DNA of 64,000 nucleotides from Lachnospiraceae bacterium (GTDB taxonomy: Bacteria > Bacillota > Clostridia > Lachnospirales > Lachnospiraceae): positions 1 through 64,000 of the forward strand of contig JAQXVT010000080.1 in assembly GCA_029225065.1 (NCBI GenBank). The letters run 5' to 3'. The translations under genes and the position numbers were made by a program. Of the stretch, positions 1 to 64,000 are shown one piece after another (position 1 is the stretch's first letter; the number at the start of each line of letters is the position of its first letter). Under the pieces are notes generated by a model. That model was not told where the DNA came from and did not search any database. It worked only from the letters and a program-made list of their open reading frames with translations.

Positions 1-17
1 ATTGGTGGTGTAATAGA

Positions 18-1949
18 TTGAATGAAGAAAAAAGAGTAATTTATACGAAAGAGGAGCTTGCCGCGCGGGTTCGCGTTCCGGCGATTGTGGAGCAGGACCT
101 GAAGCGGATTATCAGCGACCGTCTGGAGCAGTGCGGACTGTATTACCGCGTGTTTTCCCGCATTAAAACGGCCTCTTCGATGGCACATAAGTTTGAGATG
201 AAGGACTATGGAGAGGAAAACCGAAAGCTTCAGGATCTGATTGGTGTGAGGGTTAATCTGTATTTTGACGATGACGTGGAGATCTGCAAAAAGATCATGG
301 AAAATACGTTTGATCTGATTGACTGGTCAACATCTGAGATCAGTGATGAGGAATTTAAGCCAACGAAGTTAAATGGTGTGTGTCGTCTTCCAGAGTATCT
401 GCGGTCTGAGATTTCTCCGGAAACATGGGAAATGTCCATCGATGATACGTTTGAAATCCAAATCAAAACGATGTTTTTCGAAGGCTGGCATGAGATTGAA
501 CATGATATGCGCTACAAGGGAGAAGAACTCTGGAAAAATTACAATGGGTTCTCACGCTATTTCAACAGTATCCTGGCTACGTTGGAGCTGTGCGACAAAT
601 CGATGGTGACGCTGTTTGAGGATCTTGGCCATTCCCTTTACAAATCCGGCAGATGGAGCGACATGATTAAGAGCCATTTCCGATTAAAGCTCGGTGAAGG
701 AGTGTTGTATCCGGAGGTGGAGCAGGTATTAAATGAAGATGTCGAGCAGCAGGTTGAGAATCTGGCGAAGCGCATTTATAAAACAAGCAAGCAGACGCTG
801 GTGGATCAGCTGCTGCGGCGCAGCCGAAAGATTCCGATCAATGTCAACACGATCATTGCATTGCTTAATGACAGCCAGTTTCACGATGCGAGGCTGACCG
901 CGATTTTCAAAAAGCGTGATGTTTACAATGACGGCCGGGAGGAAAGCCTTGGCGAGTCGAGACATTATGAGATGCAGCCGTTGACACGTCATACCGTTTT
1001 TCAGATGTGTACGCAGGTAGATGGCAGCCGCATGAAAGACATAAAGAATCCATCACCGGATGTGATCTTTGAGCAGTCTGCGGATTCTATTTATCAGTGG
1101 GTTGTCGGAAAATACGGCGGACTGTTTAAAAATATGCCGGCTGAGACGTGTACGTATCATGCAGATATCCTTGCGTACCATGTGGCAGTCAATTATGACC
1201 GGGAAAACCGCAGAATGCACATGCATGTGCGTCATATGGATATGGAAGTCGGAGGCAGGATCTGGTATTCGGAGGCAAGTCTGGAGGTCGATGCAATGGA
1301 GCGGGTGCTGCTGAAGGTCTGTAACGGTTACGCGGAGCCGGAGCGTGAGCACATGGTACAGGATGCGGGCATGATCTTTTTCAGCTATCCGGGTTATTAC
1401 AAGACAATCGTGGACAGCATTGGGATTGTGAACGGGATCGAGTGTGTCAACCGCCGCCGCATTTTGAAGGAAGAGCAGTTTGCCGGGATTCAGCAGGCAC
1501 TGAAAGACCCGGCGTGCATGTTTCCGCTTGTACTGATTGTATCGAAGCGGATGGAGGACGGTATGATGGACGAGGACTGGCTTGGTCAGTTCCGTGTATC
1601 AGATTTTACAAGAACGGTATGGCGGTATGCACACGTTTTTACGTGCTATGAGGAAGTGGGAAAAAAATTTCTTGAGCAGCTTGGCATCCGAAAGGAACGC
1701 GCAGGTCAGATCCCGCGGCTGTACATTTTCTGGCCGGACGGCGATGTGGATGACTACGGACCGGAGGATGTGGAAAACTGCAGCTTCGGCCGTCATCTGG
1801 AAGCGCGTGGCGATGCAAGAACGTACGATATCGTGCGCGGCGGACAGGCATTTTACCACAAAATTGTGACGGACCTGCGCGAGTGGAACGTGTCCGCAGA
1901 GCGCTGGGAAGGGTTTAAATTAGAGATCTTGACGGAGCTGCCAAGCTAG
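18..1949 (+). CDS. RelA/SpoT-fold nucleotidyltransferase-like protein with large unassigned C-terminus
   Basis: The first ~170 residues resemble the alarmone synthetase (RelA/SpoT) fold. RIKTASSMAHK (48-58) matches the basic RxKxxxS loop, DLIGVRV (73-79) the metal-binding DxxGxR strand, and FEIQIKT with EIEHDMRYK (145-167) the conserved EVQIRT/EIEH block. The usual GYRSIH loop, which stacks on the acceptor nucleotide, is not evident; NGVCRLP (119-125) sits there. I see no HD hydrolase, TGS or ACT domain. The ~470-residue remainder is soluble-looking and I do not recognise it. The TTG start is supported by GGTGGTG at 4-10, but the frame is open to base 1, so the true start may lie outside the window. 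Whether it makes (p)ppGpp, another pyrophosphorylated product or nothing is unknown. A strong terminator follows. Confidence 0.6.
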   Translation: MNEEKRVIYTKEELAARVRVPAIVEQDLKRIISDRLEQCGLYYRVFSRIKTASSMAHKFEMKDYGEENRKLQDLIGVRVNLYFDDDVEICKKIMENTFDLIDWSTSEISDEEFKPTKLNGVCRLPEYLRSEISPETWEMSIDDTFEIQIKTMFFEGWHEIEHDMRYKGEELWKNYNGFSRYFNSILATLELCDKSMVTLFEDLGHSLYKSGRWSDMIKSHFRLKLGEGVLYPEVEQVLNEDVEQQVENLAKRIYKTSKQTLVDQLLRRSRKIPINVNTIIALLNDSQFHDARLTAIFKKRDVYNDGREESLGESRHYEMQPLTRHTVFQMCTQVDGSRMKDIKNPSPDVIFEQSADSIYQWVVGKYGGLFKNMPAETCTYHADILAYHVAVNYDRENRRMHMHVRHMDMEVGGRIWYSEASLEVDAMERVLLKVCNGYAEPEREHMVQDAGMIFFSYPGYYKTIVDSIGIVNGIECVNRRRILKEEQFAGIQQALKDPACMFPLVLIVSKRMEDGMMDEDWLGQFRVSDFTRTVWRYAHVFTCYEEVGKKFLEQLGIRKERAGQIPRLYIFWPDGDVDDYGPEDVENCSFGRHLEARGDARTYDIVRGGQAFYHKIVTDLREWNVSAERWEGFKLEILTELPS

Positions 1950-2031
1950 AGTAGCTTTTAAGTGGGAAATGCAGGAAAGAGAAAGTGAATTGTGAATAAT
2001 CGTTTTGACAGTATTATAAAGAAGAGAGCGA

Positions 2032-2066
2032 GAGAAACCAGATCAGACGATCCGGTTTCTCTTTTT
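2032..2066 (+). terminator. Intrinsic terminator of the RelA/SpoT-like gene
   Basis: A 13-bp stem with one mismatch (GAGAAACCAGATC against GATCCGGTTTCTC), a 4-nt loop and a run of five T. It ends the upstream gene before the transporter remnant. Confidence 0.85.
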
Positions 2067-2082
2067 CCATTCACGCGGCGGC

Positions 2083-2450
2083 ATGCCCATCACGCCGTCA
2101 GCTGTTATCAAACCGAACGCTCCGGATGATGACGGAAACTGGGCGATTGCACTTCTGACGGAAGGCTCCTTCAATCAGGGAGGTACAACAGTCAGCATTT
2201 ACAAGGACAGCCTGAACAAGGAGGCTGCATGGGCTTACCTGAAATATACGTACTTCTCAGAGGAAGGTGCAGCAATTGTCATGATCGGTCTGATGCTTCC
2301 GACGCAGATTTCTGTGATCGGTTACGTTATGGAAATGTGGACGGCGCATCTGACGAACACCCTGTGGTCGGTTATCTGTGTCTGGATTGCCAATCCGTTC
2401 AGTGCCTTTTTTCATAATGCAGTTTCTGCCAGGACTCGATTATACAGCGC
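2083..2450 (+). pseudogene. Chimeric remnant of a sugar ABC transporter (binding protein fused to permease fragment)
   Basis: The frame encodes two unrelated transporter pieces. ITPSAVIKPNAPDDDGNW through EEGAAIVM reads like the C-terminal lobe of a family 1 sugar-binding protein. From about 2281 it continues as GLMLPTQISVIG...LTNTLW...IANPFSAFF, which resembles the interior of a MalG-type permease. At the six-T run 2407-2412 the homology leaves the frame: the next frame carries FFIMQFLPGLDYTA, the expected permease continuation. Homology ends near 2450, just before the opp promoter. There is no ribosome binding site, signal peptide or complete domain. I infer an internal deletion joining two genes of a lost operon, followed by a frameshift. 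Confidence 0.7.
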
Positions 2451-2467
2451 AAAAACGCGTTTTTCGG

Positions 2468-2496
2468 TTGACAAAAACTGTGGAAAAGGCTATAGT
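2468..2496 (+). promoter_or_regulatory. Sigma-A promoter of the opp operon
   Basis: TTGACA (2468-2473), a 17-bp spacer and TATAGT (2491-2496), 70 bp upstream of oppB. It is a near-consensus vegetative promoter directly after the transporter remnant. Confidence 0.8.
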
Positions 2497-2567
2497 TAAT
2501 AACATATGTCTTCACAGTACAGACATCTGTAGACAATACAAAAAAGAGATAAGGAGTGTGATGGAAT

Positions 2568-3479
2568 TTGGCTAAATACATAGTAAAACGAGTTTTATTA
2601 GCCATCGTAACCGTATTTATTGTCTGTGCGATTACGTTTTTTTCCATGAACGCGATCCCTGGAGGACCGTTCGAGGGAGAAAAAGCGCTCAGCCCTGATG
2701 TAAAAGCAGTGCTGATGGAGCGCTACAATCTGGACAAACCGGTAGGAGAACAGTTCGTGCTGTATCTCGGAAATCTGCTGCACGGCGATTTTGGTGTGTC
2801 ACTGAAAACAGGCCGTGACATCGGAACCACCATTTTTGATTCTTTCAAGATTTCTGCAAAGCTTGGCGGCATGGCAGCACTGGTTGCACTGATCGCCGGC
2901 GTGATCCTGGGAAGTACCGCTGCTTTGATGAGAAACAAGTGGCCGGATCGTGTGATCGTGTTCTTTTCCACGCTGGCAGCGGCAGTTCCGAGCTTCGTGC
3001 TGGCATCACTTTTGCTGCTGGTATTCTGTATTCAGCTGCAGTGGATTCCGGTCTGGAGCACACAGAACCAGAATTATGTGCTTCCGATTATTGCGCTTTC
3101 CTTCTATCCGATGGCGTACATCACCCGCCTGACAAAGACGAGCATGCTTGACGCGCTCGGACAGGATTACGTGCGCACGGCAAGAGCAAAGGGTGTGCCG
3201 CAGATCTTTGTTATTTTCAAACATGCGCTGCGTAACGCACTGATTCCGGTTATCACGTACGTAGGACCGATGCTGGCCTCTATCCTGACCGGAAGTCTGG
3301 TCGTTGAGAACATCTTTACGATCGGCGGACTCGGAGCTAAATTCATCACTGGTATCACGACGAGAGACTACCCGATGATTATGGGAACCACCATTTTCCT
3401 TGCGACGCTGATGGTTATCATGAACCTGCTCAGCGATATCGTTTACAAGCTGGTAGATCCGAGAATCACATTTGAATAG
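2568..3479 (+). CDS. oppB: Peptide ABC transporter permease OppB
   Basis: This is the first of the two membrane subunits of a peptide/nickel-class ABC importer. The 303 residues fit the DppB/OppB family: an N-terminal transmembrane helix (about 9-30), a periplasm-type loop with ALSPDVKAVLMERYNLDKPVGEQ, then five more helices. The cytoplasmic EAA loop that contacts the ATPase is visible as ARAKGVPQIFVIFKHALRNA. The start is TTG, chosen because AAGGAG lies at 2551-2556 and the nearby ATG at 2561 is in another frame. It opens the operon oppB-C-D-F-A, all on the plus strand with short gaps. Confidence 0.93.
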   Translation: MAKYIVKRVLLAIVTVFIVCAITFFSMNAIPGGPFEGEKALSPDVKAVLMERYNLDKPVGEQFVLYLGNLLHGDFGVSLKTGRDIGTTIFDSFKISAKLGGMAALVALIAGVILGSTAALMRNKWPDRVIVFFSTLAAAVPSFVLASLLLLVFCIQLQWIPVWSTQNQNYVLPIIALSFYPMAYITRLTKTSMLDALGQDYVRTARAKGVPQIFVIFKHALRNALIPVITYVGPMLASILTGSLVVENIFTIGGLGAKFITGITTRDYPMIMGTTIFLATLMVIMNLLSDIVYKLVDPRITFE

Positions 3480-3490
3480 GAGGGGATGAA

Positions 3491-4579
3491 ATGGCAAATA
3501 CAGAAAATACAAAAGACACTGAATTTCCAAAGAAGAATCCTCTGAGCATGCAAATCGATCTCGCGAAGTTTGCACCGGCAACCGATGAGGAAAAAGCGCA
3601 GCAGGAGGTCATGAGCGAGTCGACGACCTTTTTTAAGGACGGTATGCGCAAGCTTCTGAAAAATCCGCTGGCGGTGGGAAGTATCATCGTACTGATTCTT
3701 ATCATCGCAGCCGCGGTTGTTGGCCCGATGATTGTTCCGTACGGCTATGAGGAGATGATTTCCGTAAACGGACGCCGTGACAAGACGGCGAAGAACCTCG
3801 GACCGTTTGAGTGGTCCAAAAACGAGCAGAAGGCAATCGATTCCGGCGAGAAGCTGTTTCCGCATATTCTTGGCACGGATGAGCAGTGCCGTGATTATTT
3901 TGTCCGTATTCTTTACGGTACGCGCGTATCGCTGTTCATCGGATTTTTCGCGGCAATCCTCGTACTTGTGATCGGACTGATTTACGGAAGTATATCGGGG
4001 TATGCAGGCGGAAAAGTCGATATGATCATGATGCGTATCGTCGATGTCATATACTCACTTCCGGACATGCTGATGGTTATTCTGCTGTCCGTCGTGCTGA
4101 AAGAAGTGCTGACGCCGGTGATCGAGGGCACGTTCCTTGCGCGCCTTGGAAGCAACATGATCTCACTGTTCATCGTTTTCGGACTTCTTTACTGGGTCGG
4201 CATGGCACGTCTTGTGCGCGGCCAGATCCTTTCCATCAAGGAAAATGAATACATTCTCGCGGCACGTTCGATCGGTGCGAAGCCGGGACGGATTATCAAA
4301 AAGCATATCCTTCCGAACTGCCTGAGCGTTATCATCATTTCCACTGCACTTCAGGTGCCGTCCGCAATCTTTACGGAGAGCTTCTTAAGCTTTGCAGGCC
4401 TTGGTGTGCAGGCACCGATGCCGTCACTTGGCTCTCTGGCAAACGCGGCACGCGGCGGTATGATGAGCTACCCGCACAAACTGGTATTTCCGGCCGTTGT
4501 GATCTGTCTGATCGTTTTGGCATTCAACCTGCTTGGCGACGGACTGCGCGACGCATTTGACCCGAAACTTAGGAGGTAA
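3491..4579 (+). CDS. oppC: Peptide ABC transporter permease OppC
   Basis: Second membrane subunit of the importer. It has the OppC pattern: a cytoplasmic N-terminal tail of ~55 residues, a first membrane helix at about 58-78 (VGSIIVLILIIAAAVVGPMI), a long extracytoplasmic segment containing the OppC-typical FPHILGTDEQCRDYF, and five further helices. The EAA loop is AARSIGAKPGRIIKKHILPN. At 362 residues it is slightly long, mostly through the N-terminal tail. The ATG follows AGGAGGGG at 3479-3486. The gap to oppB is 11 bp, so the two are surely cotranscribed. Confidence 0.93.
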   Translation: MANTENTKDTEFPKKNPLSMQIDLAKFAPATDEEKAQQEVMSESTTFFKDGMRKLLKNPLAVGSIIVLILIIAAAVVGPMIVPYGYEEMISVNGRRDKTAKNLGPFEWSKNEQKAIDSGEKLFPHILGTDEQCRDYFVRILYGTRVSLFIGFFAAILVLVIGLIYGSISGYAGGKVDMIMMRIVDVIYSLPDMLMVILLSVVLKEVLTPVIEGTFLARLGSNMISLFIVFGLLYWVGMARLVRGQILSIKENEYILAARSIGAKPGRIIKKHILPNCLSVIIISTALQVPSAIFTESFLSFAGLGVQAPMPSLGSLANAARGGMMSYPHKLVFPAVVICLIVLAFNLLGDGLRDAFDPKLRR

Positions 4580-4584
4580 GGAAG

Positions 4585-5601
4585 ATGAGTACGAATACAA
4601 GTGAATATCTGCTGGAAGTGAAAGATCTTCATACCTCATTTTTCACAGATTCCGGTGAAGTAAAAGCGGTAAACGGCGTATCCTTTACGCTGAAGCCGGG
4701 CGAGATCATGGGAATCGTCGGTGAGTCCGGATCCGGAAAGAGTGTGACGGCTTACTCCATCATGCGGATTCTGGCAGACACCGGACGAATCACAGGCGGA
4801 CAGGTACTGTACCGCGGCGAAGATCTTGCGACGTATGACAATAAAAAGATGGCGGGTTTCCGCGGAAAATGCTGCAGTATCATTTTCCAGGACCCGATGA
4901 CGAGTCTGAATCCGGTTTTTACAGTCGGAAGTCAGATCATGGAAGCGATTCGCCTTCACACGAATAAATCGAAATCCGAAGTGAAAGCAAGAGCGATCGA
5001 GATGCTGGAGCTGGTCGGTGTCAATGAGCCGGCAAAGCGTATCAATCAGTATCCGCATGAGCTTTCCGGTGGTATGCGTCAGCGTGTTATGATAGCGATG
5101 GCACTGGCCTGTGAACCGGATATCCTGATCGCGGATGAGCCGACGACCGCGCTTGACGTGACGATCCAGGCACAGATCCTGGAGCTGATGCAGGATCTGC
5201 AGAAGCGTCTCGGCATGGCGATCATCATGGTTACGCATGACCTTGGTGTTATCGCAGACATGTGCGACAAGATTGTGGTTATGTACGGCGGAAGCATCTG
5301 CGAGCGCGGTACGGCCGATGATATTTTCTACGATGCAAGACATGAGTACACGAAAGGGCTGCTGCGTTCTATTCCGAACGTAAACAACAGCAAGGAGCGT
5401 CTGATTCCGATCAGCGGTACGCCGATCAACCTTCTGAACATGCCGAAGGGCTGTGCATTCTGCAGCCGCTGTGACAAGGCGATGAAGATCTGTCTGGATC
5501 AGAAGCCGGAGGAAGTAGCAGTCAGCGAGACGCATCAGGCAGCCTGCTGGATGAATATAAAGAAAATGATGGAAGAACAGGCAGGAGGTGCGAACGCATG
5601 A
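4585..5601 (+). CDS. oppD: Peptide ABC transporter ATPase OppD
   Basis: First ATPase subunit of the importer. Walker A is GESGSGKS (46-53), the signature is LSGGMRQRV, Walker B is ILIADEP, and the switch histidine lies in VTHDLGV. The C-terminus has the oligopeptide/dipeptide extension with a cysteine cluster ([14 protein letters not shown]...AACW), which in this family binds a metal or iron-sulfur cluster. The ATG is preceded by AGGAGGTAAGG, which overlaps the stop of oppC. The last codons overlap oppF by 4 bp (ATGA), indicating translational coupling of the two ATPases. Confidence 0.95.
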
Positions 5602-6560
5602 GCAGCGAATATCTCGTAGAGGTCAAAGATCTGAAGCAGCACTTCCCGATCAAGACCGGATTTATGAAAACCACATACTTAAAAGCAGTGGACGGCGTTT
5701 CCTTCGCAATCAAGCCGGGCGAGACACTTGGACTCGTAGGAGAGAGCGGATGCGGCAAAACAACCGTTGGCCGGACGCTTTTAAGATTATATGAGCCGAC
5801 GGGGGGACAGGTATTATTTAACGGAGAAGAAGTGACGAACAAAAATATCACTGCGCTGCGCAAAGAGATGCAGATGGTATTTCAGGACCCGTATTCTTCT
5901 CTTGACCCGCGTATGACCGTCGAGGATATCATCGGCGAGCCGCTGGATGTGCATAAGCTTTACAAATCCAAAGCAGAGCGCCGTGACAAAATCCTGAATC
6001 TGATGGAGCTGGTCGGACTGAACGCAGAACATGCGACGCGTTATGCGCATGAGTTCTCCGGCGGACAGCGCCAGCGTATCGGTATCGCACGTGCACTTGC
6101 CGTAGATCCGAAATTCATCGTCTGCGATGAGCCGGTATCCGCGCTGGACGTATCGATTCAGGCACAGGTTGTCAACATGTTTGAGGATCTGCAGGAAAAG
6201 CTTGGCGTGGCCTATCTGTTCATTGCCCATGACCTGCTGATCGTGCGTCACATTTCTGACCGTATCGCTGTTATGTACCTCGGAAAGATTGTCGAGATCG
6301 CGGATGCGGACGAACTGAGCGATCATCCGCAGCATCCGTATACACAGTCACTGCTTTCCGCTGTGCCGATTCCGGATCCGAAGATCACAAGACAGAGAAA
6401 GCGTATCATCCTGGAAGGAGACGTGCCGAGCCCGATGAACATGCCGACCGGCTGTGCATTCCGCTCCCGCTGCCGTTATGCGACCGAGAAGTGCGCACAG
6501 CAGTGCCCGAATCTGGAAGACAGAGGAAACGGACATTTTGTTGCATGTTGGAATAAATGA
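5598..6560 (+). CDS. oppF: Peptide ABC transporter ATPase OppF
   Basis: Second ATPase subunit, which pairs with OppD. Walker A is GESGCGKT, the signature is FSGGQRQRI, Walker B is FIVCDEP and the switch histidine is in IAHDLL. The C-terminal extension again has spaced cysteines ([18 protein letters not shown]). The start is the ATG of an ATGA overlap with oppD, behind AGGAGG at 5582-5587. No terminator is seen in the ~160 bp between it and oppA, so oppA is probably cotranscribed. Confidence 0.95.
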
Positions 6561-6722
6561 TGGTATAATGAGAAAGTTTTAAGGGGTTATCCTTTTAAAC
6601 TGATAAAGCGGCAGCGCAGAAAAAATTATCTGTCTGCTGCAAAAATAAAACGGGGCACGGTTCAGTACTTGGCGGAAGGCTGACCGGATACCGTTACAAA
6701 AAAACAAATGGAGGTAGGGATT

Positions 6723-8552
6723 ATGAAGAGAAAAAAACTCATGGCGATCACGCTTGCTGCAGTGACAGCAATCGCACCGGCATCCGCTGCATTTGCAGAG
6801 GAAGCTACGGAAGCCGCTACTGAGGCTGCTACAGAGGCAGCAGCAGAAGGTGAGACAGAAGCAGCCGCTGAGGCAGCAGACGGAGATGTTGCTCCGATCG
6901 AGGGCGCAGACGTTGCAAAGAAGTCTTCTGAAGCAGCACCGGATTGGCAGGAGTACAACAACCTGATCCAGGAGATCAAGACTACCACAGATATGGCTGA
7001 GCGTGAAGCAATGATGCATCAGGCAGAGGACATGCTGATGGAGACAGGTGCTCTTGTTCCGCTGTACTACTACAATGATATTTATCTTCAGAAAGAAAAC
7101 GTAACAGGCATCTACTGCAACAACTATGGATTCAAATATTTCATGTTTGCAGATGCAGGTGACGCTACCACACTTCGCCTGAACCTGGCAAGTGAACCGG
7201 ATAAGCTTGACCCGGCACTGAACTCCACCGTTGACGGCGCATGCCTTGCTGTAAACAGCTTCAATGGCCTTTGCACCTACGATGAGAACGGTGAGATCGC
7301 AATGGACTTCGCTGACAGCTACGAAGCAAGCGAGGACGGCCTGACCTATACTTTCACTCTGAAGGATGGCCTGAAGTGGAGCGATGGCACAGACCTGAAT
7401 GCAAACGATTTCGTTTACTCCTGGAACCGTGCTGCAAGCGCAGAGACAGGTGCTGACTACGCATATATGTTTGACCCGATCGCAAGAAAAGATGACGGCA
7501 CACTTGATATGACCGCAAGTGATGACGGAAAGACCCTTACCATCAATCTGGTAGCTCCGTGCGCATACTTCCTTGACCTTTGCGCATTCCCGGCATTCTA
7601 CGCAGTTCCGCAGGCAAGCGTTGAGGCTGCTGACGGATGGGAGCAGAACCCGGGTGCATGGTGTCAGGAAGCTGGATTCGTAACCAGCGGCGCTTACACA
7701 CTGGAGAGCTGGACACACAACGAGAGCATGGTTTACGTAAAGAACCCGAACTACTATCGTGCAGACGAAGTGAAGATCGAGCGTCTTGAGTTCATGCTGA
7801 GTGCAGATGACACCGCAATCTACGCTGCTTACAATGCAGGCGACCTTGATTTCGCTGATACCGTTCCGACGGATGAGATTCAGAGCCTTCTGGACAATCC
7901 GGAATTCCACATCATCGACAACCTTGGTACCTACTACGTATGCTTCAACGTAAACAGTGATCTGTTCGCTGGCAAGACTCCGGAGCAGGCAGCTGCTATG
8001 AGACGTGGTCTTACTCTCCTGATCGACCGTGACTACATCGTAGAGAACATCGGTCAGACAGGTCAGCAGCTTGCAAACACCTTCATCCCGGCAGGTATGG
8101 CAGATGGCAACGGCGGCGAGTTCCGTCAGAACGATGACGCTTACACCTATCCGAACGAAGAGGCAGTTGGATACTACGATCCGTCCTATGATGCGTACGA
8201 TGATAACCTTGCACAGGCAATCGAACTTCTGAAAGAGGCTGGTTATGAGTTCGTAGACGATGGAAACGGAAACGAAGTTCTCTCTGACGCAACTCCGATC
8301 GACATCACCTACATCACCAACGACGGAAGCGGACACGTTGCAGTCGCAGAGGCTCTGCAGCAGGATTTCGCAGCAATCGGCGCAAACCTGACCATCGAGA
8401 CAAACGAGTGGAACGTATTCCTGAACGAGCGTAAAGCTGGTAACTTCGATATGGCCCGCAATGGCTGGCTCGCTGACTTCAACGACCCGATCAACATGCT
8501 TGAGATGTGGACGACAGACAGCGGAAACAACGACGTACAGTTTGGTAAATAA
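6723..8552 (+). CDS. oppA: Peptide ABC transporter substrate-binding protein OppA, apparently circularly permuted
   Basis: A secreted family 5 solute-binding protein that should deliver peptides to OppBCDF. After a Sec signal peptide (1-25, cleavage after AFA) and an E/A/T-rich linker (26-70), residues ~72-145 read APDWQEYNNLI...EDMLMETGALVPLYYYN...GFKYFMFADA. In this family that block is normally the very C-terminus. The usual N-terminal start (TLRLNLASEPDKLDPALN) follows at ~150. The protein ends at SGNNDVQFGK, just where the displaced block would normally begin. The order is therefore signal, C-terminal piece, core. There is no lipobox cysteine, so it is probably released rather than lipid-anchored. 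The ATG at 6723 has GGAGGTAGGG 5 bp upstream; an in-frame ATG at 6708 overlaps that site and was rejected. Confidence 0.9.
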   Translation: MKRKKLMAITLAAVTAIAPASAAFAEEATEAATEAATEAAAEGETEAAAEAADGDVAPIEGADVAKKSSEAAPDWQEYNNLIQEIKTTTDMAEREAMMHQAEDMLMETGALVPLYYYNDIYLQKENVTGIYCNNYGFKYFMFADAGDATTLRLNLASEPDKLDPALNSTVDGACLAVNSFNGLCTYDENGEIAMDFADSYEASEDGLTYTFTLKDGLKWSDGTDLNANDFVYSWNRAASAETGADYAYMFDPIARKDDGTLDMTASDDGKTLTINLVAPCAYFLDLCAFPAFYAVPQASVEAADGWEQNPGAWCQEAGFVTSGAYTLESWTHNESMVYVKNPNYYRADEVKIERLEFMLSADDTAIYAAYNAGDLDFADTVPTDEIQSLLDNPEFHIIDNLGTYYVCFNVNSDLFAGKTPEQAAAMRRGLTLLIDRDYIVENIGQTGQQLANTFIPAGMADGNGGEFRQNDDAYTYPNEEAVGYYDPSYDAYDDNLAQAIELLKEAGYEFVDDGNGNEVLSDATPIDITYITNDGSGHVAVAEALQQDFAAIGANLTIETNEWNVFLNERKAGNFDMARNGWLADFNDPINMLEMWTTDSGNNDVQFGK

Positions 8553-8595
8553 TTAAGGGACGAAAGAACCTGATTCCGCAGGCAGCGGAAGAGAG

Positions 8596-8626
8596 GGGCG
8601 GCATGCTTGGGCGTGCCGTCCTTTTT
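8596..8626 (+). terminator. Intrinsic terminator of the opp operon
   Basis: An 11-bp stem (GGGCGGCATGC against GCGTGCCGTCC, two G-T pairs), a 4-nt loop and five T. It directly abuts the left end of the palindromic element at 8627. Confidence 0.85.
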
Positions 8627-8768
8627 GTTACTGTTCAGAGCCAAGTAAAATTTCATAAAACATGCGTAAAATGCCTGCATTTTTAAGCTTGTTTTTGAAA
8701 TTTTATTTGGCGGATACGCCACACCAATGAAATGCGAAGCATTTTGGAGGTGGGGTCTGAACAGTAAC
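8627..8768. repeat. 142-bp MITE-like palindromic element
   Basis: The element is bounded by 13-bp perfect terminal inverted repeats, GTTACTGTTCAGA (8627-8639) and TCTGAACAGTAAC (8756-8768). Inside is a second inverted repeat: AAGTAAAATTTCATAAAAC near 8643 against GTTTTTGAAATTTTATTTGG near 8691. A third small one is AAATGC-GAA-GCATTT near 8731. Its right part resembles, in inverted orientation, the 60-bp element at 52638-52697. It has no coding capacity. It fits a non-autonomous transposable element or a dispersed RNA hairpin family, lying between the opp terminator and the pepP promoter. Confidence 0.7.
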
Positions 8769-8794
8769 CTTTAGAAGAAAAGGTGGAAATTTCA

Positions 8795-8824
8795 TTTCCA
8801 GAAAGCCAGTTCGCGTGGTATAAT
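8795..8824 (+). promoter_or_regulatory. Sigma-A promoter of the Xaa-Pro aminopeptidase gene
   Basis: TTTCCA (8795-8800), an 18-bp spacer and a perfect TATAAT (8819-8824) with the extended -10 TGG. The leader to the ATG at 8979 is about 150 nt and I see no recognisable riboswitch in it. Confidence 0.7.
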
Positions 8825-8978
8825 AGATGTTGCAGGCTTCGTACCGGCTGTCTCTGGCTATACCATGCAGAGAATGGCTGGAAAAAGCAGATTGGGAGAT
8901 CGATCCGTGACAGCATACGGAGTCAGAAGAATGGAAGCCCAGACAAAAGAAAATAAGGGGCTTCAAGAGGAGCAGAAC

Positions 8979-10772
8979 ATGACGACAGTAAAAGAGAGAA
9001 TCGCAGCGCTTCGTGCGCGCATGAAAGAAAAAGGAATCGATGCCTATCTGATTCCGACGGATGATTACCATGCATCCGAATACGTAGGTGAATTTTTTAA
9101 ATGCCGTGCCTATATGACCGGCTTTACCGGTTCCGCGGGAACCGCAGTGATCACGCAGGACATGGCGGGCATGTGGACGGACGCACGTTACTTTATTCAG
9201 GCAGAGCGTCAGATGGGGGAAAATGTTACCTTATTTAAGATGCGGGAACCGGGGGTACCGACGGTGGAAGGATTCCTGAAGTCTGCCTTAAAAGAAGGCA
9301 GCTGTCTTGGCTTTGACGGAAGATGCCTCGGATACTCGGAGGCAGAAAAGCTGGTGCGAGAGCTTGGAGAACAAGGGGTTCGCGTGGACAGCAGTGAAGA
9401 TCTGGTCGGTGAAATCTGGACAGATCGCCCGGCATTGTCAGCAGAGCCGGCCTGGGAGCTGGATCTGAAATGGGCAGGCAAGGCGAGAGAGGACAAGATC
9501 GCTGAAATTCGGAAAGCGATGGAAGAAAAAGGTGCAGATCTTTTCCTGCTCACGAAACTTGAGGATATCGCGTGGCTTTTAAATATCCGCGGAAATGATA
9601 TTCATACTGTTCCGGTGGTGCTTTCTTATCTGATGATGAGCCAGGATGAGATCCGGCTGTATGCAAATGAGAAAGTATTCTCGGATGCATTGAAAGAGAA
9701 GCTGGCAAAGGCAGGTGTCACGATTCATCCGTACAATGCGGTTTATGAAGAAGCAGCACAGATTCCGGCAGGCAAAAAGGTACTGGTGGATAAAGGAAAG
9801 GCAAACTATCTGCTGGTCGCACGGATTCCGGAGAATGTCACGGTACTCGATGAGGGCAACCTGACACTGCTGCCGAAGGCAATCAAGAATCCGGTTGAGG
9901 TGGAAAATGAGAAGATTGCCCATATCAAAGACGGCGTGGCAGTCACAAAATTCATTTACTGGCTGAAGAAAAATGTCGGCAAAGAGAAGATCACAGAGTG
10001 CTCGGCTGCCGACTATCTGAATCATTTGCGTGCACAGCAGGAGCATTTTGTTGATAACAGCTTTGATCCGATTGTTTCGTACGGAGAGCATGCGGCAATG
10101 AACCACTATTCTCCGACACCGGAGACTGATGTGGAGGTTGAGCCGCACGGACTGCTGCTTGCCGATACGGGCGGACATTACCTGGAGGGGTCGACCGATA
10201 TCACGCGTACTATTGCCATGGGACCGATCACAGACGATGAGCGTGACCACTTTACAGCAGTGCTTCGCGGTCATCTGAATCTGGCAAATGCGAAATTCCT
10301 GTACGGCTGCACCGGCATCAACCTGGATTATCTGGCGCGTCAGCCGCTGTGGGAGCGCGGAGAAGATTTTAAGCACGGAACGGGACATGGAGTCGGCTAT
10401 TGCCTCAGCGTCCATGAGTCTCCAAATGGCTTTCGGTGGAGACGGCTTCCGGATCGCAACGAGGATGCTATTCTTGAGGAAGGCATGATTACGTCCAACG
10501 AGCCGGGCTATTACGTAGAGGGCGGCTACGGCATCCGCCACGAGAACATGATCGTCTGCAAAAAAGCAGAGAAAAATGAGTACGGTCAGTTTATGTGCTT
10601 TGAAAACCTGACGATGGCGCCGTTTGATCTGGACGCGATCGATCCGGAGCAGATGACCGTAAAAGAAAGACATCTGCTGAACGATTACCACAAAGAAGTA
10701 TATGAGAAGATCGCACCGCATCTGACAGAAGAGGAGCGGGAGTGGCTGAAAGAGGCGACAAGGGAAATCTAG
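8979..10772 (+). CDS. pepP: Xaa-Pro aminopeptidase (M24B family)
   Basis: A cytoplasmic metallopeptidase that removes N-terminal residues before proline. It has two creatinase-type N-terminal domains (the first includes AYLIPTDDYHASEYVGEFFKC) and a C-terminal pita-bread catalytic domain. Metal ligands are seen in LADTGGHYLEGSTDITRT (two Asp), HGTGHGVGY and HESP (His), SNEPGYY (Glu) and the IRHENM Glu. At 597 residues it matches the long aminopeptidase P subfamily. The ATG follows AAGAGGAGC at 8965-8973; the open frame extends to 8865 but without another good site. It is a sensible partner of the peptide importer upstream, although it has its own promoter. Confidence 0.93.
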   Translation: MTTVKERIAALRARMKEKGIDAYLIPTDDYHASEYVGEFFKCRAYMTGFTGSAGTAVITQDMAGMWTDARYFIQAERQMGENVTLFKMREPGVPTVEGFLKSALKEGSCLGFDGRCLGYSEAEKLVRELGEQGVRVDSSEDLVGEIWTDRPALSAEPAWELDLKWAGKAREDKIAEIRKAMEEKGADLFLLTKLEDIAWLLNIRGNDIHTVPVVLSYLMMSQDEIRLYANEKVFSDALKEKLAKAGVTIHPYNAVYEEAAQIPAGKKVLVDKGKANYLLVARIPENVTVLDEGNLTLLPKAIKNPVEVENEKIAHIKDGVAVTKFIYWLKKNVGKEKITECSAADYLNHLRAQQEHFVDNSFDPIVSYGEHAAMNHYSPTPETDVEVEPHGLLLADTGGHYLEGSTDITRTIAMGPITDDERDHFTAVLRGHLNLANAKFLYGCTGINLDYLARQPLWERGEDFKHGTGHGVGYCLSVHESPNGFRWRRLPDRNEDAILEEGMITSNEPGYYVEGGYGIRHENMIVCKKAEKNEYGQFMCFENLTMAPFDLDAIDPEQMTVKERHLLNDYHKEVYEKIAPHLTEEEREWLKEATREI

Positions 10773-10807
10773 ATTCCTGTTTTGGTTAGGGTATTCAAGA
10801 GAACAAT

Positions 10808-10851
10808 AAAAGGCACAGGATAGAAATTGAAAATTCTACTCTGTGCCTTTT
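10808..10851. terminator. Bidirectional terminator between pepP and coaX
   Basis: An 11-bp perfect stem, AAAAGGCACAG against CTGTGCCTTTT, around a 22-nt loop, with A/T tracts on both sides. It lies between two convergent genes and can serve both. Confidence 0.8.
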
Positions 10852-10864
10852 ATCTTGAAAAAAT

Positions 10865-11629
10865 TTATCGATTTTTATTATAAATAATCATCAGTCCCTT
10901 CAGCAGCAACTGATCGTCAATAATGATCTTTCGCTTGCAGTAAGGAATAATGACCTTTGCCAGCCCGCCGGTGGAGATCACGGTACACTGCTCACCGATC
11001 TCCTCCTCGATTTTTTCAACGACGCCGTCGATACTGGAAGCATTGCTGTAAATGATGCCGCTGCGCATGCAGTCGATCGTATTGGATCCGATTACACGTT
11101 TGGGTGGATCAAGACTGATTTTCGGAAGCTGTGAAGTCCGTGTGGTCAGGGAATCAAGAGAAACACGAAGCCCCGGGATAATCATACCGCCGAGAAAGTT
11201 TTTGTTGCGATCCACTGCTGAGATCGTGGTGGCGGTACCCATATCGATGATGATGAGCGGGCACGGATACTCGTGGATCGCAGCAACAGCATCGGCCACG
11301 CGGTCACTTCCAAGCTGAGCCGGATTATCGAGTTTGATTTTCAGTCCGGTACGGATGCCGGGACCGACAACCATGACTGGTTTGCCGGTCAGGCGTGTCA
11401 TTGCAGCCTGAACGGTGTGGGTGACAGAAGGTACGACAGAGGAAATGATGCCGCCTTCAAACGCACGGTGGCTTAAATTGTTCAGCTCCAGAATATTTTT
11501 AATGAGAATCGTATATTCCAGCTCGGTGGAATTCGGATTGGTTGAGAGCCGTTCGATAAAAAGAATCTGATCATTTTCAAAACAGCCAAGTACAATATTT
11601 GAATTTCCAATGTCTACAGCAAGAATCAT
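10865..11629 (-). CDS. coaX: Type III pantothenate kinase
   Basis: Phosphorylates pantothenate to 4'-phosphopantothenate, the first step of coenzyme A synthesis. It shows the ASKHA fold of CoaX: DIGNSNIVLG at the N-terminus (phosphate 1), GSDRVADAVAA (the family GADR motif with Ser for Ala), DMGTATTISAVD and the ISTGGLA loop. The length of 254 residues is typical. It is read leftwards behind panT with a 39-bp gap and an AGGAGG site. Together with PanT and the divergent coaBC it forms a CoA supply locus. Confidence 0.95.
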   Translation of the reverse strand: MILAVDIGNSNIVLGCFENDQILFIERLSTNPNSTELEYTILIKNILELNNLSHRAFEGGIISSVVPSVTHTVQAAMTRLTGKPVMVVGPGIRTGLKIKLDNPAQLGSDRVADAVAAIHEYPCPLIIIDMGTATTISAVDRNKNFLGGMIIPGLRVSLDSLTTRTSQLPKISLDPPKRVIGSNTIDCMRSGIIYSNASSIDGVVEKIEEEIGEQCTVISTGGLAKVIIPYCKRKIIIDDQLLLKGLMIIYNKNR

Positions 11630-11668
11630 GTCCTACCTCCTGAAAAAACTAATCCTGAAAAAGTGGGG

Positions 11669-12295
11669 TCAGGCTGCGTTGGCACGTTTTACAGCTGGTA
11701 CAAAATGCGCCTTGTAGAGCGCCAGTCCGACTGCCCCGGTAATAATTGTAGAAGAAACCATTTCGCAAACCGCATTGATTCCGACGAAACCGCAGATAAA
11801 TGCAATCACATTTTTTCCGCCCATCAGCGTCTGCATGTATTCCGTGTTGCCGAAAAGCAGTACCAGAAGTGACATGAACAGTGCTGTATTTAAAAATGCA
11901 GAACAGAATCCGGTCACAAAGCAGGCAGTTGGTGTGTTGGATACTTTGCGCACACCGCGGAAAATGTAGCCGAGCAGCAGTCCGTCAAGCAAACGTGGAA
12001 CAAAACGCTGAACGAACGCGAGCACCGGGTTGATTCCGAATAAAACGGCGCCCATGGCACTCGTTCCGCCGACACCAATGCACTGCAGAAAGCTGGTCAG
12101 ACCGAATACAGAGCCGACAATAGCGCCGCCTGCAGGTCCGAGTGTAATGGCAGCCACAGCGACCGGAATCACATTAAATGTGATGGCAAGTGGTCCGATA
12201 TTCAGATATCCGAGTGGGGTGTAGGCCATGAGAAGAAGAATTGCGGTCATCAGGCCGAGAAGTACGAGTTGCGAAGTGTTGAATTTTTTGTTCAT
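11669..12295 (-). CDS. panT: ECF transporter S component, probable pantothenate-specific PanT
   Basis: A 208-residue integral membrane protein with six hydrophobic segments. It has the S-component start of LVLLGLMTAILLLMAYTPLGYLNIG and the Ala/Gly-rich AAITLGPAGGAIVGSVFGL segment that contacts the ECF module. S components bind the vitamin and rely on a shared EcfAAT energising unit, which is not in this window. Specificity for pantothenate is inferred from the neighbours: coaX directly downstream in the same operon and coaBC divergent upstream. AAGGAGG precedes the start. Confidence 0.8.
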   Translation of the reverse strand: MNKKFNTSQLVLLGLMTAILLLMAYTPLGYLNIGPLAITFNVIPVAVAAITLGPAGGAIVGSVFGLTSFLQCIGVGGTSAMGAVLFGINPVLAFVQRFVPRLLDGLLLGYIFRGVRKVSNTPTACFVTGFCSAFLNTALFMSLLVLLFGNTEYMQTLMGGKNVIAFICGFVGINAVCEMVSSTIITGAVGLALYKAHFVPAVKRANAA

Positions 12296-12454
12296 GATAA
12301 GAAATCCTCCTTGTTATCATTCCCATTCAGCGTGCGTCTGCGTTCGTCAGCTATCCGTCCAGGTATCATCCATCCGGTATGATCCGCAAGCAGTGTGACA
12401 GAAAAAACTGAGTGCATCCGTCTGAAACAGGGATACAATACAATTACAGGCAAG

Positions 12455-12483
12455 AGTATACCATCTTCGCGCTGGAAGCACAA
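12455..12483 (-). promoter_or_regulatory. Promoter of panT-coaX
   Basis: On the minus strand: TTGTGC, a 17-bp spacer and TATACT with the extended -10 TGG. It lies 160 bp upstream of panT, back to back with the coaBC promoter. Confidence 0.6.
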
Positions 12484-12536
12484 GAAAAAATGAGATGTTT
12501 TGAAAACAGTACACGAAAAGTGACAAAAGCTGGACG

Positions 12537-12565
12537 TTGTCAAAAAAAGCTACCTATGCTAAACT
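12537..12565 (+). promoter_or_regulatory. Promoter of coaBC
   Basis: TTGTCA, a 17-bp spacer and TAAACT with the extended -10 TGC. The block TGCTAAACTGTA recurs in the typA and lepA promoters of this window. Confidence 0.65.
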
Positions 12566-12639
12566 GTATGGAGAGTAGCCGGAAGGAGAAATTTTGCAGA
12601 CGGCACATTGTACTGTATAGAAAAGAAGAGAGGAACACT

Positions 12640-13845
12640 ATGCTGAGTGGAAAGACAGTAATTTTAGGAGTGACCGGAAGTATTGCGGCTTATAAGGCGG
12701 CAAATCTGGCGAGCATGCTCAAAAAGCAGCATGCGGACGTGCAGGTGATCATGACAAAGAATGCGACACAGTTTATTAACCCGATTACGTTTGAGACGCT
12801 GACCGGAAGAAAATGTCTCATTGATACGTTTGACCGGAATTTTCAGTATGAGGTGGAGCACGTAGAGCTGGCAAAAAGGGCGGATCTGGCGATTGTGGCT
12901 CCTGCAAGCGCAAATGTAATCGCGAAGCTGGCACACGGAATTGCAGATGATATGCTGACGACAACGCTGCTGGCCTGCACGTGTCCGAAGCTGGTCGCAC
13001 CGGCTATGAATACGCGGATGTATCAGAATCCGATTACACAGGATAATCTGAAGACACTGCGCCGGTATGGGGTTGAGGTAATTGAACCGGAGACGGGACA
13101 TCTGGCCTGCGGTGATACCGGAGCAGGAAAGCTGCCGTCAGAGGAGCTTTTGCTGGAGCACATTCTGAATGAAATTGCATTTAAAAAGGACATGATCGGG
13201 CTGCGTGTACTTGTAACAGCAGGTCCGACAATGGAAGCAATTGACCCGGTTCGTTTTATTTCAAATCATTCCACCGGAAAGATGGGATATGCGATTGCTA
13301 AGGTATGCAGGCGGCGCGGTGCGACTGTTACACTTGTCTCGGGAAGGACGAATCTGAAGGTGCCCTGCGGCGTAACGCTTGTACCAGTGACAAGCGCGGA
13401 GGAAATGTTTGAGGCAGTGACAACGCGGGCGGCGGAGCAGGATATCATTATCAAGGCAGCTGCGGTGGCGGATTATCGCCCGGCGCAGGTAGCTGAAAAT
13501 AAGATTCACAAAAGCAATGACGATATGTGCATTTTACTGGAGCGCACAAAGGATATCCTTGCGTGGCTCGGGGAACACCGCCGTAAGGGGCAGGTGCTTT
13601 GCGGATTTGCGATGGAAACAGAGCACATGCTGGAGCATGCCAGAGAAAAGCTGACAAAAAAACATGTGGACCTGATCGCAGCGAATAATGTAAAAGTAGC
13701 AGGTGCCGGATTTGGCACAGACACAAATGTAGTGACGCTGATTGAAAAAGACGGTATGCGGGAGCTGGAAAAAATGAGCAAGGAAGAGGTCGCAGCAGCG
13801 CTGCTGGATGAGGTGCTGCGCATTGGAAAATTCAACGAAATATAA
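12640..13845 (+). CDS. coaBC: Bifunctional phosphopantothenoylcysteine synthetase/decarboxylase
   Basis: Carries out the second and third steps of CoA synthesis: ligation of cysteine to 4'-phosphopantothenate (CoaB) and FMN-dependent decarboxylation (CoaC). The N-terminal half is a flavoprotein with VTGSIAAYKAANLA, the PAMNTRMYQNP motif and the active-site cysteine in LACGDTGAGKLP. The C-terminal half has VTAGPTMEAIDPVRFISNHS and the KIHK lysine of the synthetase. The length of 401 residues is standard. The ATG at 12640 has AGAGAGG upstream; the open frame reaches back to 12412 but that stretch holds the promoter. Confidence 0.95.
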   Translation: MLSGKTVILGVTGSIAAYKAANLASMLKKQHADVQVIMTKNATQFINPITFETLTGRKCLIDTFDRNFQYEVEHVELAKRADLAIVAPASANVIAKLAHGIADDMLTTTLLACTCPKLVAPAMNTRMYQNPITQDNLKTLRRYGVEVIEPETGHLACGDTGAGKLPSEELLLEHILNEIAFKKDMIGLRVLVTAGPTMEAIDPVRFISNHSTGKMGYAIAKVCRRRGATVTLVSGRTNLKVPCGVTLVPVTSAEEMFEAVTTRAAEQDIIIKAAAVADYRPAQVAENKIHKSNDDMCILLERTKDILAWLGEHRRKGQVLCGFAMETEHMLEHAREKLTKKHVDLIAANNVKVAGAGFGTDTNVVTLIEKDGMRELEKMSKEEVAAALLDEVLRIGKFNEI

Positions 13846-13885
13846 GCGCAGGGATAGCGAAAGGAAACAGAGAGGAGGAACAGAA

Positions 13886-14116
13886 ATGAAAAAGAGCTAT
13901 GAAACGATCTGGGAGATTTTTAATAAGTGCCCGAACAATCAGATGCGTGACGTATTTATCGATGAAATTGAGACGGATGATACCGATGAGTTCATTCGCC
14001 GCAAATTTCAGGATAAAAATGCAACCTGGGAAAAGAGTGAGCTGGAGGACGGAACGATCATTTATGATATCAATGCGTCGGGGATTCTGCAGAGGTATTC
14101 TTTCACGGAGATATAA
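13886..14116 (+). CDS. Hypothetical protein, 76 residues
   Basis: I do not recognise this family. The protein is acidic and soluble, without signal peptide, membrane helix or cysteine cluster apart from a single Cys. It has a charged centre (DEIETDDTDEFIRRKFQ) that could form helices. A very strong site, AGAGGAGG at 13870-13877, precedes the ATG, which argues for real translation. It lies 40 bp after coaBC with no terminator between, so it is probably cotranscribed with it. The following 180 bp to the MoxR gene hold nothing I can identify. Confidence 0.7.
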   Translation: MKKSYETIWEIFNKCPNNQMRDVFIDEIETDDTDEFIRRKFQDKNATWEKSELEDGTIIYDINASGILQRYSFTEI

Positions 14117-14295
14117 ATAGCAGGTAATTGGAAAGGCTGATTTTCACAGATAGGAAAAGTAGTAAAAAGCGGGTTCAGAAAGAGAATCAGTAAGATTATT
14201 TATTAGAAAAACAGGAGAATGTTTATCTGAAGTAAACACGAAGTCAGAGCAGATATCTGGCTGCATCAGAAAATTAACATACATGGGAGGATTTC

Positions 14296-15213
14296 ATGGA
14301 AACAATCACAGAAACCCTGAAAGCACAGGGAGTATCAGCAGCTCTTCTGAAAGATATCGCTTCATTTCGGGAGCAATATCCAGTGGAGAACGCACTGATG
14401 GGCAGAGTCACTGCACCGGACATGCCTTATTATGGACGAGAAACATTTGAGATGGCGGCCTATGCACTGCTGCAGGGCGAAAATATCCTGCTGACTGGCT
14501 CAAAGGCGACCGGAAAAAACATTCTGGCGGAAAATCTTGCGTGGGTATTTGGCAGACCGTCCTACAACATGTCTTTCCATGTCAACATGGACAGCAGTGC
14601 ACTTGTGGGTGCGGATACGTTTCGAGGCGGCGAAGTGCAGCTGCGTCCGGGGCCGGTGTATCAATGTGCGGTAAATGGCGGTTTTGGAATTTTTGACGAG
14701 ATCAATATGGCAAAAAATGACGCAGTTTCCGTGCTTCACGCGACGCTCGACTACCGGCGGATTATGGATGTGCCGGGATATGATAAGATCCATCTGCATG
14801 ATGCAACCCGTTTTATCGGCACAATGAATTATGGTTACGCTGGCACGCGGGAGCTAAATGAGGCACTGGTGTCCCGCTTCCTCGTGATCGAGATGCCGTC
14901 TGTGACGGAAGAATCTCTGACCTACATTTTAAAACGAATGTTTCCGGATTTCAAACCGGAAGGACTTTCACAGACCTGTGGTCTGTTTCTGGATTTGCAG
15001 CTGAAAGCAGACAACAATGAGATTTCCACAAAGCCGCTTGACCTGCGCGGATTGATCGGTGCGTTGAAAACAGTGCACGCAGGACTTGCTCCGCGCGCGG
15101 CACTTCGCATGGGAATCGTGAATAAGAGTTTCGATCTGTTTGAAAGGGAGATTGTGGAGGATATTGTGATGACACGAATTCCGGAGGAGTGGACGCCTGA
15201 ACAGCTATTTTAA
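14296..15213 (+). CDS. MoxR-type AAA+ ATPase
   Basis: A 305-residue AAA+ protein of the MoxR/CobS group. Walker A is GSKATGKN, Walker B is FGIFDEIN, sensor 1 is IGTMNYGYAG, the arginine finger region is NEALVSRFLVIEMP, and a C-terminal lid follows. MoxR ATPases act as hexameric chaperones that remodel a partner protein together with a VWA protein. Here that partner is the next gene. GGGAGG at 14284-14289 supports the start. Confidence 0.9.
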   Translation: METITETLKAQGVSAALLKDIASFREQYPVENALMGRVTAPDMPYYGRETFEMAAYALLQGENILLTGSKATGKNILAENLAWVFGRPSYNMSFHVNMDSSALVGADTFRGGEVQLRPGPVYQCAVNGGFGIFDEINMAKNDAVSVLHATLDYRRIMDVPGYDKIHLHDATRFIGTMNYGYAGTRELNEALVSRFLVIEMPSVTEESLTYILKRMFPDFKPEGLSQTCGLFLDLQLKADNNEISTKPLDLRGLIGALKTVHAGLAPRAALRMGIVNKSFDLFEREIVEDIVMTRIPEEWTPEQLF

Positions 15214-15228
15214 CTGAGCCAGGCAGGC

Positions 15229-15280
15229 TCCACCCCACTGCTTTCATTGTGGGAAGCAATAGGCAGTGGGGTGGACTTGC
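15229..15280. repeat. Hairpin with dispersed repeat copy R1
   Basis: A 13-bp perfect stem, TCCACCCCACTGC (15229-15241) against GCAGTGGGGTGGA (15263-15275). There is no T-run after it, so it is not a classical terminator. The stretch GGGAAGCAATAGGCAGTGG is related to copies at 34001-34032 (R2) and 52736-52766 (R3). It sits between the MoxR ATPase and VWA genes and could attenuate the second gene. Confidence 0.55.
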
Positions 15281-15310
15281 ATGTTCACTTACAGACAGAG
15301 AGGGGTTTGC

Positions 15311-17086
15311 ATGCTGACAGTAACAGACGAATTTGAATTTCAGGCAGAAGCCGAAAACCGCATCCGCAACCTGATGTGGACGGTGAGCGGGGACTATGCG
15401 CTTGATACGAAGGTTGAGACAGAGAGCTATTTCCGCTCAAAATATATCTGTCTTTACGATGCGGTAAAGCAGGGAGCATTCGCACGTTATTTTGACAAAA
15501 ATGAATTTGGTATGTACCTCGTAAAGAAGGTATATTGCGGTGCGCAGGAGCAGCCGCTGACAGAGCTGGCGCAGCTGTGCGTGGATGCAGCCGTTTATCA
15601 GAAGGCGGCAGCGGAGCGGCCAGGTATTATTTCTCTGCGCAAAAAAGCGTTTGCAGATGTGCTGGAGCTTTCATTTGAACGGATGAGCAAAAGTCTGGTA
15701 GGACGATTGAAGATTGCATTAATGCGTGGATACCTGGACGATCGCTGGAATTGTGAAAAAAAGCTGATGGCAGGAATCGAGAAAATCCGTGGACTTGAGC
15801 ATGCTCAGACAACGGCTGAACTGATCGAAGCGGTGGATACACTTTATAATACGCTGTTAGATCAGAGTTTTGAAAAAAAGCACGGAGCATTGAAGGAGGT
15901 GCTCGGCACGACGCTGGAAGATCTGCAGGAGTTTGACTGGAGAGAATATCTGGAAGAAGAGAGCCTGGAGGATTTTCTGGAAGAATATCTCAAGCGTTTA
16001 AACAGCCGCGTCGTCAGTCTGGATGAGATGGAGGATGAGGAGGAAAAACAGAAAACGGCAGGCAGACGGCGCGTGGTTGTAATCGATGAGAAAGCTGCCG
16101 CAAGAATGTATTCCTATATAGAACTGAATTACGGAAAATCGTATTTAAGCAATCGGGAGCAGAAAAGCATCTGCAAACGGCTGTGCCGCGGTGCACACGC
16201 GGATTGCAGTCTGTATTTTACAGATGGGATTCTGAAAAATCCGGTGCTCAGCAATGCGCAGTACGTCAATGCCAGGCGCCACAGTGAGAAGAACCGGGTG
16301 ATGTACCGCAACAATAAAAATATGATAAAGCGCAGTGTGGAGCAGCTCAGCGCGGAGCTGATGCGCGCGCTTCGCATCCGAAAGGAAGAGGAGCAGTATA
16401 CGGCGCGCACCGGCAGCATTGTTCCGGCAAGGCTGTGGAAGGTCGGACGGATGGAAGACCCGGGCGCACTTTTTGAGAAGACAGTTCGGCGGTACAGCGG
16501 AGAATTTGTGGTGGATATCCTGATGGATGCGAGCGGTTCACAGCGGGACCGGCAGGGGCAGGTGGCTCTTCAGGCGTACATCATCAGTGAGGCGCTTTCA
16601 ATCTGTGAGGTACCGCACCGCATTACAAGCTTCTGCAGCTTCTGGGATTACACAATTCTTCAGCGGTTCCGGGAGTACGATGCGCCGCGCACCGAAAACC
16701 AGCGGATTCTGGATTACACGACATCGGCCAACAACCGCGACGGTCTGGCCATCCGCGCAGCGGGAGACGGATTGCTGCGCAGGCCGGAAGAAGGCAAGAT
16801 TCTGATTGTGCTCAGTGACGGAAAACCGAATGACATTATTGTGAATCGGCCAAACAGCCGCAATCCGCAGCCGTATTACGGAGAATATGCGGTAAAGGAT
16901 ACTGCATATGAGGTGCGCAAGCTGCGGCAGATGGGTGTATTTGTGCTTGGAGTGTTTGCCGGAAAAGAAAAGGATCTGGCGGCAGAGAAGAAAATCTTCG
17001 GAAAGGATTTTGCCTACATCCGTGCGATCGAAAATTTTTCAAGTGTGACAGGGCGCTATCTGAGGAAACTTCTCGAGGAAGCATAG
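15311..17086 (+). CDS. VWA-domain protein, CobT/NorD-like partner of MoxR ATPase
   Basis: A 591-residue soluble protein. The N-terminal ~370 residues are helical and charged, with an acidic stretch (LEEESLEDFLEEYLK and DEMEDEEEKQK) like the linker of CobT/NorD proteins. The C-terminal ~200 residues form a von Willebrand factor A domain with the MIDAS motif DASGS starting at residue 406, the conserved Thr region and LSDGKPND. Such proteins bind metal at the MIDAS and dock a MoxR ATPase to its target. The target here is unknown: no cobaltochelatase, nitric oxide reductase or methanol dehydrogenase genes are nearby. AGAGAGGGG sits 6 bp before the ATG. Confidence 0.85.
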   Translation: MLTVTDEFEFQAEAENRIRNLMWTVSGDYALDTKVETESYFRSKYICLYDAVKQGAFARYFDKNEFGMYLVKKVYCGAQEQPLTELAQLCVDAAVYQKAAAERPGIISLRKKAFADVLELSFERMSKSLVGRLKIALMRGYLDDRWNCEKKLMAGIEKIRGLEHAQTTAELIEAVDTLYNTLLDQSFEKKHGALKEVLGTTLEDLQEFDWREYLEEESLEDFLEEYLKRLNSRVVSLDEMEDEEEKQKTAGRRRVVVIDEKAAARMYSYIELNYGKSYLSNREQKSICKRLCRGAHADCSLYFTDGILKNPVLSNAQYVNARRHSEKNRVMYRNNKNMIKRSVEQLSAELMRALRIRKEEEQYTARTGSIVPARLWKVGRMEDPGALFEKTVRRYSGEFVVDILMDASGSQRDRQGQVALQAYIISEALSICEVPHRITSFCSFWDYTILQRFREYDAPRTENQRILDYTTSANNRDGLAIRAAGDGLLRRPEEGKILIVLSDGKPNDIIVNRPNSRNPQPYYGEYAVKDTAYEVRKLRQMGVFVLGVFAGKEKDLAAEKKIFGKDFAYIRAIENFSSVTGRYLRKLLEEA

Positions 17087-17092
17087 TGATAT

Positions 17093-17230
17093 ATGCTGAG
17101 AAGGGCAGAAAAATACCGGATGGCTGCGGAGCTTATGACATGGCAGGAAGATATTTTGAATGGCAGGAAAGAAAATGAGAAAGAATCCTCAAAAGTTACT
17201 TGCGCAGTACGCATATTTGGATTAGAATAA
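17093..17230 (+). CDS. Possible small protein, 45 residues
   Basis: An open frame from ATG to TAA encoding a charged, mostly helical peptide (MLRRAEKYRMAAELMTWQED at its start). It begins 6 bp after the VWA gene, with AGGAAG about 12 bp upstream, a weak ribosome site. It could be a genuine small member of the operon or chance. No similarity is recognised. Confidence 0.35.
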   Translation: MLRRAEKYRMAAELMTWQEDILNGRKENEKESSKVTCAVRIFGLE

Positions 17231-17261
17231 AAAAAGTGTGTAAAAAAGGAGGTGCCTGAAA

Positions 17262-18116
17262 ATGGCAGAAAAGGAATGCAGCAGCAGCTCATCCTGCTCA
17301 AAGGAGAGCTGTGAGGGATGTCCAAGTGCCGGGAAGGAGCAGAAGGGTTTCGCAGTGGATATGAATGTATATTCCGATGTGAAGCATGTGATTGGAATCG
17401 TGAGCGGTAAAGGCGGCGTTGGAAAATCCATGGTGACCGCATCGTTGGCGAATCTTCTCGCATCCAAGGGCTACCGTGTCGGAATTATGGATGCGGATAT
17501 CACAGGCCCGTCGATCCCGCGGATGTACGGATTGAAAGGTCCGGCGCAGGCGGATGAAAATGGAATCCTTCCGGTTCTGACGGACAATGACATCAAGGTC
17601 ATGTCGATCAATCTTCTGATGCCGGATCCGGAAGCGCCGGTTGTCTGGAGAGGACCGATCCTGGCAAACATGGTAAAGCAGTTCTGGTCAGATGTGATCT
17701 GGGGCGAACTGGATTACCTGCTGGTGGACATGCCGCCTGGAACCGGTGACGTGCCGCTTACCGTATTTCAGTCCCTTCCGGTCGATGGAATTCTGATTGT
17801 GACATCGCCGCAGGAGCTGGTACAGATGATCGTCAAGAAAGCCTACAATATGGCGAAAATGATGAACATCCCAATCCTGGGTGTGGTAGAGAATTACAGC
17901 TGCCTCAAATGTCCGGACTGCGGCAAGGAGATTCCAATATTTGGAAAGAGCAAGGTAGATGCGGCGGCGAAGGAGCTTGGACTGCTGGTTGCCGGAAAGC
18001 TTCCGCTTGATCCAAAACTGACGGAGCTGTCCGATGCGGGAGAGTTCGCAAAAGCAGTAAATCCGCATCTGGAGCCGGCAGCGGCAGCAGTAGCGGTGCT
18101 GGATGTAAAGCATTAG
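17262..18116 (+). CDS. mrp: Mrp/NBP35-family iron-sulfur carrier ATPase
   Basis: A cytoplasmic P-loop NTPase thought to carry and insert iron-sulfur clusters. The deviant Walker A is SGKGGVGKS (48-56), followed by MDADITGPSIPRM and the VDMPPGTGD switch. The conserved CLKCPDCG near the C-terminus supplies the CxxC that bridges a cluster at the dimer interface. The N-terminus has an extra serine/cysteine-rich segment (CSSSSSCSKESCEGC), as in many anaerobes. AAAAGGAGG at 17244-17252 fits the ATG. The gene follows the MoxR/VWA pair, so a link to metalloprotein maturation is possible but unproven. Confidence 0.93.
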   Translation: MAEKECSSSSSCSKESCEGCPSAGKEQKGFAVDMNVYSDVKHVIGIVSGKGGVGKSMVTASLANLLASKGYRVGIMDADITGPSIPRMYGLKGPAQADENGILPVLTDNDIKVMSINLLMPDPEAPVVWRGPILANMVKQFWSDVIWGELDYLLVDMPPGTGDVPLTVFQSLPVDGILIVTSPQELVQMIVKKAYNMAKMMNIPILGVVENYSCLKCPDCGKEIPIFGKSKVDAAAKELGLLVAGKLPLDPKLTELSDAGEFAKAVNPHLEPAAAAVAVLDVKH

Positions 18117-18127
18117 AAACTGATGAT

Positions 18128-18197
18128 TTCAGAGCCTGGGTAAAAATGCAGTGCATTTATCTGGCAGATGCTTTGCAGGATTTCAACCGGCTCTGAA
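18128..18197. repeat. 70-bp inverted-repeat segment
   Basis: TTCAGAGCC (18128-18136) and GGCTCTGAA (18189-18197) are perfect inverted arms. The arm TTCAGAGCC and the inner GTGCATTT resemble parts of the elements at 8627 and 52638, so it may be a degenerate relative. It lies between mrp and the permease gene. Confidence 0.4.
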
Positions 18198-18218
18198 CAA
18201 GAACAAAAGGAGAGAAAA

Positions 18219-19487
18219 ATGAATAAGACAATGAGCAGAAAACTGATTCTCGGTATTCAGCATGTTCTGGCTATGTTTGGTGCGACCGTGCTTGTACCGG
18301 CGCTGACCGGACTGAATACCTCGATCACGCTGATCTGTGCAGGACTTGGAACGCTTCTGTTCCATCTCGTGACAAAGCGGAAAGTACCGGTTTTCCTTGG
18401 TTCCAGCTTCGCATTTATGGGCGGAATCATGGCAGTAATCGGAGATTCAAGAGCAGGTGATCCGGATTTTCTGGAAAAGCTTGCATCGTTGAAGGGTGCA
18501 CTGATCGTTGCAGGTCTGGTATATGCAGTGTTTGCGCTGATCATTAAGCTGGTTGGCTATGAGAAGGTCAACAAAGTGCTTCCGCCGATCGTTACAGGAC
18601 CGGTTATTATCGTCATCGGACTGAGACTGAGCTCCTCTGCAATCAACAATGCGTTCTACGTAAACGGTGATTTCAATCTCAAAGCAGTGTTTGTTACCGT
18701 ATGCGTGCTTGCTACCGTTGTAGCGGTATCAATTTTTGCAAAAGGTATTTTTAATCTGATGCCGATTCTTTTTGCAATCATTGTCGGATATCTTGTCAGC
18801 TACTTTATGGGATTCTGTGATTTTGAGGCAGTAAAGACCGCACATTTCTTCTCCTTCATGGATGCAGGCATCCGCGATCAGCTGCTGTGTGTGCCGACGT
18901 TTAAGGCGCATGCCATCCTGTCAATCGCTCCGATCGCGCTCGTTACGATGGTAGAGCATGTCGGCGATATCACGACAAACAGCGCAGTTACCGGTCAGAA
19001 CTTTATGGTAGATCCGGGTGTACACCGCACGCTGCTTGGAGACGGACTTGCAACCGCACTTGCAGGACTCCTCGGCGGCCCGGCAAATACAACCTACGGC
19101 GAGAATACCGGCGTACTTGCAGTGACAAAGAACTATGATCCGTCTATCATCCGTATTGCGGCAGTATTTGCAATCCTGCTCGGTATCTTTGGAAAGGTCG
19201 GAGCCGTAATTACAAGTATCCCGGGACCGGTTATCGGCGGTATCTCGATTGTACTTTACGGAATGATCTCATCTGTCGGTGTTCGTATCATCGTAAATGA
19301 GAGACTGAACTTCGGCAACAGCCGCAACCTGATGATTGCTGCAATCATCCTCGTACTTGGTATTGGATGTGACAGTATCCCGATCGCAGGCACGGTATCT
19401 ATTTCCGGACTGGCACTTTCCGCAATCGTCGGAATCGTTATGGCACAGATTCTTCCGGAGAGCGAAGATTCGGTTCTGAAGGACTGA
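18219..19487 (+). CDS. uraA: Uracil/xanthine permease (NCS2 family)
   Basis: A nucleobase:cation symporter of the inner membrane with about 14 hydrophobic segments in 422 residues. The family start LILGIQHVLAMFGATVLVPALTGL is present. So is the substrate-binding region around VEHVGDITTNSAVTGQNF (TM8) and GPANTTYGENTGVLAVTKNYDP (TM10). This pattern is typical of UraA/PyrP uracil transporters. The ATG at 18219 follows AAGGAGAG; an upstream in-frame ATG at 18168 overlaps the inverted repeat and lacks a site. No PyrR-binding leader was seen. Confidence 0.9.
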   Translation: MNKTMSRKLILGIQHVLAMFGATVLVPALTGLNTSITLICAGLGTLLFHLVTKRKVPVFLGSSFAFMGGIMAVIGDSRAGDPDFLEKLASLKGALIVAGLVYAVFALIIKLVGYEKVNKVLPPIVTGPVIIVIGLRLSSSAINNAFYVNGDFNLKAVFVTVCVLATVVAVSIFAKGIFNLMPILFAIIVGYLVSYFMGFCDFEAVKTAHFFSFMDAGIRDQLLCVPTFKAHAILSIAPIALVTMVEHVGDITTNSAVTGQNFMVDPGVHRTLLGDGLATALAGLLGGPANTTYGENTGVLAVTKNYDPSIIRIAAVFAILLGIFGKVGAVITSIPGPVIGGISIVLYGMISSVGVRIIVNERLNFGNSRNLMIAAIILVLGIGCDSIPIAGTVSISGLALSAIVGIVMAQILPESEDSVLKD

Positions 19488-19532
19488 TCAACAAAATAAA
19501 GTTCAAAGTAAAGAATAATTGTCTGATTTGAA

Positions 19533-19574
19533 AAAGAACCGAGGCACTTTACGAAAAAGCTGCCTCGGTTCTTT
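19533..19574 (+). terminator. Intrinsic terminator of uraA
   Basis: A 14-bp perfect stem, AAAGAACCGAGGCA against TGCCTCGGTTCTTT, with a 14-nt loop. It ends in TTCTTTG after the permease gene. Confidence 0.85.
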
Positions 19575-19609
19575 GATAAAGGAATAGAAATTGGAATAAG
19601 AAGGAAAAA

Positions 19610-19646
19610 AAAAGGCAACACTCCGGATATGGGAGGGTTGCCTTTT
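19610..19646 (+). promoter_or_regulatory. Hairpin holding the spoIIR ribosome binding site
   Basis: AAAAGGCAACACTCC (19610-19624) pairs with GGGAGGGTTGCCTTTT (19631-19646), about 14 of 15 positions, around a 6-nt loop. The right arm contains GGGAGGG, the apparent ribosome binding site for the ATG at 19647. The hairpin may act as a second terminator of uraA and, in longer transcripts, hide the spoIIR start. Confidence 0.5.
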
Positions 19647-20561
19647 ATGTTTGGAAAGAAAAAATTGTATGACAAGAAAAAATTTGAAATCAGAAAAATA
19701 TTAAAGATGGGGGAAAATACTGGATTTTTTGAACACGGATTGCGAAACGGCTGCGAATGGACGCTTTACTGGAATAGAAAAAAAGTGGCGAAATGTGCTG
19801 TGCTTTTAAAGAGAGGAGTCATTCTGCTTGTTCTGGCACTGGCCATAAATATCCTCGTCTGGAGCGGCCAGCGCATGCTCCTGCAGCGAGGCATCGCCGA
19901 TGAGGTGCTGCGTTTTCATGTATTGGCGAACAGTGACAGCGAGGAGGATCAGGCGGTAAAACTGGAGGTGCGCGACGCGGTGCTCGCCTGGCTGGAAGAA
20001 GCGCAGGGAGAGAGGAGTGTGACTCAGGGAAAGAGAGGAACGGCAAATATCGGAGCAGAAGAAAGCCTTGATGAACTTCAGGAAAATCAGGGAAAAGGAA
20101 GGACTTTGAAGACATTTCAAGGAAATCAGAAAGAAGAAAACACATTGGAAATCTCATCCACAAGTGATTTAGAATCAGAAAAAAACAGGAAAGAAAAAGA
20201 AGAAGAATTCTTACGCGCACACTTAACCGATCTCGAAACAGTCGCAAACAACGTCCTTGCATCAAGAGGCAAGCCCTATCAGGCGCATGCCGAACTTACC
20301 ACCTGCTATTTTCCTTCACGAACGTACGGCACATGTACCTTTCCGTCCGGGTGGTATGAGGCGCTTCGTATTAAGCTTGGCAAAGCAAAAGGACACAACT
20401 GGTGGTGTGTCCTTTATCCCCGCCTGTGTTTTACAGACAGCCTTCATGCAGTTGTAAAAGAGGAGGAGATGCAGCAGCTGTCGGATGTCCTTACGGAAGC
20501 AGAATACGACAGCCTGCTGCATGAGCCCTCCAGATGGAAACTCACCTTTCGGTGGTTTTAA
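19647..20561 (+). CDS. spoIIR: Stage II sporulation protein R
   Basis: A forespore-made secreted signal that triggers SpoIIGA processing of pro-sigma-E in the mother cell. The conserved N-terminal block LRFHVLANSDSEEDQAVKL and the C-terminal block YFPSRTYGTCTFPSGWYEAL...NWWCVLYPRLCF are both intact. They are separated by an unusual ~70-residue hydrophilic insertion rich in E, K, G and N. A membrane helix (VILLVLALAINILVW) precedes the first block, after a ~45-residue basic cytoplasmic tail that is longer than usual. The start at 19647 is set by GGGAGGG in the upstream hairpin; an ATG at 19709 is an alternative. The stop overlaps the convergent typA stop by 3 bp. Confidence 0.85.
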   Translation: MFGKKKLYDKKKFEIRKILKMGENTGFFEHGLRNGCEWTLYWNRKKVAKCAVLLKRGVILLVLALAINILVWSGQRMLLQRGIADEVLRFHVLANSDSEEDQAVKLEVRDAVLAWLEEAQGERSVTQGKRGTANIGAEESLDELQENQGKGRTLKTFQGNQKEENTLEISSTSDLESEKNRKEKEEEFLRAHLTDLETVANNVLASRGKPYQAHAELTTCYFPSRTYGTCTFPSGWYEALRIKLGKAKGHNWWCVLYPRLCFTDSLHAVVKEEEMQQLSDVLTEAEYDSLLHEPSRWKLTFRWF

Positions 20562-22390
20562 GCATTTTTCTTTTTGATCATTGCACGCTTACGCATGGTC
20601 GGATCAAGGATCTTTTTGCGGATACGCAGGCTCTTCGGTGTTACCTCAAGAAGCTCATCTGTATCGATAAATTCAAGTGCCTGCTCCAGACTGAGTACCT
20701 TCGGCGGTGTCAGCTTCAGCGCATCGTCAGATCCGGAAGCACGGGTATTGGTCAGATGCTTCGTCTTGCAGACATTCAGCTCGATGTCCTCCGGTTTTGC
20801 ACTCTGTCCGATAATCATACCGGAGTAAACTTTTTCGCCCGGTTTGATAAAGAGGGTACCGCGATCCTGTGCGTTGAACAGTCCGTAGGCAACTGCCTCA
20901 CCGGACTCGAAAGCAATCAGGGAACCCTGGCTGCGATACTGCAGATCTCCCTTGTACGGACCATAACCATCAAATACGGCGTTCATGATACCATTTCCCT
21001 TAGTGTCGGTCATGAAATCACCGCGATATCCGATCAGTCCGCGGGACGGAATCGAGAACTCCAGTCTCGTGTAGCCGCCCTGACCGGCGCCCATGCCCTG
21101 CAGTTCACCTTTTCGCAGGCTCAGCTTCTGGATAACTGTGCCGGAAAATTCTTCCGGAACCTCGACATAGACAAGCTCCATCGGCTCCAGCTTTTTGCCG
21201 CGCTCATCGGTCTTGTAGATCACTTCAGCCTTGCTGACTGCAAATTCATAGCCCTCGCGGCGCATCGTCTCGATCAGGATGGACAGATGCAGCTCACCAC
21301 GTCCGGAAACCTTGAAGGTATCGGTATCATCCGTATCCTCCACACGCAGGCTGACGTCCGTATTCAGCTCACGGAACAGACGCGCACGCAGATGACGGGA
21401 GGTGACGAATTTACCTTCCTGGCCGGCGAGCGGGCTGTCGTTTACGATGAAGTTCATGGAAATCGTCGGCTCGGAAATTTTCTGGAACGGAATCGGGTCC
21501 GGTGTATCGACTGCGCAGATCGTATCGCCGACGTGAAGCTCTGCGATACCGGAAAGAGCAACGATGGAACCGACGGTTGCGGAGGTTACCTCGACCTTGT
21601 TCAGGCCGTCAAACTCGTACAGCTTGCTGATCTTAACCTTATATTTCTTGTCCGGATCATGATGGTTGACAACGACAACATCCTGATTGACGGACAGTGT
21701 ACCGCGGTCTACCTTGCCGACACCGATACGGCCAACGTACTCGTTGTAATCAATTGTGCTGATCAGCATCTGAGTCGGGCCATTCTCGTCGCCTTCCGGA
21801 GCCGGAATGTAATCCAGGATGGTCTCAAAGAGCGGCTCCATATTTTTCGGCTCGTCGGCCAGATCACGCACAGCATAACCGCCCTTTGCGGAAGCGAAGA
21901 TAAACGGACAGTCAAGCTGCTCGTCGGATGCGTCGAGGTCCAGGAAAAGTTCCAGAACTTCGTCGATGACATCGTTCGGACGCGCCTCAGGGCGGTCGAT
22001 TTTGTTGATACATACGATAACCGGAAGATCCAGCTCCAGTGCCTTACGCAGCACGAATTTTGTCTGCGGCATTGCACCTTCAAATGCGTCTACAACGAGG
22101 ATAACACCGTTTACCATTTTCAGGACACGTTCTACTTCGCCGCCGAAATCAGCATGGCCTGGTGTGTCGATGATGTTGATCTTTGTATTCTTATAAAAAA
22201 CAGCTGTATTTTTGGAAAGAATTGTAATACCGCGCTCGCGCTCGAGGTCGTTGGAGTCCATGACACGCTCTGCAACTTCCTGATTGGCACGGAATACACC
22301 GCTTTGTTTGAGCAGCTCGTCGACCAGAGTTGTTTTACCGTGGTCTACGTGCGCTATGATCGCTATGTTTCTGACATCTTCTCTTTTCAT
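20558..22390 (-). CDS. typA: Translational GTPase BipA/TypA
   Basis: A ribosome-associated GTPase of the EF-G family involved in 50S assembly and stress growth. G1 is [10 protein letters not shown]2 contains RERGITI, G3 is [12 protein letters not shown]4 is NKIDR and G5 is SAK. Domains II, III, V and the TypA-specific C-terminal domain follow ([16 protein letters not shown] is diagnostic). It is 610 residues, full length. It is read leftwards towards spoIIR, and its stop codon overlaps that gene's stop. Confidence 0.97.
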
Positions 22391-22439
22391 ATAGCACTCT
22401 CTCTCTACCTATTATTAATGATTCAAAACTACCCGGTAC

Positions 22440-22468
22440 AGTTTAGCACAATTTTGGCAGATTACAAG
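22440..22468 (-). promoter_or_regulatory. Promoter of typA
   Basis: On the minus strand: CTTGTA, a 17-bp spacer and TAAACT with extended TGC, within the block TGCTAAACTGTA also seen before coaBC and lepA. Confidence 0.5.
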
Positions 22469-22632
22469 TGGAAAGAGCAAAAAACGGGATTTTTTATAAA
22501 GAACCGTTCTAAAATCCGGCATTGAAGAATAAACATATCTATACAGAGGCAGCGCGGGAGAAGCAAAAACGCTGCCGGATGGAGAAAAATACGAGAAGAG
22601 ATGCTTCGCCAGAAGAAGGGAGAACAATAGCT

Positions 22633-23259
22633 ATGACAGATAAGATCATTGAAAACAATCAGGTGTCCATCATGGGGAAAATCATTTCCGGTTTTACATT
22701 CAGCCATGAGGTGTTTGGGGAAGGATTCTACATGATGGATGTGTCCGTGCAGAGACTGAGTGATTCCGCGGACGTAGTTCCGGTTATGGTCTCGGAGCGG
22801 CTGATTGATGTTACGCAGGATTGCGAGGGGGAGTACATACAGATTTACGGACAGTTCCGTTCCTACAACCGACATGAAGAAAAAAAGAACCGTCTGGTGC
22901 TGTCCGTGTTTGCACGGGAAGTGAATTTTGTGGAGGAGGAAGGAGACAAGGTAAAGAGCAACCAGATTTTTCTTGACGGCTATATCTGCAAGATGCCGGT
23001 TTACCGCAGAACGCCGCTTGGAAGAGAGATTTCCGATCTGCTTCTGGCAGTGAACCGTCCATACGGCAAATCGGATTATATTCCATGTATCTGCTGGGGA
23101 AGAAATGCAAGATTTACAGCCGGATTCGAGGTGGGCGGTCACGTGCAGGTCTGGGGGCGCATCCAGAGCCGCGAGTATGTTAAAAAGCTGGATGAGGAGA
23201 CAACAGAAAAAAGGATTGCATATGAGGTGTCGGTGAGCAAGCTTGAACTGATTGAGTGA
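22633..23259 (+). CDS. Single-stranded DNA-binding-like protein (OB fold)
   Basis: A 208-residue soluble protein. The C-terminal half is clearly SSB-like: NQIFLDGYICKMPVYRRTPLGREISDLLLAV...YIPCICWGRNA...VGGHVQVWGRIQSREY follows the OB-fold pattern of bacterial SSB. The N-terminal half has its own beta-rich pattern with MGKIISGFTFSHEVFGEGFY and may be a second, diverged OB fold. The acidic DDDIPF-type tail of classical SSB is absent (it ends SKLELIE), so it is probably a paralogue rather than the replicative SSB. The ATG at 22633 follows AGAAGGGAG; the longer open frame from 22522 has no good site. Confidence 0.75.
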   Translation: MTDKIIENNQVSIMGKIISGFTFSHEVFGEGFYMMDVSVQRLSDSADVVPVMVSERLIDVTQDCEGEYIQIYGQFRSYNRHEEKKNRLVLSVFAREVNFVEEEGDKVKSNQIFLDGYICKMPVYRRTPLGREISDLLLAVNRPYGKSDYIPCICWGRNARFTAGFEVGGHVQVWGRIQSREYVKKLDEETTEKRIAYEVSVSKLELIE

Positions 23260-23266
23260 GCGGAGG

Positions 23267-23295
23267 TTGCATTCTTCCGGGAGATGTAGTAGAAT
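23267..23295 (+). promoter_or_regulatory. Promoter of the corrinoid adenosyltransferase gene
   Basis: TTGCAT, a 17-bp spacer and TAGAAT, starting 8 bp after the stop of the SSB-like gene. Confidence 0.6.
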
Positions 23296-23343
23296 AGCGA
23301 TAGCCAAAAGGCGTGAAAATACAGAAGTATGATGAGGTGAATC

Positions 23344-23853
23344 ATGGGCAGACGATATATACACATTTTCTGCGGAGCAGGAATGGGCAAGACATCAGCC
23401 GCACTCGGAAAGGGTGTCAGAGCAGCCAGCGAGGGAAAAAGCGTGGTCGTGATCCAGTTTCTGAAGGAAAAAAAGACAGAAAATGTAGAGGAGTTTTTTA
23501 AACGCCTGGAGCCTGAAATAAGGCTGTTCCGTTTCGAAAAATTTCCGGAAGAATATGAGAGCCTGACCGAAAGGGAGAAGGAAGAAGAAAACTTAAATAT
23601 AAAGAACGGCCTGAATTTTGCCAGAAAGGTTTTGCAGACAGAGGAGTGCGATGTGCTGATTCTCGACGAGATCCTTGGTCTTACGGACCGCGGCATCGTC
23701 ACAGCAGAGGAGCTGAAAAAGCTGATCGATATGGTCGGCGATGAGACCGAGCTATATCTGACCGGCAACTGCCGCTGCGAAGAATTGTGGCCGTATGTGG
23801 ACGAGGTCACGGAGATGGTGACACCGTTCCGCCAGAGGGGGCAGCAGGAGTAA
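23344..23853 (+). CDS. cobO: Cob(I)yrinic acid a,c-diamide adenosyltransferase (CobO/BtuR type)
   Basis: Transfers the adenosyl group from ATP to cob(I)alamin or its precursors to make the coenzyme form of B12. The modified P-loop GAGMGKTSAALGKGVRAA at the N-terminus, the VVIQFLK strand, CDVLILDEILGLTDRGIV and LTGNCRCEELWPYVDEVTEM are the CobA/BtuR hallmarks. It is 169 residues and lacks the N-terminal substrate-clamp helix of the E. coli form. No other cobalamin gene is nearby, so it may serve corrinoid salvage. GATGAGGTGA precedes the ATG. Confidence 0.92.
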   Translation: MGRRYIHIFCGAGMGKTSAALGKGVRAASEGKSVVVIQFLKEKKTENVEEFFKRLEPEIRLFRFEKFPEEYESLTEREKEEENLNIKNGLNFARKVLQTEECDVLILDEILGLTDRGIVTAEELKKLIDMVGDETELYLTGNCRCEELWPYVDEVTEMVTPFRQRGQQE

Positions 23854-23932
23854 GAAGATCGCGGTCTGATCTGTTGAAAAGATTGGCTGTGAGATAAGAA
23901 AGCCGTTCAAAGTCCAATAAAATAAGAAGGAA

Positions 23933-23970
23933 AGCTGCCGGAAATCTGCAAAGTAGTTCCGGCAGTTTTT
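23933..23970 (+). terminator. Intrinsic terminator of cobO
   Basis: CTGCCGGAA (23935-23943) pairs with TTCCGGCAG (23957-23965), followed by five T. Confidence 0.85.
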
Positions 23971-24068
23971 ATGTTTATGGTTCGTATGCTGCCTGAGTTA
24001 TTTTCCGGAAGTGAGACAGCAGGTGTTTTTCTGCCGGGAGAACCCTGACTTTTTGTAATGGTTACGGG

Positions 24069-24097
24069 TTGACAACCGTTTGGGGCAGTGGTATAGT
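24069..24097 (+). promoter_or_regulatory. Sigma-A promoter of the lysine riboswitch-dapA unit
   Basis: TTGACA, a 17-bp spacer and TATAGT, with the riboswitch P1 stem starting 34 bp downstream. Confidence 0.85.
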
Positions 24098-24130
24098 GGA
24101 GAAAATCAAAACACAACTAAAAAGCACAAT

Positions 24131-24297
24131 GATAGAGGTTGCGTGGTTCATCAGTAAAAAGCAGGATGCGTTCAGGTGCAGAGGACTGCTTTTGAAAGGG
24201 AGACACGCCGAAAGGATGCAGGTACCTGAGGCTGTATTTCTTGGGCATAGAGTGAAGAATTCTATGACTGTCATCGGATTTCGATGGAGGGCTATCT
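24131..24297 (+). promoter_or_regulatory. Lysine riboswitch (L box) aptamer
   Basis: All conserved blocks of the lysine riboswitch occur in order: GATAGAGGTTGCG at the 5' end, CAGTAA, GAAAGGGAGACACGCCGAAAG, CTTGGGCATAG, TATGACTGTCAT and GGAGGGCTATCTT at the 3' end. GATAG (24131-24135) pairs with CTATC (24292-24296) to close P1. Lysine binding should promote the terminator just downstream and lower dapA expression. Confidence 0.95.
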
Positions 24298-24313
24298 TAA
24301 AAGAAGATTCTTT

Positions 24314-24341
24314 GGGACTGCCTGCGGCGGTTCTTTTTTTT
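24314..24341 (+). terminator. Riboswitch-controlled terminator ahead of dapA
   Basis: GGGACTGCC and GGCGGTTC form an 8-bp stem with two G-T pairs and a TGC loop, followed by eight T. It is the expression platform of the lysine riboswitch. Confidence 0.85.
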
Positions 24342-24432
24342 GCCATCGTTCAGAATCAGGCAAGCTTTCATAAAACAGGCAAAAACGCAGGCATTCCATA
24401 CAACTTACACTCAAACACAGGAGGTTAAGAAT

Positions 24433-25323
24433 ATGTCAGTATTTAAAGGAGCAGGCGTCGCAATCGTAACGCCGATGTACGAAGATGAAACGGTCAATTA
24501 TGATAAGCTGGGAGAGATCCTCGACGAGCAGGTAGCGCGCGGCACAGATGCAATCATCATCTGTGGTACGACCGGAGAGGCTTCCACACTTTCCCATGAG
24601 GAGCATCTGGATGTAATCCGTTATGCAGTAAAGAAAATCAATCACCGGATTCCGGTTGTCGCAGGCACCGGTTTCAACTGCACCGAGACAGCGATCTATC
24701 TGTCTCGGGAAGCAGAGAAGGCAGGTGCAGACGCACTTCTCGTTGTGACTCCGTATTACAATAAGGCGACGCAGAACGGACTGAAGCTTCACTTTTCAAA
24801 AATCGCAGAGTCTGTAAAGCTTCCAATCATTCTTTACAATGTGCCGAGCCGTACCGGATGCAATCTGCAGCCGGAGACCACTGCATGGCTTGTGGAGCAT
24901 GTGGAGAACATCGTCGGAGTAAAAGAGGCATCCGGCAACATTTCACAGGTTGCAAAGCTGATGAGCCTTGTAAAGGGAGAGATCGAGCTGTATTCCGGAA
25001 ACGACGATCAGATCGTGCCGATCCTGTCACTTGGCGGCTGCGGCGTGATCTCCGTTCTTTCCAACGTAGCGCCGGAGAAGACACACGAGATCGTTGCTTC
25101 CTATCTGGAGGGTGATGTAAAGAGAAGCTGCCAGCTGCAGCTGGAGGCAATTGACCTGATCGATGCGCTGTTCTGTGAGGTCAATCCAATCCCGGTCAAA
25201 ACCGCGCTGAACCTGCTTGGCAAGGAAGTTGGACCGCTTCGTGCACCGATGTCACCGATGGAGGATGCACACGTGGAGCAGCTGAAAAAAGCGATGCGTG
25301 ATTATGGCATTGAAGTAAAATAA
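24433..25323 (+). CDS. dapA: 4-hydroxy-tetrahydrodipicolinate synthase
   Basis: Condenses aspartate semialdehyde with pyruvate, the committed step to diaminopimelate and lysine. It is a class I aldolase TIM barrel of 296 residues with CGTTGEASTLS (substrate carboxylate loop), LYNVPSRTG (catalytic Tyr) and VGVKEASGN (Schiff-base Lys). AGGAGG at 24419-24424 fixes the ATG at 24433; the upstream open frame runs into the riboswitch. Expression should fall when lysine is plentiful, through the leader riboswitch. dapB follows 98 bp later. Confidence 0.97.
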   Translation: MSVFKGAGVAIVTPMYEDETVNYDKLGEILDEQVARGTDAIIICGTTGEASTLSHEEHLDVIRYAVKKINHRIPVVAGTGFNCTETAIYLSREAEKAGADALLVVTPYYNKATQNGLKLHFSKIAESVKLPIILYNVPSRTGCNLQPETTAWLVEHVENIVGVKEASGNISQVAKLMSLVKGEIELYSGNDDQIVPILSLGGCGVISVLSNVAPEKTHEIVASYLEGDVKRSCQLQLEAIDLIDALFCEVNPIPVKTALNLLGKEVGPLRAPMSPMEDAHVEQLKKAMRDYGIEVK

Positions 25324-25421
25324 AGTATACAGGTTTTAACTCATTTGATGATTATGATAATGGCTAACGGAGCAGATACGTTGACGGATATGATTTTGTA
25401 CGACAAACGGAGGGGACAGGA

Positions 25422-26183
25422 ATGGTAAAAATTATACTTTGTGGCTGCGGCGGTCACATGGGACATGTAGTGACCGATATCGCGGCGGCAGATCAGGATA
25501 CGGAAATTGTGGCAGGAATTGATCTGGCAGGTGCACAGGGACAGGATTACCCGGTATTTACGGACATTGCAGCGTGTGATGTACCGGCGGACGTGCTGAT
25601 CGATTTTTCCTCACCGAAGGCACTGGACGGAATTCTGGACTACTGCGTGGGGAAGAACGTGCCGGCAATCCTGTGCACAACGGGTTACACGGAGGAGCAG
25701 ATGGCACAGATTCATGAGGCAGGCAGGAAAGTGGCGATGATGAAATCGGCAAACATGTCACTCGGTGTAAATATGCTTCTGAAGCTGCTGAAAACAGCGG
25801 CAAAGACGCTGGCTCCGGCCGGATTTGATATCGAGATTGTAGAAAAGCACCACAATCTGAAGGTTGACGCGCCGAGCGGAACTGCACTTGCGATGGCAGA
25901 CAGCATGAACGAGGCGCTTGACAATTCCTACCATTATAAATACGACCGCAGCCAGGAGCGCGTGCGCAGAGATGCACATGAGATCGGTATCAGCGCAGTG
26001 CGCGGCGGAAACATCGTCGGCGAGCATGAGGTGATCTTTGCAGGCCTTGATGAGATCGTAGAATTCAAGCACACGGCCTATTCGAAGGGTGTCTTTGCAA
26101 AGGGCGCAGTACAGGCTGCAAAATTCATGGCAGGAAAACCGGCCGGATTTTACGATATGGGAGATGTGATCGGAGAAATCTGA
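25422..26183 (+). CDS. dapB: 4-hydroxy-tetrahydrodipicolinate reductase
   Basis: The NAD(P)H-dependent second step of the diaminopimelate branch. The Rossmann motif is CGCGGHMG near the N-terminus, the catalytic block is EKHHNLKVDAPSGTALA, and the C-terminal AVRGGNIVGEHEVIFAG is conserved. It is 253 residues. GGAGGGGACAGG precedes the ATG. I see no separate promoter in the 98 bp after dapA, so it is probably in the same riboswitch-controlled transcript. Confidence 0.97.
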   Translation: MVKIILCGCGGHMGHVVTDIAAADQDTEIVAGIDLAGAQGQDYPVFTDIAACDVPADVLIDFSSPKALDGILDYCVGKNVPAILCTTGYTEEQMAQIHEAGRKVAMMKSANMSLGVNMLLKLLKTAAKTLAPAGFDIEIVEKHHNLKVDAPSGTALAMADSMNEALDNSYHYKYDRSQERVRRDAHEIGISAVRGGNIVGEHEVIFAGLDEIVEFKHTAYSKGVFAKGAVQAAKFMAGKPAGFYDMGDVIGEI

Positions 26184-26253
26184 GTGACTGCTTGACTTAG
26201 CAGTGAAATATTTACTGGTTCGCTGCGTAAAGACGCGATTTAGGCATGAACTG

Positions 26254-26276
26254 AAAAATCACCCCGGGGCATTTTT
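26254..26276 (+). terminator. Probable terminator of dapA-dapB
   Basis: A palindrome AAAAATCACCCC/GGGGCATTTTT ending in five T, 71 bp after dapB and just before the lysC promoter. A smaller hairpin (ACTGCT...AGCAGT) lies directly after the dapB stop. Confidence 0.5.
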
Positions 26277-26280
26277 GGCT

Positions 26281-26309
26281 TTGACAAGACAGAGTAAGTA
26301 GAGTAAAAT
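26281..26309 (+). promoter_or_regulatory. Sigma-A promoter of lysC
   Basis: TTGACA, a 17-bp spacer and TAAAAT. It leaves a ~195-nt leader before the lysC ATG that contains the hairpin repeat at 26385-26443. Confidence 0.75.
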
Positions 26310-26384
26310 TCAGGGCAGGCAGTTTCCTGTCAGACGTTCAGAACTGAAGGCCGTACGATACGGTCTGCAGCTGCGTACAGCTAT

Positions 26385-26443
26385 TATCATAAGGGACTCT
26401 CTTATGATACGCAGGTAGCGAAGCGGATTGCGAATGTTCGCTT
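26385..26443 (+). repeat. Leader hairpin repeat, copy A
   Basis: Two parts. TATCATAAG (26385-26393) is inverted as CTTATGATA (26401-26409). Then GTAGCGAAGCGGATTGCG (from 26415) runs on to AATGTTCGCTT, forming AGCGAA/TTCGCT. The same two-part arrangement occurs before lepA (54463-54550), with shorter relatives at 27866 and 41992. In this copy it is in the lysC leader. It does not match a riboswitch I know. Confidence 0.6.
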
Positions 26444-26510
26444 CCATATCGCTTTGGCGTTGCTTCTGGACGACAATATATACAGTATGAAAAATCGGAG
26501 GAACCTCAAG

Positions 26511-27830
26511 ATGAAGAAGGTAGTAAAGTTCGGCGGAAGTTCCCTTGCGAGTGCAGAGCAGTTTCGCAAGGTAGGCGAAATCATTCATGCAGAGAAAGAA
26601 AGACGTTACGTGGTACCGTCTGCACCGGGAAAACGGTATTCAGGAGACACCAAGGTAACGGATATGCTTTATGACTGCTACAATTCCGCATCCGCAAACG
26701 GAGATATTTCCGGAAAAATCAAAGCGATTCAGGCGAGATATCAGGAAATCATTGACGGACTTGGACTGGAACTCTCACTTGATGAGCAGTTTGCAGAGAT
26801 CAAAGAAAAATTTGAAGAGGGCGTCGGAAGCGATTACGCGGCATCCCGAGGCGAATTTTTAAATGGTATTGTGATGGCTGCTTATCTCGGATATGAATTT
26901 GTCGACGCGGCAGAAGTGATTCGTTTTGATGAGGATGGCGTATTTGATTCCGAGACGACAAACAACCTGATGCGCGAGCGTCTGGAAAAAGCAGAATATG
27001 CAGTTATTCCGGGCTTCTACGGTGCAATGCCGGACGGCAACATCAAGACCTTCTCAAGAGGCGGTTCCGATATCACAGGTTCGATCGTGGCACGTGCCGT
27101 GCACGCAGATCTCTATGAGAACTGGACCGATGTGTCTGGCTTCCTTGTAACTGATCCGCACATCGTTCCGAATCCGGAGACGATTGAGACGATCACCTAC
27201 CGTGAGCTGCGCGAGCTTTCCTACATGGGAGCGACCGTGCTTCACGCAGATGCGATTTTCCCGCTTCGTCAGGAAGGTATTCCGATTAACATCAAAAATA
27301 CAAACCGCCCGCAGGATCCTGGTACACTTATCGTAGAGAGTACCTGCCGCCAGCCAAAATTTACAATTACCGGTGTGGCAGGAAAGAAAGGCTTCTGTGC
27401 GATCAATATTGAAAAAGACCAGATGAATTCTGAAATCGGTTTTGGCCGTAAGGTGCTTCAGGTATTTGAGGAGAACGGCATTTCCTTTGAGCATGTGCCG
27501 TCTGGAATCGATACCTTCACCGTAATCGTTCATCAGTCCGAATTCATGGAAAAAGAGCAGAGCGTAATTTCCGGCCTTCACCGCGCAGTTCATCCGGATA
27601 CACTGGATCTGGAATCCGACCTTGCGCTGATCGCAGTCGTAGGACGCGGCATGCGCGCACAGAGAGGTACTGCAGGCCGTATTTTTGCGGCTCTTTCCCA
27701 CGCCCACATCAATGTTAAGATGATTGATCAGGGCTCCAGTGAGCTTAACATCATCATCGGCGTGCGCAATGAGGACTTTGAGAACGCAGTGAAAGCGATT
27801 TATGATATTTTCGTGCTGACACACCTGTAA
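26511..27830 (+). CDS. lysC: Aspartate kinase
   Basis: Phosphorylates aspartate, the entry step for lysine, threonine, methionine and diaminopimelate. The N-terminal kinase domain shows VKFGGSSLASAEQFRKV and SRGGSDITGSIVA. The C-terminus carries two ACT domains (starting near FTITGVAGKKGFCAINI and LALIAVVGRGMRAQRG), the usual feedback sites. At 439 residues it is the monofunctional form without homoserine dehydrogenase. GGAGGAACC precedes the ATG at 26511. It has its own promoter downstream of dapB. Confidence 0.96.
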   Translation: MKKVVKFGGSSLASAEQFRKVGEIIHAEKERRYVVPSAPGKRYSGDTKVTDMLYDCYNSASANGDISGKIKAIQARYQEIIDGLGLELSLDEQFAEIKEKFEEGVGSDYAASRGEFLNGIVMAAYLGYEFVDAAEVIRFDEDGVFDSETTNNLMRERLEKAEYAVIPGFYGAMPDGNIKTFSRGGSDITGSIVARAVHADLYENWTDVSGFLVTDPHIVPNPETIETITYRELRELSYMGATVLHADAIFPLRQEGIPINIKNTNRPQDPGTLIVESTCRQPKFTITGVAGKKGFCAINIEKDQMNSEIGFGRKVLQVFEENGISFEHVPSGIDTFTVIVHQSEFMEKEQSVISGLHRAVHPDTLDLESDLALIAVVGRGMRAQRGTAGRIFAALSHAHINVKMIDQGSSELNIIIGVRNEDFENAVKAIYDIFVLTHL

Positions 27831-27865
27831 AGAGGATAGAGGCAGAATGGAATAGGATCCTGCAG

Positions 27866-27893
27866 GCAGCGAAACGGATAGAAATATCCGTTT
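27866..27893 (+). repeat. Hairpin repeat copy B, possible lysC terminator
   Basis: GCAGCGAAACGGATA, then GAAA, then TATCCGTTT: a 9-bp perfect stem with a GAAA loop, followed by TTACC. The left arm matches copy A (GCAGGTAGCGAAGCGGAT). An extended -10-like TATGCTATAGA lies just downstream at 27905-27915, so the hairpin may end lysC transcripts rather than sit in the next leader. Confidence 0.5.
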
Positions 27894-27947
27894 TACCGCT
27901 GAAGTATGCTATAGAGTCGAAAAAACGAAAGCGCGGAGGATACAGAT

Positions 27948-29060
27948 ATGCTGCAGAAGCAGGGGACAGAGCTTACACAGACATTTGCATATGAAAAGAA
28001 GGGAAACAGCGCGGTAATCAGGCGCTGTTTTTCACGTGATACGAAAGCAGTAATCCCGGAAGCGATCGACGGACTTCCGGTGACGGAGATCGGGGCGTAT
28101 GCCTTTTCGGCCCATCTGGATGAGACAGCGTTTCAAAAGGAGCTGGCAGAGGGAAAAATCAGGATCAGCAGCGCTGTTTTTGCGGAGGAACATCTTACGG
28201 TATTAGATGGAGCAAAGCTGGAAGAAATCGTATTTCCACTCTCCGTGGTGCGAGTCGGACGGTATTGCTTTTATAACTGCGATCATCTGAAAAAGCTTTC
28301 CTTTGGGGACGGAATGAAAGACTGGGGAAGCGGTGTGTTTACCGGCTGTCATCATATCCGGTCGATTCGTATGGCAGTGAGTGGAGACGGCAGTTCGATG
28401 CTGAAGGACATGCTGGATGAGATTCGGGAAGAGCTTTGCGTAGATTATATTGAACTGCAAGATCAGAATGTGGCTGCCAATCCGGAGCGCCCGTACTGTG
28501 CACCGGTGACGGCCCGCCTGATGTTTCCGGAATTTTATGAGGAAGGTGTGGAAAACACGCCTGCACGAATTCTGGAGACGCATGTGCATGGAAGCGGTAT
28601 TTTATATCGAAATTGTTTTCAGGGAAGAAAAATCGATTTTTATCAATATGATAATGCTTTTCCACATGCTGAGGCTCAGGAATCTGAAGAATTTGTGATG
28701 CAGCTTGCACTGTGGAGGCTGCGTTATCCGAAAGGACTGAATGAGCGCTCGCGGGAACGTTATCTGGTATTTCTGGAAAGGCATGTGAGGGAATACGCAG
28801 AATTTCTTGTAAAAAAGAGACAGATCGAAGAAATACGATGGATCTGCCGGGTGCTGGAAGACGAAAAAAGCCAGGAAAAATGGAAGGATATACATGGAAC
28901 GCAACAGGAAGAAAGAGCGCAGACAGCCCTTGCTTCCTTCCTGGAAGCATTGACCGAATGGGCCGGAAAAAAACAGTATGCAGAGGCGCTGAGCTTTGTG
29001 ATGGATTATCGTCATGTGCACCATGCTCCGGTGAAGAAGCGTTTGCGGCTGGAACTGTAA
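27948..29060 (+). CDS. BspA-like leucine-rich repeat protein (cytoplasmic)
   Basis: The first ~150 residues contain irregular LRR_5 (BspA-type) repeats: AVIPEAIDGLPVTEIGAYAFS, LEEIVFPLSVVRVGRYCFYNC and LKKLSFGDGMKDWGSGVFTGC. There is no signal peptide, membrane helix or anchor, so unlike most BspA proteins it should stay in the cytoplasm. The remaining ~220 residues are helical and charged, without recognised motifs. GCGGAGG precedes the ATG. It is followed 24 bp later by a VWA protein and then an AAA ATPase, which suggests it is the adaptor or target-recognition part of that module. Confidence 0.8.
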   Translation: MLQKQGTELTQTFAYEKKGNSAVIRRCFSRDTKAVIPEAIDGLPVTEIGAYAFSAHLDETAFQKELAEGKIRISSAVFAEEHLTVLDGAKLEEIVFPLSVVRVGRYCFYNCDHLKKLSFGDGMKDWGSGVFTGCHHIRSIRMAVSGDGSSMLKDMLDEIREELCVDYIELQDQNVAANPERPYCAPVTARLMFPEFYEEGVENTPARILETHVHGSGILYRNCFQGRKIDFYQYDNAFPHAEAQESEEFVMQLALWRLRYPKGLNERSRERYLVFLERHVREYAEFLVKKRQIEEIRWICRVLEDEKSQEKWKDIHGTQQEERAQTALASFLEALTEWAGKKQYAEALSFVMDYRHVHHAPVKKRLRLEL

Positions 29061-29084
29061 TTTGAGGAGGAAGGTGGAGATGCC

Positions 29085-30443
29085 GTGACAGAAAAAAATG
29101 CCGTTTATCAGGAAAAGGAAGAGACGCTTTCGTTTGTCCAGATCGGAATGGAGATCCTGCGGGTGGCCCGCAATGAACTGTATCTGAATATGCGTTTTCT
29201 GGATGTGGCGCTCTCAAGCCTGCGTTTTGTGCCGGACGGGCAGATACGCGGGACGGGAACGGATGGAAGTAATCTTTACTTTCAGCCGGATAAGGTGGTG
29301 GAGCTGTTTCGAAAGGGTCGGCCGGTGATCAACCGGACCTATCTGCACAGCATTGTACATTGCCTGTTCTGTCATTTATGGAATCGAAAAGAACGTGACA
29401 GGGAATACTGGAATCTTGCATGTGATATTGCAGCGGAATCGATCATCGACGATTTGTATTTGAAGGCAGTGCACGTTCCAAAACGTCAGGTACGCCGGGA
29501 ATATTACCGAAAGTTAAAAGAGAGAGGCGGTGTTGTGACAGCGGAGCGGGTGTACCGTTTTCTGTGTGAGGAGCATCCTTCGGTGATGCAGCTGGAGCTT
29601 CTGAAACGGGAATTTACGGTTGATGATCACCGCGAGTGGGAAAATGATCAGAATCAGAAAAAGAACAGCCCACAGCCGCAAAGACAGCGCTGGGATGACA
29701 TCCGAGACCGGATGCAGACGGAGATTGAGACATTTTCAAAAGAAGCAGCGGATGATGTGCGCGCTCTGGAAGAGAGTATTGCGGCGGAGAACAGGCAGCG
29801 GTATGATTACAGGGAGTTTCTGCGGAAGTTTTCGGTGCTGAAGGAAGAAATGAAAGTAGACATGGATTCCTTTGACTATATTTTTTATAATTATGGAATG
29901 GAACTCTATGGAAACATGCCATTGATTGAACCGCTTGAGACGAAGGAGGAGCAGAGAGTCGAAGACTTTGTGATCGTGATCGATACCTCAATGTCCTGTA
30001 AGGGAGAGCTGGTTCGTGCCTTTCTCGATCAGACGTATGCAGTGCTGAGTGAATCCGAGAGCTTTTTCCGGAAGCTGCACATCCACATCATCCAGTGTGA
30101 TGACCGGGTGCAGGAGGATGTGGTGATCCGGAACCATGAAGAGATGGAGGATTACCTGCAGCATTTTATCGTGAAAGGCTTTGGCGGGACGGATTTTCGG
30201 CCGGCATTTCTGTATGTACAGGAACTGCTGGCGAAAAAGACCTTTACAAAGCTTCGCGGGCTGATTTACTTTACGGATGGATATGGAACATTTCCGATGA
30301 AAAAGCCTCCCTACGACACAGCCTTTGTCTTTATGAAAGAGGATTACCGGGATGTGGATGTCCCGCCATGGGCGATGAAGCTGATTTTGGAGAAGGAAGA
30401 ACTAATGAAATCAGCAGAGCGTGAGAAGACGGAGATATTGTAG
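29085..30443 (+). CDS. Putative metallopeptidase-domain/VWA-like protein
   Basis: The N-terminal part (about 15-130) resembles the DUF2201 putative metallopeptidase domain, with HSIVHCLFCHLW in place of the HExxH-like helix and NLACDIAAESIIDDL after it. A charged linker follows. The C-terminal ~150 residues are VWA-like, with a DTSMS MIDAS motif in VIVIDTSMSCKGELVRAF, a later GGTDFRPAF and YFTDGYG. The start is GTG at 29085 behind AAGGTGGAG; the ATG at 29080 meets a stop at once. This domain pair usually sits beside a MoxR-type ATPase, which is the next gene here (74-bp gap). Confidence 0.8.
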   Translation: MTEKNAVYQEKEETLSFVQIGMEILRVARNELYLNMRFLDVALSSLRFVPDGQIRGTGTDGSNLYFQPDKVVELFRKGRPVINRTYLHSIVHCLFCHLWNRKERDREYWNLACDIAAESIIDDLYLKAVHVPKRQVRREYYRKLKERGGVVTAERVYRFLCEEHPSVMQLELLKREFTVDDHREWENDQNQKKNSPQPQRQRWDDIRDRMQTEIETFSKEAADDVRALEESIAAENRQRYDYREFLRKFSVLKEEMKVDMDSFDYIFYNYGMELYGNMPLIEPLETKEEQRVEDFVIVIDTSMSCKGELVRAFLDQTYAVLSESESFFRKLHIHIIQCDDRVQEDVVIRNHEEMEDYLQHFIVKGFGGTDFRPAFLYVQELLAKKTFTKLRGLIYFTDGYGTFPMKKPPYDTAFVFMKEDYRDVDVPPWAMKLILEKEELMKSAEREKTEIL

Positions 30444-30517
30444 GAGAAACAGGGAAAAACGGCAGTAATATACAGCGAAACCGAACAGGCGGAAAAATAA
30501 AAAGGAAGAAGAGCAAT

Positions 30518-32026
30518 ATGAATATCAAACGTGCAAAACAGGAAATTAAGGATACGATTGAGGCATATCTTTTAAAGGATGAATATGGGGAATACGTGAT
30601 TCCGCAGATCCGCCAGCGGCCGGTGCTGCTGCTTGGCGCACCGGGTATCGGAAAGACACAGATCATGGAACAGATTTCACGGGAGTGTCAGGTGGGGCTT
30701 GTCTCCTATACAATCACGCATCACACAAGACAGAGTGCGATTGGTCTTCCATTTATCTCGAAAAAGGAATTCGGTGGAAAAGAGTATTCGGTGACAGAAT
30801 ATACGATGAGCGAGATCGTGGCATCCATTTATAATAAGATCGAAAAGACCGGATTGAAAGAAGGCATTTTATTTATCGATGAGATTAACTGTGTTTCGGA
30901 AACGCTTGCTCCGGCAATGCTGCAGTTTTTGCAGTGCAAAATGTTCGGTAATCATGAGATTCCACAGGGCTGGGTGATCGTAGCAGCGGGAAATCCACCG
31001 GAATACAACAAATCCGTACGGGAATTTGATGTCGTGACGATGGACCGTGTGAAAAAGATCGAGGTAGAGCCGGATTTTGCGGTCTGGAAAGAGTATGCGG
31101 TCAAAAACCAGCTGCATCCGGCTGTTATTTCATATCTGAGCACAAGAACGGCAAACTTTTACCGGATGGAGACGACGGTGGACGGAAAAACATTTGCGAC
31201 ACCGCGTGGCTGGGAGGATTTGTCGCAGATGCTGATGGTCTATGAAAAGCTGGACAAAAAAATGGACCGTGAGGTCGTTCGGCAGTATATTCAGCATGAG
31301 AAGATCGCGAAGGATTTTGCAAATTATCTGGAATTATATGAAAAATATCAGATGGATTATCAGCTGGAGGCGGTACTGAGTGGCGAGATCGACGATGCAC
31401 TGAAGAAAAAGGCGAGTCATGCGTCATTTGATGAAAAGCTGAGCGTAGTCAGCCTGCTGCTTTCACGCATTCGGAATGCGTTTGCGGATGTGCTGCGCGG
31501 TCAGGAACAAATTGACCTGCTTTACGGGCAGTTAAAAGAGCTGCGGGAAGGACTGACTGAGGAAAACCAGACAAACCCGATGGCATTTGTGAGGCAGACG
31601 ACGGAAGCCTTTGCAAGAGCGTATGAGACAAAGAAAAAGGCAGAACTGCTGACACGACTGGAGGACCGCATTTACCGGGATACCCTGAAGCTGCTGGAAA
31701 AGGATGTCTGGAATCTGGCGCAGGAGGGAAGCGGAGCAGAGGTTTTGGAGAAGATCAGAGACTGGTTTGGCAAACTGCAGGATCGACAGGAGCAGGAGGA
31801 AAGTGATGCGTCACAAATGCTGGAGTATGCCTTTGATTTTATGGAAGAGGTGTTTGGAAGCGGTCAGGAGATGGTCATTTTTGTGACAGAGTTAAACAGC
31901 GATTATTACACGGTGCAGTTTCTGCAGCAGTATGAATGTGAGCGCTATTATCGCTACAACCGGCAGCTTCTGGTGGATGAGAGCAGTCAGGCTATCGAGG
32001 AGCAGCTGCGGCAGATGGGCAGATAA
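30518..32026 (+). CDS. MoxR-like AAA+ ATPase
   Basis: A 502-residue AAA+ ATPase. Walker A is GAPGIGKTQ, Walker B is GILFIDEINCV, sensor 1 is VAAGNPPEYNK, and the arginine region is VVTMDRVKKIEVE. The C-terminal ~260 residues are helical and charged and longer than in the other MoxR protein of this window. It probably drives remodelling together with the VWA protein upstream. GGAAGAAGAG lies before the ATG. No substrate enzyme is apparent, so the role is open. Confidence 0.88.
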   Translation: MNIKRAKQEIKDTIEAYLLKDEYGEYVIPQIRQRPVLLLGAPGIGKTQIMEQISRECQVGLVSYTITHHTRQSAIGLPFISKKEFGGKEYSVTEYTMSEIVASIYNKIEKTGLKEGILFIDEINCVSETLAPAMLQFLQCKMFGNHEIPQGWVIVAAGNPPEYNKSVREFDVVTMDRVKKIEVEPDFAVWKEYAVKNQLHPAVISYLSTRTANFYRMETTVDGKTFATPRGWEDLSQMLMVYEKLDKKMDREVVRQYIQHEKIAKDFANYLELYEKYQMDYQLEAVLSGEIDDALKKKASHASFDEKLSVVSLLLSRIRNAFADVLRGQEQIDLLYGQLKELREGLTEENQTNPMAFVRQTTEAFARAYETKKKAELLTRLEDRIYRDTLKLLEKDVWNLAQEGSGAEVLEKIRDWFGKLQDRQEQEESDASQMLEYAFDFMEEVFGSGQEMVIFVTELNSDYYTVQFLQQYECERYYRYNRQLLVDESSQAIEEQLRQMGR

Positions 32027-32096
32027 GTAAGAATAGAAAATCTGATTGCCATCAGCAGAAAAACGGACAGATAGCAGAGCTTTATCAGGAGGAAAA

Positions 32097-32696
32097 ATGA
32101 ATTTAAAAGAATTGTATTGGACGAGGGAACCGGAGCTTTATCAGATTCATGAGGACTTTATTGAAATCACTACGAAGCCGCATACAGATTTATGGCAGAG
32201 AACCTATTATCATTTCCAAAATGATAATGCCCCGGTACTTCAGATGGAGACAGAAGAAAAGTATTTCAGCTTTGTTGTGAAAACGGAATTTGAGGATAGT
32301 CATTGCCGCTTTGACCAGTGTGGAGTGGTGATGTATCTTGACAGTGAAAACTGGTTAAAGGCTTCTATCGAATATGAAAATCAGGAGTATCAGCATTTGG
32401 GCAGCGTGGTTACAAATAACGGATATTCTGACTGGGCAACGACAGTAATTGATGCATCCGTAAAATCTATGTGGTATCGTTTCAGCAGAAGAGAGGACGA
32501 CTATTGCATCGAATGTTCATCAGATGGAGTGCATTTTAATCAGATGCGTATCTGTCATATGGATAAAGGCGGTGGAAAGATACGATTTGGCATTTATGCC
32601 TGCTCTCCGGAAGCATCCTCATTTAAAGCTGTTTTCCGTAATATGAGCATAATGGAATGTCAGTGGCTGGCTCATGACGGACAGCAGCCGGATTAA
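32097..32696 (+). CDS. DUF1349-like protein (concanavalin-like fold)
   Basis: A 199-residue protein matching the DUF1349 family, which has a concanavalin A-like jelly roll: FFSFVVKTEFEDSHCRFDQCGVV-type strands, LDSENWLKASIEYE, DASVKSMWYRFSRREDDYCIE and IRFGIYACSPEASSFKAVF. No signal peptide is present, so it is cytoplasmic. Its biochemical role is unknown; distant relatives bind carbohydrates. AGGAGGAAAA precedes the ATG. The 70-bp gap from the AAA ATPase has no terminator, so it may be the last member of the LRR/VWA/AAA operon. Confidence 0.8.
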   Translation: MNLKELYWTREPELYQIHEDFIEITTKPHTDLWQRTYYHFQNDNAPVLQMETEEKYFSFVVKTEFEDSHCRFDQCGVVMYLDSENWLKASIEYENQEYQHLGSVVTNNGYSDWATTVIDASVKSMWYRFSRREDDYCIECSSDGVHFNQMRICHMDKGGGKIRFGIYACSPEASSFKAVFRNMSIMECQWLAHDGQQPD

Positions 32697-32721
32697 AAAT
32701 AGTTTTATTGTAAAAAGTGTA

Positions 32722-32770
32722 AAAAGGTACGGTTTGTGGATATTAGATATCACATCAAACCGTACCTTTT
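32722..32770. terminator. Bidirectional terminator between the DUF1349-like gene and ilvE
   Basis: A 15-bp perfect stem, AAAAGGTACGGTTTG against CAAACCGTACCTTTT, with A and T tracts on both sides. It lies between convergent genes. Confidence 0.88.
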
Positions 32771-32832
32771 CATTTTTAATGAAATAATTGACTTGCAAAT
32801 ATTTATCCGGACTTTGCCGGGAGATGGCAGTC

Positions 32833-33858
32833 TTATTTGATAACCTTGATCCAGCCTTCCGGTGCCTGAATACGGCCCATCTGAATGCCGGTCAGTGTCT
32901 CATAGAGCTTCTTTGTAGTCGGTCCCATCTCAGTCATACCACTCGGGAAGCAGATCTCCTTGCCGTGGTCAACGATCTTTCCAACCGGAGAGATAACGGC
33001 AGCAGTACCGCACAGACCGCACTCAGCGAAATCTTTTACTTCGTCAAAGTAAACTTCACGCTCTTCTACTTCCAGTCCGAGATAATCCTTTGCTACTACG
33101 AGCAGAGAACGACGGGTAATGGAAGGAAGAATACTGTTGGACTTCGGAGTAACGACCTTGTTGTCCTTTGTAACAAACAGGAAGTTTGCACCACCTGTCT
33201 CCTCAACTTTTGTTCTGGTTGCTGCGTCAAGATACATATTTTCATCATAGCCCTGACGATGTGCGTCCATGATTGCGTAAAGGCTCATTGCGTAATTCAG
33301 GCCGGCTTTGATGTGACCGGTTCCGTGAGGTGCTGCACGGTCATAATCGCAGACACGGATTGTGATCGGCTTTGCGCCGCCCTTGAAGTACGGACCTACC
33401 GGAGTTGTGAAGATACGGAACTGATATTCATTTGCCGGTTTTACACCGATAACTGCATCGCTTCCGAACATATACGGACGAATGTAAAGGGTAGCACCGG
33501 AGCCGTAAGGAGGAACATATGCTTCATTTGCTGCAACAGTCTGTACAACTGCGTCTACAAAACGCTCCTTTGGGAAGACCGGCATTTCCAGTCTCTTACA
33601 GGAACTCTCCATACGCTCAGCGTTTAAGTCCGGGCGGAAAGTAACGATATGTCCATCCTCTGTTGTATAAGCTTTCATACCTTCGAAACAGGTCTGAGCG
33701 TACTGCAGAACGCCTGCACACTCAGAAATGGTTACTGTCGGGTCGGAGGTCAGAACGCCGTCATCCCATGCGCCATTTTTATAATTTGCTACAAAACGCT
33801 TGTCGGTCGGAATATAGCCAAAACCGATGCTGCTCCAGTCAATATTTTTCTTTTCCAT
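32833..33858 (-). CDS. ilvE: Branched-chain amino acid aminotransferase
   Basis: A PLP-dependent fold type IV aminotransferase interconverting leucine, isoleucine and valine with their keto acids. Conserved features are GMKAYTTEDGHIVTFRPDLNAERM, YIRPYMFGS, the Schiff-base region HIKAGLNYAMSL and YLDAATRTKVEETGGANFLFV. The length of 341 residues matches the class II BCAT group. It is monocistronic on the minus strand, between a bidirectional terminator and its own promoter. No T box or other leader element was found. Confidence 0.96.
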   Translation of the reverse strand: MEKKNIDWSSIGFGYIPTDKRFVANYKNGAWDDGVLTSDPTVTISECAGVLQYAQTCFEGMKAYTTEDGHIVTFRPDLNAERMESSCKRLEMPVFPKERFVDAVVQTVAANEAYVPPYGSGATLYIRPYMFGSDAVIGVKPANEYQFRIFTTPVGPYFKGGAKPITIRVCDYDRAAPHGTGHIKAGLNYAMSLYAIMDAHRQGYDENMYLDAATRTKVEETGGANFLFVTKDNKVVTPKSNSILPSITRRSLLVVAKDYLGLEVEEREVYFDEVKDFAECGLCGTAAVISPVGKIVDHGKEICFPSGMTEMGPTTKKLYETLTGIQMGRIQAPEGWIKVIK

Positions 33859-33893
33859 GATTCAAACATCCCTTTCTATCCTGCATTAGTTGT

Positions 33894-33922
33894 AGTTTAC
33901 GCCCGCAGTTTCGTGATGTCAA
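33894..33922 (-). promoter_or_regulatory. Sigma-A promoter of ilvE
   Basis: On the minus strand: TTGACA, a 17-bp spacer and TAAACT, 36 bp upstream of the ilvE start. Confidence 0.8.
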
Positions 33923-34000
33923 GACAAAATTCGGGAGGAGCATAACCGGGTCCGGGAAAATCTCCTGTTTTAACCGAGTCAGGTAAATCCCGTGTAAGGC

Positions 34001-34032
34001 TGCGAGGAGCAATAAGCAGTGGGTGGACTTGC
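34001..34032. repeat. Dispersed repeat copy R2
   Basis: TGCGAGGAGCAATAAGCAGT followed by GGGTGGACTTGC. It is closely related to R3 at 52736 (TGCGAGGAGCAATAGACGGT) and to R1 at 15248. It lies directly after the dinB stop, where a terminator would be expected. No clear one is seen. Confidence 0.5.
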
Positions 34033-34038
34033 TGAGGA

Positions 34039-35310
34039 TCAGCTCTTTGGACGTTTCAGAAACGATCCGCGCATGACTGCGTCCTTTCCGAATTTCTTCT
34101 TGATTTCATCCATAGCCGCATCCAGCCTGCGCTGCTTTTCAAGATCCGGCTTTGGCGGGTGAGAGGAAGCGGCAGAATCAGAAACGGTGGATGGTTCAAA
34201 AACACCGGCAGAAAAAAGCGGAGAATCCCCGTCAAATAAGGAAAGCTGCACCGGATCAGTGTTTGACTGCAGTTTCGTTGTTCGGATGCCGAGCAGGCGG
34301 ATTGGTGCACCGTTCCATAACTCATCAAAAAGACGGCAGGCGCAGTCATAGAGTGCATCGGTAGTAGAAATCGGTGTAAGAAGCTGTGTCTGTCTGGAGC
34401 AGGAGCGGAAATCACTGTATTTGATTTCTACTGTGATCGTGTGCGCCAGCTGTGCTTTTTTGCGCAGCCGTCCGGATACCTGTTCGGAGAGCTGCAGAAG
34501 GACTTTTTTTGCTTCGGCAGCTGTTGTTGCGTCATTTGCGAGCGTCGTGGAATTTCCGATGCCTTTAAAGGTGTGGTCATTCGGGATAAGGCGAGAATGA
34601 TCAATGCCATTTGCATGCTCCCACATGACGCGCCCCTGGCTTTTAAACTGCGCCTCAAGAAATTCAGGAGAAGCATGGGCGAGGTCGCCAATTGTGTGAA
34701 TTCCAAGCTCCTCCAGTCTTGCGGCGCTGCTTTTGCCGACCATAAAAAGCTCGCGTACGGAAAGCGGCCACATTTTTATCGGAATTTCTGTCTTATAGAG
34801 CGTGTGGACACGGTCTGGTTTTTCAAAATCACTGGCCATTTTCGCGAGCAGCTTATTTGGTGCGATTCCGACGTTGACAGTAAAACCAAGTGTATCGCGC
34901 ACCTGATCAGCGATCTTTCTTGCTGCGGATTCCGGAGAAGAAAAACGATGGCTGATCGGGGAGTATGCCATATAGCATTCATCGATGGAAACCTGCTCAA
35001 TGTCAGAGGTATAGCTGCCGAGCAGTTCCATCAGCTCCTGACTGCGTCTGTGGTACAGACGATGATCCGGCGGTTCCATGACGAGGAACGGACATTTCCG
35101 GAACGCATTTACAACCGGCTCACCGGTTTGGATGCCGTATTTTTTGGCAGGAACTGATTTGGCGAGAACAACTCCATGCCGGCTTTTCTGGTCTCCTCCG
35201 ATGATGGACGGGATCGTTCGCAGATCAAGCGAAGGGTCAGATTTCAGTTTTTCGGAAGCACTCCAGCTTAAAAAAGCAGAGTTGACATCAATATGAAAGA
35301 TAAGATCCAT
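34039..35310 (-). CDS. dinB: DNA polymerase IV (Y family)
   Basis: An error-prone translesion polymerase. HIDVNSAFLSWSASEKL holds the first catalytic Asp, VSIDECYMAYS the second Asp/Glu pair, and the helix-hairpin-helix region contains LGIHTIGDLAHASPEFLEAQ. The little-finger domain follows, then a long polar tail. SLFD within QLSLFDGD near the C-terminus is a beta-clamp binding motif of the QLxLF type. It is 423 residues. It follows aroK by 6 bp on the minus strand, so the two are cotranscribed. I see no LexA-type box. Confidence 0.95.
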   Translation of the reverse strand: MDLIFHIDVNSAFLSWSASEKLKSDPSLDLRTIPSIIGGDQKSRHGVVLAKSVPAKKYGIQTGEPVVNAFRKCPFLVMEPPDHRLYHRRSQELMELLGSYTSDIEQVSIDECYMAYSPISHRFSSPESAARKIADQVRDTLGFTVNVGIAPNKLLAKMASDFEKPDRVHTLYKTEIPIKMWPLSVRELFMVGKSSAARLEELGIHTIGDLAHASPEFLEAQFKSQGRVMWEHANGIDHSRLIPNDHTFKGIGNSTTLANDATTAAEAKKVLLQLSEQVSGRLRKKAQLAHTITVEIKYSDFRSCSRQTQLLTPISTTDALYDCACRLFDELWNGAPIRLLGIRTTKLQSNTDPVQLSLFDGDSPLFSAGVFEPSTVSDSAASSHPPKPDLEKQRRLDAAMDEIKKKFGKDAVMRGSFLKRPKS

Positions 35311-35316
35311 GGCAGC

Positions 35317-35850
35317 TTATTTCAGGGAAGTGTCAGGAGAAAGTCCGCTTTCATACGCTTCCAGTGCAGACTGCACGAGTGCGACTGCTCCGGCCACATC
35401 CGTTTTGCTGACATCGATGGTCAGATGTGCATATTTTTCATAGAGCGGTACACGTTCCTCATAGAGATCCTGAAGTGTCTGTCCCGGTTTTAAGACGACG
35501 CCGCGCTTTTTCAGGTCACCGAGCCGTCTTGCAAGCGTGTGGCAGCTGACCTTCAGATAGACGACTGTGCTGATATCGCGCAGATGCTCCATGGAACGGG
35601 CACTGTAAACGACGCTGCCGCCTGGCGAGATTACGGAATGGTCAGCAGATACGGTGCTGTTGACGCGCTCTTCAATGCGGTTGAAGCCCTCGATTCCTTC
35701 GTCTCGCATGATTTGCCAGAGCAGGCGGTTTTCTTCCTTTTGAATCAGAAGATCAGTGTCAACAAAATCATATCCAAGAACCTTGGCAAGAACGATGCCG
35801 ACTGTGCTTTTTCCGGCACCCGGCATACCGATCAACGTGATATTTTTCAT
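35317..35850 (-). CDS. aroK: Shikimate kinase-like protein
   Basis: Phosphorylates shikimate in the aromatic amino acid pathway, by family. The P-loop is GMPGAGKSTVG, the shikimate-binding Asp is in YDFVDTDLLI, the Arg/Glu pair is in FNRIEERV, the GGS loop is PGGSVVYS, and the lid Arg is in KRGVVLKPGQTLQDLYEER. It is 177 residues. It is far from other aro genes and linked to dinB, so it may be a second or housekeeping copy; some relatives act on other small molecules. Confidence 0.85.
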   Translation of the reverse strand: MKNITLIGMPGAGKSTVGIVLAKVLGYDFVDTDLLIQKEENRLLWQIMRDEGIEGFNRIEERVNSTVSADHSVISPGGSVVYSARSMEHLRDISTVVYLKVSCHTLARRLGDLKKRGVVLKPGQTLQDLYEERVPLYEKYAHLTIDVSKTDVAGAVALVQSALEAYESGLSPDTSLK

Positions 35851-36250
35851 AAATAAATACCTCGCATTAGGATAGAGTAGTAGTTTTTAGAGACCCTCTC
35901 CAGGGTCATTGAAACGATTGAATCATAGACCTTTTCCTGCTTTTACAGGGTTGATTCCCGCCAAGTATAAGTCAGAAAACAGATTTATGCAAGTGCTTTA
36001 CTGCGATACAAATGCAAATGTCCGTTATGTGGGGGCAAAGAAGGATCCTTCACAGAGGTTTGATATTCTATGAAAAATTAGTTGTAGAAAACAGTAATAA
36101 CAGATATAATGAAAATACTTGCTCAAAGGAATTATCCGTATCATTTCCGGATATAATCTAAAAAATAGATGTGTGATGTGATTTTGCATTATTGCGAAAA
36201 GGCAGGATTCAAACAGAGAAAAGAACACAGAAACAGGGGGAAAGAAAAAG
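35851..36250. other. Intergenic region between aroK and pepF
   Basis: A 400-bp divergent intergenic region without a credible gene. It holds the pepF promoter at 36082-36110 and a small hairpin ACCCT/AGGGT near 35900 that would be in the aroK leader. Nothing else is recognised. Confidence 0.6.
36082..36110 (+). promoter_or_regulatory. Promoter of the M3 oligopeptidase gene
   Basis: TTGTAG, a 17-bp spacer and a perfect TATAAT. A second TATAAT at 36152-36157 has no matching -35. Confidence 0.6.
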
Positions 36251-37927
36251 ATGAAATTTCAGGATATGCCGTACCAGAGGCTTGATCTGGAAAAAATAAG
36301 GGCGGAATTTCAGCAGCTGACAGAGGAACTGAAGGAAGCAAAAAGCGGAGCGGAGCAGTTTGCCATTCATCAGAAGTATTATAAGCTCTCCGATCACATC
36401 GAAACGGTTCTGACACTGGCGCAGATTCGTCATGATGTTGATATGACAGATGCGTTTTATGAGAAAGAACAGGACTATTACGACGAGATCAGCCCGGAAA
36501 TTCAAAATCTGATGCAGACGTATGAAAAGGTGCTGTTTCATTCACCGTATCGTGGTGAACTGGAGAAAACGATCGGACCGGTGGCGTTCAAAAATATGGA
36601 GATCGCACAGAAATCATTTCAGGAGTCATTGATTCCGCTGATGCAGCAGGAAAATGCACTCGTAAACCGCTACAACAAACTGATTGCAACTGCCAAGATT
36701 GACTGGGAGGGCGAAGAACTGAATCTTTCGCTGCTGCGTCCGTATATGACGAGCCCGGATCGGAAAGTGCGACGTCTTGCATGGAAAAAATACAGTGCCT
36801 TTTTTGCAGGCGTATCAGAGGAGATTGATAAAATTTACGATGAACTGGTAAAAAACCGTACAGAGCAGGCCAGAAAAATGGGTTACGACAATTTCATCGA
36901 GCTTGGCTATTACCGGATGATGCGTAATTCTTACGGAAGAGCAGAGGTAGAGCGTTTCCGGGAGCAGATCCGGACATACTTTGTGCCGTTGACTCAGAAG
37001 CTGCATGAAAAACGCAGAGAGCGCCTGGGTGTGGAAAAGCTTTCCTATATTGATGAGGGCGTATATTTTAAAGAGGGAAATCCGGCTCCGGCAATGAAAC
37101 CGGAAGAAATTTTAAAGAATGGTCAGAAGATGTACCGTGACCTTTCACCGGAGACTGCAAAATTTATGGATTTCATGATGGAAAATGAACTGTTCGATGT
37201 GCTTGGACGCAAGACAAAGAAAGCAGGCGGTTATATGACGTTCCTGCCGGACTATAACGCACCGTTTGTCTTTGCGAATTTTAACGGTACGAGTGGGGAT
37301 CTTGATGTTATTACACACGAGTGTGGCCATGCATTCCAGGGATTTCTTGCAGCGGAGGATCCGATTCAGGAGCATCGCGATATTACGATGGAAACGGCTG
37401 AGATTCATTCCATGTCAATGGAATTTTTCGCAGATAAATACATGGAACTGTTTCTGGGAGATGATGCGGACCGCTACCGTACGATGCATCTGGAAGATGC
37501 TGCAGCCTTTATCCCGTACGGCTGTATGGTCGACGAATTCCAGCACATCGTTTATGAAAATCCAGATATGACGCCGCAGGAGCGCAAGCAGGCGTGGACA
37601 CGTCTGGAGCAGACTTACAAGCCTTATCTCGATTATGAGGGAGACCCATTTTTCGCAGAAGGCGGATTCTGGCAGAAACAGCAGCACATTTTTAACGATC
37701 CGTTTTATTACATCGATTATGTGCTGGCACAGACCTGTGCATTTATGTACAAGGTCAAAATGAATGAGAATTATGATGAGGCGTGGAAGAGCTACTTAAA
37801 GCTTTGCCGCCTGTCAGCCGGAAAGTTCTATGCGGATATGCTGCATGAGGTTGGTCTGGATGTGCCATATGAAGAAGGCTGCATTGAGACAATGACGAAA
37901 AAGCTGGAAAAGATGCTGGAAGTGTAA
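36251..37927 (+). CDS. pepF: Oligoendopeptidase, M3 family (PepF-like)
   Basis: A cytoplasmic zinc peptidase that cuts short peptides. The zinc motif is HECGH (356-360), with the third-ligand Glu ~28 residues later in METAEIHSMSMEFF. The N-terminal half is the usual all-helical M3 cap (SPDRKVRRLAWKKYSAFF, YGRAEVERFREQ). The length of 558 residues fits the shorter pepF/M3 group. It is monocistronic with its own promoter and a very strong terminator. Functionally it can degrade peptides brought in by systems such as the Opp importer. Confidence 0.94.
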   Translation: MKFQDMPYQRLDLEKIRAEFQQLTEELKEAKSGAEQFAIHQKYYKLSDHIETVLTLAQIRHDVDMTDAFYEKEQDYYDEISPEIQNLMQTYEKVLFHSPYRGELEKTIGPVAFKNMEIAQKSFQESLIPLMQQENALVNRYNKLIATAKIDWEGEELNLSLLRPYMTSPDRKVRRLAWKKYSAFFAGVSEEIDKIYDELVKNRTEQARKMGYDNFIELGYYRMMRNSYGRAEVERFREQIRTYFVPLTQKLHEKRRERLGVEKLSYIDEGVYFKEGNPAPAMKPEEILKNGQKMYRDLSPETAKFMDFMMENELFDVLGRKTKKAGGYMTFLPDYNAPFVFANFNGTSGDLDVITHECGHAFQGFLAAEDPIQEHRDITMETAEIHSMSMEFFADKYMELFLGDDADRYRTMHLEDAAAFIPYGCMVDEFQHIVYENPDMTPQERKQAWTRLEQTYKPYLDYEGDPFFAEGGFWQKQQHIFNDPFYYIDYVLAQTCAFMYKVKMNENYDEAWKSYLKLCRLSAGKFYADMLHEVGLDVPYEEGCIETMTKKLEKMLEV

Positions 37928-37953
37928 AAGATACGGGAAAAAGCAGAAAATAG

Positions 37954-38012
37954 AAATTCCGGTGGAATCAAAAACGAAAAACATTTGTTTTTGATTCCAC
38001 CGGAATTTTTTT
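37954..38012. terminator. Terminator between pepF and the exporter gene
   Basis: A 22-bp perfect stem with arms at 37954-37975 and 37987-38008 (core CCGGTGGAATC), an 11-nt loop and a T7 tract. It lies between convergent genes. Confidence 0.92.
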
Positions 38013-38036
38013 GCCGGTAAAATTTAAAGAGAAGCT

Positions 38037-38513
38037 TTACCCGATCACAGCTCCAATTGCACCAAACAGTCCTGCGCTTGCAGCGCCCATGATGATGCCG
38101 GCCAGCAGTACGCCGAGCAGTACAGCGAGTATGCTTGATTTGAAATCCATATCGAGCAGGCTGGCAGCGAGTGTGCCTGTCCATGCGCCGGTGCCCGGAA
38201 GCGGGATGCCGACAAAAAGCATCAGTGCAACGAAAAGGCCCTTTCCTGCGGTGGCCTGCAGCTTTTTGCCTCCCTTTTCTCCTTTTTCAAGGCAGAAAGT
38301 GAAGAATTTTCCGATGACCGGCTTGTCCTTTCCCCATATAAGGATTTTGCGGGCGAAGAGATAGATAAACGGTACCGGAATCATGTTGCCGATGATTGCA
38401 ATGATATAAGCAGGGAGCAGCGGAATGCCGAAGCCAACAGCGTAAGGAATCGCTCCGCGCAGTTCGATAAGCGGAACCATAGATATCAGAAATACGATCA
38501 GGTAATTTTGCAT
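38037..38513 (-). CDS. Small multidrug-export-like membrane protein (COG2426)
   Basis: A 158-residue hydrophobic protein with four to five membrane segments: an N-terminal MQNYLIVFLISMVPLIELRGAIPYAVG, a central KKLQATAGKGLFVALMLFVGIPLPGTGAWTG and a Gly/Ala-rich C-terminal helix pair. This is the pattern of the COG2426 family annotated as small multidrug export proteins; the true substrate is unknown. The start at 38513 has AAGGAG just upstream; a longer frame to 38555 has no site. Confidence 0.8.
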   Translation of the reverse strand: MQNYLIVFLISMVPLIELRGAIPYAVGFGIPLLPAYIIAIIGNMIPVPFIYLFARKILIWGKDKPVIGKFFTFCLEKGEKGGKKLQATAGKGLFVALMLFVGIPLPGTGAWTGTLAASLLDMDFKSSILAVLLGVLLAGIIMGAASAGLFGAIGAVIG

Positions 38514-38719
38514 TAGAATTCTCCTTTTTAAATGATGATAATGATTCGCAGACAATTACCTATTATATATGAAAAAAGAGCACAGGAACAGTCCTATTTT
38601 TGTCAAAATGAAAAAACAGCATTTTAACCAAAATAGTTATGAAATTAGATTGTGAATAGCTGCTTTGTTTCGAAAAAAATGAAATTGTGCATAATGAGAA
38701 AAAAGGTTTGAAAAGCATC

Positions 38720-38748
38720 TTGACAAATACCGTCAGGGGGTATATATT
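38720..38748 (+). promoter_or_regulatory. Promoter of csoR-copA
   Basis: TTGACA, a 17-bp spacer and TATATT. The spacer itself carries the first CsoR-like operator. Confidence 0.8.
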
Positions 38749-38778
38749 AACCGCTGTAAGATACGGTATAGGGGTATA
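38727..38778 (+). promoter_or_regulatory. Two CsoR-like operators
   Basis: ATACCGTCAGGGGGTAT (about 38727-38743) lies in the promoter spacer and ATACGGTATAGGGGTAT (about 38761-38777) just downstream. Both are imperfect ATACC/GGTAT dyads with a G-run, as in CsoR operators. Apo-CsoR bound here should block transcription; Cu(I) should release it. Confidence 0.65.
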
Positions 38779-38823
38779 TAAAAAGGAAGTAGAAGCAGGA
38801 AAGGCAGAGAAAAGAGGAATCTG

Positions 38824-39186
38824 ATGGAAAAAGAGAAAGAAAAAGACGTACAAAAGCCGGAAAAAGGAGAGTGTGCAGTATCGCAGCAATCCTGCTGTCA
38901 GTGCAGCCATAAGACAAAGGAGCGTTCTCAGAAGGAATATAAGGATCTGATGAATCGTCTGAAACGAATCGAAGGACAGGTGCGTGGAATTCAGGGAATG
39001 TTGGAAAAGGACGCATACTGTACGGATATTCTGGTACAGGTGGCAGCAGTAAATGCGGCGCTCAACAGCTTTAACCGTGTACTGCTTGCCAATCATCTTC
39101 ATACATGCGTAGCAGAAAATGTACGGGCAGGGAATGATGAGGTGCTGGATGAGCTGGCGGGCGTACTTCAGAAGCTGATGAAATGA
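38824..39186 (+). CDS. csoR: Copper-sensing repressor CsoR
   Basis: A four-helix Cu(I)-responsive repressor of the DUF156 family. The ligand set matches CsoR exactly in spacing: Cys66, His91 and Cys95 (AYC, then HLHTC), with the family helix NRLKRIEGQVRGIQGMLE. The first ~30 residues are an added hydrophilic tail with four cysteines and a histidine (SCCQCSHK). This could bind metal and is not part of the usual fold. It is followed 16 bp later by copA, with two operator-like sites upstream, so it is autoregulated. Confidence 0.92.
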   Translation: MEKEKEKDVQKPEKGECAVSQQSCCQCSHKTKERSQKEYKDLMNRLKRIEGQVRGIQGMLEKDAYCTDILVQVAAVNAALNSFNRVLLANHLHTCVAENVRAGNDEVLDELAGVLQKLMK

Positions 39187-39202
39187 CAGGAGGGAATAAC
39201 AA

Positions 39203-41830
39203 ATGGAACAATACAATGTAACCGGGATGAGCTGTGCGGCATGCTCAGCCCGAGTAGAAAAGGCCGTGTCAAAGGTAGAAGGAGTGAGCAGCTGCTCAGT
39301 CAGCCTGCTGACGAATTCAATGGGAGTAGAAGGAACTGCTTCTCCGGAGGCGGTGATCCGCGCAGTTGAGGAAGCTGGATACGGCGCCACCCTAAAAGGG
39401 GCACATGCAAAGGAAGGCGGAAATGCCGGAGCATCGATGGAAGAGTATGAAGAGATGCTGAAGGATAAGACAACACCGCTTTTGAAAAAGCGGTTAATTG
39501 CATCGCTGGTGCTGCTTATTCCGCTGATGTACGTTTCGATGGGCCATATGATGTGGAACTGGCCGCTGCCGCATTTTTTTGACGGAAATCATGTGGCAAT
39601 GGGGCTGGTGCAGCTGCTTTTTACAACAGCAATCATGGTAATCAATCAGAAATTTTTTATCAGTGGATTTAAGAGTCTGCTGCATGGCGCTCCAAATATG
39701 GATACTTTGGTGGCACTTGGTTCTACGGCTTCCTATGGATACAGCGTATATGCGCTCTTTGCAATGACGCACGCGCAGGTGCTCGGAGATATGGATGCGG
39801 TCATGGGATATATGCATGAATTTTACTTCGAGTCTGCGGCGATGATCCTGACACTGATTACCGTTGGAAAAATGCTGGAGGCACACTCTAAGGGAAAGAC
39901 GACAGATGCATTAAAGGGTCTGATGAAGCTGGCTCCGAAGACGGCAACGATTCTGAGAGACGGAGCAGAAGTGCAGGTTGGCATTTCAGAGGTGAAAAAA
40001 GGCGATCACTTTGTGGTACGTCCGGGAGAAAATATACCGGTGGATGGTATTGTTGTGGATGGAAACAGTGCGGTAAATGAATCGGCGCTGACCGGTGAGA
40101 GTATTCCGGTTGATAAGGCAAAGGGAGATACCGTTTCTGCGGCAACCTTAAACCAGTCCGGCTTTCTGACGTGTGAAGCAACACGTGTCGGCGAGGATAC
40201 GACACTTTCTCAGATCATTCAGATGGTCAGTGATGCGGCGGCAACAAAAGCACCGATTGCCAAGATCGCAGACAGGGTTTCAGGTGTCTTTGTTCCTGCG
40301 GTTATTGTCATTGCGCTTGTGACCATTGCGATATGGCTTCTGGCAGGAGAAAGCATTGGATTTGCTCTTGCCCGCGGAATCTCGGTACTGGTTATCAGCT
40401 GTCCGTGTGCACTTGGACTTGCGACACCGGTAGCAATCATGGTCGGAAACGGAATGGGAGCGAAAAACGGTATCATGTTCAAGACGGCGGTATCTTTGGA
40501 AAATGCCGGAAAAACAGAAATCGTGGTGTTGGATAAGACAGGTACAATTACGAGTGGAGAGCCGAAGGTAACAGATATTCTTCCGGTGTCTGGCAGCTCT
40601 AAGGATCGACTGCTTGAGGCTGCATTTGCACTGGAACGCAAAAGCGAACATCCGCTTGCAAAAGCAATTTTGGCGTATGGAGCGGAAAATGGTATAAAGC
40701 CGCTGGAAGTAACGGAGTTTGAAGCGGTGCCGGGAAATGGTCTGACTGCAAAATGTGAGGGCAGACTTCTGGCTGGAGGCAACCGGTCCTTTATAAAAAA
40801 GAAAACGACCTCCAAAGCCGATGCGGATCAGCAGGCGGAACTTTACAGACAGGCAGAAATCCTTGCAAATGAAGGAAAAACACCGCTGTTTTTCAGCGAA
40901 GATGGAAAATTGCTTGGTGCGATTGCGGTGGCAGACGTCATCAAAGAGGACAGTCCGCGGGCAGTCCGTGAGCTGCAGAACATGGGAATTCGCGTTGTTA
41001 TGCTGACCGGTGATAATGAGCGCACCGCAAAGGCGATCGGTGCACAGGCCGGCGTGGATGAGGTGATTGCTGGAGTATTGCCGGACGGAAAAGAGGCAGT
41101 AATCCGCAGACTGAAGGAACAGGGACGCACGGCAATGGTAGGAGATGGAATCAACGATGCTCCGGCGCTTACAAGGGCAGATCTTGGAATCGCGATCGGT
41201 GCAGGAACGGATATCGCGATCGATGCAGCGGACGTCGTACTGATGAAGAGCCGCTTAAGCGACGTACCGGCGGCAGTTCGTCTGAGCCGTGCGACGCTCC
41301 GAAATATTCATGAAAATCTGTTCTGGGCGTTTTTCTACAACGTGATCGGTATTCCGCTTGCAGCCGGAATCTGGTATCCGATTTTTGGATGGAAGCTGAA
41401 CCCGATGTTCGGGGCAGCGGCCATGAGTTTATCCAGCTTTTGCGTGGTGACGAATGCGCTGAGACTGAATCTGTTTCAGCTCTACGATGCCCGTAAAGAT
41501 AAAAAGCATGCGGCGAAACATGGCAAAGCAGTGGCCGGAAGCCGGAATGAGACATTCGGGAATCAGGCTGCCGGATCTGAGCTTTCGCCGGAAAACAAAA
41601 AAGAAAAGGAGACAGAAACAATGGAAAAGACAATGGAAATCAAAGGAATGATGTGCGGACACTGTGAGGCGAGAGTGAAAAAGGCTCTGGAAGCAGTAGC
41701 AGGTGTGGAAGAAGCTGTAGTCAGCCATGAAAAAGGAACTGCAGTTGTAAAGCTGAGTGCTGAAGTGGCAGACGATGTACTGAAGCAGGCAGTGGAAGCA
41801 CAGGATTATGAAGTAACTGGAATTCACTGA
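39203..41830 (+). CDS. copA: Copper-exporting P1B-type ATPase with N- and C-terminal HMA domains
   Basis: Pumps Cu(I) out of the cell. The order is: N-terminal heavy-metal domain with CAAC (residues 11-14), membrane helices, the actuator TGES, the CPC metal site in [13 protein letters not shown], the phosphorylated Asp in [11 protein letters not shown], the ATP-binding HP motif in [19 protein letters not shown], and the last two helices. Unusually, a polar linker (about 765-806) then joins a second metal domain with MCGHCEARV at the C-terminus. That domain has its own internal ribosome site and ATG (see 41621). The total of 875 residues is about 70 longer than usual plus linker. Confidence 0.95.
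41621..41830 (+). CDS. copZ: Internal in-frame start for a CopZ-like copper chaperone
   Basis: Within copA, AAGGAG at 41606-41611 lies 9 bp before ATG 41621, in the copA frame. Initiation there would make a 69-residue protein, the normal CopZ length: a beta-alpha-beta heavy-metal domain with [18 protein letters not shown] infer that the locus yields both the fused CopA and a free chaperone from one reading frame. It could instead be a relic of a former separate copZ whose upstream stop was lost. Confidence 0.6.
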
Positions 41831-41877
41831 TCTGAAAATATTACCATTTTCTAAAAATTCTGAACATTCAGTGAAAG

Positions 41878-41910
41878 AAACGGCGCGCCGCTTGACGTGC
41901 CGTTTTTTTT
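41878..41910 (+). terminator. Terminator of csoR-copA
   Basis: AAACGGCGCG pairs with CGTGCCGTTT (one G-T pair) around an 8-nt loop, followed by eight T. Confidence 0.85.
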
Positions 41911-41991
41911 ATACTTAAATGAAGGAAGGCGAGTCACAGGTGATTTGTATCAGCCGGTGGCTTGAGGGAGAATTCCTTATTATTTTGGGAA

Positions 41992-42023
41992 GCAGCGAAA
42001 GCGGATTGTAGATATTCGCTTTA
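41992..42023 (+). repeat. Hairpin repeat, copy C
   Basis: GCAGCGAAAGCGGATTGTAG followed by ATATTCGCTTT, forming AAAGCG/CGCTTT. It matches the second part of copies A and D, and the preceding TTCCTTAT resembles part one of copy D. It lies ~50 bp upstream of the Hsp70 gene. Confidence 0.5.
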
Positions 42024-42071
42024 CACAATGGAATATCACCAGCAGGTCGAAACAGAAAAGAGGATGCGAAA

Positions 42072-43814
42072 ATGGGAAAAGTAATAGGAATAGATTTAGG
42101 GACGACAAACAGCTGCGTAGCAGTCATGGAAGGCGGAGAACCGACGGTAATTGTAAATGCGGAGGGAAACAGGACAACACCGTCCGTGGTGGCGTTTTCA
42201 AAAAAAGGAGAGCGTCTTGTCGGTGACGTGGCAAAGCGTCAGACGGCAACGAATGTGGAGCGGACGATTCTTTCTGTGAAGCGGGAGATGGGAACCTCCT
42301 GGCGGAAAAGGATTGACGGAAAAAGCTACACACCGCAGGAGATTTCGGCATATATTTTGATGAAGCTGAAAAAAGATGCGGAAAGCTACCTCGGTGAGAC
42401 AGTGGATCAGGCGGTCATCACAGTGCCGGCCTATTTTAATGATGCACAGCGTCAGGCAACCAAGGATGCCGGAAAAATAGCAGGACTGGAAGTGCTGCGG
42501 ATTATCAATGAGCCGACTTCCGCGGCGCTTGCCTACGGTCTGGACAACGGACAGCCGCAGAAGATTATGGTATATGATCTCGGTGGTGGTACATTTGATG
42601 TTTCTCTGATTGAGATTGGAGAAGGGCTGATCGAGGTGCTTGCGACGGCGGGCGACAATCATCTCGGCGGAGATGATTTTGACCAGAAGCTGACTGATTA
42701 TATCGTGGAAGAGTTTCGCAAAAAAGAAAAGGTAAATCTTGCCAAGGACCCGGTTGCCTTTCATCGGGTACGCGAAGCAGCGGAGGAGGCCAAAAAGACA
42801 CTTTCTTCACAGAGCATTGTGACAGTCAATCTCCCGTTTATCACGACAGTACACGGGGAGCCGAAGCATCTGGAGGTTGAGGTCACACGCGCCGTATTTG
42901 ATGAGATCACAAGAGATCTGGTGGAGCGGACAGAAATCCCGGTACGCAAAGTTCTGGAAGATGCAGGAGTGAAAGCATCAGAGCTTGGTATGGTACTGCT
43001 GGTTGGCGGTTCGACACGTATTCCTGCTGTGCAGGAAAAGGTACGCCGACTGACCGGAAAAGAGCCATCGCACAATCTGAATCCGGATGAATGCGTGGCG
43101 CTTGGCGCGGCGGTGCAGGGAGCAAAGCTTGGAGGGCTGGCAACGACAGGAGCGGCCGCAGATCTTATTCTGATGGACGTTACGCCTCTTTCTCTCTCAA
43201 TCGAGACGGTAGGCGGCGTAGCCACAAGAATCATCGAACGCAACACGACGATACCGGCAAGATACAGTAAGGTATTTACGACAGCGGCAAATTTTCAGAC
43301 CTCCGTGGATATCAAGGTACTGCAGGGCGAGCGGCAGTTCGCACGTGATAATACGTTGCTTGGAAACTTCCGCTTAAGCGGCATCAAGCGCGCGATGGCT
43401 GGTGTGCCGCAGATCGAGGTGACATTTGATATTGATGCGAACGGAATCGTAAATGTGTCGGCGAAGGATCTTGGTACCGGAAAAGAACAGAGCATCACGA
43501 TCACGGCAAACAATAAGCTGTCCGATGAGGAAATTGAAAAAGCGATTCATGACGCGGCTGCTTATGAGCATGAGGATCAGCATAAAAAAGAGCAGCTGGA
43601 TACGATCGGAGAGGCAAATGGTGCAATTGTAAAAGCACAGCAGTACCTTGCAGAGAACCGAAAAACGGTTGAAAAAGAAAAAAAGAAAGAACTGAAAGCA
43701 CAGATTGCGGCGGTGCAGAAAGCAATTCGTTTCAAAAAGCCGGAGAAGCTGACCGACGGGGAAGCGGAAAATATCCGAATGGAGACGGAGAGGCTGAAGG
43801 AAATGACACCGTAA
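42072..43814 (+). CDS. dnaK: Short DnaK-type Hsp70 chaperone outside a grpE/dnaJ operon
   Basis: An ATP-driven chaperone. The nucleotide-binding domain has [28 protein letters not shown] and [12 protein letters not shown]. The substrate-binding beta domain has [13 protein letters not shown] and the [32 protein letters not shown] block. The helical lid is present but short, and the protein ends at residue 580 without the usual Gly/Asp-rich EEVD-like tail. No grpE, dnaJ or hrcA is adjacent, and no CIRCE element was seen upstream. It is probably a paralogue of a main DnaK elsewhere. The start ATG has AAGAGGATG upstream. Confidence 0.88.
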
Positions 43815-43820
43815 AATGTA

Positions 43821-43895
43821 CGTTCCGGCAGATCCGATTCTGGATTGCATGGCTGCTTTGCAATCTGTTCGGTGGTCTGCCGGAACGGTTTCTTT
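43821..43895. terminator. Terminator region after the Hsp70 gene
   Basis: CGTTCCGGCAGA (43821-43832) pairs perfectly with TCTGCCGGAACG (43876-43887), followed by GTTTCTTTT. The 43-nt loop is long. It lies between the Hsp70 gene and convergent pdxT. Confidence 0.6.
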
Positions 43896-43982
43896 TGCCA
43901 GGAAACGAAGGGCATGGTTTGCTGTACTGGCGGGCGGAAATCAGAGTATTACCGCAGGAAAAAAGGATAATTTGTCAAATGT

Positions 43983-44555
43983 TCATGTGTTTTTACATTG
44001 TGCAAGAAACTCCAGATGCAGTGCATCACTTTCGTCCAGCTCAGGGTGAAACGCAAGTGCTGTCTGATTACGATAGCGGACTGCTACGATGTGGTTATCT
44101 ACAGATGCGAGAATCTCCACATCATCTGAGACCTGTGAAATGTACGGTGCGCGGATAAATGTCATCGGGATTTCGCCGAGTCCCTTCAGCTCATGGGAGG
44201 TGTGGAAGCTTCCAAGCTGACGTCCATACGCATTTCTGCGAACGGTTACCGGCATAGTCTGAAAGTGAACAGTTGGATCGTCCTCGATGTGGCTGGCAAG
44301 AAGGATCATGCCGGCGCAGGTGGCAAGCACCGGAAGACCGGAAAGAATCTGAGCGCGGAGCGTATCAAACATGCCCAGCTCCCGGAGCAGCTTGCCCTGT
44401 ACGGTGCTTTCGCCGCCCGGCAGAACCAGGCCGTCATAGGACTGCTTCAAATCCTCTGCTTTTCGCAGCTCGACGCAGGAAGCGCCGAGCTTTTTTAATT
44501 TCTGTTCGTGTTCGATAAAAGCGCCCTGAACGGCGAGTACTGCGATTTTCATCAT
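43983..44555 (-). CDS. pdxT: Pyridoxal 5'-phosphate synthase glutaminase subunit
   Basis: Releases ammonia from glutamine and channels it to PdxS. It is a class I glutamine amidotransferase with [11 protein letters not shown], the oxyanion PGGESTV, the nucleophile Cys in [11 protein letters not shown], and the His-Glu pair in [10 protein letters not shown]. It is 190 residues. Its first codons overlap the pdxS stop by 4 bp, so the two subunits are translationally coupled. The second of the two initial Met codons may be the true start. Confidence 0.95.
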
Positions 44556-45424
44556 TTGCCTCTTTCTGCCATGAGAAGCTGGATTTCACTTTCATTGATA
44601 CCAACCATGGCCTCGCCGAGATCTTCAGAAAGCTCGGCAATCATCTTTGCATCGGTATAATTGGTGACAGCCTTTACGATTGCATTTGCCCGTTTTTCCG
44701 GATTGCCGGATTTGAAAATACCGGAGCCGACAAACACACCCTCCGCGCCGAGCTGCATCATGAGCGCCGCATCGGCGGGGGTTGCCACTCCGCCTGCTGC
44801 GAAGTTTACGACCGGAAGCTTTCCGTTTTCATGAACGTACTGTACAAGCTCATACGGTACCTGATACTGCTTGGCGGCCTCAAACAGCTCATCCTCGCGC
44901 ATGCTCTTAAGCTGTGCGATTGAGCTGTTCATTTTACGCATATGGCGGACAGCCTGTACAATATCACCGGTTCCTGGTTCGCCTTTTGTACGGATCATGG
45001 ATGCACCCTCGTTGATGCGGCGAAGTGCTTCACCGAGATCTCTGGCACCGCAGACAAACGGAACCTTAAAGGTTCTTTTGTTGATGTGATAGACGTCATC
45101 GGCCGGTGAGAGCACCTCACTTTCATCAATGTAGTCGATCTCGATTGCCTCAAGTACCTGTGCCTCGACAAAATGACCGATCCGGCATTTTGCCATGACC
45201 GGAATGGAAACGGCCTGCTGGATTCCGCGGATCATTTTCGGATCGCTCATGCGGGAGACACCGCCTGCAGCGCGGATATCAGCGGGGATACGTTCCAATG
45301 CCATAACGGCGCATGCGCCTGCCGCTTCTGCGATTTTTGCCTGTTCAGGTGTGGTGACATCCATGATGACACCGCCCTTTAACATTTGAGCCAGCTGTTT
45401 ATTTAATGCATATCTGTTTTCCAT
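44552..45424 (-). CDS. pdxS: Pyridoxal 5'-phosphate synthase subunit PdxS
   Basis: Makes PLP from ribose 5-phosphate, glyceraldehyde 3-phosphate and ammonia. It is a TIM barrel of 290 residues with [41 protein letters not shown] (first Schiff-base Lys), [13 protein letters not shown] (second Lys) and [20 protein letters not shown]. It is the first gene of pdxS-pdxT, divergent from a MocR/PdxR-type regulator. GGGAGGA precedes the start. Confidence 0.97.
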
Positions 45425-45561
45425 AAAAAATCCTCCCAGGTTAAAGTAATAAATATTTTTCTGTACGAATCAGGATGGAAAGAGTATAATACAAAATTGA
45501 TATTATTTAAAATGCCAAAATAAATATATTCAGTAAGGTCAGATTAGGAGAAAAACAACGC
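45425..45561. promoter_or_regulatory. Divergent pdxS/pdxR control region
   Basis: TATAAT (45485-45490) points to pdxR. On the opposite strand TTTAAA-17-TATACT overlaps it and points to pdxS. CTGTACGAAT occurs at 45461-45470 and again, same orientation, at 45601-45610 inside the start of pdxR. Such direct repeats are candidate PdxR operators, as MocR/PdxR proteins commonly bind direct repeats between the divergent genes. Confidence 0.55.
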
Positions 45562-46959
45562 ATGATTACGTACACATTTACAAATATAGGGTCAGATTCC
45601 CTGTACGAATATTTATATAAATGCATCAAAAATGACATTTTACAGGGGAATATCAGGGCAGGAGAAAAGCTTCCGTCCAAGCGCGCATTTGCGAAAAATC
45701 TGGGTATCAGTGTCATTACGGTAGAAAATGCCTATGAGCAGCTGATTGCAGAGGGATATATTTATTCCATTCCCAAAAAAGGCTTCTATGTGACGGATCT
45801 GAAAAAAGAGATCGAGACAGAAAAAAAGACGGTCACAAGAGAAATGGTACCGATCACCGGTGGAGAGAGCAGTTATTTTGCCGATTTTACCAGCAATCAG
45901 ACACAGTCGGAGCTGTTTCCGTTTACAGTATGGACGAAGATAATTCGAGAGGTGCTCGGAGAAAATCAGACACAGCTGATGACGAATCCGCCATGTGGGG
46001 GAATTTATCCGTTGCGTGAGGCCATTGCAAAATACCTGAAAGAATTCCGTGGAATGACCGTAGTGCCGGAGCAGATTATCATTGGCGCCGGAACCGAGTA
46101 TCTGTATGGACTTTTGATCCAACTGCTGGGAAGCGATAAGGTATATGCAGTTGAAAATCCTGGATACCGGAAGGTGGCCAAGATATATCGAAGCTGGCGG
46201 GTTGCGTGTGAGTACATTGACATGGATGCGGAAGGTGTGCGGATTGAAGAACTGGAGCGCAAGCAGGTAGATATCCTTCACATTTCTCCATCCCATCACT
46301 ATCCGACCGGGATTGTGATGCCGGTCAGCAGACGGTATGAGCTGCTTGGCTGGGCAGCAAAAAGCGAGCGCCATTACATTATCGAAGATGATTATGACAG
46401 CGAGCTGCGGCTGGGCGGTCAGCCGATTCCGACGCTGCAGAGTATTGACGTTTCGGATCGTGTGATTTATATGAATACATTTACGAAAACATTGGCATCA
46501 ACAGTCCGCATCAGCTATATGATTCTTCCAACGCCTCTTCTTGAGCAGTTTTATGAGCGCCTTTCCTTTTATTCCTGCAGTGTTTCCAATTTTGAGCAGT
46601 ATACGCTTGGAAAGTTTATTGAGGAAGGTTGTTTTGAAAAGCATATCAATCGGCTGAGAAACCATTATCATAAGAAGCGGGACGCTTTGATTGCTGCAAT
46701 CAGGAACAGCCGGCTTGAAGCCTGGGTACATATTTCCGGCGAAGAAGCGGGGGTGCATTTTCTGATGGAGCTGCAGACAGAAAAGCCGGAGGAAGAATTT
46801 CTTGCAGCAGCGCAGGCGCAGGGAATCCGCCTCTCACCATTGTCAGCCCATTACCACAATCAGGAAACCGATCGGAAAAATGTCTATGTGATGAATTATT
46901 CTTCTGTACAGACAGAGGATGCGCAGGAGATTGTGCGGCGGCTGGAAAAATGTATATGA
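45562..46959 (+). CDS. pdxR: MocR/PdxR-type transcriptional regulator
   Basis: A chimeric regulator. The N-terminal ~75 residues are a GntR-type winged helix (GEKLPSKRAFAKNLGISVITVENAYEQLIAEGYIYSIPKKGFYV). The remaining ~370 residues form a fold type I aminotransferase-like domain, with IIEDDYDSELRLGG and the PLP lysine in NTFTKTLASTVRISYMI. In this family PLP acts as the effector and the target is usually pdxST, which is divergent here. It is therefore probably the activator of PLP synthesis and its own repressor. It is 465 residues. Confidence 0.92.
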   Translation: MITYTFTNIGSDSLYEYLYKCIKNDILQGNIRAGEKLPSKRAFAKNLGISVITVENAYEQLIAEGYIYSIPKKGFYVTDLKKEIETEKKTVTREMVPITGGESSYFADFTSNQTQSELFPFTVWTKIIREVLGENQTQLMTNPPCGGIYPLREAIAKYLKEFRGMTVVPEQIIIGAGTEYLYGLLIQLLGSDKVYAVENPGYRKVAKIYRSWRVACEYIDMDAEGVRIEELERKQVDILHISPSHHYPTGIVMPVSRRYELLGWAAKSERHYIIEDDYDSELRLGGQPIPTLQSIDVSDRVIYMNTFTKTLASTVRISYMILPTPLLEQFYERLSFYSCSVSNFEQYTLGKFIEEGCFEKHINRLRNHYHKKRDALIAAIRNSRLEAWVHISGEEAGVHFLMELQTEKPEEEFLAAAQAQGIRLSPLSAHYHNQETDRKNVYVMNYSSVQTEDAQEIVRRLEKCI

Positions 46960-46978
46960 AAATTTGTAAAGGGCAGGT

Positions 46979-47014
46979 TAATTCTCAAAAAAAGAGAATT
47001 AGAACAGTTTTTTT
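46979..47014 (+). terminator. Possible terminator of pdxR
   Basis: TAATTCTC and GAGAATTA form an 8-bp AT-rich stem around an A7 loop. A T7 tract starts 6 nt later. The stem is weak. Confidence 0.45.
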
Positions 47015-47103
47015 CTTTTAATACGCCGTATACTTAAAAAAGAAAATCAGCTATACTGATCATAAAAGCGGGGTACGGCAGTGAAAAGAGATGAGGTGAG
47101 CCG

Positions 47104-47211
47104 ATGGAAGCAGCTTGGCGAATCAGGCTGATTCGTCTGATTGAAAAGATAGAAAAAAATCCAGAATTTAGCAAGAAAATCGGAGTGAGAGCTAGATCTG
47201 AATTTTTGTAG
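47104..47211 (+). CDS. Possible small protein, 35 residues
   Basis: ATG to TAG with a good ribosome site, GAGGTGAG at 47093-47100. It encodes a basic, helical peptide (MEAAWRIRLIRLIEKIEKNP at its start). It precedes the small membrane protein by 57 bp and could belong to the same transcript. No family is recognised. The rest of the 309-bp interval after pdxR holds only the weak hairpin. Confidence 0.4.
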   Translation: MEAAWRIRLIRLIEKIEKNPEFSKKIGVRARSEFL

Positions 47212-47268
47212 CGGAAGTATCGGAAAAAGGAACAGACTTCAATAGAATAGAAGTCAGAAGGAGTAACT

Positions 47269-47484
47269 ATGTTATCATTGTTATTTGCAATCTGTATGCT
47301 TGGAATCATTGGAAAATTATTCGTGTTTGGCTTGAAAGCCTCCTGGGGAATTCTGAAATTGCTTTGTACCATCGTATTTTTCCCGGTAATATTAATCGGA
47401 ATGGTGGTAGGCGGACTGATTTATCTCGCATTTCCGCTGTTAATCATTGGTGGTATTATAGCTCTTGTAACAGCTCGTTCCTAA
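47269..47484 (+). CDS. Small membrane protein, 71 residues
   Basis: Two long hydrophobic segments (about 2-30 and 32-66) with few charges. The second starts with VILIGMVVGGLIYLAFPLLI and contains glycine-zipper spacing. AGAAGGAG sits 6 bp before the ATG, so translation is likely. It pairs with the next gene (18-bp gap). Function unknown; the two-helix Gly-rich layout resembles small phage-shock-type or toxin-like membrane proteins, but I cannot assign it. Confidence 0.7.
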   Translation: MLSLLFAICMLGIIGKLFVFGLKASWGILKLLCTIVFFPVILIGMVVGGLIYLAFPLLIIGGIIALVTARS

Positions 47485-47502
47485 AAAGAAAGGATTAGCA
47501 GT

Positions 47503-47919
47503 ATGGAATATGATATTGAGAAAGAAAAAAGAGAAGCGTTTGAGGCCGGACAGCGGGCGTTGAATAGTCTTCGTACAGCCGGAAAAAATTTGGACGGTGC
47601 AAAAAACTGGGGATTCGTAGACATGTTTGGTGGTGGATTCTTTACTACTATATTAAAACATTCGAAAATAGATCAGGCCAGGAAAAATATAGAGCAGGCG
47701 AAATATGATCTTCGCAATTTCAGCAGGGAGCTGAACGATGTAAAGACGGCAGGAAATCTCGATATAGACATAGGTGATTTCCTTTCATTTGCAGACTATT
47801 TCTTTGATGGATTTGTGGTAGACTGGATGGTGCAGGAGCGAATCAACAATGCGAAGCGCCAGGTGGAGGAAAGCATCCGAAGAATCGAATCTATCCTCGA
47901 TCAGTTGCGGAAGATGTAA
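47503..47919 (+). CDS. Hypothetical helical protein, 138 residues
   Basis: Charged helices at both ends flank a Gly/Phe-rich middle. The first third is EKEKREAFEAGQRALNSLRT, followed by WGFVDMFGGGFFTTILKHSKIDQARKNI, a DIDIGDFLSFADYFFDGFVVDW segment and a terminal coiled-coil-like stretch. It looks like a peripheral membrane or oligomeric helical protein. It lies 18 bp after the small membrane protein, so the two are probably one unit. AAAGAAAGGA precedes the ATG. I do not recognise a named function. Confidence 0.75.
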   Translation: MEYDIEKEKREAFEAGQRALNSLRTAGKNLDGAKNWGFVDMFGGGFFTTILKHSKIDQARKNIEQAKYDLRNFSRELNDVKTAGNLDIDIGDFLSFADYFFDGFVVDWMVQERINNAKRQVEESIRRIESILDQLRKM

Positions 47920-47923
47920 AAAG

Positions 47924-47959
47924 AAGGCAGTGAATTCTGAAAAAGGTTCACTGCCTTTT
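47924..47959. terminator. Bidirectional terminator
   Basis: AAGGCAGTGAA pairs with TTCACTGCCTT around a 12-nt loop, with A and T tracts on both sides. It separates the helical protein gene from the convergent XRE gene. Confidence 0.85.
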
Positions 47960-47976
47960 GGTTTGGCGAGGATAAA

Positions 47977-48492
47977 TTACTTGAGCTTTTCTTTTTCGGC
48001 ATTCAGTAATTGCAGATTAAGGCCCTGTTCTCCGGCGGTCTTGTCTATCCAGAGGTTCAATGAATCGATTGCCAGGGAAACCTCGTCCAGTTTTTTGCTG
48101 ATGAACGCAAAGTCTTTCATTTCATCATCACTGATCTTTCCGTCACGCGCAATCTGGATCAGCCGTGCAGTAAGTGGATTGATTTCATTTAAACTGGCAA
48201 TAGTTTCCAGAATGATGTTTGATAAGTCAGATACTTCCACTTCCGGCACGTAACGGTGTCCGATTTCACATTTATGAGAGCAGTAATAATTACACAGATC
48301 AGGGCGCTTGTAGGCATCCGCCATCTGGATGATATCGTAAGGCGTAGGTTCCTGCGTTTCATATTCGAATTTTTCTATTCTGGAAGCCGAAACAGCAGTC
48401 ATTTTGTCACTGGCTTCTGCTCTGGTCAGTCCGGCATTTTCTCGGCAAATCTGGTAGATTGTTTTGCTTTCTCTTGTAGATTGCTTCCCCAT
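47977..48492 (-). CDS. XRE-family helix-turn-helix regulator
   Basis: The N-terminal ~65 residues form a Cro/CI-type HTH (TIYQICRENAGLTRAEASDKM...SASRIEKFEYETQEPTPYDIIQMADAY). A short cysteine/histidine stretch follows, CNYYCSHKCEIGH, which could bind zinc. The C-terminal ~85 residues are helical (SNIILETIASLNEINPLTARLIQIARDGKISDDEMKDF) and probably mediate dimerisation or sensing. It is 171 residues. It is convergent with the small-protein pair and divergent from spoIIID. Targets are unknown. Confidence 0.85.
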   Translation of the reverse strand: MGKQSTRESKTIYQICRENAGLTRAEASDKMTAVSASRIEKFEYETQEPTPYDIIQMADAYKRPDLCNYYCSHKCEIGHRYVPEVEVSDLSNIILETIASLNEINPLTARLIQIARDGKISDDEMKDFAFISKKLDEVSLAIDSLNLWIDKTAGEQGLNLQLLNAEKEKLK

Positions 48493-48637
48493 GAGAATTT
48501 CCTCCCTGTATATCGCAGAACATGAGGATGACAGCTTTGCTAAGTCCTCATGCGGTACGTGTATTTTGTATATATGCTTTATTATACATCATTTTACCGC
48601 TTTTTTATAAAAAATATTGTTGCGGCTGGGAGCCAAC

Positions 48638-48665
48638 ATAATATCCGGAAGTCTTTGCATACACT
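48638..48665 (+). promoter_or_regulatory. Sigma-E-like promoter of spoIIID
   Basis: ATAATAT (48638-48644), a 13-bp spacer and CATACACT (48658-48665). This fits the mother-cell sigma-E consensus (ATA-type -35, CATACAnT -10). spoIIID is a sigma-E gene in Bacillus, which supports the call. Confidence 0.7.
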
Positions 48666-48696
48666 GTAAAAACAGCGTCTTCGGAGGCTTCTTGGC

Positions 48697-48951
48697 ATGA
48701 AGGATTATATCGAAGAGCGTGCAGTGGAAATTGCAGAATATATTATTGAGACGAAAGCGACGGTACGTCAGAGTGCAAAAAAATTTGGGGTATCAAAATC
48801 GACGGTACATAAAGATATCACTGATCGTCTCTGCCATATCAATCCAGCTTTGGCAGAGGAAACCAGAAAAATATTGAATCTCAACAAGTCAGAACGTCAT
48901 ATCCGCGGCGGTTTGGCCACAAAAGAAAAATATTTACATTTAAAATCATAA
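48697..48951 (+). CDS. spoIIID: Sporulation transcription factor SpoIIID
   Basis: A small mother-cell DNA-binding protein that switches genes on and off between sigma-E and sigma-K. The HTH is ATVRQSAKKFGVSKSTVHKDITDRL, and the basic C-terminal stretch SERHIRGGLATKEKYLHLK is typical. It is 84 residues, standard for clostridia. CGGAGG at 48681-48686 precedes the ATG. It has its own sigma-E-like promoter. Confidence 0.96.
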   Translation: MKDYIEERAVEIAEYIIETKATVRQSAKKFGVSKSTVHKDITDRLCHINPALAEETRKILNLNKSERHIRGGLATKEKYLHLKS

Positions 48952-48996
48952 GGAATGATCTTCTGAAATTGGCGGGTCGCGCAGGAGAGGATCTTG

Positions 48997-49005
48997 TGAT
49001 ATAAT
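48997..49005 (+). promoter_or_regulatory. Extended -10 promoter of the thioesterase operon
   Basis: TGATATAAT, an extended -10 with a perfect TATAAT hexamer. No good -35 is seen. Confidence 0.5.
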
Positions 49006-49100
49006 AAAAAACAGCTGGTGCGAAGGTTTGAGAAAATAAGAAGAAAAATCCGCCTGCCGGCAATACAGCGGCGGAAAGGATACATGAGGAGGCACAGAAA

Positions 49101-49580
49101 ATGGCAGAACGAAAAATGAAGCGGGTGGAGGACTCTCTTACGGAACAGTCCCATCTGCTGATGCCGAAATGTTTAAATGCAGCTGGCTATCTTTTTGGGG
49201 GACAGCTGCTTGCCTGGATTGATGAGACAGCGGGAATCGTGGCGAAGCGTCATGCGGAGATGAATGTGGTCACGGTGGCAGTTGACAATATGTATTTCAA
49301 AACAGGAGCGAGAGTGGACGATACGATCGTGCTGATTGGGCGGTTGACGCACGTTGGCCGCTCTTCAATGGAAGTGCGAATCGATACGTATGCAGAATCC
49401 CTGCAGGGCGTGCGGACGATGATCAACCGTGCGTATTTTGTGATGGTCGGAACGGACGAGCATCAGCACCCGGTGGAGGTGCCCGGACTGATTGTGGAAG
49501 GGGTCACGCAGCAGATTGAATGGGAGGCCGGACAGAAACGTGCCGAGCTGCGTAAGATCCGTCGTCAGGAGGGCTTTTGA
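49101..49580 (+). CDS. Acyl-CoA thioesterase, hotdog fold
   Basis: Hydrolyses acyl-CoA to free acid and CoA. It has the YciA/BACH-type hotdog pattern: N-terminal LLMPKCLNAAGYLFGGQLLAWIDETAGIVAKRH with the catalytic Asp/Asn region, then VTVAVDNMYFKTGARVDDTIVLIGRLTHVGRSSMEVRIDTYAE. It is 159 residues. GAGGAGG precedes the ATG. The stop overlaps the start of the next gene by 1 bp, and the glycosylase and holA genes follow in the same operon. The in vivo substrate is unknown. Confidence 0.9.
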   Translation: MAERKMKRVEDSLTEQSHLLMPKCLNAAGYLFGGQLLAWIDETAGIVAKRHAEMNVVTVAVDNMYFKTGARVDDTIVLIGRLTHVGRSSMEVRIDTYAESLQGVRTMINRAYFVMVGTDEHQHPVEVPGLIVEGVTQQIEWEAGQKRAELRKIRRQEGF

Positions 49581-50080
49581 TGGCAGGAAAATCAGGTGAA
49601 TATCAGCACCTCACACACGAATTTGCGCCGGTTTATGATGCGAACAGCCGGATTTTGATTCTTGGCAGTTTTCCATCCGTAAAATCGCGGGAGCAACAGT
49701 TTTTTTACGGTCATCCGCAGAACCGCTTTTGGAAAGTACTTGCAGCCGTTTTGGGATGCCCGGTACCACAGACGATTTGGGAGAAAAAGAAGATGCTTCT
49801 TGCGCACGGAATCGCACTGTGGGATGTGATTGCGGAGTGTGACATCATTGGTTCAAGTGACAGTTCAATCCGAAATGTGGTAGCGAACGATCTGGGACAG
49901 ATTCTGAAAACAGGGAAGATCCAGACCATCTATGCAAACGGTGGCACGGCAAAACGATTGTATGACCGGTTTCAAAAGGAAGCGTGCAGGATGGAAGCGA
50001 TTGGTCTTCCGTCTACGAGTCCGGCAAATGCCGCATACTCGCTGGAACGGTTGACGGAGCAGTGGAGGAAGATTGTATGA
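49580..50080 (+). CDS. DNA-deoxyinosine (hypoxanthine) glycosylase, UDG superfamily
   Basis: Removes deaminated bases from DNA. SRILILGSFPSVKSREQQFFYGHPQNRFWKVL is the superfamily motif 1 region, and GLPSTSPANA is the motif 2 loop. The 166-residue length and GHPQNRFW fit the hypoxanthine-DNA glycosylase branch rather than classic Mug. The ATG at 49580 is used, with AGGAGGG 6 bp upstream. It overlaps the thioesterase stop by 1 bp and its own stop overlaps the holA start by 4 bp. Confidence 0.88.
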   Translation: MAGKSGEYQHLTHEFAPVYDANSRILILGSFPSVKSREQQFFYGHPQNRFWKVLAAVLGCPVPQTIWEKKKMLLAHGIALWDVIAECDIIGSSDSSIRNVVANDLGQILKTGKIQTIYANGGTAKRLYDRFQKEACRMEAIGLPSTSPANAAYSLERLTEQWRKIV

Positions 50081-51060
50081 AAAATCTGAATGCAGATCTG
50101 AAATCAGGAAATTTCAAACAGGTCTATCTGCTTTGCGGTGAGGAGGCCTATCTGAAAAATCGCTACAAAAAACGGCTGCGGGAGGCACTGGTCGGCACGG
50201 AGGATGTGATGAATTTTACATCCTATACCGGAAAGGGAATCGATGTGAAGCAGATAATCGATCAGGCAGAGACAATGCCGTTTTTTGCGGAGCGCCGTCT
50301 GATTCAGATCGAGGACAGCGGCTTTTTTAAAAATGCATGTCCGGAGCTGGCAGAATACATTCCGACGATGCCGCAGGAAACGTATATGGTGTTTGTGGAG
50401 AACGAGGTCGATAAACGAGGGAAGCTGTATAAAGCAGTGAAGGCCGGTGGCCGGATCGTGGAGCTTGGGCGTCAGGATGAGAAAACGCTGACTGCATGGA
50501 TTTTGAGCCAGATGAAAAAGGAAGGGAAAAATATCCGAAGAGATGCGCTCGATCTGTTTCTGGAAAAGACTGGCGATGATATGGAAAATATCGCAAATGA
50601 GCTGGAAAAGCTGCTCTGCTATACGGCTGGAAAAGACGGCGTGGAATATACAGATGTCGAGGAAATCTGCACCGTGACAACGGAAAACAAAATCTTTGAT
50701 ATGATCAGGGCGGTGGCGGAGAAGCGTCAGAAGCAGGCGATGGATTTGTATTACGATTTGCTGTCCTTGAAGGAACCGCCGATGCGGATTTTATTTTTGA
50801 TTGAGCGACAGTTCAACCAGATGCTCCAGCTGAAGGATTTGAGGGCACAGGGCTATGACAGCCAGACTGTTGCATCTAAAGCGGGAATTGCTCCGTTTAT
50901 TGCGAAGCGAAGCCTTGCGCAGGCAGCGAAGTTTGAACTGTCGGTGCTGCGGCAGGCTGTGGAGGACTGTGTGGAAATGGAACAGGCGGTTAAAAGCGGA
51001 AAGCTCGGGGACCGGCTGGCGGTGGAAATGCTGATTATTAAGTATTCTGGAGGAGAGTGA
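50077..51060 (+). CDS. holA: DNA polymerase III subunit delta
   Basis: A clamp-loader subunit that opens the beta clamp. It begins with NADLKSGNFKQVYLLCGEEAYLKNRYKKRL, the family N-terminus. It continues with a RecA-like AAA fold lacking a functional P-loop, VDKRGKLYKAV, then the helical collar (FLIERQFNQMLQLKDLRAQGY...KRSLAQAAKF). It is 327 residues, typical for Firmicutes. The ATG overlaps the glycosylase stop (ATGA) and GTGGAGG lies upstream at 50062-50068. The longer frame back to 49984 was rejected. Confidence 0.94.
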   Translation: MKNLNADLKSGNFKQVYLLCGEEAYLKNRYKKRLREALVGTEDVMNFTSYTGKGIDVKQIIDQAETMPFFAERRLIQIEDSGFFKNACPELAEYIPTMPQETYMVFVENEVDKRGKLYKAVKAGGRIVELGRQDEKTLTAWILSQMKKEGKNIRRDALDLFLEKTGDDMENIANELEKLLCYTAGKDGVEYTDVEEICTVTTENKIFDMIRAVAEKRQKQAMDLYYDLLSLKEPPMRILFLIERQFNQMLQLKDLRAQGYDSQTVASKAGIAPFIAKRSLAQAAKFELSVLRQAVEDCVEMEQAVKSGKLGDRLAVEMLIIKYSGGE

Positions 51061-51113
51061 CCTTTGCCGTTGCTTAGAGCCACGTTATAAAATATTACCT
51101 GGTTCTGAATGAC

Positions 51114-51154
51114 AATAAAAAGAGCAGCCGATATGACGGAATCGGCTGCTCTTA
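51114..51154 (-). terminator. Terminator of rpsT
   Basis: AAGAGCAGCCGAT and ATCGGCTGCTCTT form a 13-bp perfect stem. On the minus strand it is followed by a T-rich tract. It also lies downstream of holA on the plus strand. Confidence 0.85.
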
Positions 51155-51175
51155 ACAGTTGAACTAAATCTATGC

Positions 51176-51439
51176 TTATGCCAGGGTGTTGACTGCCTTG
51201 GACAGACGAGATACTTTTCTCGCTGCATTGTTCTTGTGATAAACGCCTTTTTTTGCAGCTTTATCAATGATCGAAGTAGCAGATAATAATGCAGCCTCAG
51301 CAGCAGCTTTATCATTTGCAGCTACAGCAGCCTCTACTTTCTTGATCGCAGTCTTAACAGCCGACTTCTCGGACTTATTGCGCTCGTTTCTGGTTTTAGC
51401 TACCAGGATTCTTTTTTTAGCAGACTTAATATTAGCCAA
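51176..51439 (-). CDS. rpsT: Ribosomal protein S20
   Basis: A primary 16S rRNA-binding protein of the small subunit. It has the conserved start MANIKSAKKRILVAKTRNERNKS and the C-terminal GVYHKNNAARKVSRLSKAVN. It is 87 residues, rich in Lys and Ala. GGAGGTG precedes the start. It has its own promoter and a hairpin in the leader, next to holA as in many Firmicutes. Confidence 0.98.
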   Translation of the reverse strand: MANIKSAKKRILVAKTRNERNKSEKSAVKTAIKKVEAAVAANDKAAAEAALLSATSIIDKAAKKGVYHKNNAARKVSRLSKAVNTLA

Positions 51440-51476
51440 TCTCTACACCTCCAAACATTTTTGTATAATTGAGCTG

Positions 51477-51510
51477 TTTCATTAAAATCGGACACGGACG
51501 TTTAATGAAA
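51477..51510 (-). promoter_or_regulatory. Hairpin in the rpsT leader
   Basis: TTTCATTAAA and TTTAATGAAA form a 10-bp perfect AT-rich stem with a 14-nt loop, between the rpsT promoter and ribosome site. It could be an autoregulatory site for S20, but that is a guess. Confidence 0.4.
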
Positions 51511-51522
51511 ACATACTCATAT

Positions 51523-51551
51523 ATATTAGTCCAAAGTTTCGGGTGTGTCAA
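51523..51551 (-). promoter_or_regulatory. Sigma-A promoter of rpsT
   Basis: On the minus strand: TTGACA, a 17-bp spacer and TAATAT. Confidence 0.8.
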
Positions 51552-51552
51552 T

Positions 51553-51580
51553 ACATATTTTTCAAAAAAACGGAAAAAAT
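51553..51580 (+). promoter_or_regulatory. Possible forespore (sigma-F/G) promoter of gpr
   Basis: ACATA (51553-51557), a 14-bp spacer and GGAAAAAAT (51572-51580). It resembles the GYATA/GGnnAnAnT pattern of forespore sigma factors. It is upstream of a gene known to be forespore-controlled. The -35 is imperfect. Confidence 0.35.
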
Positions 51581-51620
51581 AGTGATAAACAAGGCGATTG
51601 CGGCACAAAGGAGAATGAAA

Positions 51621-52586
51621 ATGATGGGCGAGTTCCAGATACGGACAGATCTTGCACTGGAGGCAAAAGAAAACTGTGAGGCAGAGCATGAAACAATCCG
51701 GGGAGTGAAAGTAGAGGAGCAGGAAAACAGGGAGGCAGAGATTTATACGACGATTGTGACGATCGAGACGGAAAATGGAGCCAGAGCGATGGGAAAACCC
51801 GTTGGAACATACGTCACGCTGGAAGCACCGAATATGTCATCACCGGATGAGGGGTATCATCGGGAAATTTCGGAGGAGCTGGCCAGACATCTGAAGCATC
51901 TGATCGGAGCAGAGAAGCTGAGTGACAAGCGGATTCTGGTCGTCGGGCTTGGCAACCGGGAGGTTACACCGGATGCGCTCGGACCGGATGTCGTTGGCAA
52001 TTTGAATATCACGCGACATATGATTCGGATGTATGGGCGAATTTCGGAGGAGCTGCGGCAGGCGGGCGTGATCAGCGCGATCGTGCCAGGTGTGATGGCG
52101 CAGACCGGAATGGAGACAGTGGAAATTATCCGGGGCGTGGTGAAAGAGACAAAGCCGGAGCTGGTATTGGTGATCGATGCGCTTGCAGCGCGCAGCACAA
52201 AGCGGCTGAACCGGACGATCCAGATTACAGACACCGGAATCAATCCGGGATCGGGTGTTGGAAATCATCGAAATGCAATCAACCAGGAGGAACTTGGTGT
52301 TCCGGTCATTGCGATCGGTGTGCCGACGGTAGTTGACGCGGCAACAATTGTCAACGATACGATGGAAGAACTGATTGGGGAAATGGAGAAGATGGATGAG
52401 ATATGGCAGCTTTCCGGTGTACTTCACGCGCTGGATCAGGCAGAAAAGCATCAAATGATCAGGGAAATGATTGCACCGAATCTCAACACAATGTTTGTGA
52501 CACCAAAAGATATTGATGAGACAGTGAAATATTTAAGCTACACGATCTCGGAGGGGCTGAATCTTGTGTTTTCAGGGAAGATATGA
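51621..52586 (+). CDS. gpr: Germination protease GPR
   Basis: An aspartic-type endopeptidase that degrades small acid-soluble spore proteins at germination. RTDLALEAKE near the N-terminus is the family's autocleavage region. VVGLGNREVTPDALGPDVVGNLNITRH, AIVPGVMAQTGMETVEII, LVIDALAARSTKRLNRTIQITDTGINPGSGVGNHR and VPTVVDAATI are diagnostic. The ATG at 51621 has AAAGGAG 7 bp upstream; the open frame extends to 51543 without support. The 321-residue form would start as an inactive zymogen. Confidence 0.96.
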   Translation: MMGEFQIRTDLALEAKENCEAEHETIRGVKVEEQENREAEIYTTIVTIETENGARAMGKPVGTYVTLEAPNMSSPDEGYHREISEELARHLKHLIGAEKLSDKRILVVGLGNREVTPDALGPDVVGNLNITRHMIRMYGRISEELRQAGVISAIVPGVMAQTGMETVEIIRGVVKETKPELVLVIDALAARSTKRLNRTIQITDTGINPGSGVGNHRNAINQEELGVPVIAIGVPTVVDAATIVNDTMEELIGEMEKMDEIWQLSGVLHALDQAEKHQMIREMIAPNLNTMFVTPKDIDETVKYLSYTISEGLNLVFSGKI

Positions 52587-52637
52587 GTAAAAACAGGGCA
52601 TAGAAAGCACCACATGGGCATAAATTATAATAATATC

Positions 52638-52697
52638 GTTATGGTTCGGAGCCATCTCTAAAGTGCTGTGCATTTCGTTCGTGTGGTGAACAGTAAC
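52638..52697. repeat. 60-bp element related to the MITE-like repeat
   Basis: Ends are GTTATGGTTC and GAACAGTAAC, an imperfect inverted repeat. Read on the minus strand, CACACGAACGAAATGCACAG matches CACACCAATGAAATGCGAAG of the 8627-8768 element. It sits in the 319-bp gap between gpr and spoIIP; the rest of that gap holds R3 and a terminator. Confidence 0.55.
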
Positions 52698-52735
52698 ATA
52701 GCATCTTACCGGGCCAAATAAGACTCCTGTGGGGG

Positions 52736-52766
52736 TGCGAGGAGCAATAGACGGTGGATTCTTGTC
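52736..52766. repeat. Dispersed repeat copy R3
   Basis: TGCGAGGAGCAATAGACGGT then GGATTCTTGTC. It shares its first 15 bases exactly with R2 (34001), and the upstream CTCCTGTG/CCCGTGT context is also similar. Confidence 0.5.
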
Positions 52767-52781
52767 AGAAAAGATATGGAT

Positions 52782-52837
52782 ACAGGCAGGCGGAGAAGGC
52801 TGCAGTTTTGCAGAGATTTCGAAGCCTGTCTGTTTTT
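52782..52837 (+). terminator. Terminator of gpr
   Basis: ACAGGCAGGC pairs with GCCTGTCTGT (one G-T pair), followed by five T. The loop is 32 nt. Confidence 0.7.
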
Positions 52838-52905
52838 ATTCTCATAAGCAGCTTGTATGGATGTGTGACAGAAATTTTTTGTACGGGAAAGTATGAGGGA
52901 GGACT

Positions 52906-54369
52906 ATGAAGGGAAACGGCTGGATGCAGCGGGTGCTATATTTTCTGATGCTGATGCTTGGCATTTATATTGTGTACAAGGGTGGCAGGCTTTTTATGAA
53001 GCAGCCGGCAGTGCAGACAGTGCTGGATGGGGGAGATGTACAGAGAATGCTGGAAAATACGGCGGCACGTACGTGGACAGGCGGTTATACAGCAGTGATT
53101 GAGGGAAAAGACCGAAACTGGGGCGGAAGCTGGTTTCAGGCAGCACTTCCGGTGTACAGCTATCTGGCTGAACATGGAGAGAGAGAAACAGAAGAGTCCG
53201 AAATAAGCCGAGGCGAGGAAAACGTTGCGGCGGCTGAAGAAAAAGAAGGGGAGCATACAGGCAGAGCAGACCGGGGAGAACAGACAGAGGAAGAGAACCT
53301 GCAGGCCGCCAGAAGTGAAGCAGAAAAAGAAACAAATATAGAGACAGATACAGGCAGTGAAGCAGAAAACGATAAAGAAGGCAACAGAGAAAAACAGTCA
53401 GAATACAGTTTAGAAGAACATGAAGAAGAAACGGATTTGGATGCGGTGGAGGATGAGAGTACGGTTTCTGATGAAATGGCAGATGGAAATGCGAAATTTG
53501 GCATAAATGCAGATTCCGATATAGATGCAGAGAATAGTTCAGAAACAGAGACAGAAGCTTCATCAGAATCAGAACAGGCGCAGGAAGCTTTTGGCCGGTC
53601 AATATCGCCGGGGCTTCTTTCTCAGCTTTCAGACTTTAGCTATCTTGTAAATGAATATTTCACAGTAGATGGAGGAACGACGGCGGATGCAGACCTTCTG
53701 GATGCAGATGCTTTTTTATCAGAAGATCTGAGCATCGTAAAAAATCCGGCTGTTCCGCAGATTCTGATTTACCATACGCATTCACAGGAGAAGTTTGTGG
53801 ATTCTGTCGAGGGGGATATCGGGACAACGATTGTCGGAATGGGGGATGTGCTGGCAGCTGCACTTGAGAAAAAAGGATATCAGGTAATTCATGATACGGG
53901 CGTATACGATCTGGTGGATGGAGTGCTGGATCGAAGCGCGGCGTATGATTATGCGCGGCAGGCAGTGGAAGAACTGCTTACGCAGTATCCGACGATTCAG
54001 GTCGTGATTGATTTGCACCGGGACGGTGTGGACGGGCAGAAATTTGTGACGGAAATTGAGGGGAAGCCGTGCTCGATGGTCATGTTTTTTAATGGAATTT
54101 CAAGAAATCAGGAAGGGGAAATCAGTTACCTTCCGAATCCGTATGTGAAGCAGAATCTGGCATTTTCCTTTCAGATGGAGCTTGCAGCGCGGCAGCAGTA
54201 TCCTGGATTTACCAGAAATATTTATTTAAAAGCAGAGCGGTTCAATCTGCATCTGCGCCCGCGTTCTGTTCTGATTGAGGCAGGGACGCAGCTCAACACG
54301 GTGGAGGAGGAACGAAATGCAATGGAAATTCTGGCGAACCTGCTGGATGAGGTACTGCAGGAACCCTGA
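52906..54369 (+). CDS. spoIIP: Stage II sporulation protein P with long acidic linker
   Basis: A septal peptidoglycan hydrolase (amidase/endopeptidase) that works with SpoIID and SpoIIM during engulfment. An N-terminal membrane anchor (about 8-25) is followed by ~60 residues, then an extraordinary ~140-residue linker rich in Glu, Asp and Ser (about 88-230). The catalytic domain runs from PQILIYHTHSQEKF (first zinc His) through VIDLHRDGVDG and LIEAGTQLNTVEEE (active-site Glu). All catalytic motifs are intact. GGGAGG lies 4 bp before the ATG. It should be a sigma-E gene, but I could not define a promoter. Confidence 0.93.
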   Translation: MKGNGWMQRVLYFLMLMLGIYIVYKGGRLFMKQPAVQTVLDGGDVQRMLENTAARTWTGGYTAVIEGKDRNWGGSWFQAALPVYSYLAEHGERETEESEISRGEENVAAAEEKEGEHTGRADRGEQTEEENLQAARSEAEKETNIETDTGSEAENDKEGNREKQSEYSLEEHEEETDLDAVEDESTVSDEMADGNAKFGINADSDIDAENSSETETEASSESEQAQEAFGRSISPGLLSQLSDFSYLVNEYFTVDGGTTADADLLDADAFLSEDLSIVKNPAVPQILIYHTHSQEKFVDSVEGDIGTTIVGMGDVLAAALEKKGYQVIHDTGVYDLVDGVLDRSAAYDYARQAVEELLTQYPTIQVVIDLHRDGVDGQKFVTEIEGKPCSMVMFFNGISRNQEGEISYLPNPYVKQNLAFSFQMELAARQQYPGFTRNIYLKAERFNLHLRPRSVLIEAGTQLNTVEEERNAMEILANLLDEVLQEP

Positions 54370-54377
54370 CTTTCCTA

Positions 54378-54407
54378 TGGACAATACCGGAAAAAGTATG
54401 CTAAACT
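54378..54407 (+). promoter_or_regulatory. Promoter of lepA
   Basis: TGGACA, an 18-bp spacer and TAAACT with extended TGC, again within TATGCTAAACTGTAT as in coaBC. It leaves a ~160-nt leader. Confidence 0.6.
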
Positions 54408-54462
54408 GTATCGAAGATATCAGGAGGAATAAATTCGCTTCCTGAAAGTAACGATTATGAAA

Positions 54463-54550
54463 TATCATAAGAAGGAATCCTTTTGCGGAAGGCTTCCTTA
54501 TGATACTAATGATACTGTAAGTAGCGAAGCGGGTTGCGAATATCCGCTTT
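54463..54550 (+). repeat. Leader hairpin repeat, copy D
   Basis: TATCATAAG (54463-54471) is inverted as CTTATGATA (54497-54505). GTAGCGAAGCGGGTTGCGAA (from 54521) then runs on to TATCCGCTTT. This is the same two-part design as copy A before lysC. It ends 7 bp before the lepA ribosome site. Confidence 0.6.
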
Positions 54551-54570
54551 GATTGCGAGGAGGAACTTAA

Positions 54571-56382
54571 GTGGCAGCAGATCAGAGTAAAATCAGAAAT
54601 TTTTGTATTATTGCACATATCGATCATGGAAAATCAACGCTGGCGGACCGGATTATTGAGATGACCGGACTGCTCACAAGTCGCGAGATGCAGGATCAGG
54701 TGCTCGACAATATGGAGTTGGAGCGGGAACGTGGAATTACGATCAAATCTCAGGCAGTTCGTATTATTTACGATGCAGATGACGGACAGGAATATATTTT
54801 TAACCTGATCGACACACCGGGACACGTGGATTTCAACTATGAGGTATCGCGCAGTCTGGCGGCATGTGACGGCGCGATCCTTGTTGTAGACGCGGCGCAG
54901 GGAATCGAGGCGCAGACGCTGGCAAACGTTTATCTTGCGCTAGATCATGATCTGGATGTGATGCCGGTCATTAATAAGATTGACCTTCCGAGCGCAGATC
55001 CTGACCGCGTGGTACACGAGATCGAGGATGTGATCGGAATTGAGGCGGAGGATGCACCGCGGATTTCTGCAAAGACCGGGTTAAACGTACATGACGTGCT
55101 GGAGCAGGTGGTTCAGAAGATTCCGGCACCAAACGGCGATCCGGAAGCGCCGCTTAAGGCTCTGATTTTCGATTCCGTGTATGATTCGTACAAGGGTGTC
55201 ATTGTCTTTATGCGTGTGAAGGATGGAAGTGTGCGCAAGGGCACGCGCATCCGTATGATGGCGACCGGCGCAGAGGCTGATGTAGTAGAGGTTGGCTTTT
55301 TCGGCGCAGGTCAGTACATTCCGTGTGACGAACTCAGTGCCGGTATGGTAGGCTATCTGACAGCGAGCCTGAAAAATGTGCGGGAGACGCGTGTCGGCGA
55401 TACTGTGACGAGTGTGGAACGGCCGTGCGATGAGGCATTGCCAGGCTACAAAAAAGTAAATCCGATGGTGTACTGCGGCATGTATCCGGCCGATGGCGCA
55501 AAATATCCGGATTTAAGAGATGCGCTGGAGAAGCTGCAGCTCAATGATGCATCACTGCAGTTTGAGCCGGAGACTTCTGTGGCACTTGGATTTGGATTCC
55601 GCTGTGGTTTTCTGGGACTTTTGCACCTGGAAATCATTCAGGAGCGATTGGAGCGGGAGTATAATCTTGATCTCGTGACAACAGCGCCGAGCGTTATTTA
55701 TAAGGTGCATAAGACGAATGGCGAGGTGATTGATCTGACCAACCCGTCGAATCTGCCGGATCCATCAGAGATCGAGTACATGGAGGAGCCGATTGTCGCG
55801 GCCGAGGTTATGGTGACGACGGAGTATATCGGCGCGATTATGGAGCTCTGTCAGGAGCGCCGCGGTATTTACGAGGGAATGGAATACATTGAGGGAACGC
55901 GCGCACTTTTGAAATACACGCTTCCGCTGAATGAGATCATTTATGACTTTTTTGATGCGCTGAAATCCCGGTCGAGAGGCTATGCTTCGTTTGACTATGA
56001 GATGAAGGGCTATATGCAGTCCAATCTGGTGAAGCTGGATATTCTGGTGAACCGTGAGGAGGTTGACGCACTGTCATTTATCGTATTTGCGGATACGGCG
56101 TATGAGAGAGGCCGCAAAATGTGCGAAAAGCTGAAGGAGGAGATTCCGCGTCAGCTGTTTGAAATCCCGATCCAGGCAGCGGTCGGCAGCAAGATCATCG
56201 CGCGTGAGACAGTACGGGCAATGCGTAAGGACGTGCTTGCGAAATGCTACGGTGGTGATATCAGCCGTAAAAAGAAGCTTTTGGAAAAGCAGAAGGAAGG
56301 AAAGAAGCGCATGCGCCAGGTTGGAAACGTAGAGATTCCGCAGAAGGCATTTATGAGTGTGCTGAAGTTAGACGATAAATAA
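54571..56382 (+). CDS. lepA: Elongation factor 4
   Basis: A ribosomal GTPase related to EF-G that back-translocates or remodels ribosomes. G1 is [10 protein letters not shown]2 RERGITI, G3 [12 protein letters not shown]4 NKID and G5 SAK. The LepA-specific C-terminal domain with [24 protein letters not shown] and [27 protein letters not shown] is present. It is 603 residues. The start is GTG behind GAGGAGG at 54557-54563. Confidence 0.97.
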
Positions 56383-56398
56383 AATAAAGCCATACGTG

Positions 56399-56450
56399 TT
56401 TCAGAGAAAGGTGTGAATCCCGTTAGCCGGAAGAACGCTTTTCTCTGAAA
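56399..56450 (+). promoter_or_regulatory. Structured leader or terminator hairpin before the MATE gene
   Basis: TTTCAGAGAAA (56399-56409) and TTTCTCTGAAA (56440-56450) form an 11-bp perfect stem. The 30-nt loop includes GGTGTGAATCCC and CGTT/AACG. No T-run follows, so it is not a classical terminator. It does not match a riboswitch class I know. Confidence 0.45.
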
Positions 56451-56480
56451 TATGCTTTGGCGGATGAAGGTAACAGAACT

Positions 56481-57833
56481 ATGAATCATTCAGAAGAAAA
56501 GCTTGGAACGTGGCCGCTTGGGCGTCTGATGCTTTCGATGGGAATCCCAACACTGGTAGCACAGCTGATCAATCTTTTATACAATATTGTCGATCGTGTG
56601 TATATTGGGCAGGGCGTCGGAAGAGAGGCTTTGACCGGACTGGGACTGACGCTTCCGGTGATTACGATTGTCGCTGCGTTCAGTTCACTTGCGGGAGCGG
56701 GCGGTGCACCGCTTGCAGCAATTGCGCTTGGACAGGGAAATAAAAAGAAGGCAGAGCGGATTCTCGGAAATGTATTTACGATGCTGTGCATTTTTACAGT
56801 CGGTGTTATGGTCGTGTTTTATGCGGCAGAGAAGCCATTTCTGTACCTGGTAGGGGCAAGCGATGCGACGTACCCGTACGCCGGTGCATATCTGAGAGTT
56901 TATCTGATCGGCACATTTTTTGTACAGATCGTGCTTGGTCTGAATCCGTTTATCACAGCACAGGGACAGTCGAAGACGGCGATGGGTTCGGTGCTGATAG
57001 GAGCCGCGCTCAATATCATTCTGGATCCGATTTTTATTTTTGGATTCCACATGGGAGTACAGGGAGCAGCGCTTGCGACAATCCTGTCACAGCTTGCGGG
57101 AGCAATCTGGGTGCTGCGGTTTATGACATCGCCGAAGACCTCGCTGCGGCTTAAGACAGAATGCGTCCGACCGGATTTGAAACTGGTAGGCTCTATTATG
57201 GCGCTCGGTGTGTCACCGTTCATCATGCAGAGTACAGAAAGTCTGATTTCAGTTGTCATGAGCAGTGGTCTGCAGCGCTATGGAAATGATGTGTATGTCG
57301 GCTCGCTGACGATTCTGCAGAGTATCATGCAGTTGACGAGCACACCGATCAATGGATTTACGCAGGGTGTACAGCCGATCCTCAGTTATAATTTCGGTGC
57401 TGGGAAACTGGATCGGGTGAAGCAGGCATATCGCAGGATCATTGCAGTGACAGCCGGATTTTCGTTTTTGCTGACTGCGCTTGAGATGATGTTTCCGAAG
57501 GTGCTTGCGCGGATGTTCACGCAGGACGAGGAGCTGATCGCTCTGGTCGGACATGCAGCGTCGATCTTTCTGGCAGGAATGCTGATTTTCGGTATCCAAA
57601 TGGGCTGTCAGACCACATTTATGGGACTCGGACAGGCGAAGATTTCCCTGTTTATGGCGCTGCTGCGCAAGGTATTTCTGCTTGTGCCGTTTGCGCTGAT
57701 CTTTCCAATGGTGACGGGAAAAGCGGACAGCATTTACTTTGCAGAGTGCACGGCAGATGCGCTGGCGGCGACGATCTGCGGTACCGTATTTGCGTTTAAG
57801 ATACGGAAGATTCTGGAAAAGGGTGTGCGGTAA
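56481..57833 (+). CDS. MATE-family efflux transporter
   Basis: A sodium- or proton-driven multidrug exporter with 12 membrane segments in 450 residues. It has the MATE start (LGRLMLSMGIPTLVAQLINLLYNIVDRVYIGQGVG), the loop GAALNIILDPIFIFGFHMGVQGAALATILSQ and the second-half STPINGFTQGVQPILSYNFGAGK. The ATG at 56481 follows GAAGGTAAC. It lies 98 bp after lepA behind a hairpin leader. The substrate is unknown. Confidence 0.92.
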   Translation: MNHSEEKLGTWPLGRLMLSMGIPTLVAQLINLLYNIVDRVYIGQGVGREALTGLGLTLPVITIVAAFSSLAGAGGAPLAAIALGQGNKKKAERILGNVFTMLCIFTVGVMVVFYAAEKPFLYLVGASDATYPYAGAYLRVYLIGTFFVQIVLGLNPFITAQGQSKTAMGSVLIGAALNIILDPIFIFGFHMGVQGAALATILSQLAGAIWVLRFMTSPKTSLRLKTECVRPDLKLVGSIMALGVSPFIMQSTESLISVVMSSGLQRYGNDVYVGSLTILQSIMQLTSTPINGFTQGVQPILSYNFGAGKLDRVKQAYRRIIAVTAGFSFLLTALEMMFPKVLARMFTQDEELIALVGHAASIFLAGMLIFGIQMGCQTTFMGLGQAKISLFMALLRKVFLLVPFALIFPMVTGKADSIYFAECTADALAATICGTVFAFKIRKILEKGVR

Positions 57834-57901
57834 AGAGCTGGAAGAATCAGGTCAGCCTGATGCGGATCAGAGAAAGGAAGAAAAAACAGGCGGAGAAAAC
57901 G

Positions 57902-59179
57902 ATGACAAGAGAACTGGAAATTTATATTCACATCCCATTTTGTGTGCGGAAGTGTGCGTACTGTGATTTCCTTTCCGGTCCTGCCGATCAAAAGACACAG
58001 GAGCAGTATACAGATGCGCTGATTCGGGAAATCGAGGCATTTCCGGATGCAGAGCAGTATGTAGTCTGCTCCATTTTTATAGGCGGTGGGACACCATCTG
58101 TGCTTCCGAAAGATGCGGTCGGTCGGATTATGGAAGCAATCAGGCGGAAGTTTCACCTTTTGGGAAAAAACAGGGATGAAATTGCGGATAAGGACAGTGA
58201 AAAAGGCAGTGGGAACGCAGCGGTAAAACAGACAACAGAAACCAAGACGATGGAAAAGAGAGGGAATGCAGAGATCACGATCGAATGCAACCCCGGTACG
58301 GCAGATCAGGAGAAGCTTTCTTATTACAGGAAAATCGGAATCAATCGCCTTAGTCTTGGTCTGCAGTCAGCGGATAATCGGGAGCTTGCACTGCTTGGCA
58401 GAATCCATACGTGGGAAACGTTTCTGGAGACGTATCATGCGGCCCGGCGCGCCGGATTTACAAATATTAATATCGATCTGATGTCGGGACTTCCCGGACA
58501 GAGCGTGGATTCCTGGAGGCGGACACTGGATCAGGTGCTGGCGCTTGAGCCGGAGCATATTTCGGCATACAGTCTGATTATCGAGGAGGGGACGCCGTTT
58601 TATACGCGTTATCGGAAGGATGAAGCATTGCGTGATCGGGGGGAAGAGCCGAAGCTGCTTCCATCCGAGGAAGCAGAGCGTCAGATGTATACGTGCACAG
58701 AGGAAAAGCTGCTAAAGCATGGCATGCATCGCTATGAGATTTCAAATTATGCAAAGCCAGGGTATTTATGCCGCCATAATGATGGTTACTGGACCGGTGT
58801 ATGGTATGTGGGATTTGGGCTTGGGGCATCGTCCCTGCTGAATCACACGCGCTATCGCAATACAGAGGATATGAAAGAATATCTGGCCTGTGATCCGAAG
58901 CAGCTGGCGAAGTGCCGCGGGGTGGAGCCGCTGACGCAAAATGATGAAATGGAAGAATTTATGTTTCTGGGTCTGCGCAGGATGAAGGGCGTGTCAGAAG
59001 CAGAATTTGAGAAGCGGTTTCAAAGGACAATCCCGGAGGTCTACGGAGCAATCCCGGATCGTCTGATCGATCAGGGATTACTTGTCCGGGAGGAAGGACG
59101 CTATTTCCTCACACCTGAAGGAATCAATTTAAGTAACTATGTCATGTCGGAATTTATCTTGACCAGTTCTGAACAGTAG
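57902..59179 (+). CDS. hemW: Radical SAM heme chaperone HemW-like protein
   Basis: A radical SAM protein formerly called oxygen-independent coproporphyrinogen oxidase; HemW proteins bind heme and hand it to apoproteins. The cluster motif is CVRKCAYC (Cys14, 18, 21), followed by SIFIGGGTPSVL, the SLGLQS strand and SAYSLIIEEGTPF. A ~35-residue polar insertion (about 87-121: E, K, T, N-rich) interrupts the barrel between GGGTP and the IECNPG motif. It is 425 residues, long because of that insert. The ATG at 57902 follows GGCGGAG; the frame extends to 57860. Confidence 0.9.
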   Translation: MTRELEIYIHIPFCVRKCAYCDFLSGPADQKTQEQYTDALIREIEAFPDAEQYVVCSIFIGGGTPSVLPKDAVGRIMEAIRRKFHLLGKNRDEIADKDSEKGSGNAAVKQTTETKTMEKRGNAEITIECNPGTADQEKLSYYRKIGINRLSLGLQSADNRELALLGRIHTWETFLETYHAARRAGFTNINIDLMSGLPGQSVDSWRRTLDQVLALEPEHISAYSLIIEEGTPFYTRYRKDEALRDRGEEPKLLPSEEAERQMYTCTEEKLLKHGMHRYEISNYAKPGYLCRHNDGYWTGVWYVGFGLGASSLLNHTRYRNTEDMKEYLACDPKQLAKCRGVEPLTQNDEMEEFMFLGLRRMKGVSEAEFEKRFQRTIPEVYGAIPDRLIDQGLLVREEGRYFLTPEGINLSNYVMSEFILTSSEQ

Positions 59180-59278
59180 CAGAAGCATAGAACAGCCGGA
59201 AGCAAATTTATTTGCAAAAACTGAGATGTGTTTCTGGGATGGGCGGAATGCCTGAAAATTAAAAAAGGAGGAGTGATT

Positions 59279-60298
59279 ATGCAGCAAAAAATCCGCTGGG
59301 GACTCCTCGGTGCAGGCAATATCCTGTATCGGTGGATGAAGGGAGCACGCCAGGCAGAAGACATGGAGATCGTGGCGGTCTCATCAAGAACAAAAGTGCG
59401 TGCACAGCAAATGGCAGAAACATTTCAGATTCCGGAGGCACTGACGTATGAGGAATTGATTGCACGTAAGGATATCGATATCGTTTACATTCCGGTGCCG
59501 CATCCGGCGCATAAAGCGCTGGCGATTATGGCTATGAATGCAGGTAAGGCGGTACTGGTGGAAAAACCGGCAGGAATCAATGCGCGCGAGCTGGATGAGA
59601 TGGTCGCGTGTGCAAAAGAAAACGGCGTTTTCTTTATGGAAGCAGTATGGACCCGCTTTTTCCCGCTGATTGAGCAGCTGCGTCCATATTTTTCAGAAGA
59701 CGGAATCGGTGAGGTGCGCGCGATCAGCACAAATTTTTCTTATCGGACGGAAGATCCGTCTTCCAGACTTTTTGATCTGGAGCGTGCAGGCGGAGGTCTT
59801 CTTGATACCGGTGTTTACAATCTTCATTTCAATCATATGATTCTTGGAAAGAATCCGGTGCGGCTGATGGGAATTGCGTCGATGAATACGGATGAGATGC
59901 ATCTTCCGGTAGATGAGCAGGCGGCGTATATCGCACAGTATGACAGAGGCGAGCTTGGAATGATGTGCAGCGCGGTGCGGACTGATATGATCGATACGGC
60001 TTATATTTATGGCACGAAGGGACATATGATCCTGCCTAGATTTTGGAAGCCGACGAAGGCGCAGATCGTGATCGGAGAGAAAACAGAGCTCCTTGAATCT
60101 CCGGTATCGCAGCGCATTCCTGGGATCGAGGATGAAGGTTATCAGTATGAGCTGAGGCATGTCAATGAATGTCTCAGAGAAGGAAAAACAGAGTCACCGG
60201 TGATGACGTGGCAGGCAAGCCACGATATTCTGTCGCAGTGTGATGAACTGCGCAGACAGTGGGGCCTGGTTTATCCACAGGAAAAACGAGGAGAATAA
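59279..60298 (+). CDS. Gfo/Idh/MocA-family oxidoreductase
   Basis: An NAD(P)-dependent dehydrogenase acting on a sugar, inositol or similar polyol; the substrate is unknown. The Rossmann motif is WGLLGAGNI at the N-terminus. EKPAG is the family motif with the catalytic Lys, and GGGLLDTGVYNLHFNHMILG holds the substrate-binding region. It is 339 residues. AAGGAGGAG at 59265-59273 fixes the ATG. It follows hemW by 99 bp. Confidence 0.92.
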   Translation: MQQKIRWGLLGAGNILYRWMKGARQAEDMEIVAVSSRTKVRAQQMAETFQIPEALTYEELIARKDIDIVYIPVPHPAHKALAIMAMNAGKAVLVEKPAGINARELDEMVACAKENGVFFMEAVWTRFFPLIEQLRPYFSEDGIGEVRAISTNFSYRTEDPSSRLFDLERAGGGLLDTGVYNLHFNHMILGKNPVRLMGIASMNTDEMHLPVDEQAAYIAQYDRGELGMMCSAVRTDMIDTAYIYGTKGHMILPRFWKPTKAQIVIGEKTELLESPVSQRIPGIEDEGYQYELRHVNECLREGKTESPVMTWQASHDILSQCDELRRQWGLVYPQEKRGE

Positions 60299-60308
60299 AA
60301 CCGCAAGG

Positions 60309-60358
60309 ATGCTGAAACAGTCCGGAGAGAATCTCTCAGAAGCCGTATTTTTCAGCAT
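60309..60358. terminator. Hairpin after the oxidoreductase gene
   Basis: ATGCTGAAA (60309-60317) and TTTCAGCAT (60350-60358) form a 9-bp perfect stem, with a smaller GAGA/TCTC hairpin inside. There is no T-run, so termination is uncertain. Confidence 0.4.
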
Positions 60359-60390
60359 GACAGATCTGCTTTAGAATCCTTTTGGCGGAC

Positions 60391-60419
60391 TTTACAAGTG
60401 GAAAGTAACATGGTAGAAT
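60391..60419 (+). promoter_or_regulatory. Promoter of hisS
   Basis: TTTACA, a 17-bp spacer and TAGAAT with extended TGG. The ~150-nt leader has a CTGCGC/GCGCAG hairpin but no T-box motif. Confidence 0.65.
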
Positions 60420-60570
60420 GAAACCGCTTTAACAGCTCAGAAAGCTATTCTGCGCCTGACAGGAAGCGCAGTAGGAAAGAGAAAAGATACGCATAGCCGG
60501 CTAAAATAGCATGCAGGGACAGTGCGCGAACGGTATAAAGCGAATTAAGACAGAAAGTGAAGGAACAACA

Positions 60571-61938
60571 ATGAACATCATTACACCAAAGAATTTATCA
60601 GGTTTTATGGAACTGCCGCCGAAGGAGCAGGTTCTTTTTGAAAAGATTAAACAGAAAATGGAAGAGACATACCACCTGTTCGGATTTTATCCGATTGATA
60701 CGCCGGTTTTGGAGCGCAGTGAAATTTTGCTTGCAAAGACAGGCGGAGATACAGGAAAACAGATTTATCGCTTTAGCAAAGGGGATACCGATATGGCGAT
60801 GCGCTTTGATCTGACGGTTCCGCTTGCTAAATACGTGGCGAAGAATTATTCAGAGCTGACCTTCCCGTTTAAACGGTATCAGATTGGAAAGGTATACCGT
60901 GGAGAACGTGCGCAGCAGGGACGATTCCGTGAATTTTATCAGGCAGATATTGATATCATTGGAGATGGAGCGTTAAGTGTAGTGAATGACGCGGAAGTTC
61001 CGAGCATTATGTATCAGGTATTTACCGGACTGGGGCTGCGTGATTTTACGATTCGTCTGAACAACCGCAAGGTACTGAATGGATTATTTGAAAAATATGG
61101 CCTGAGCGAGAGCGCGACGGATGTAATGCGTGTAATTGACAAGCTGGACAAGATCGGCGAGGAGAATGTGAAGGCCGAGCTGGCAGAAATGAGCGTTCCG
61201 GCTGAGGTATCTGACGAGCTGCTGGCACTTCTGACCTTTAAAGGCTCCAATTCTGAAATTCTTGAGAAACTGAAAGCATTTTCCGGCAGCAGTGAAATGC
61301 TGGATCTCGGTGTACAGGAGCTTTCAGAGGTTGTTTATTATATGGATAAATTCGGGGTTCCGCAGGAAAATTACCGTGTGGATCTTACAATTGCAAGAGG
61401 ACTGGATTATTACACCGGAACAGTTTATGAGACGACGTTCAATCGCCATCCGGAGATTGGAAGCATCTGCAGCGGCGGACGTTACGACAATCTGGCAGAA
61501 TTTTTCACGAAAAAGAAGCTGCCTGGTGTCGGTATGTCGATTGGTCTGACAAGACTGTTTTATATCTTAAATGAGTTCGATTATTTGAATCGCTCTCTTG
61601 CAACTTCTGCAGATGTACTGGTGATTCCGATGACGGAGGATATGGCGGCAGCAGTAGAGATCTCTGCGAAGCTGCGGGAAAAAGGAATCAGCACGCAGAT
61701 TTATTTTGAAAAGAAGAAATTTAAGCATAAAATTGCCTATGCAGATAAGCTGTCCATTCCGTATGCGATTTTTCTTGGAGAAGATGAGCTGAAGGAAAAC
61801 AAGGTGACACTGAAAAAAATGTTTGCAGCCGAGGATGACGAGAATAAGCAGTGTACGGTATCCCTGACAGAAGCGGAAGCAGTGATTCTGGACGGATTGA
61901 AAACGTTGCGTCAGGGTGCGTGCATTCAGGTTGATTAA
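60571..61938 (+). CDS. hisS: Histidyl-tRNA synthetase
   Basis: Charges tRNA-His. Class II motif 2 is in QIGKVYRGERAQQGRFREFYQ, the HisRS-specific histidine A loop is ARGLDYYTGTVYE, and motif 3 is PGVGMSIGLTRLF. A C-terminal anticodon-binding domain is present (ADVLVIPMTEDMAAAVEI...QIYFEKKKFKHKIAYADKL), which argues for HisS rather than the HisZ paralogue. It is 455 residues. The ATG at 60571 follows GTGAAGGAAC. Confidence 0.93.
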   Translation: MNIITPKNLSGFMELPPKEQVLFEKIKQKMEETYHLFGFYPIDTPVLERSEILLAKTGGDTGKQIYRFSKGDTDMAMRFDLTVPLAKYVAKNYSELTFPFKRYQIGKVYRGERAQQGRFREFYQADIDIIGDGALSVVNDAEVPSIMYQVFTGLGLRDFTIRLNNRKVLNGLFEKYGLSESATDVMRVIDKLDKIGEENVKAELAEMSVPAEVSDELLALLTFKGSNSEILEKLKAFSGSSEMLDLGVQELSEVVYYMDKFGVPQENYRVDLTIARGLDYYTGTVYETTFNRHPEIGSICSGGRYDNLAEFFTKKKLPGVGMSIGLTRLFYILNEFDYLNRSLATSADVLVIPMTEDMAAAVEISAKLREKGISTQIYFEKKKFKHKIAYADKLSIPYAIFLGEDELKENKVTLKKMFAAEDDENKQCTVSLTEAEAVILDGLKTLRQGACIQVD

Positions 61939-61945
61939 AAATCTC

Positions 61946-61975
61946 TTGACAAGCACAGGACATTGGTAGTAATTT
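61946..61975 (+). promoter_or_regulatory. Promoter of purC
   Basis: TTGACA, an 18-bp spacer and TAATTT, directly after hisS. The ~180-nt leader contains GGACAGTAACATAAC near 62072, similar to the right end of the element at 52638. I see no purine riboswitch. Confidence 0.55.
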
Positions 61976-62149
61976 TGTAGCGATGCAAATGTTTAGAACC
62001 GTGACAGAATTGATCGCAGCCAGGAGGAAAGATATACAATTTCCTGGAGCTGCGGGAATTTGGCCGGCTTTGGACAGTAACATAACAGCACAGGAATGTA
62101 CTTTGCGAAATTCGCAGGGCAGTTCCGGGATAATGTGAGGGATAAGATC

Positions 62150-63022
62150 ATGCAGGAAATGAAGCCGATTAAAGAAGGTAAGGTACGTGAGATTTATGAC
62201 AATGGAGACAGCCTGATTATGGTAGCGACAGACCGTATCAGCTGCTTCGACGTAATTCTGAACAATGTAGTATCGAAAAAGGGAACCGTCCTGACCCAGA
62301 TGTCAAAGTTCTGGTTTAATCTGACGAAGGATATCCTTCCGAACCATATGCTTTCTACAGATGTAAAGGATATGCCGGAATTCTTCCAGCAGGAGAAGTT
62401 TGACGGAAACAGTATGAAATGCCGGAAACTGAATATGATTCCGGTGGAGTGCATCGTGCGGGGCTATATCACAGGAAGCGGCTGGGCAAGCTATCAGAAG
62501 ACCGGTGAGGTCTGTGGCATTCGCCTTCCGGAGGGTTTACAGGAATCCGACAAACTGCCGGAGCCGATCTACACACCGTCCACCAAAGCTGAGATCGGTG
62601 ATCATGATGAAAATATTTCTTTTGAGCAGAGCATTGCACATCTGGAGAAATACTATCCAGGCAAGGGAAAAGAGTACGCAGAAAAGATCCGCGACTATAC
62701 GATCGCACTCTACAAGAAGTGCGCAGAGTATGCGGCATCCCGTGGTATCATTATCGCAGATACCAAATTTGAATTCGGACTGGATGAGAATGGAAATATC
62801 GTACTTGGCGATGAGATGCTCACACCGGACAGCTCCCGCTTCTGGCCGGCAGAAGGCTATGAGCCTGGACATGGACAGCCTTCCTTTGACAAGCAGTTTG
62901 CACGCGACTGGCTGAAAGCAAATCCGGGTAATGACTGGACGCTTCCTCAGGAGATCGTTGACAAGACGATCAGCAAGTATCTGCAGGCGTATGAAATGCT
63001 GACCGGAGAGAAGCTGGCATAA
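62150..63022 (+). CDS. purC: Phosphoribosylaminoimidazole-succinocarboxamide synthase
   Basis: Joins aspartate to CAIR in purine synthesis. KEGKVREIYDNGDSLIMVATDRISCFDV is the ATP-binding start, and IPVECIVRGYITGSGWASYQKTG, IIADTKFEFGLDENG and DEMLTPDSSRFWP are diagnostic. It is 290 residues, the longer form also seen in yeast. The ATG at 62150 has GTGAGGGA 7 bp upstream; an open frame from 62096 was rejected. It stands alone here, not in a pur operon. Confidence 0.96.
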   Translation: MQEMKPIKEGKVREIYDNGDSLIMVATDRISCFDVILNNVVSKKGTVLTQMSKFWFNLTKDILPNHMLSTDVKDMPEFFQQEKFDGNSMKCRKLNMIPVECIVRGYITGSGWASYQKTGEVCGIRLPEGLQESDKLPEPIYTPSTKAEIGDHDENISFEQSIAHLEKYYPGKGKEYAEKIRDYTIALYKKCAEYAASRGIIIADTKFEFGLDENGNIVLGDEMLTPDSSRFWPAEGYEPGHGQPSFDKQFARDWLKANPGNDWTLPQEIVDKTISKYLQAYEMLTGEKLA

Positions 63023-63061
63023 AAGGATTATAAGGATCGGACCTGCCGGTAAGGCAGGCAT

Positions 63062-63107
63062 AAAAAAACCACAGCAGAAGAATTTTTATTCTCTGCTGTG
63101 GTTTTTT
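63062..63107. terminator. Bidirectional terminator between purC and the ABC exporter
   Basis: CCACAGCAGA and TCTGCTGTGG form a 10-bp perfect stem flanked by A7 and T6. It lies between convergent genes. Confidence 0.9.
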
Positions 63108-63108
63108 A

Positions 63109-64000
63109 TTATGCTCCGATTGCGTTTCCGGTATACAGCTGATAATATCGTCCCTTTTCGGCGATAAGCTGATCGTGGGTGCCGCGCTCAATGATGCGGC
63201 CATGTTCCAGTACCATGATGCAATCAGAATTTCGTACCGTGGAGAGCCGGTGGGCGATGACGAATGTCGTGCGGCCCTTCATCAGACGATCCATGCCTTC
63301 CTGGACGATTCGCTCTGTACGGGTATCGATCGAGCTGGTTGCCTCATCAAGAATCAGTACTGGCGGATCTGCAATCGCTGCACGTGCAATTGCAAGCAGC
63401 TGGCGCTGTCCCTGACTTAAGTTGGCTCCGTCTCCGGTCAGCAGAGTATTGTAGCCATCTGGAAGTCTGCGGATGAAACCGTCTGCATTGGCGAGCTTTG
63501 CAGCTGCAACAACCTCCTCATCGGTCGCGTCAAGCTTTCCAAAGCGAATATTTTCGCTGACGGTTCCGGTAAAAAGGTGTGTATCCTGCAGTACAATACC
63601 AAGCGATCGGCGCAGGTCTGCTTTGCGGATCTTGTTGATGTTGATGCCGTCATAGCGGATCTTTCCGTCCTGAATATCGTAGAAACGGTTGATCAGATTG
63701 GTAATGGTTGTCTTTCCGGCCCCGGTGGAGCCGACAAACGCTATTTTCTGGCCTGGCTTTGCGTAGAGCTTCACGTCGTGGAGCACAATTTTATCGTCCG
63801 TATAGCCGAAGTCTACACCGTCAAAGACGACATCGCCGCGCAGTTCCTTGTAATCAACAGAGCCATCGGCCTGATGAGTATGCTTCCAGGCCCAGTGTCC
63901 GGTTCTGGAATCACTTTCTGTGAGGTGTCCATTTTCAGCCTTCGCATTAACAAGAAGCACGTATCCGTCATCGACCTCGGTCGTTTCATCCATGAGCTGG
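63109..64000 (-). CDS. ABC exporter, ATPase half (partial, start outside window)
   Basis: The C-terminal part of an exporter of the MsbA/LmrA type; the membrane domain lies beyond base 64000. Walker A is GSTGAGKTT, the Q-loop is VLQDTHLF, the signature is LSQGQRQLLAIARA, Walker B is VLILDEAT and the switch His is in IAHRLSTV. Between the QLMDETTE helix end and the nucleotide-binding domain there is a ~50-residue spacer (HLTESDSRTGHWAWKHTH region), a little longer than usual. It probably pairs with a second ABC half-transporter upstream. Substrate unknown. Confidence 0.92.
   Translation of the reverse strand, partial: QLMDETTEVDDGYVLLVNAKAENGHLTESDSRTGHWAWKHTHQADGSVDYKELRGDVVFDGVDFGYTDDKIVLHDVKLYAKPGQKIAFVGSTGAGKTTITNLINRFYDIQDGKIRYDGININKIRKADLRRSLGIVLQDTHLFTGTVSENIRFGKLDATDEEVVAAAKLANADGFIRRLPDGYNTLLTGDGANLSQGQRQLLAIARAAIADPPVLILDEATSSIDTRTERIVQEGMDRLMKGRTTFVIAHRLSTVRNSDCIMVLEHGRIIERGTHDQLIAEKGRYYQLYTGNAIGA

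Follow-up and report, generated by a model that had tools for sequence, protein, structure and literature searches.

A natural circular permutation is generally regarded as a one-off, ancient event between distantly related proteins. Saposin/swaposin and the DNA methyltransferases are the textbook examples, with well-documented intermediates for the methyltransferases, according to a review (PMC3320104). The protein family described here differs from these examples in that no intermediates were found for it, and in that its chain order has apparently changed repeatedly within one operon lineage. Among ABC-type binding proteins, a natural circular permutant has been described in TpMglB-2 (Tp0684) of Treponema pallidum, a glucose-binding protein assigned to 'Type Ic / Cluster Bc' (PMC4990184). 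It has the Type I / cluster B sugar fold, in which the first strands of the N-lobe have moved close to the C-terminus; the chain crosses the hinge one more time, and the moved part matches poorly in sequence. Homologues occur in Gram-positive gut bacteria, and the authors raise a link to membrane tethering (PMC4990184).

The protein studied here is likewise a permuted binding protein, but not one of the Type I / cluster B fold, since both its sequence and its model match family 5. In contrast to TpMglB-2, its moved block is clearly homologous to that of ordinary proteins, and ordinary-order relatives at 50-64% core identity exist. It resembles OppA and DppE (family 5, cluster C, PF00496) in fold, profile match, peptide-anchoring Asp and oppBCDF operon, and it differs from them by having the C-terminal ~74 residues in front, by a tether that would run via lobe 2 and by the lack of a lipobox. 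Among the matches listed, no report of a permuted family-5 binding protein was found in the open-access literature.

The binding-protein gene and its chain order

The window, i.e. the whole stretch of 64,000 nucleotides of Lachnospiraceae DNA that was analysed, contains four open reading frames (2568-6560) which we take, by sequence type, to be oppB, oppC, oppD and oppF, followed by the gene for the binding protein. The features are as follows.

2083-2499: ORF 5' of oppB (from the ORF list of the window)
2568..3479, + strand: oppB, permease (ORF; gene order common to relatives)
3491..4579, + strand: oppC, permease (ORF; gene order common to relatives)
4585..5601, + strand: oppD, ATPase (ORF; gene order common to relatives)
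5598..6560, + strand: oppF, ATPase, directly 5' of the binding protein (ORF; gene order common to relatives)
6723-8552, + strand: binding-protein ORF of the family-5 OppA type, 609 residues (start and stop confirmed from the sequence)
6723..6800, + strand: signal peptide, residues 1-26 (translation; cleavage site by eye)
6801..6935, + strand: Ala/Glu/Thr-rich linker, residues 27-71, partly 12-base repeats (translation)
6936..7157, + strand: moved block, residues 72-145, corresponding to the C-terminal ~74 residues of ordinary OppA/DppE (phmmer)
7158..7169, + strand: fusion of old C-terminus and old N-terminus, residues 146-149 (spacing in permuted ORFs)
7170..8549, + strand: core, residues 150-609, from the canonical N-terminus to the loop after GNND (PF00496 match, model superposition)
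8475..8477, + strand: codon of Asp585, aligned to Asp419 of S. Typhimurium OppA (sequence alignment)
8523..8552, + strand: stop codon and new C-terminal residues GNNDVQFGK, in the loop at which the chain opened (ends of permuted ORFs)
8591..8626, + strand: terminator-like hairpin at the end of the operon (consensus scan; 16 pairs, then a T run)

By eye, a GGAGG lies just 5' of the ATG at 6723. The scan that gave the hairpin found four terminator-like sites, where shuffled sequence gave 2.7 on average (sd 1.8), a count that is not significant, and an Rfam scan of positions 1-12000 gave no match at gathering scores. The ORF at 2083-2499 resembles a family-1 type binding-protein tail fused to unrelated sequence.

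The first-pass annotation had read the gene as a natural circular permutant, with residues ~72-145 equal to the normal C-terminal ~75 residues, the canonical N-terminus at ~150, and the stop at SGNNDVQFGK, where the moved block would start. This reading was supported, and the boundaries proved right within a few residues. When compared with solved chains by phmmer, the protein aligned with non-permuted homologues in rotated pieces and not co-linearly. Residues 23-444 of DppE from B. subtilis (8ay0) matched query residues 150-603, and its residues 451-519 matched query 76-144 (i-E 3e-9). For OppA of B. subtilis (8are), residues 15-450 matched query 144-471 plus 518-605, and residues 455-520 matched query 76-141 (i-E 7.5e-5). 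OppA of S. Typhimurium (1b05) gave the same rotated order, the block piece alone not being significant (i-E 7); in its numbering the cut is placed between residues 441 and 446.

Profile searches gave a similar picture. With the NCBIfam OppA profile (543 positions), the better of two stretches aligned window residues 149-606 to positions 39-466, and the unpermuted relative P0002 aligned as a single stretch (62-570 to 44-524). The score with NF011684, the OppA equivalog, was 207.7 bits and under the curated cut-off of 947; since the unpermuted P0002 and P0003 (225.0 and 251.7) also fall under it, the miss reflects distance from the model's own proteins and not the permutation. PF00496 (family-5 'Middle') matched window residues 192-603 with 268.5 bits against a cut-off of 32.4. 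A routine Pfam scan reveals nothing odd, because this match ends at residue 603 of 609, just before the cut.

The block shares 63% identity with its C-terminal counterpart in the unpermuted L141. The junction in an unpermuted relative reads ...SGNNDPQFGVNPTSAAPDWSKYDEL..., in agreement with the end (...SGNNDVQFGK) and the block start (...SSEAAPDWQEYNNL) of the window protein. Every segment of the relative is present in swapped order and both junctions agree, as had been proposed; the ordinary protein is fully represented, with at most a few loop residues absent between the two new ends. At the sequence level, this shows a chain that was opened in the loop after GNND and whose former ends, C-terminal and N-terminal, are now linked through a few residues. 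Chance similarity or an unrelated N-terminal domain is ruled out by the phmmer matches, the block alignment and the NCBIfam profile.

These end points are shared by the relatives. In 113/113 permuted ORFs, 2-9 residues separate the aligned part of the block from that of the core, and 108 of the 113 stop 4-5 residues past the aligned core. Permuted proteins mostly end in GNNDxQFG[KR] and start with AAPDW or a similar motif. Ordinary proteins of the ingroup have in this place a loop such as GNNDTQFGKDPSNTAAPDWTKYD, and distant ordinary proteins typically read GNNDAQWSNAEYD, one group having a loop of ~31 residues starting with QFGKG. The loop residues of the ordinary ingroup could be the site of the first opening or the scar of a return.

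The model of the window protein (pLDDT 92.6, pTM 0.91) predicts a confidently folded chain with the large two-lobed family-5 fold. Superposition on OppA, which the first-pass annotation had foreseen as a check, held for the core: model residues 81-548 superpose on residues 1-443 of the 517 in 1ola, with an rmsd of 2.1 Å over 424 residues. For the block, which lies outside this superposition, the comparison was one of secondary structure only, and the predicted helix-helix-long strand, modelled with high confidence, is the make-up of the C-terminus in the model of L141. The short fusion (2-9 residues) together with the confident model implies that the old termini would lie close in the fold. 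With the lobe and domain limits that we assume for OppA and DppE, the signal peptide and linker would now attach to lobe 2 (domain III) and not to lobe 1.

Asp585 aligns to Asp419 of S. Typhimurium OppA, which we take to hold the alpha-amino group of the peptide. Its equivalent is invariant in 57/57 permuted proteins (D524 of the alignment) and 41/41 ordinary ones (D433 of the alignment). With its peptide-anchoring Asp and its operon both retained, the window protein probably binds and delivers peptides as OppA does.

The signal peptide of the window protein is of the signal-peptidase-I type (AFA/EE), without a lipobox cysteine, and the linkers of relatives differ strongly in length and sequence. 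With a crude regular expression, a lipobox was found in 97/121 permuted ORFs with a callable start (2 of 123 have no such start), the window ORF being negative, and in 50/74 ordinary ORFs with a callable start (5 of 79 have none). Six other family-5 binding proteins of the window's own genome (L002-L007 in G000) have no clear lipobox by eye, and L003, L004 and L006 carry a cysteine within the hydrophobic stretch or close to it; the lipoprotein transferase Lgt is present in this genome (G000:C45:83020-83796). A different open frame of 427 residues (L008, G000:C70) has both the TEAATEAA linker and the signal peptide in common with the window protein, as if signal peptide and linker were a reusable module. 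In a permuted gene of a Blautia sp. MAG (L098, ORF from 3925), the linker is Ala/Glu-rich, 656 residues long and of 11-residue periodicity, and it matches the Pfam apolipoprotein helices (113.2 bits, cut-off 90).

Spread and operon context of the permuted form

The same arrangement was found in related genomes. A scan of public genomes with the window protein gave 347 relatives, and the block precedes the core in 80/80 of those kept (the best 80 of 347), a set that leans towards permuted relatives, with 2 of 6 peptide patterns lying in the block and best matches only retained. Among the 80 are AP025576.1 (titled complete genome, 7.29 Mb), Eisenbergiella tayi DSM 26961, E. porci, Blautia caecimuris DSM 29492, Proteiniclasticum aestuarii and Lachnospiraceae bacterium COE1. 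Among the loci L001-L176, 113 ORFs were permuted and 56 ordinary, some genes being counted twice.

In the window's genus, 8 of 47 genomes have a full-length permuted match (the window's own genome included). One (G023) has an ordinary gene that belongs to the same ingroup, another (G043) matches in part, and the rest have distant matches or none at E 1e-40. The 299 genomes of the window's family yielded 24 permuted matches (that of the window's own genome included) and 8 ordinary genes at 57-66% identity, with 16 more genomes having only remoter ordinary matches at E 1e-90. Outside it, a permuted ORF occurs in 25/150 genomes of family f82 (one more, L274, is partial; 15 genomes have only ordinary matches of 45-48%) and in 2/148 genomes of family f5. 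The permuted form is conserved across Lachnospiraceae and at least two further family-level groups, f82 and f5, and is no peculiarity of one genome. A plasmid scan returned 3420 records with matches, all below 60% identity (6 of the 3420 listed).

Directly 5' of the permuted gene lies oppF in 79/80 named loci, the 80th (L059) beginning at a contig end, and the exact context oppB-C-D-F-block-core was seen in 57/80. In one locus (L222 of G230), the permuted gene lies 5' of oppBCDF and not 3', and in another (L237 / L126, G316:C1:439075-440847) an in-frame TAG interrupts the permuted gene.

In comparisons with L009, L010, L040 and L041, dN/dS was 0.04-0.10 for the block and 0.06-0.14 for the core, at dS values of around 1 or higher; in five other pairs the silent sites were partly or wholly saturated. 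These ratios indicate that the gene is under purifying selection. Its product is very probably a conserved and working protein that serves an Opp-type peptide ABC importer as substrate-binding component and is a family-5 protein in naturally permuted form.

Permuted and ordinary forms in trees

Ordinary-order relatives at 50-64% core identity include L141-L146, L016 and L198-L204; in the loci compared for gene order (L210-L220), such relatives lie behind the same oppBCDF genes. Permuted and ordinary orthologues, about 57-67% identical, share operon position and junctions. Trees of the binding protein were built from 98 of 169 rows left after thinning at 88%, with trees and tests on 52 and 41 of the 98, and a further tree from 55 of 202 rows. 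For OppBCDF, 10 of 121 loci were dropped for an incomplete gene set and 64 of 111 remained after 90% thinning; the tree was made with 49 of the 111 plus L221, and the AU test used the same rows without L221. Tree subsets were chosen after the first tree had been seen, the root comes from a distant outgroup, and parts of the ingroup backbone have moderate to weak support (80-93, with some SH-aLRT values below that).

In the binding-protein tree, ordinary relatives sit among the permuted rows. In the OppBCDF tree, the ordinary L210 and L212 group with permuted operons (support 100/100), and eight ordinary operons form another nested group which has the re-permuted L221 inside it, a placement derived from 2 of its 4 Opp genes and the binding protein. 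The joint tree (1839 columns) needs 4 changes of order, all forced by starred branches. AU tests rejected one permuted clade for the binding protein (101 lnL, p-AU 2e-4; 41 rows), for OppBCDF (207 lnL, p-AU 4e-6; 49 rows) and for the joint data (458 lnL, p-AU 6e-4; 50 rows). The ordinary ingroup as one clade was rejected as well, by OppBCDF (183 lnL, p-AU 3e-5) and, with L221 included, by the joint data (226 lnL, p-AU 1e-5), the ordinary-clade groups in these tests having been named after inspection of the trees.

Thirds of the core, analysed separately, need 4, 5 and 5 changes; those that starred branches make unavoidable number 2, 2 and 4. A tree of the block only (73 columns) has starred branches that force 1. 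The interleaving persists without L173 and with denser outgroups. Gene conversion of the core as the sole cause is insufficient, as the interleaving appears in every core third and in OppBCDF. Transfer of the whole operon cannot explain it either, as the comparison is made against the tree of the operon itself. The trees support that the order changed several times within one operon lineage.

Number, direction and route of the changes

Allowing reversal, at least 3 switches inside the ingroup are required on the joint tree under any ingroup root. The favoured, most parsimonious history on this tree comprises a single permutation at an early stage, two reversions to the ordinary order and, once, a new permutation. 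If gains are not followed by reversal, 9 are needed (7-10 over 200 bootstrap trees), or 5 at best under any ingroup root. A reversible two-state model fits better than a gain-only model with an equal number of parameters, by 6.2 lnL units for OppBCDF, 6.0 for the binding protein and 7.5 for the joint data; only gain counts were taken from the bootstrap trees, as the size of the lnL difference over them suggests that they carry no branch lengths. An early permutation with later reversals is favoured over parallel gains, not proven. We consider it somewhat probable, on balance, that the permutation is reversible, with an early permutation, at least two returns at the same two junctions and at least one new permutation in one oppBCDF-A lineage.

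As to how a permuted gene arises, a tandem duplication followed by fusion and trimming would be a plausible route, in line with duplication and trimming being the standard model of circular permutation (PMC3320104). Tandem permuted copies are present in L113 (3956 and 5845), and in L078 (5850-6700) a second tandem copy lies next to a decayed upstream copy, to which an orphan block in this locus, considered as a split intermediate, was found to belong. The route predicts, at least transiently, a block-core-block or split form. That none was found among 202 classified ORFs and 36 further ORFs, nor a fused form in 299 genomes, as judged from the coordinates of their block matches at E up to 1e-8, counts against it.

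A possible, if less probable, explanation of the repeated switching is homologous recombination between coexisting permuted and ordinary genes, in which a crossover within the shared 1.35-kb core would give block-core-block and the loss of one or the other block would then fix the order. The end points would be inherited and not re-invented, which accounts for switches with recurring end points; the core is collinear in both forms, and tandem copies exist as described. However, the failure to find block-core-block ORFs in the sets named above weighs on this explanation too, no locus in the 202-ORF set has close copies of both forms next to each other, and the block alone, with its 73 columns, is too short to reveal donor ancestry.

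It is rather unlikely that many (at least 5) permutations occurred at the same loop without any reversal, the ordinary relatives having kept the ancestral order. The outgroup does make the ordinary order ancestral, the loop from GNND to the block is long in the ordinary ingroup (QFGKDPSNTAAPDW-like) and may be a permissive cut site, and the fusions of the old ends vary in length (2-9 residues) between lineages. But the number of gains needed is high, the fit is worse in all three data sets, and the end points are nearly identical in all lineages, so that every one of these events must have hit the same residues.

Very improbable is a single permutation, with the interleaving due to tree error or mixing of paralogues. 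The moderate backbone supports, the long branches of L173 and a few other rows, and the partial resolution of groups by single genes or gene parts are consistent with it, but a single origin is rejected by the AU tests on three data sets, the interleaving recurs in each core third, without L173 and with denser outgroups, and both forms occupy the same operon position. Misassembly or a binning artefact joining two oppA copies, conceivable for a draft of 88 contigs, is untenable, because the same order and end points recur in many independent assemblies including AP025576.1 and in 80/80 loci of relatives with shared operon context, and because no other close copy that could have been joined is present on the genome's own contigs, where the runner-up is 30% identical.

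What is new here is an unusual natural series in which permuted and ordinary orthologues share operon position and junctions. The permutation also marks a blind spot, being invisible to a routine Pfam scan whose match stops at 603/609. If true, reversibility would give a natural series of both chain orders within one oppBCDF-A lineage.
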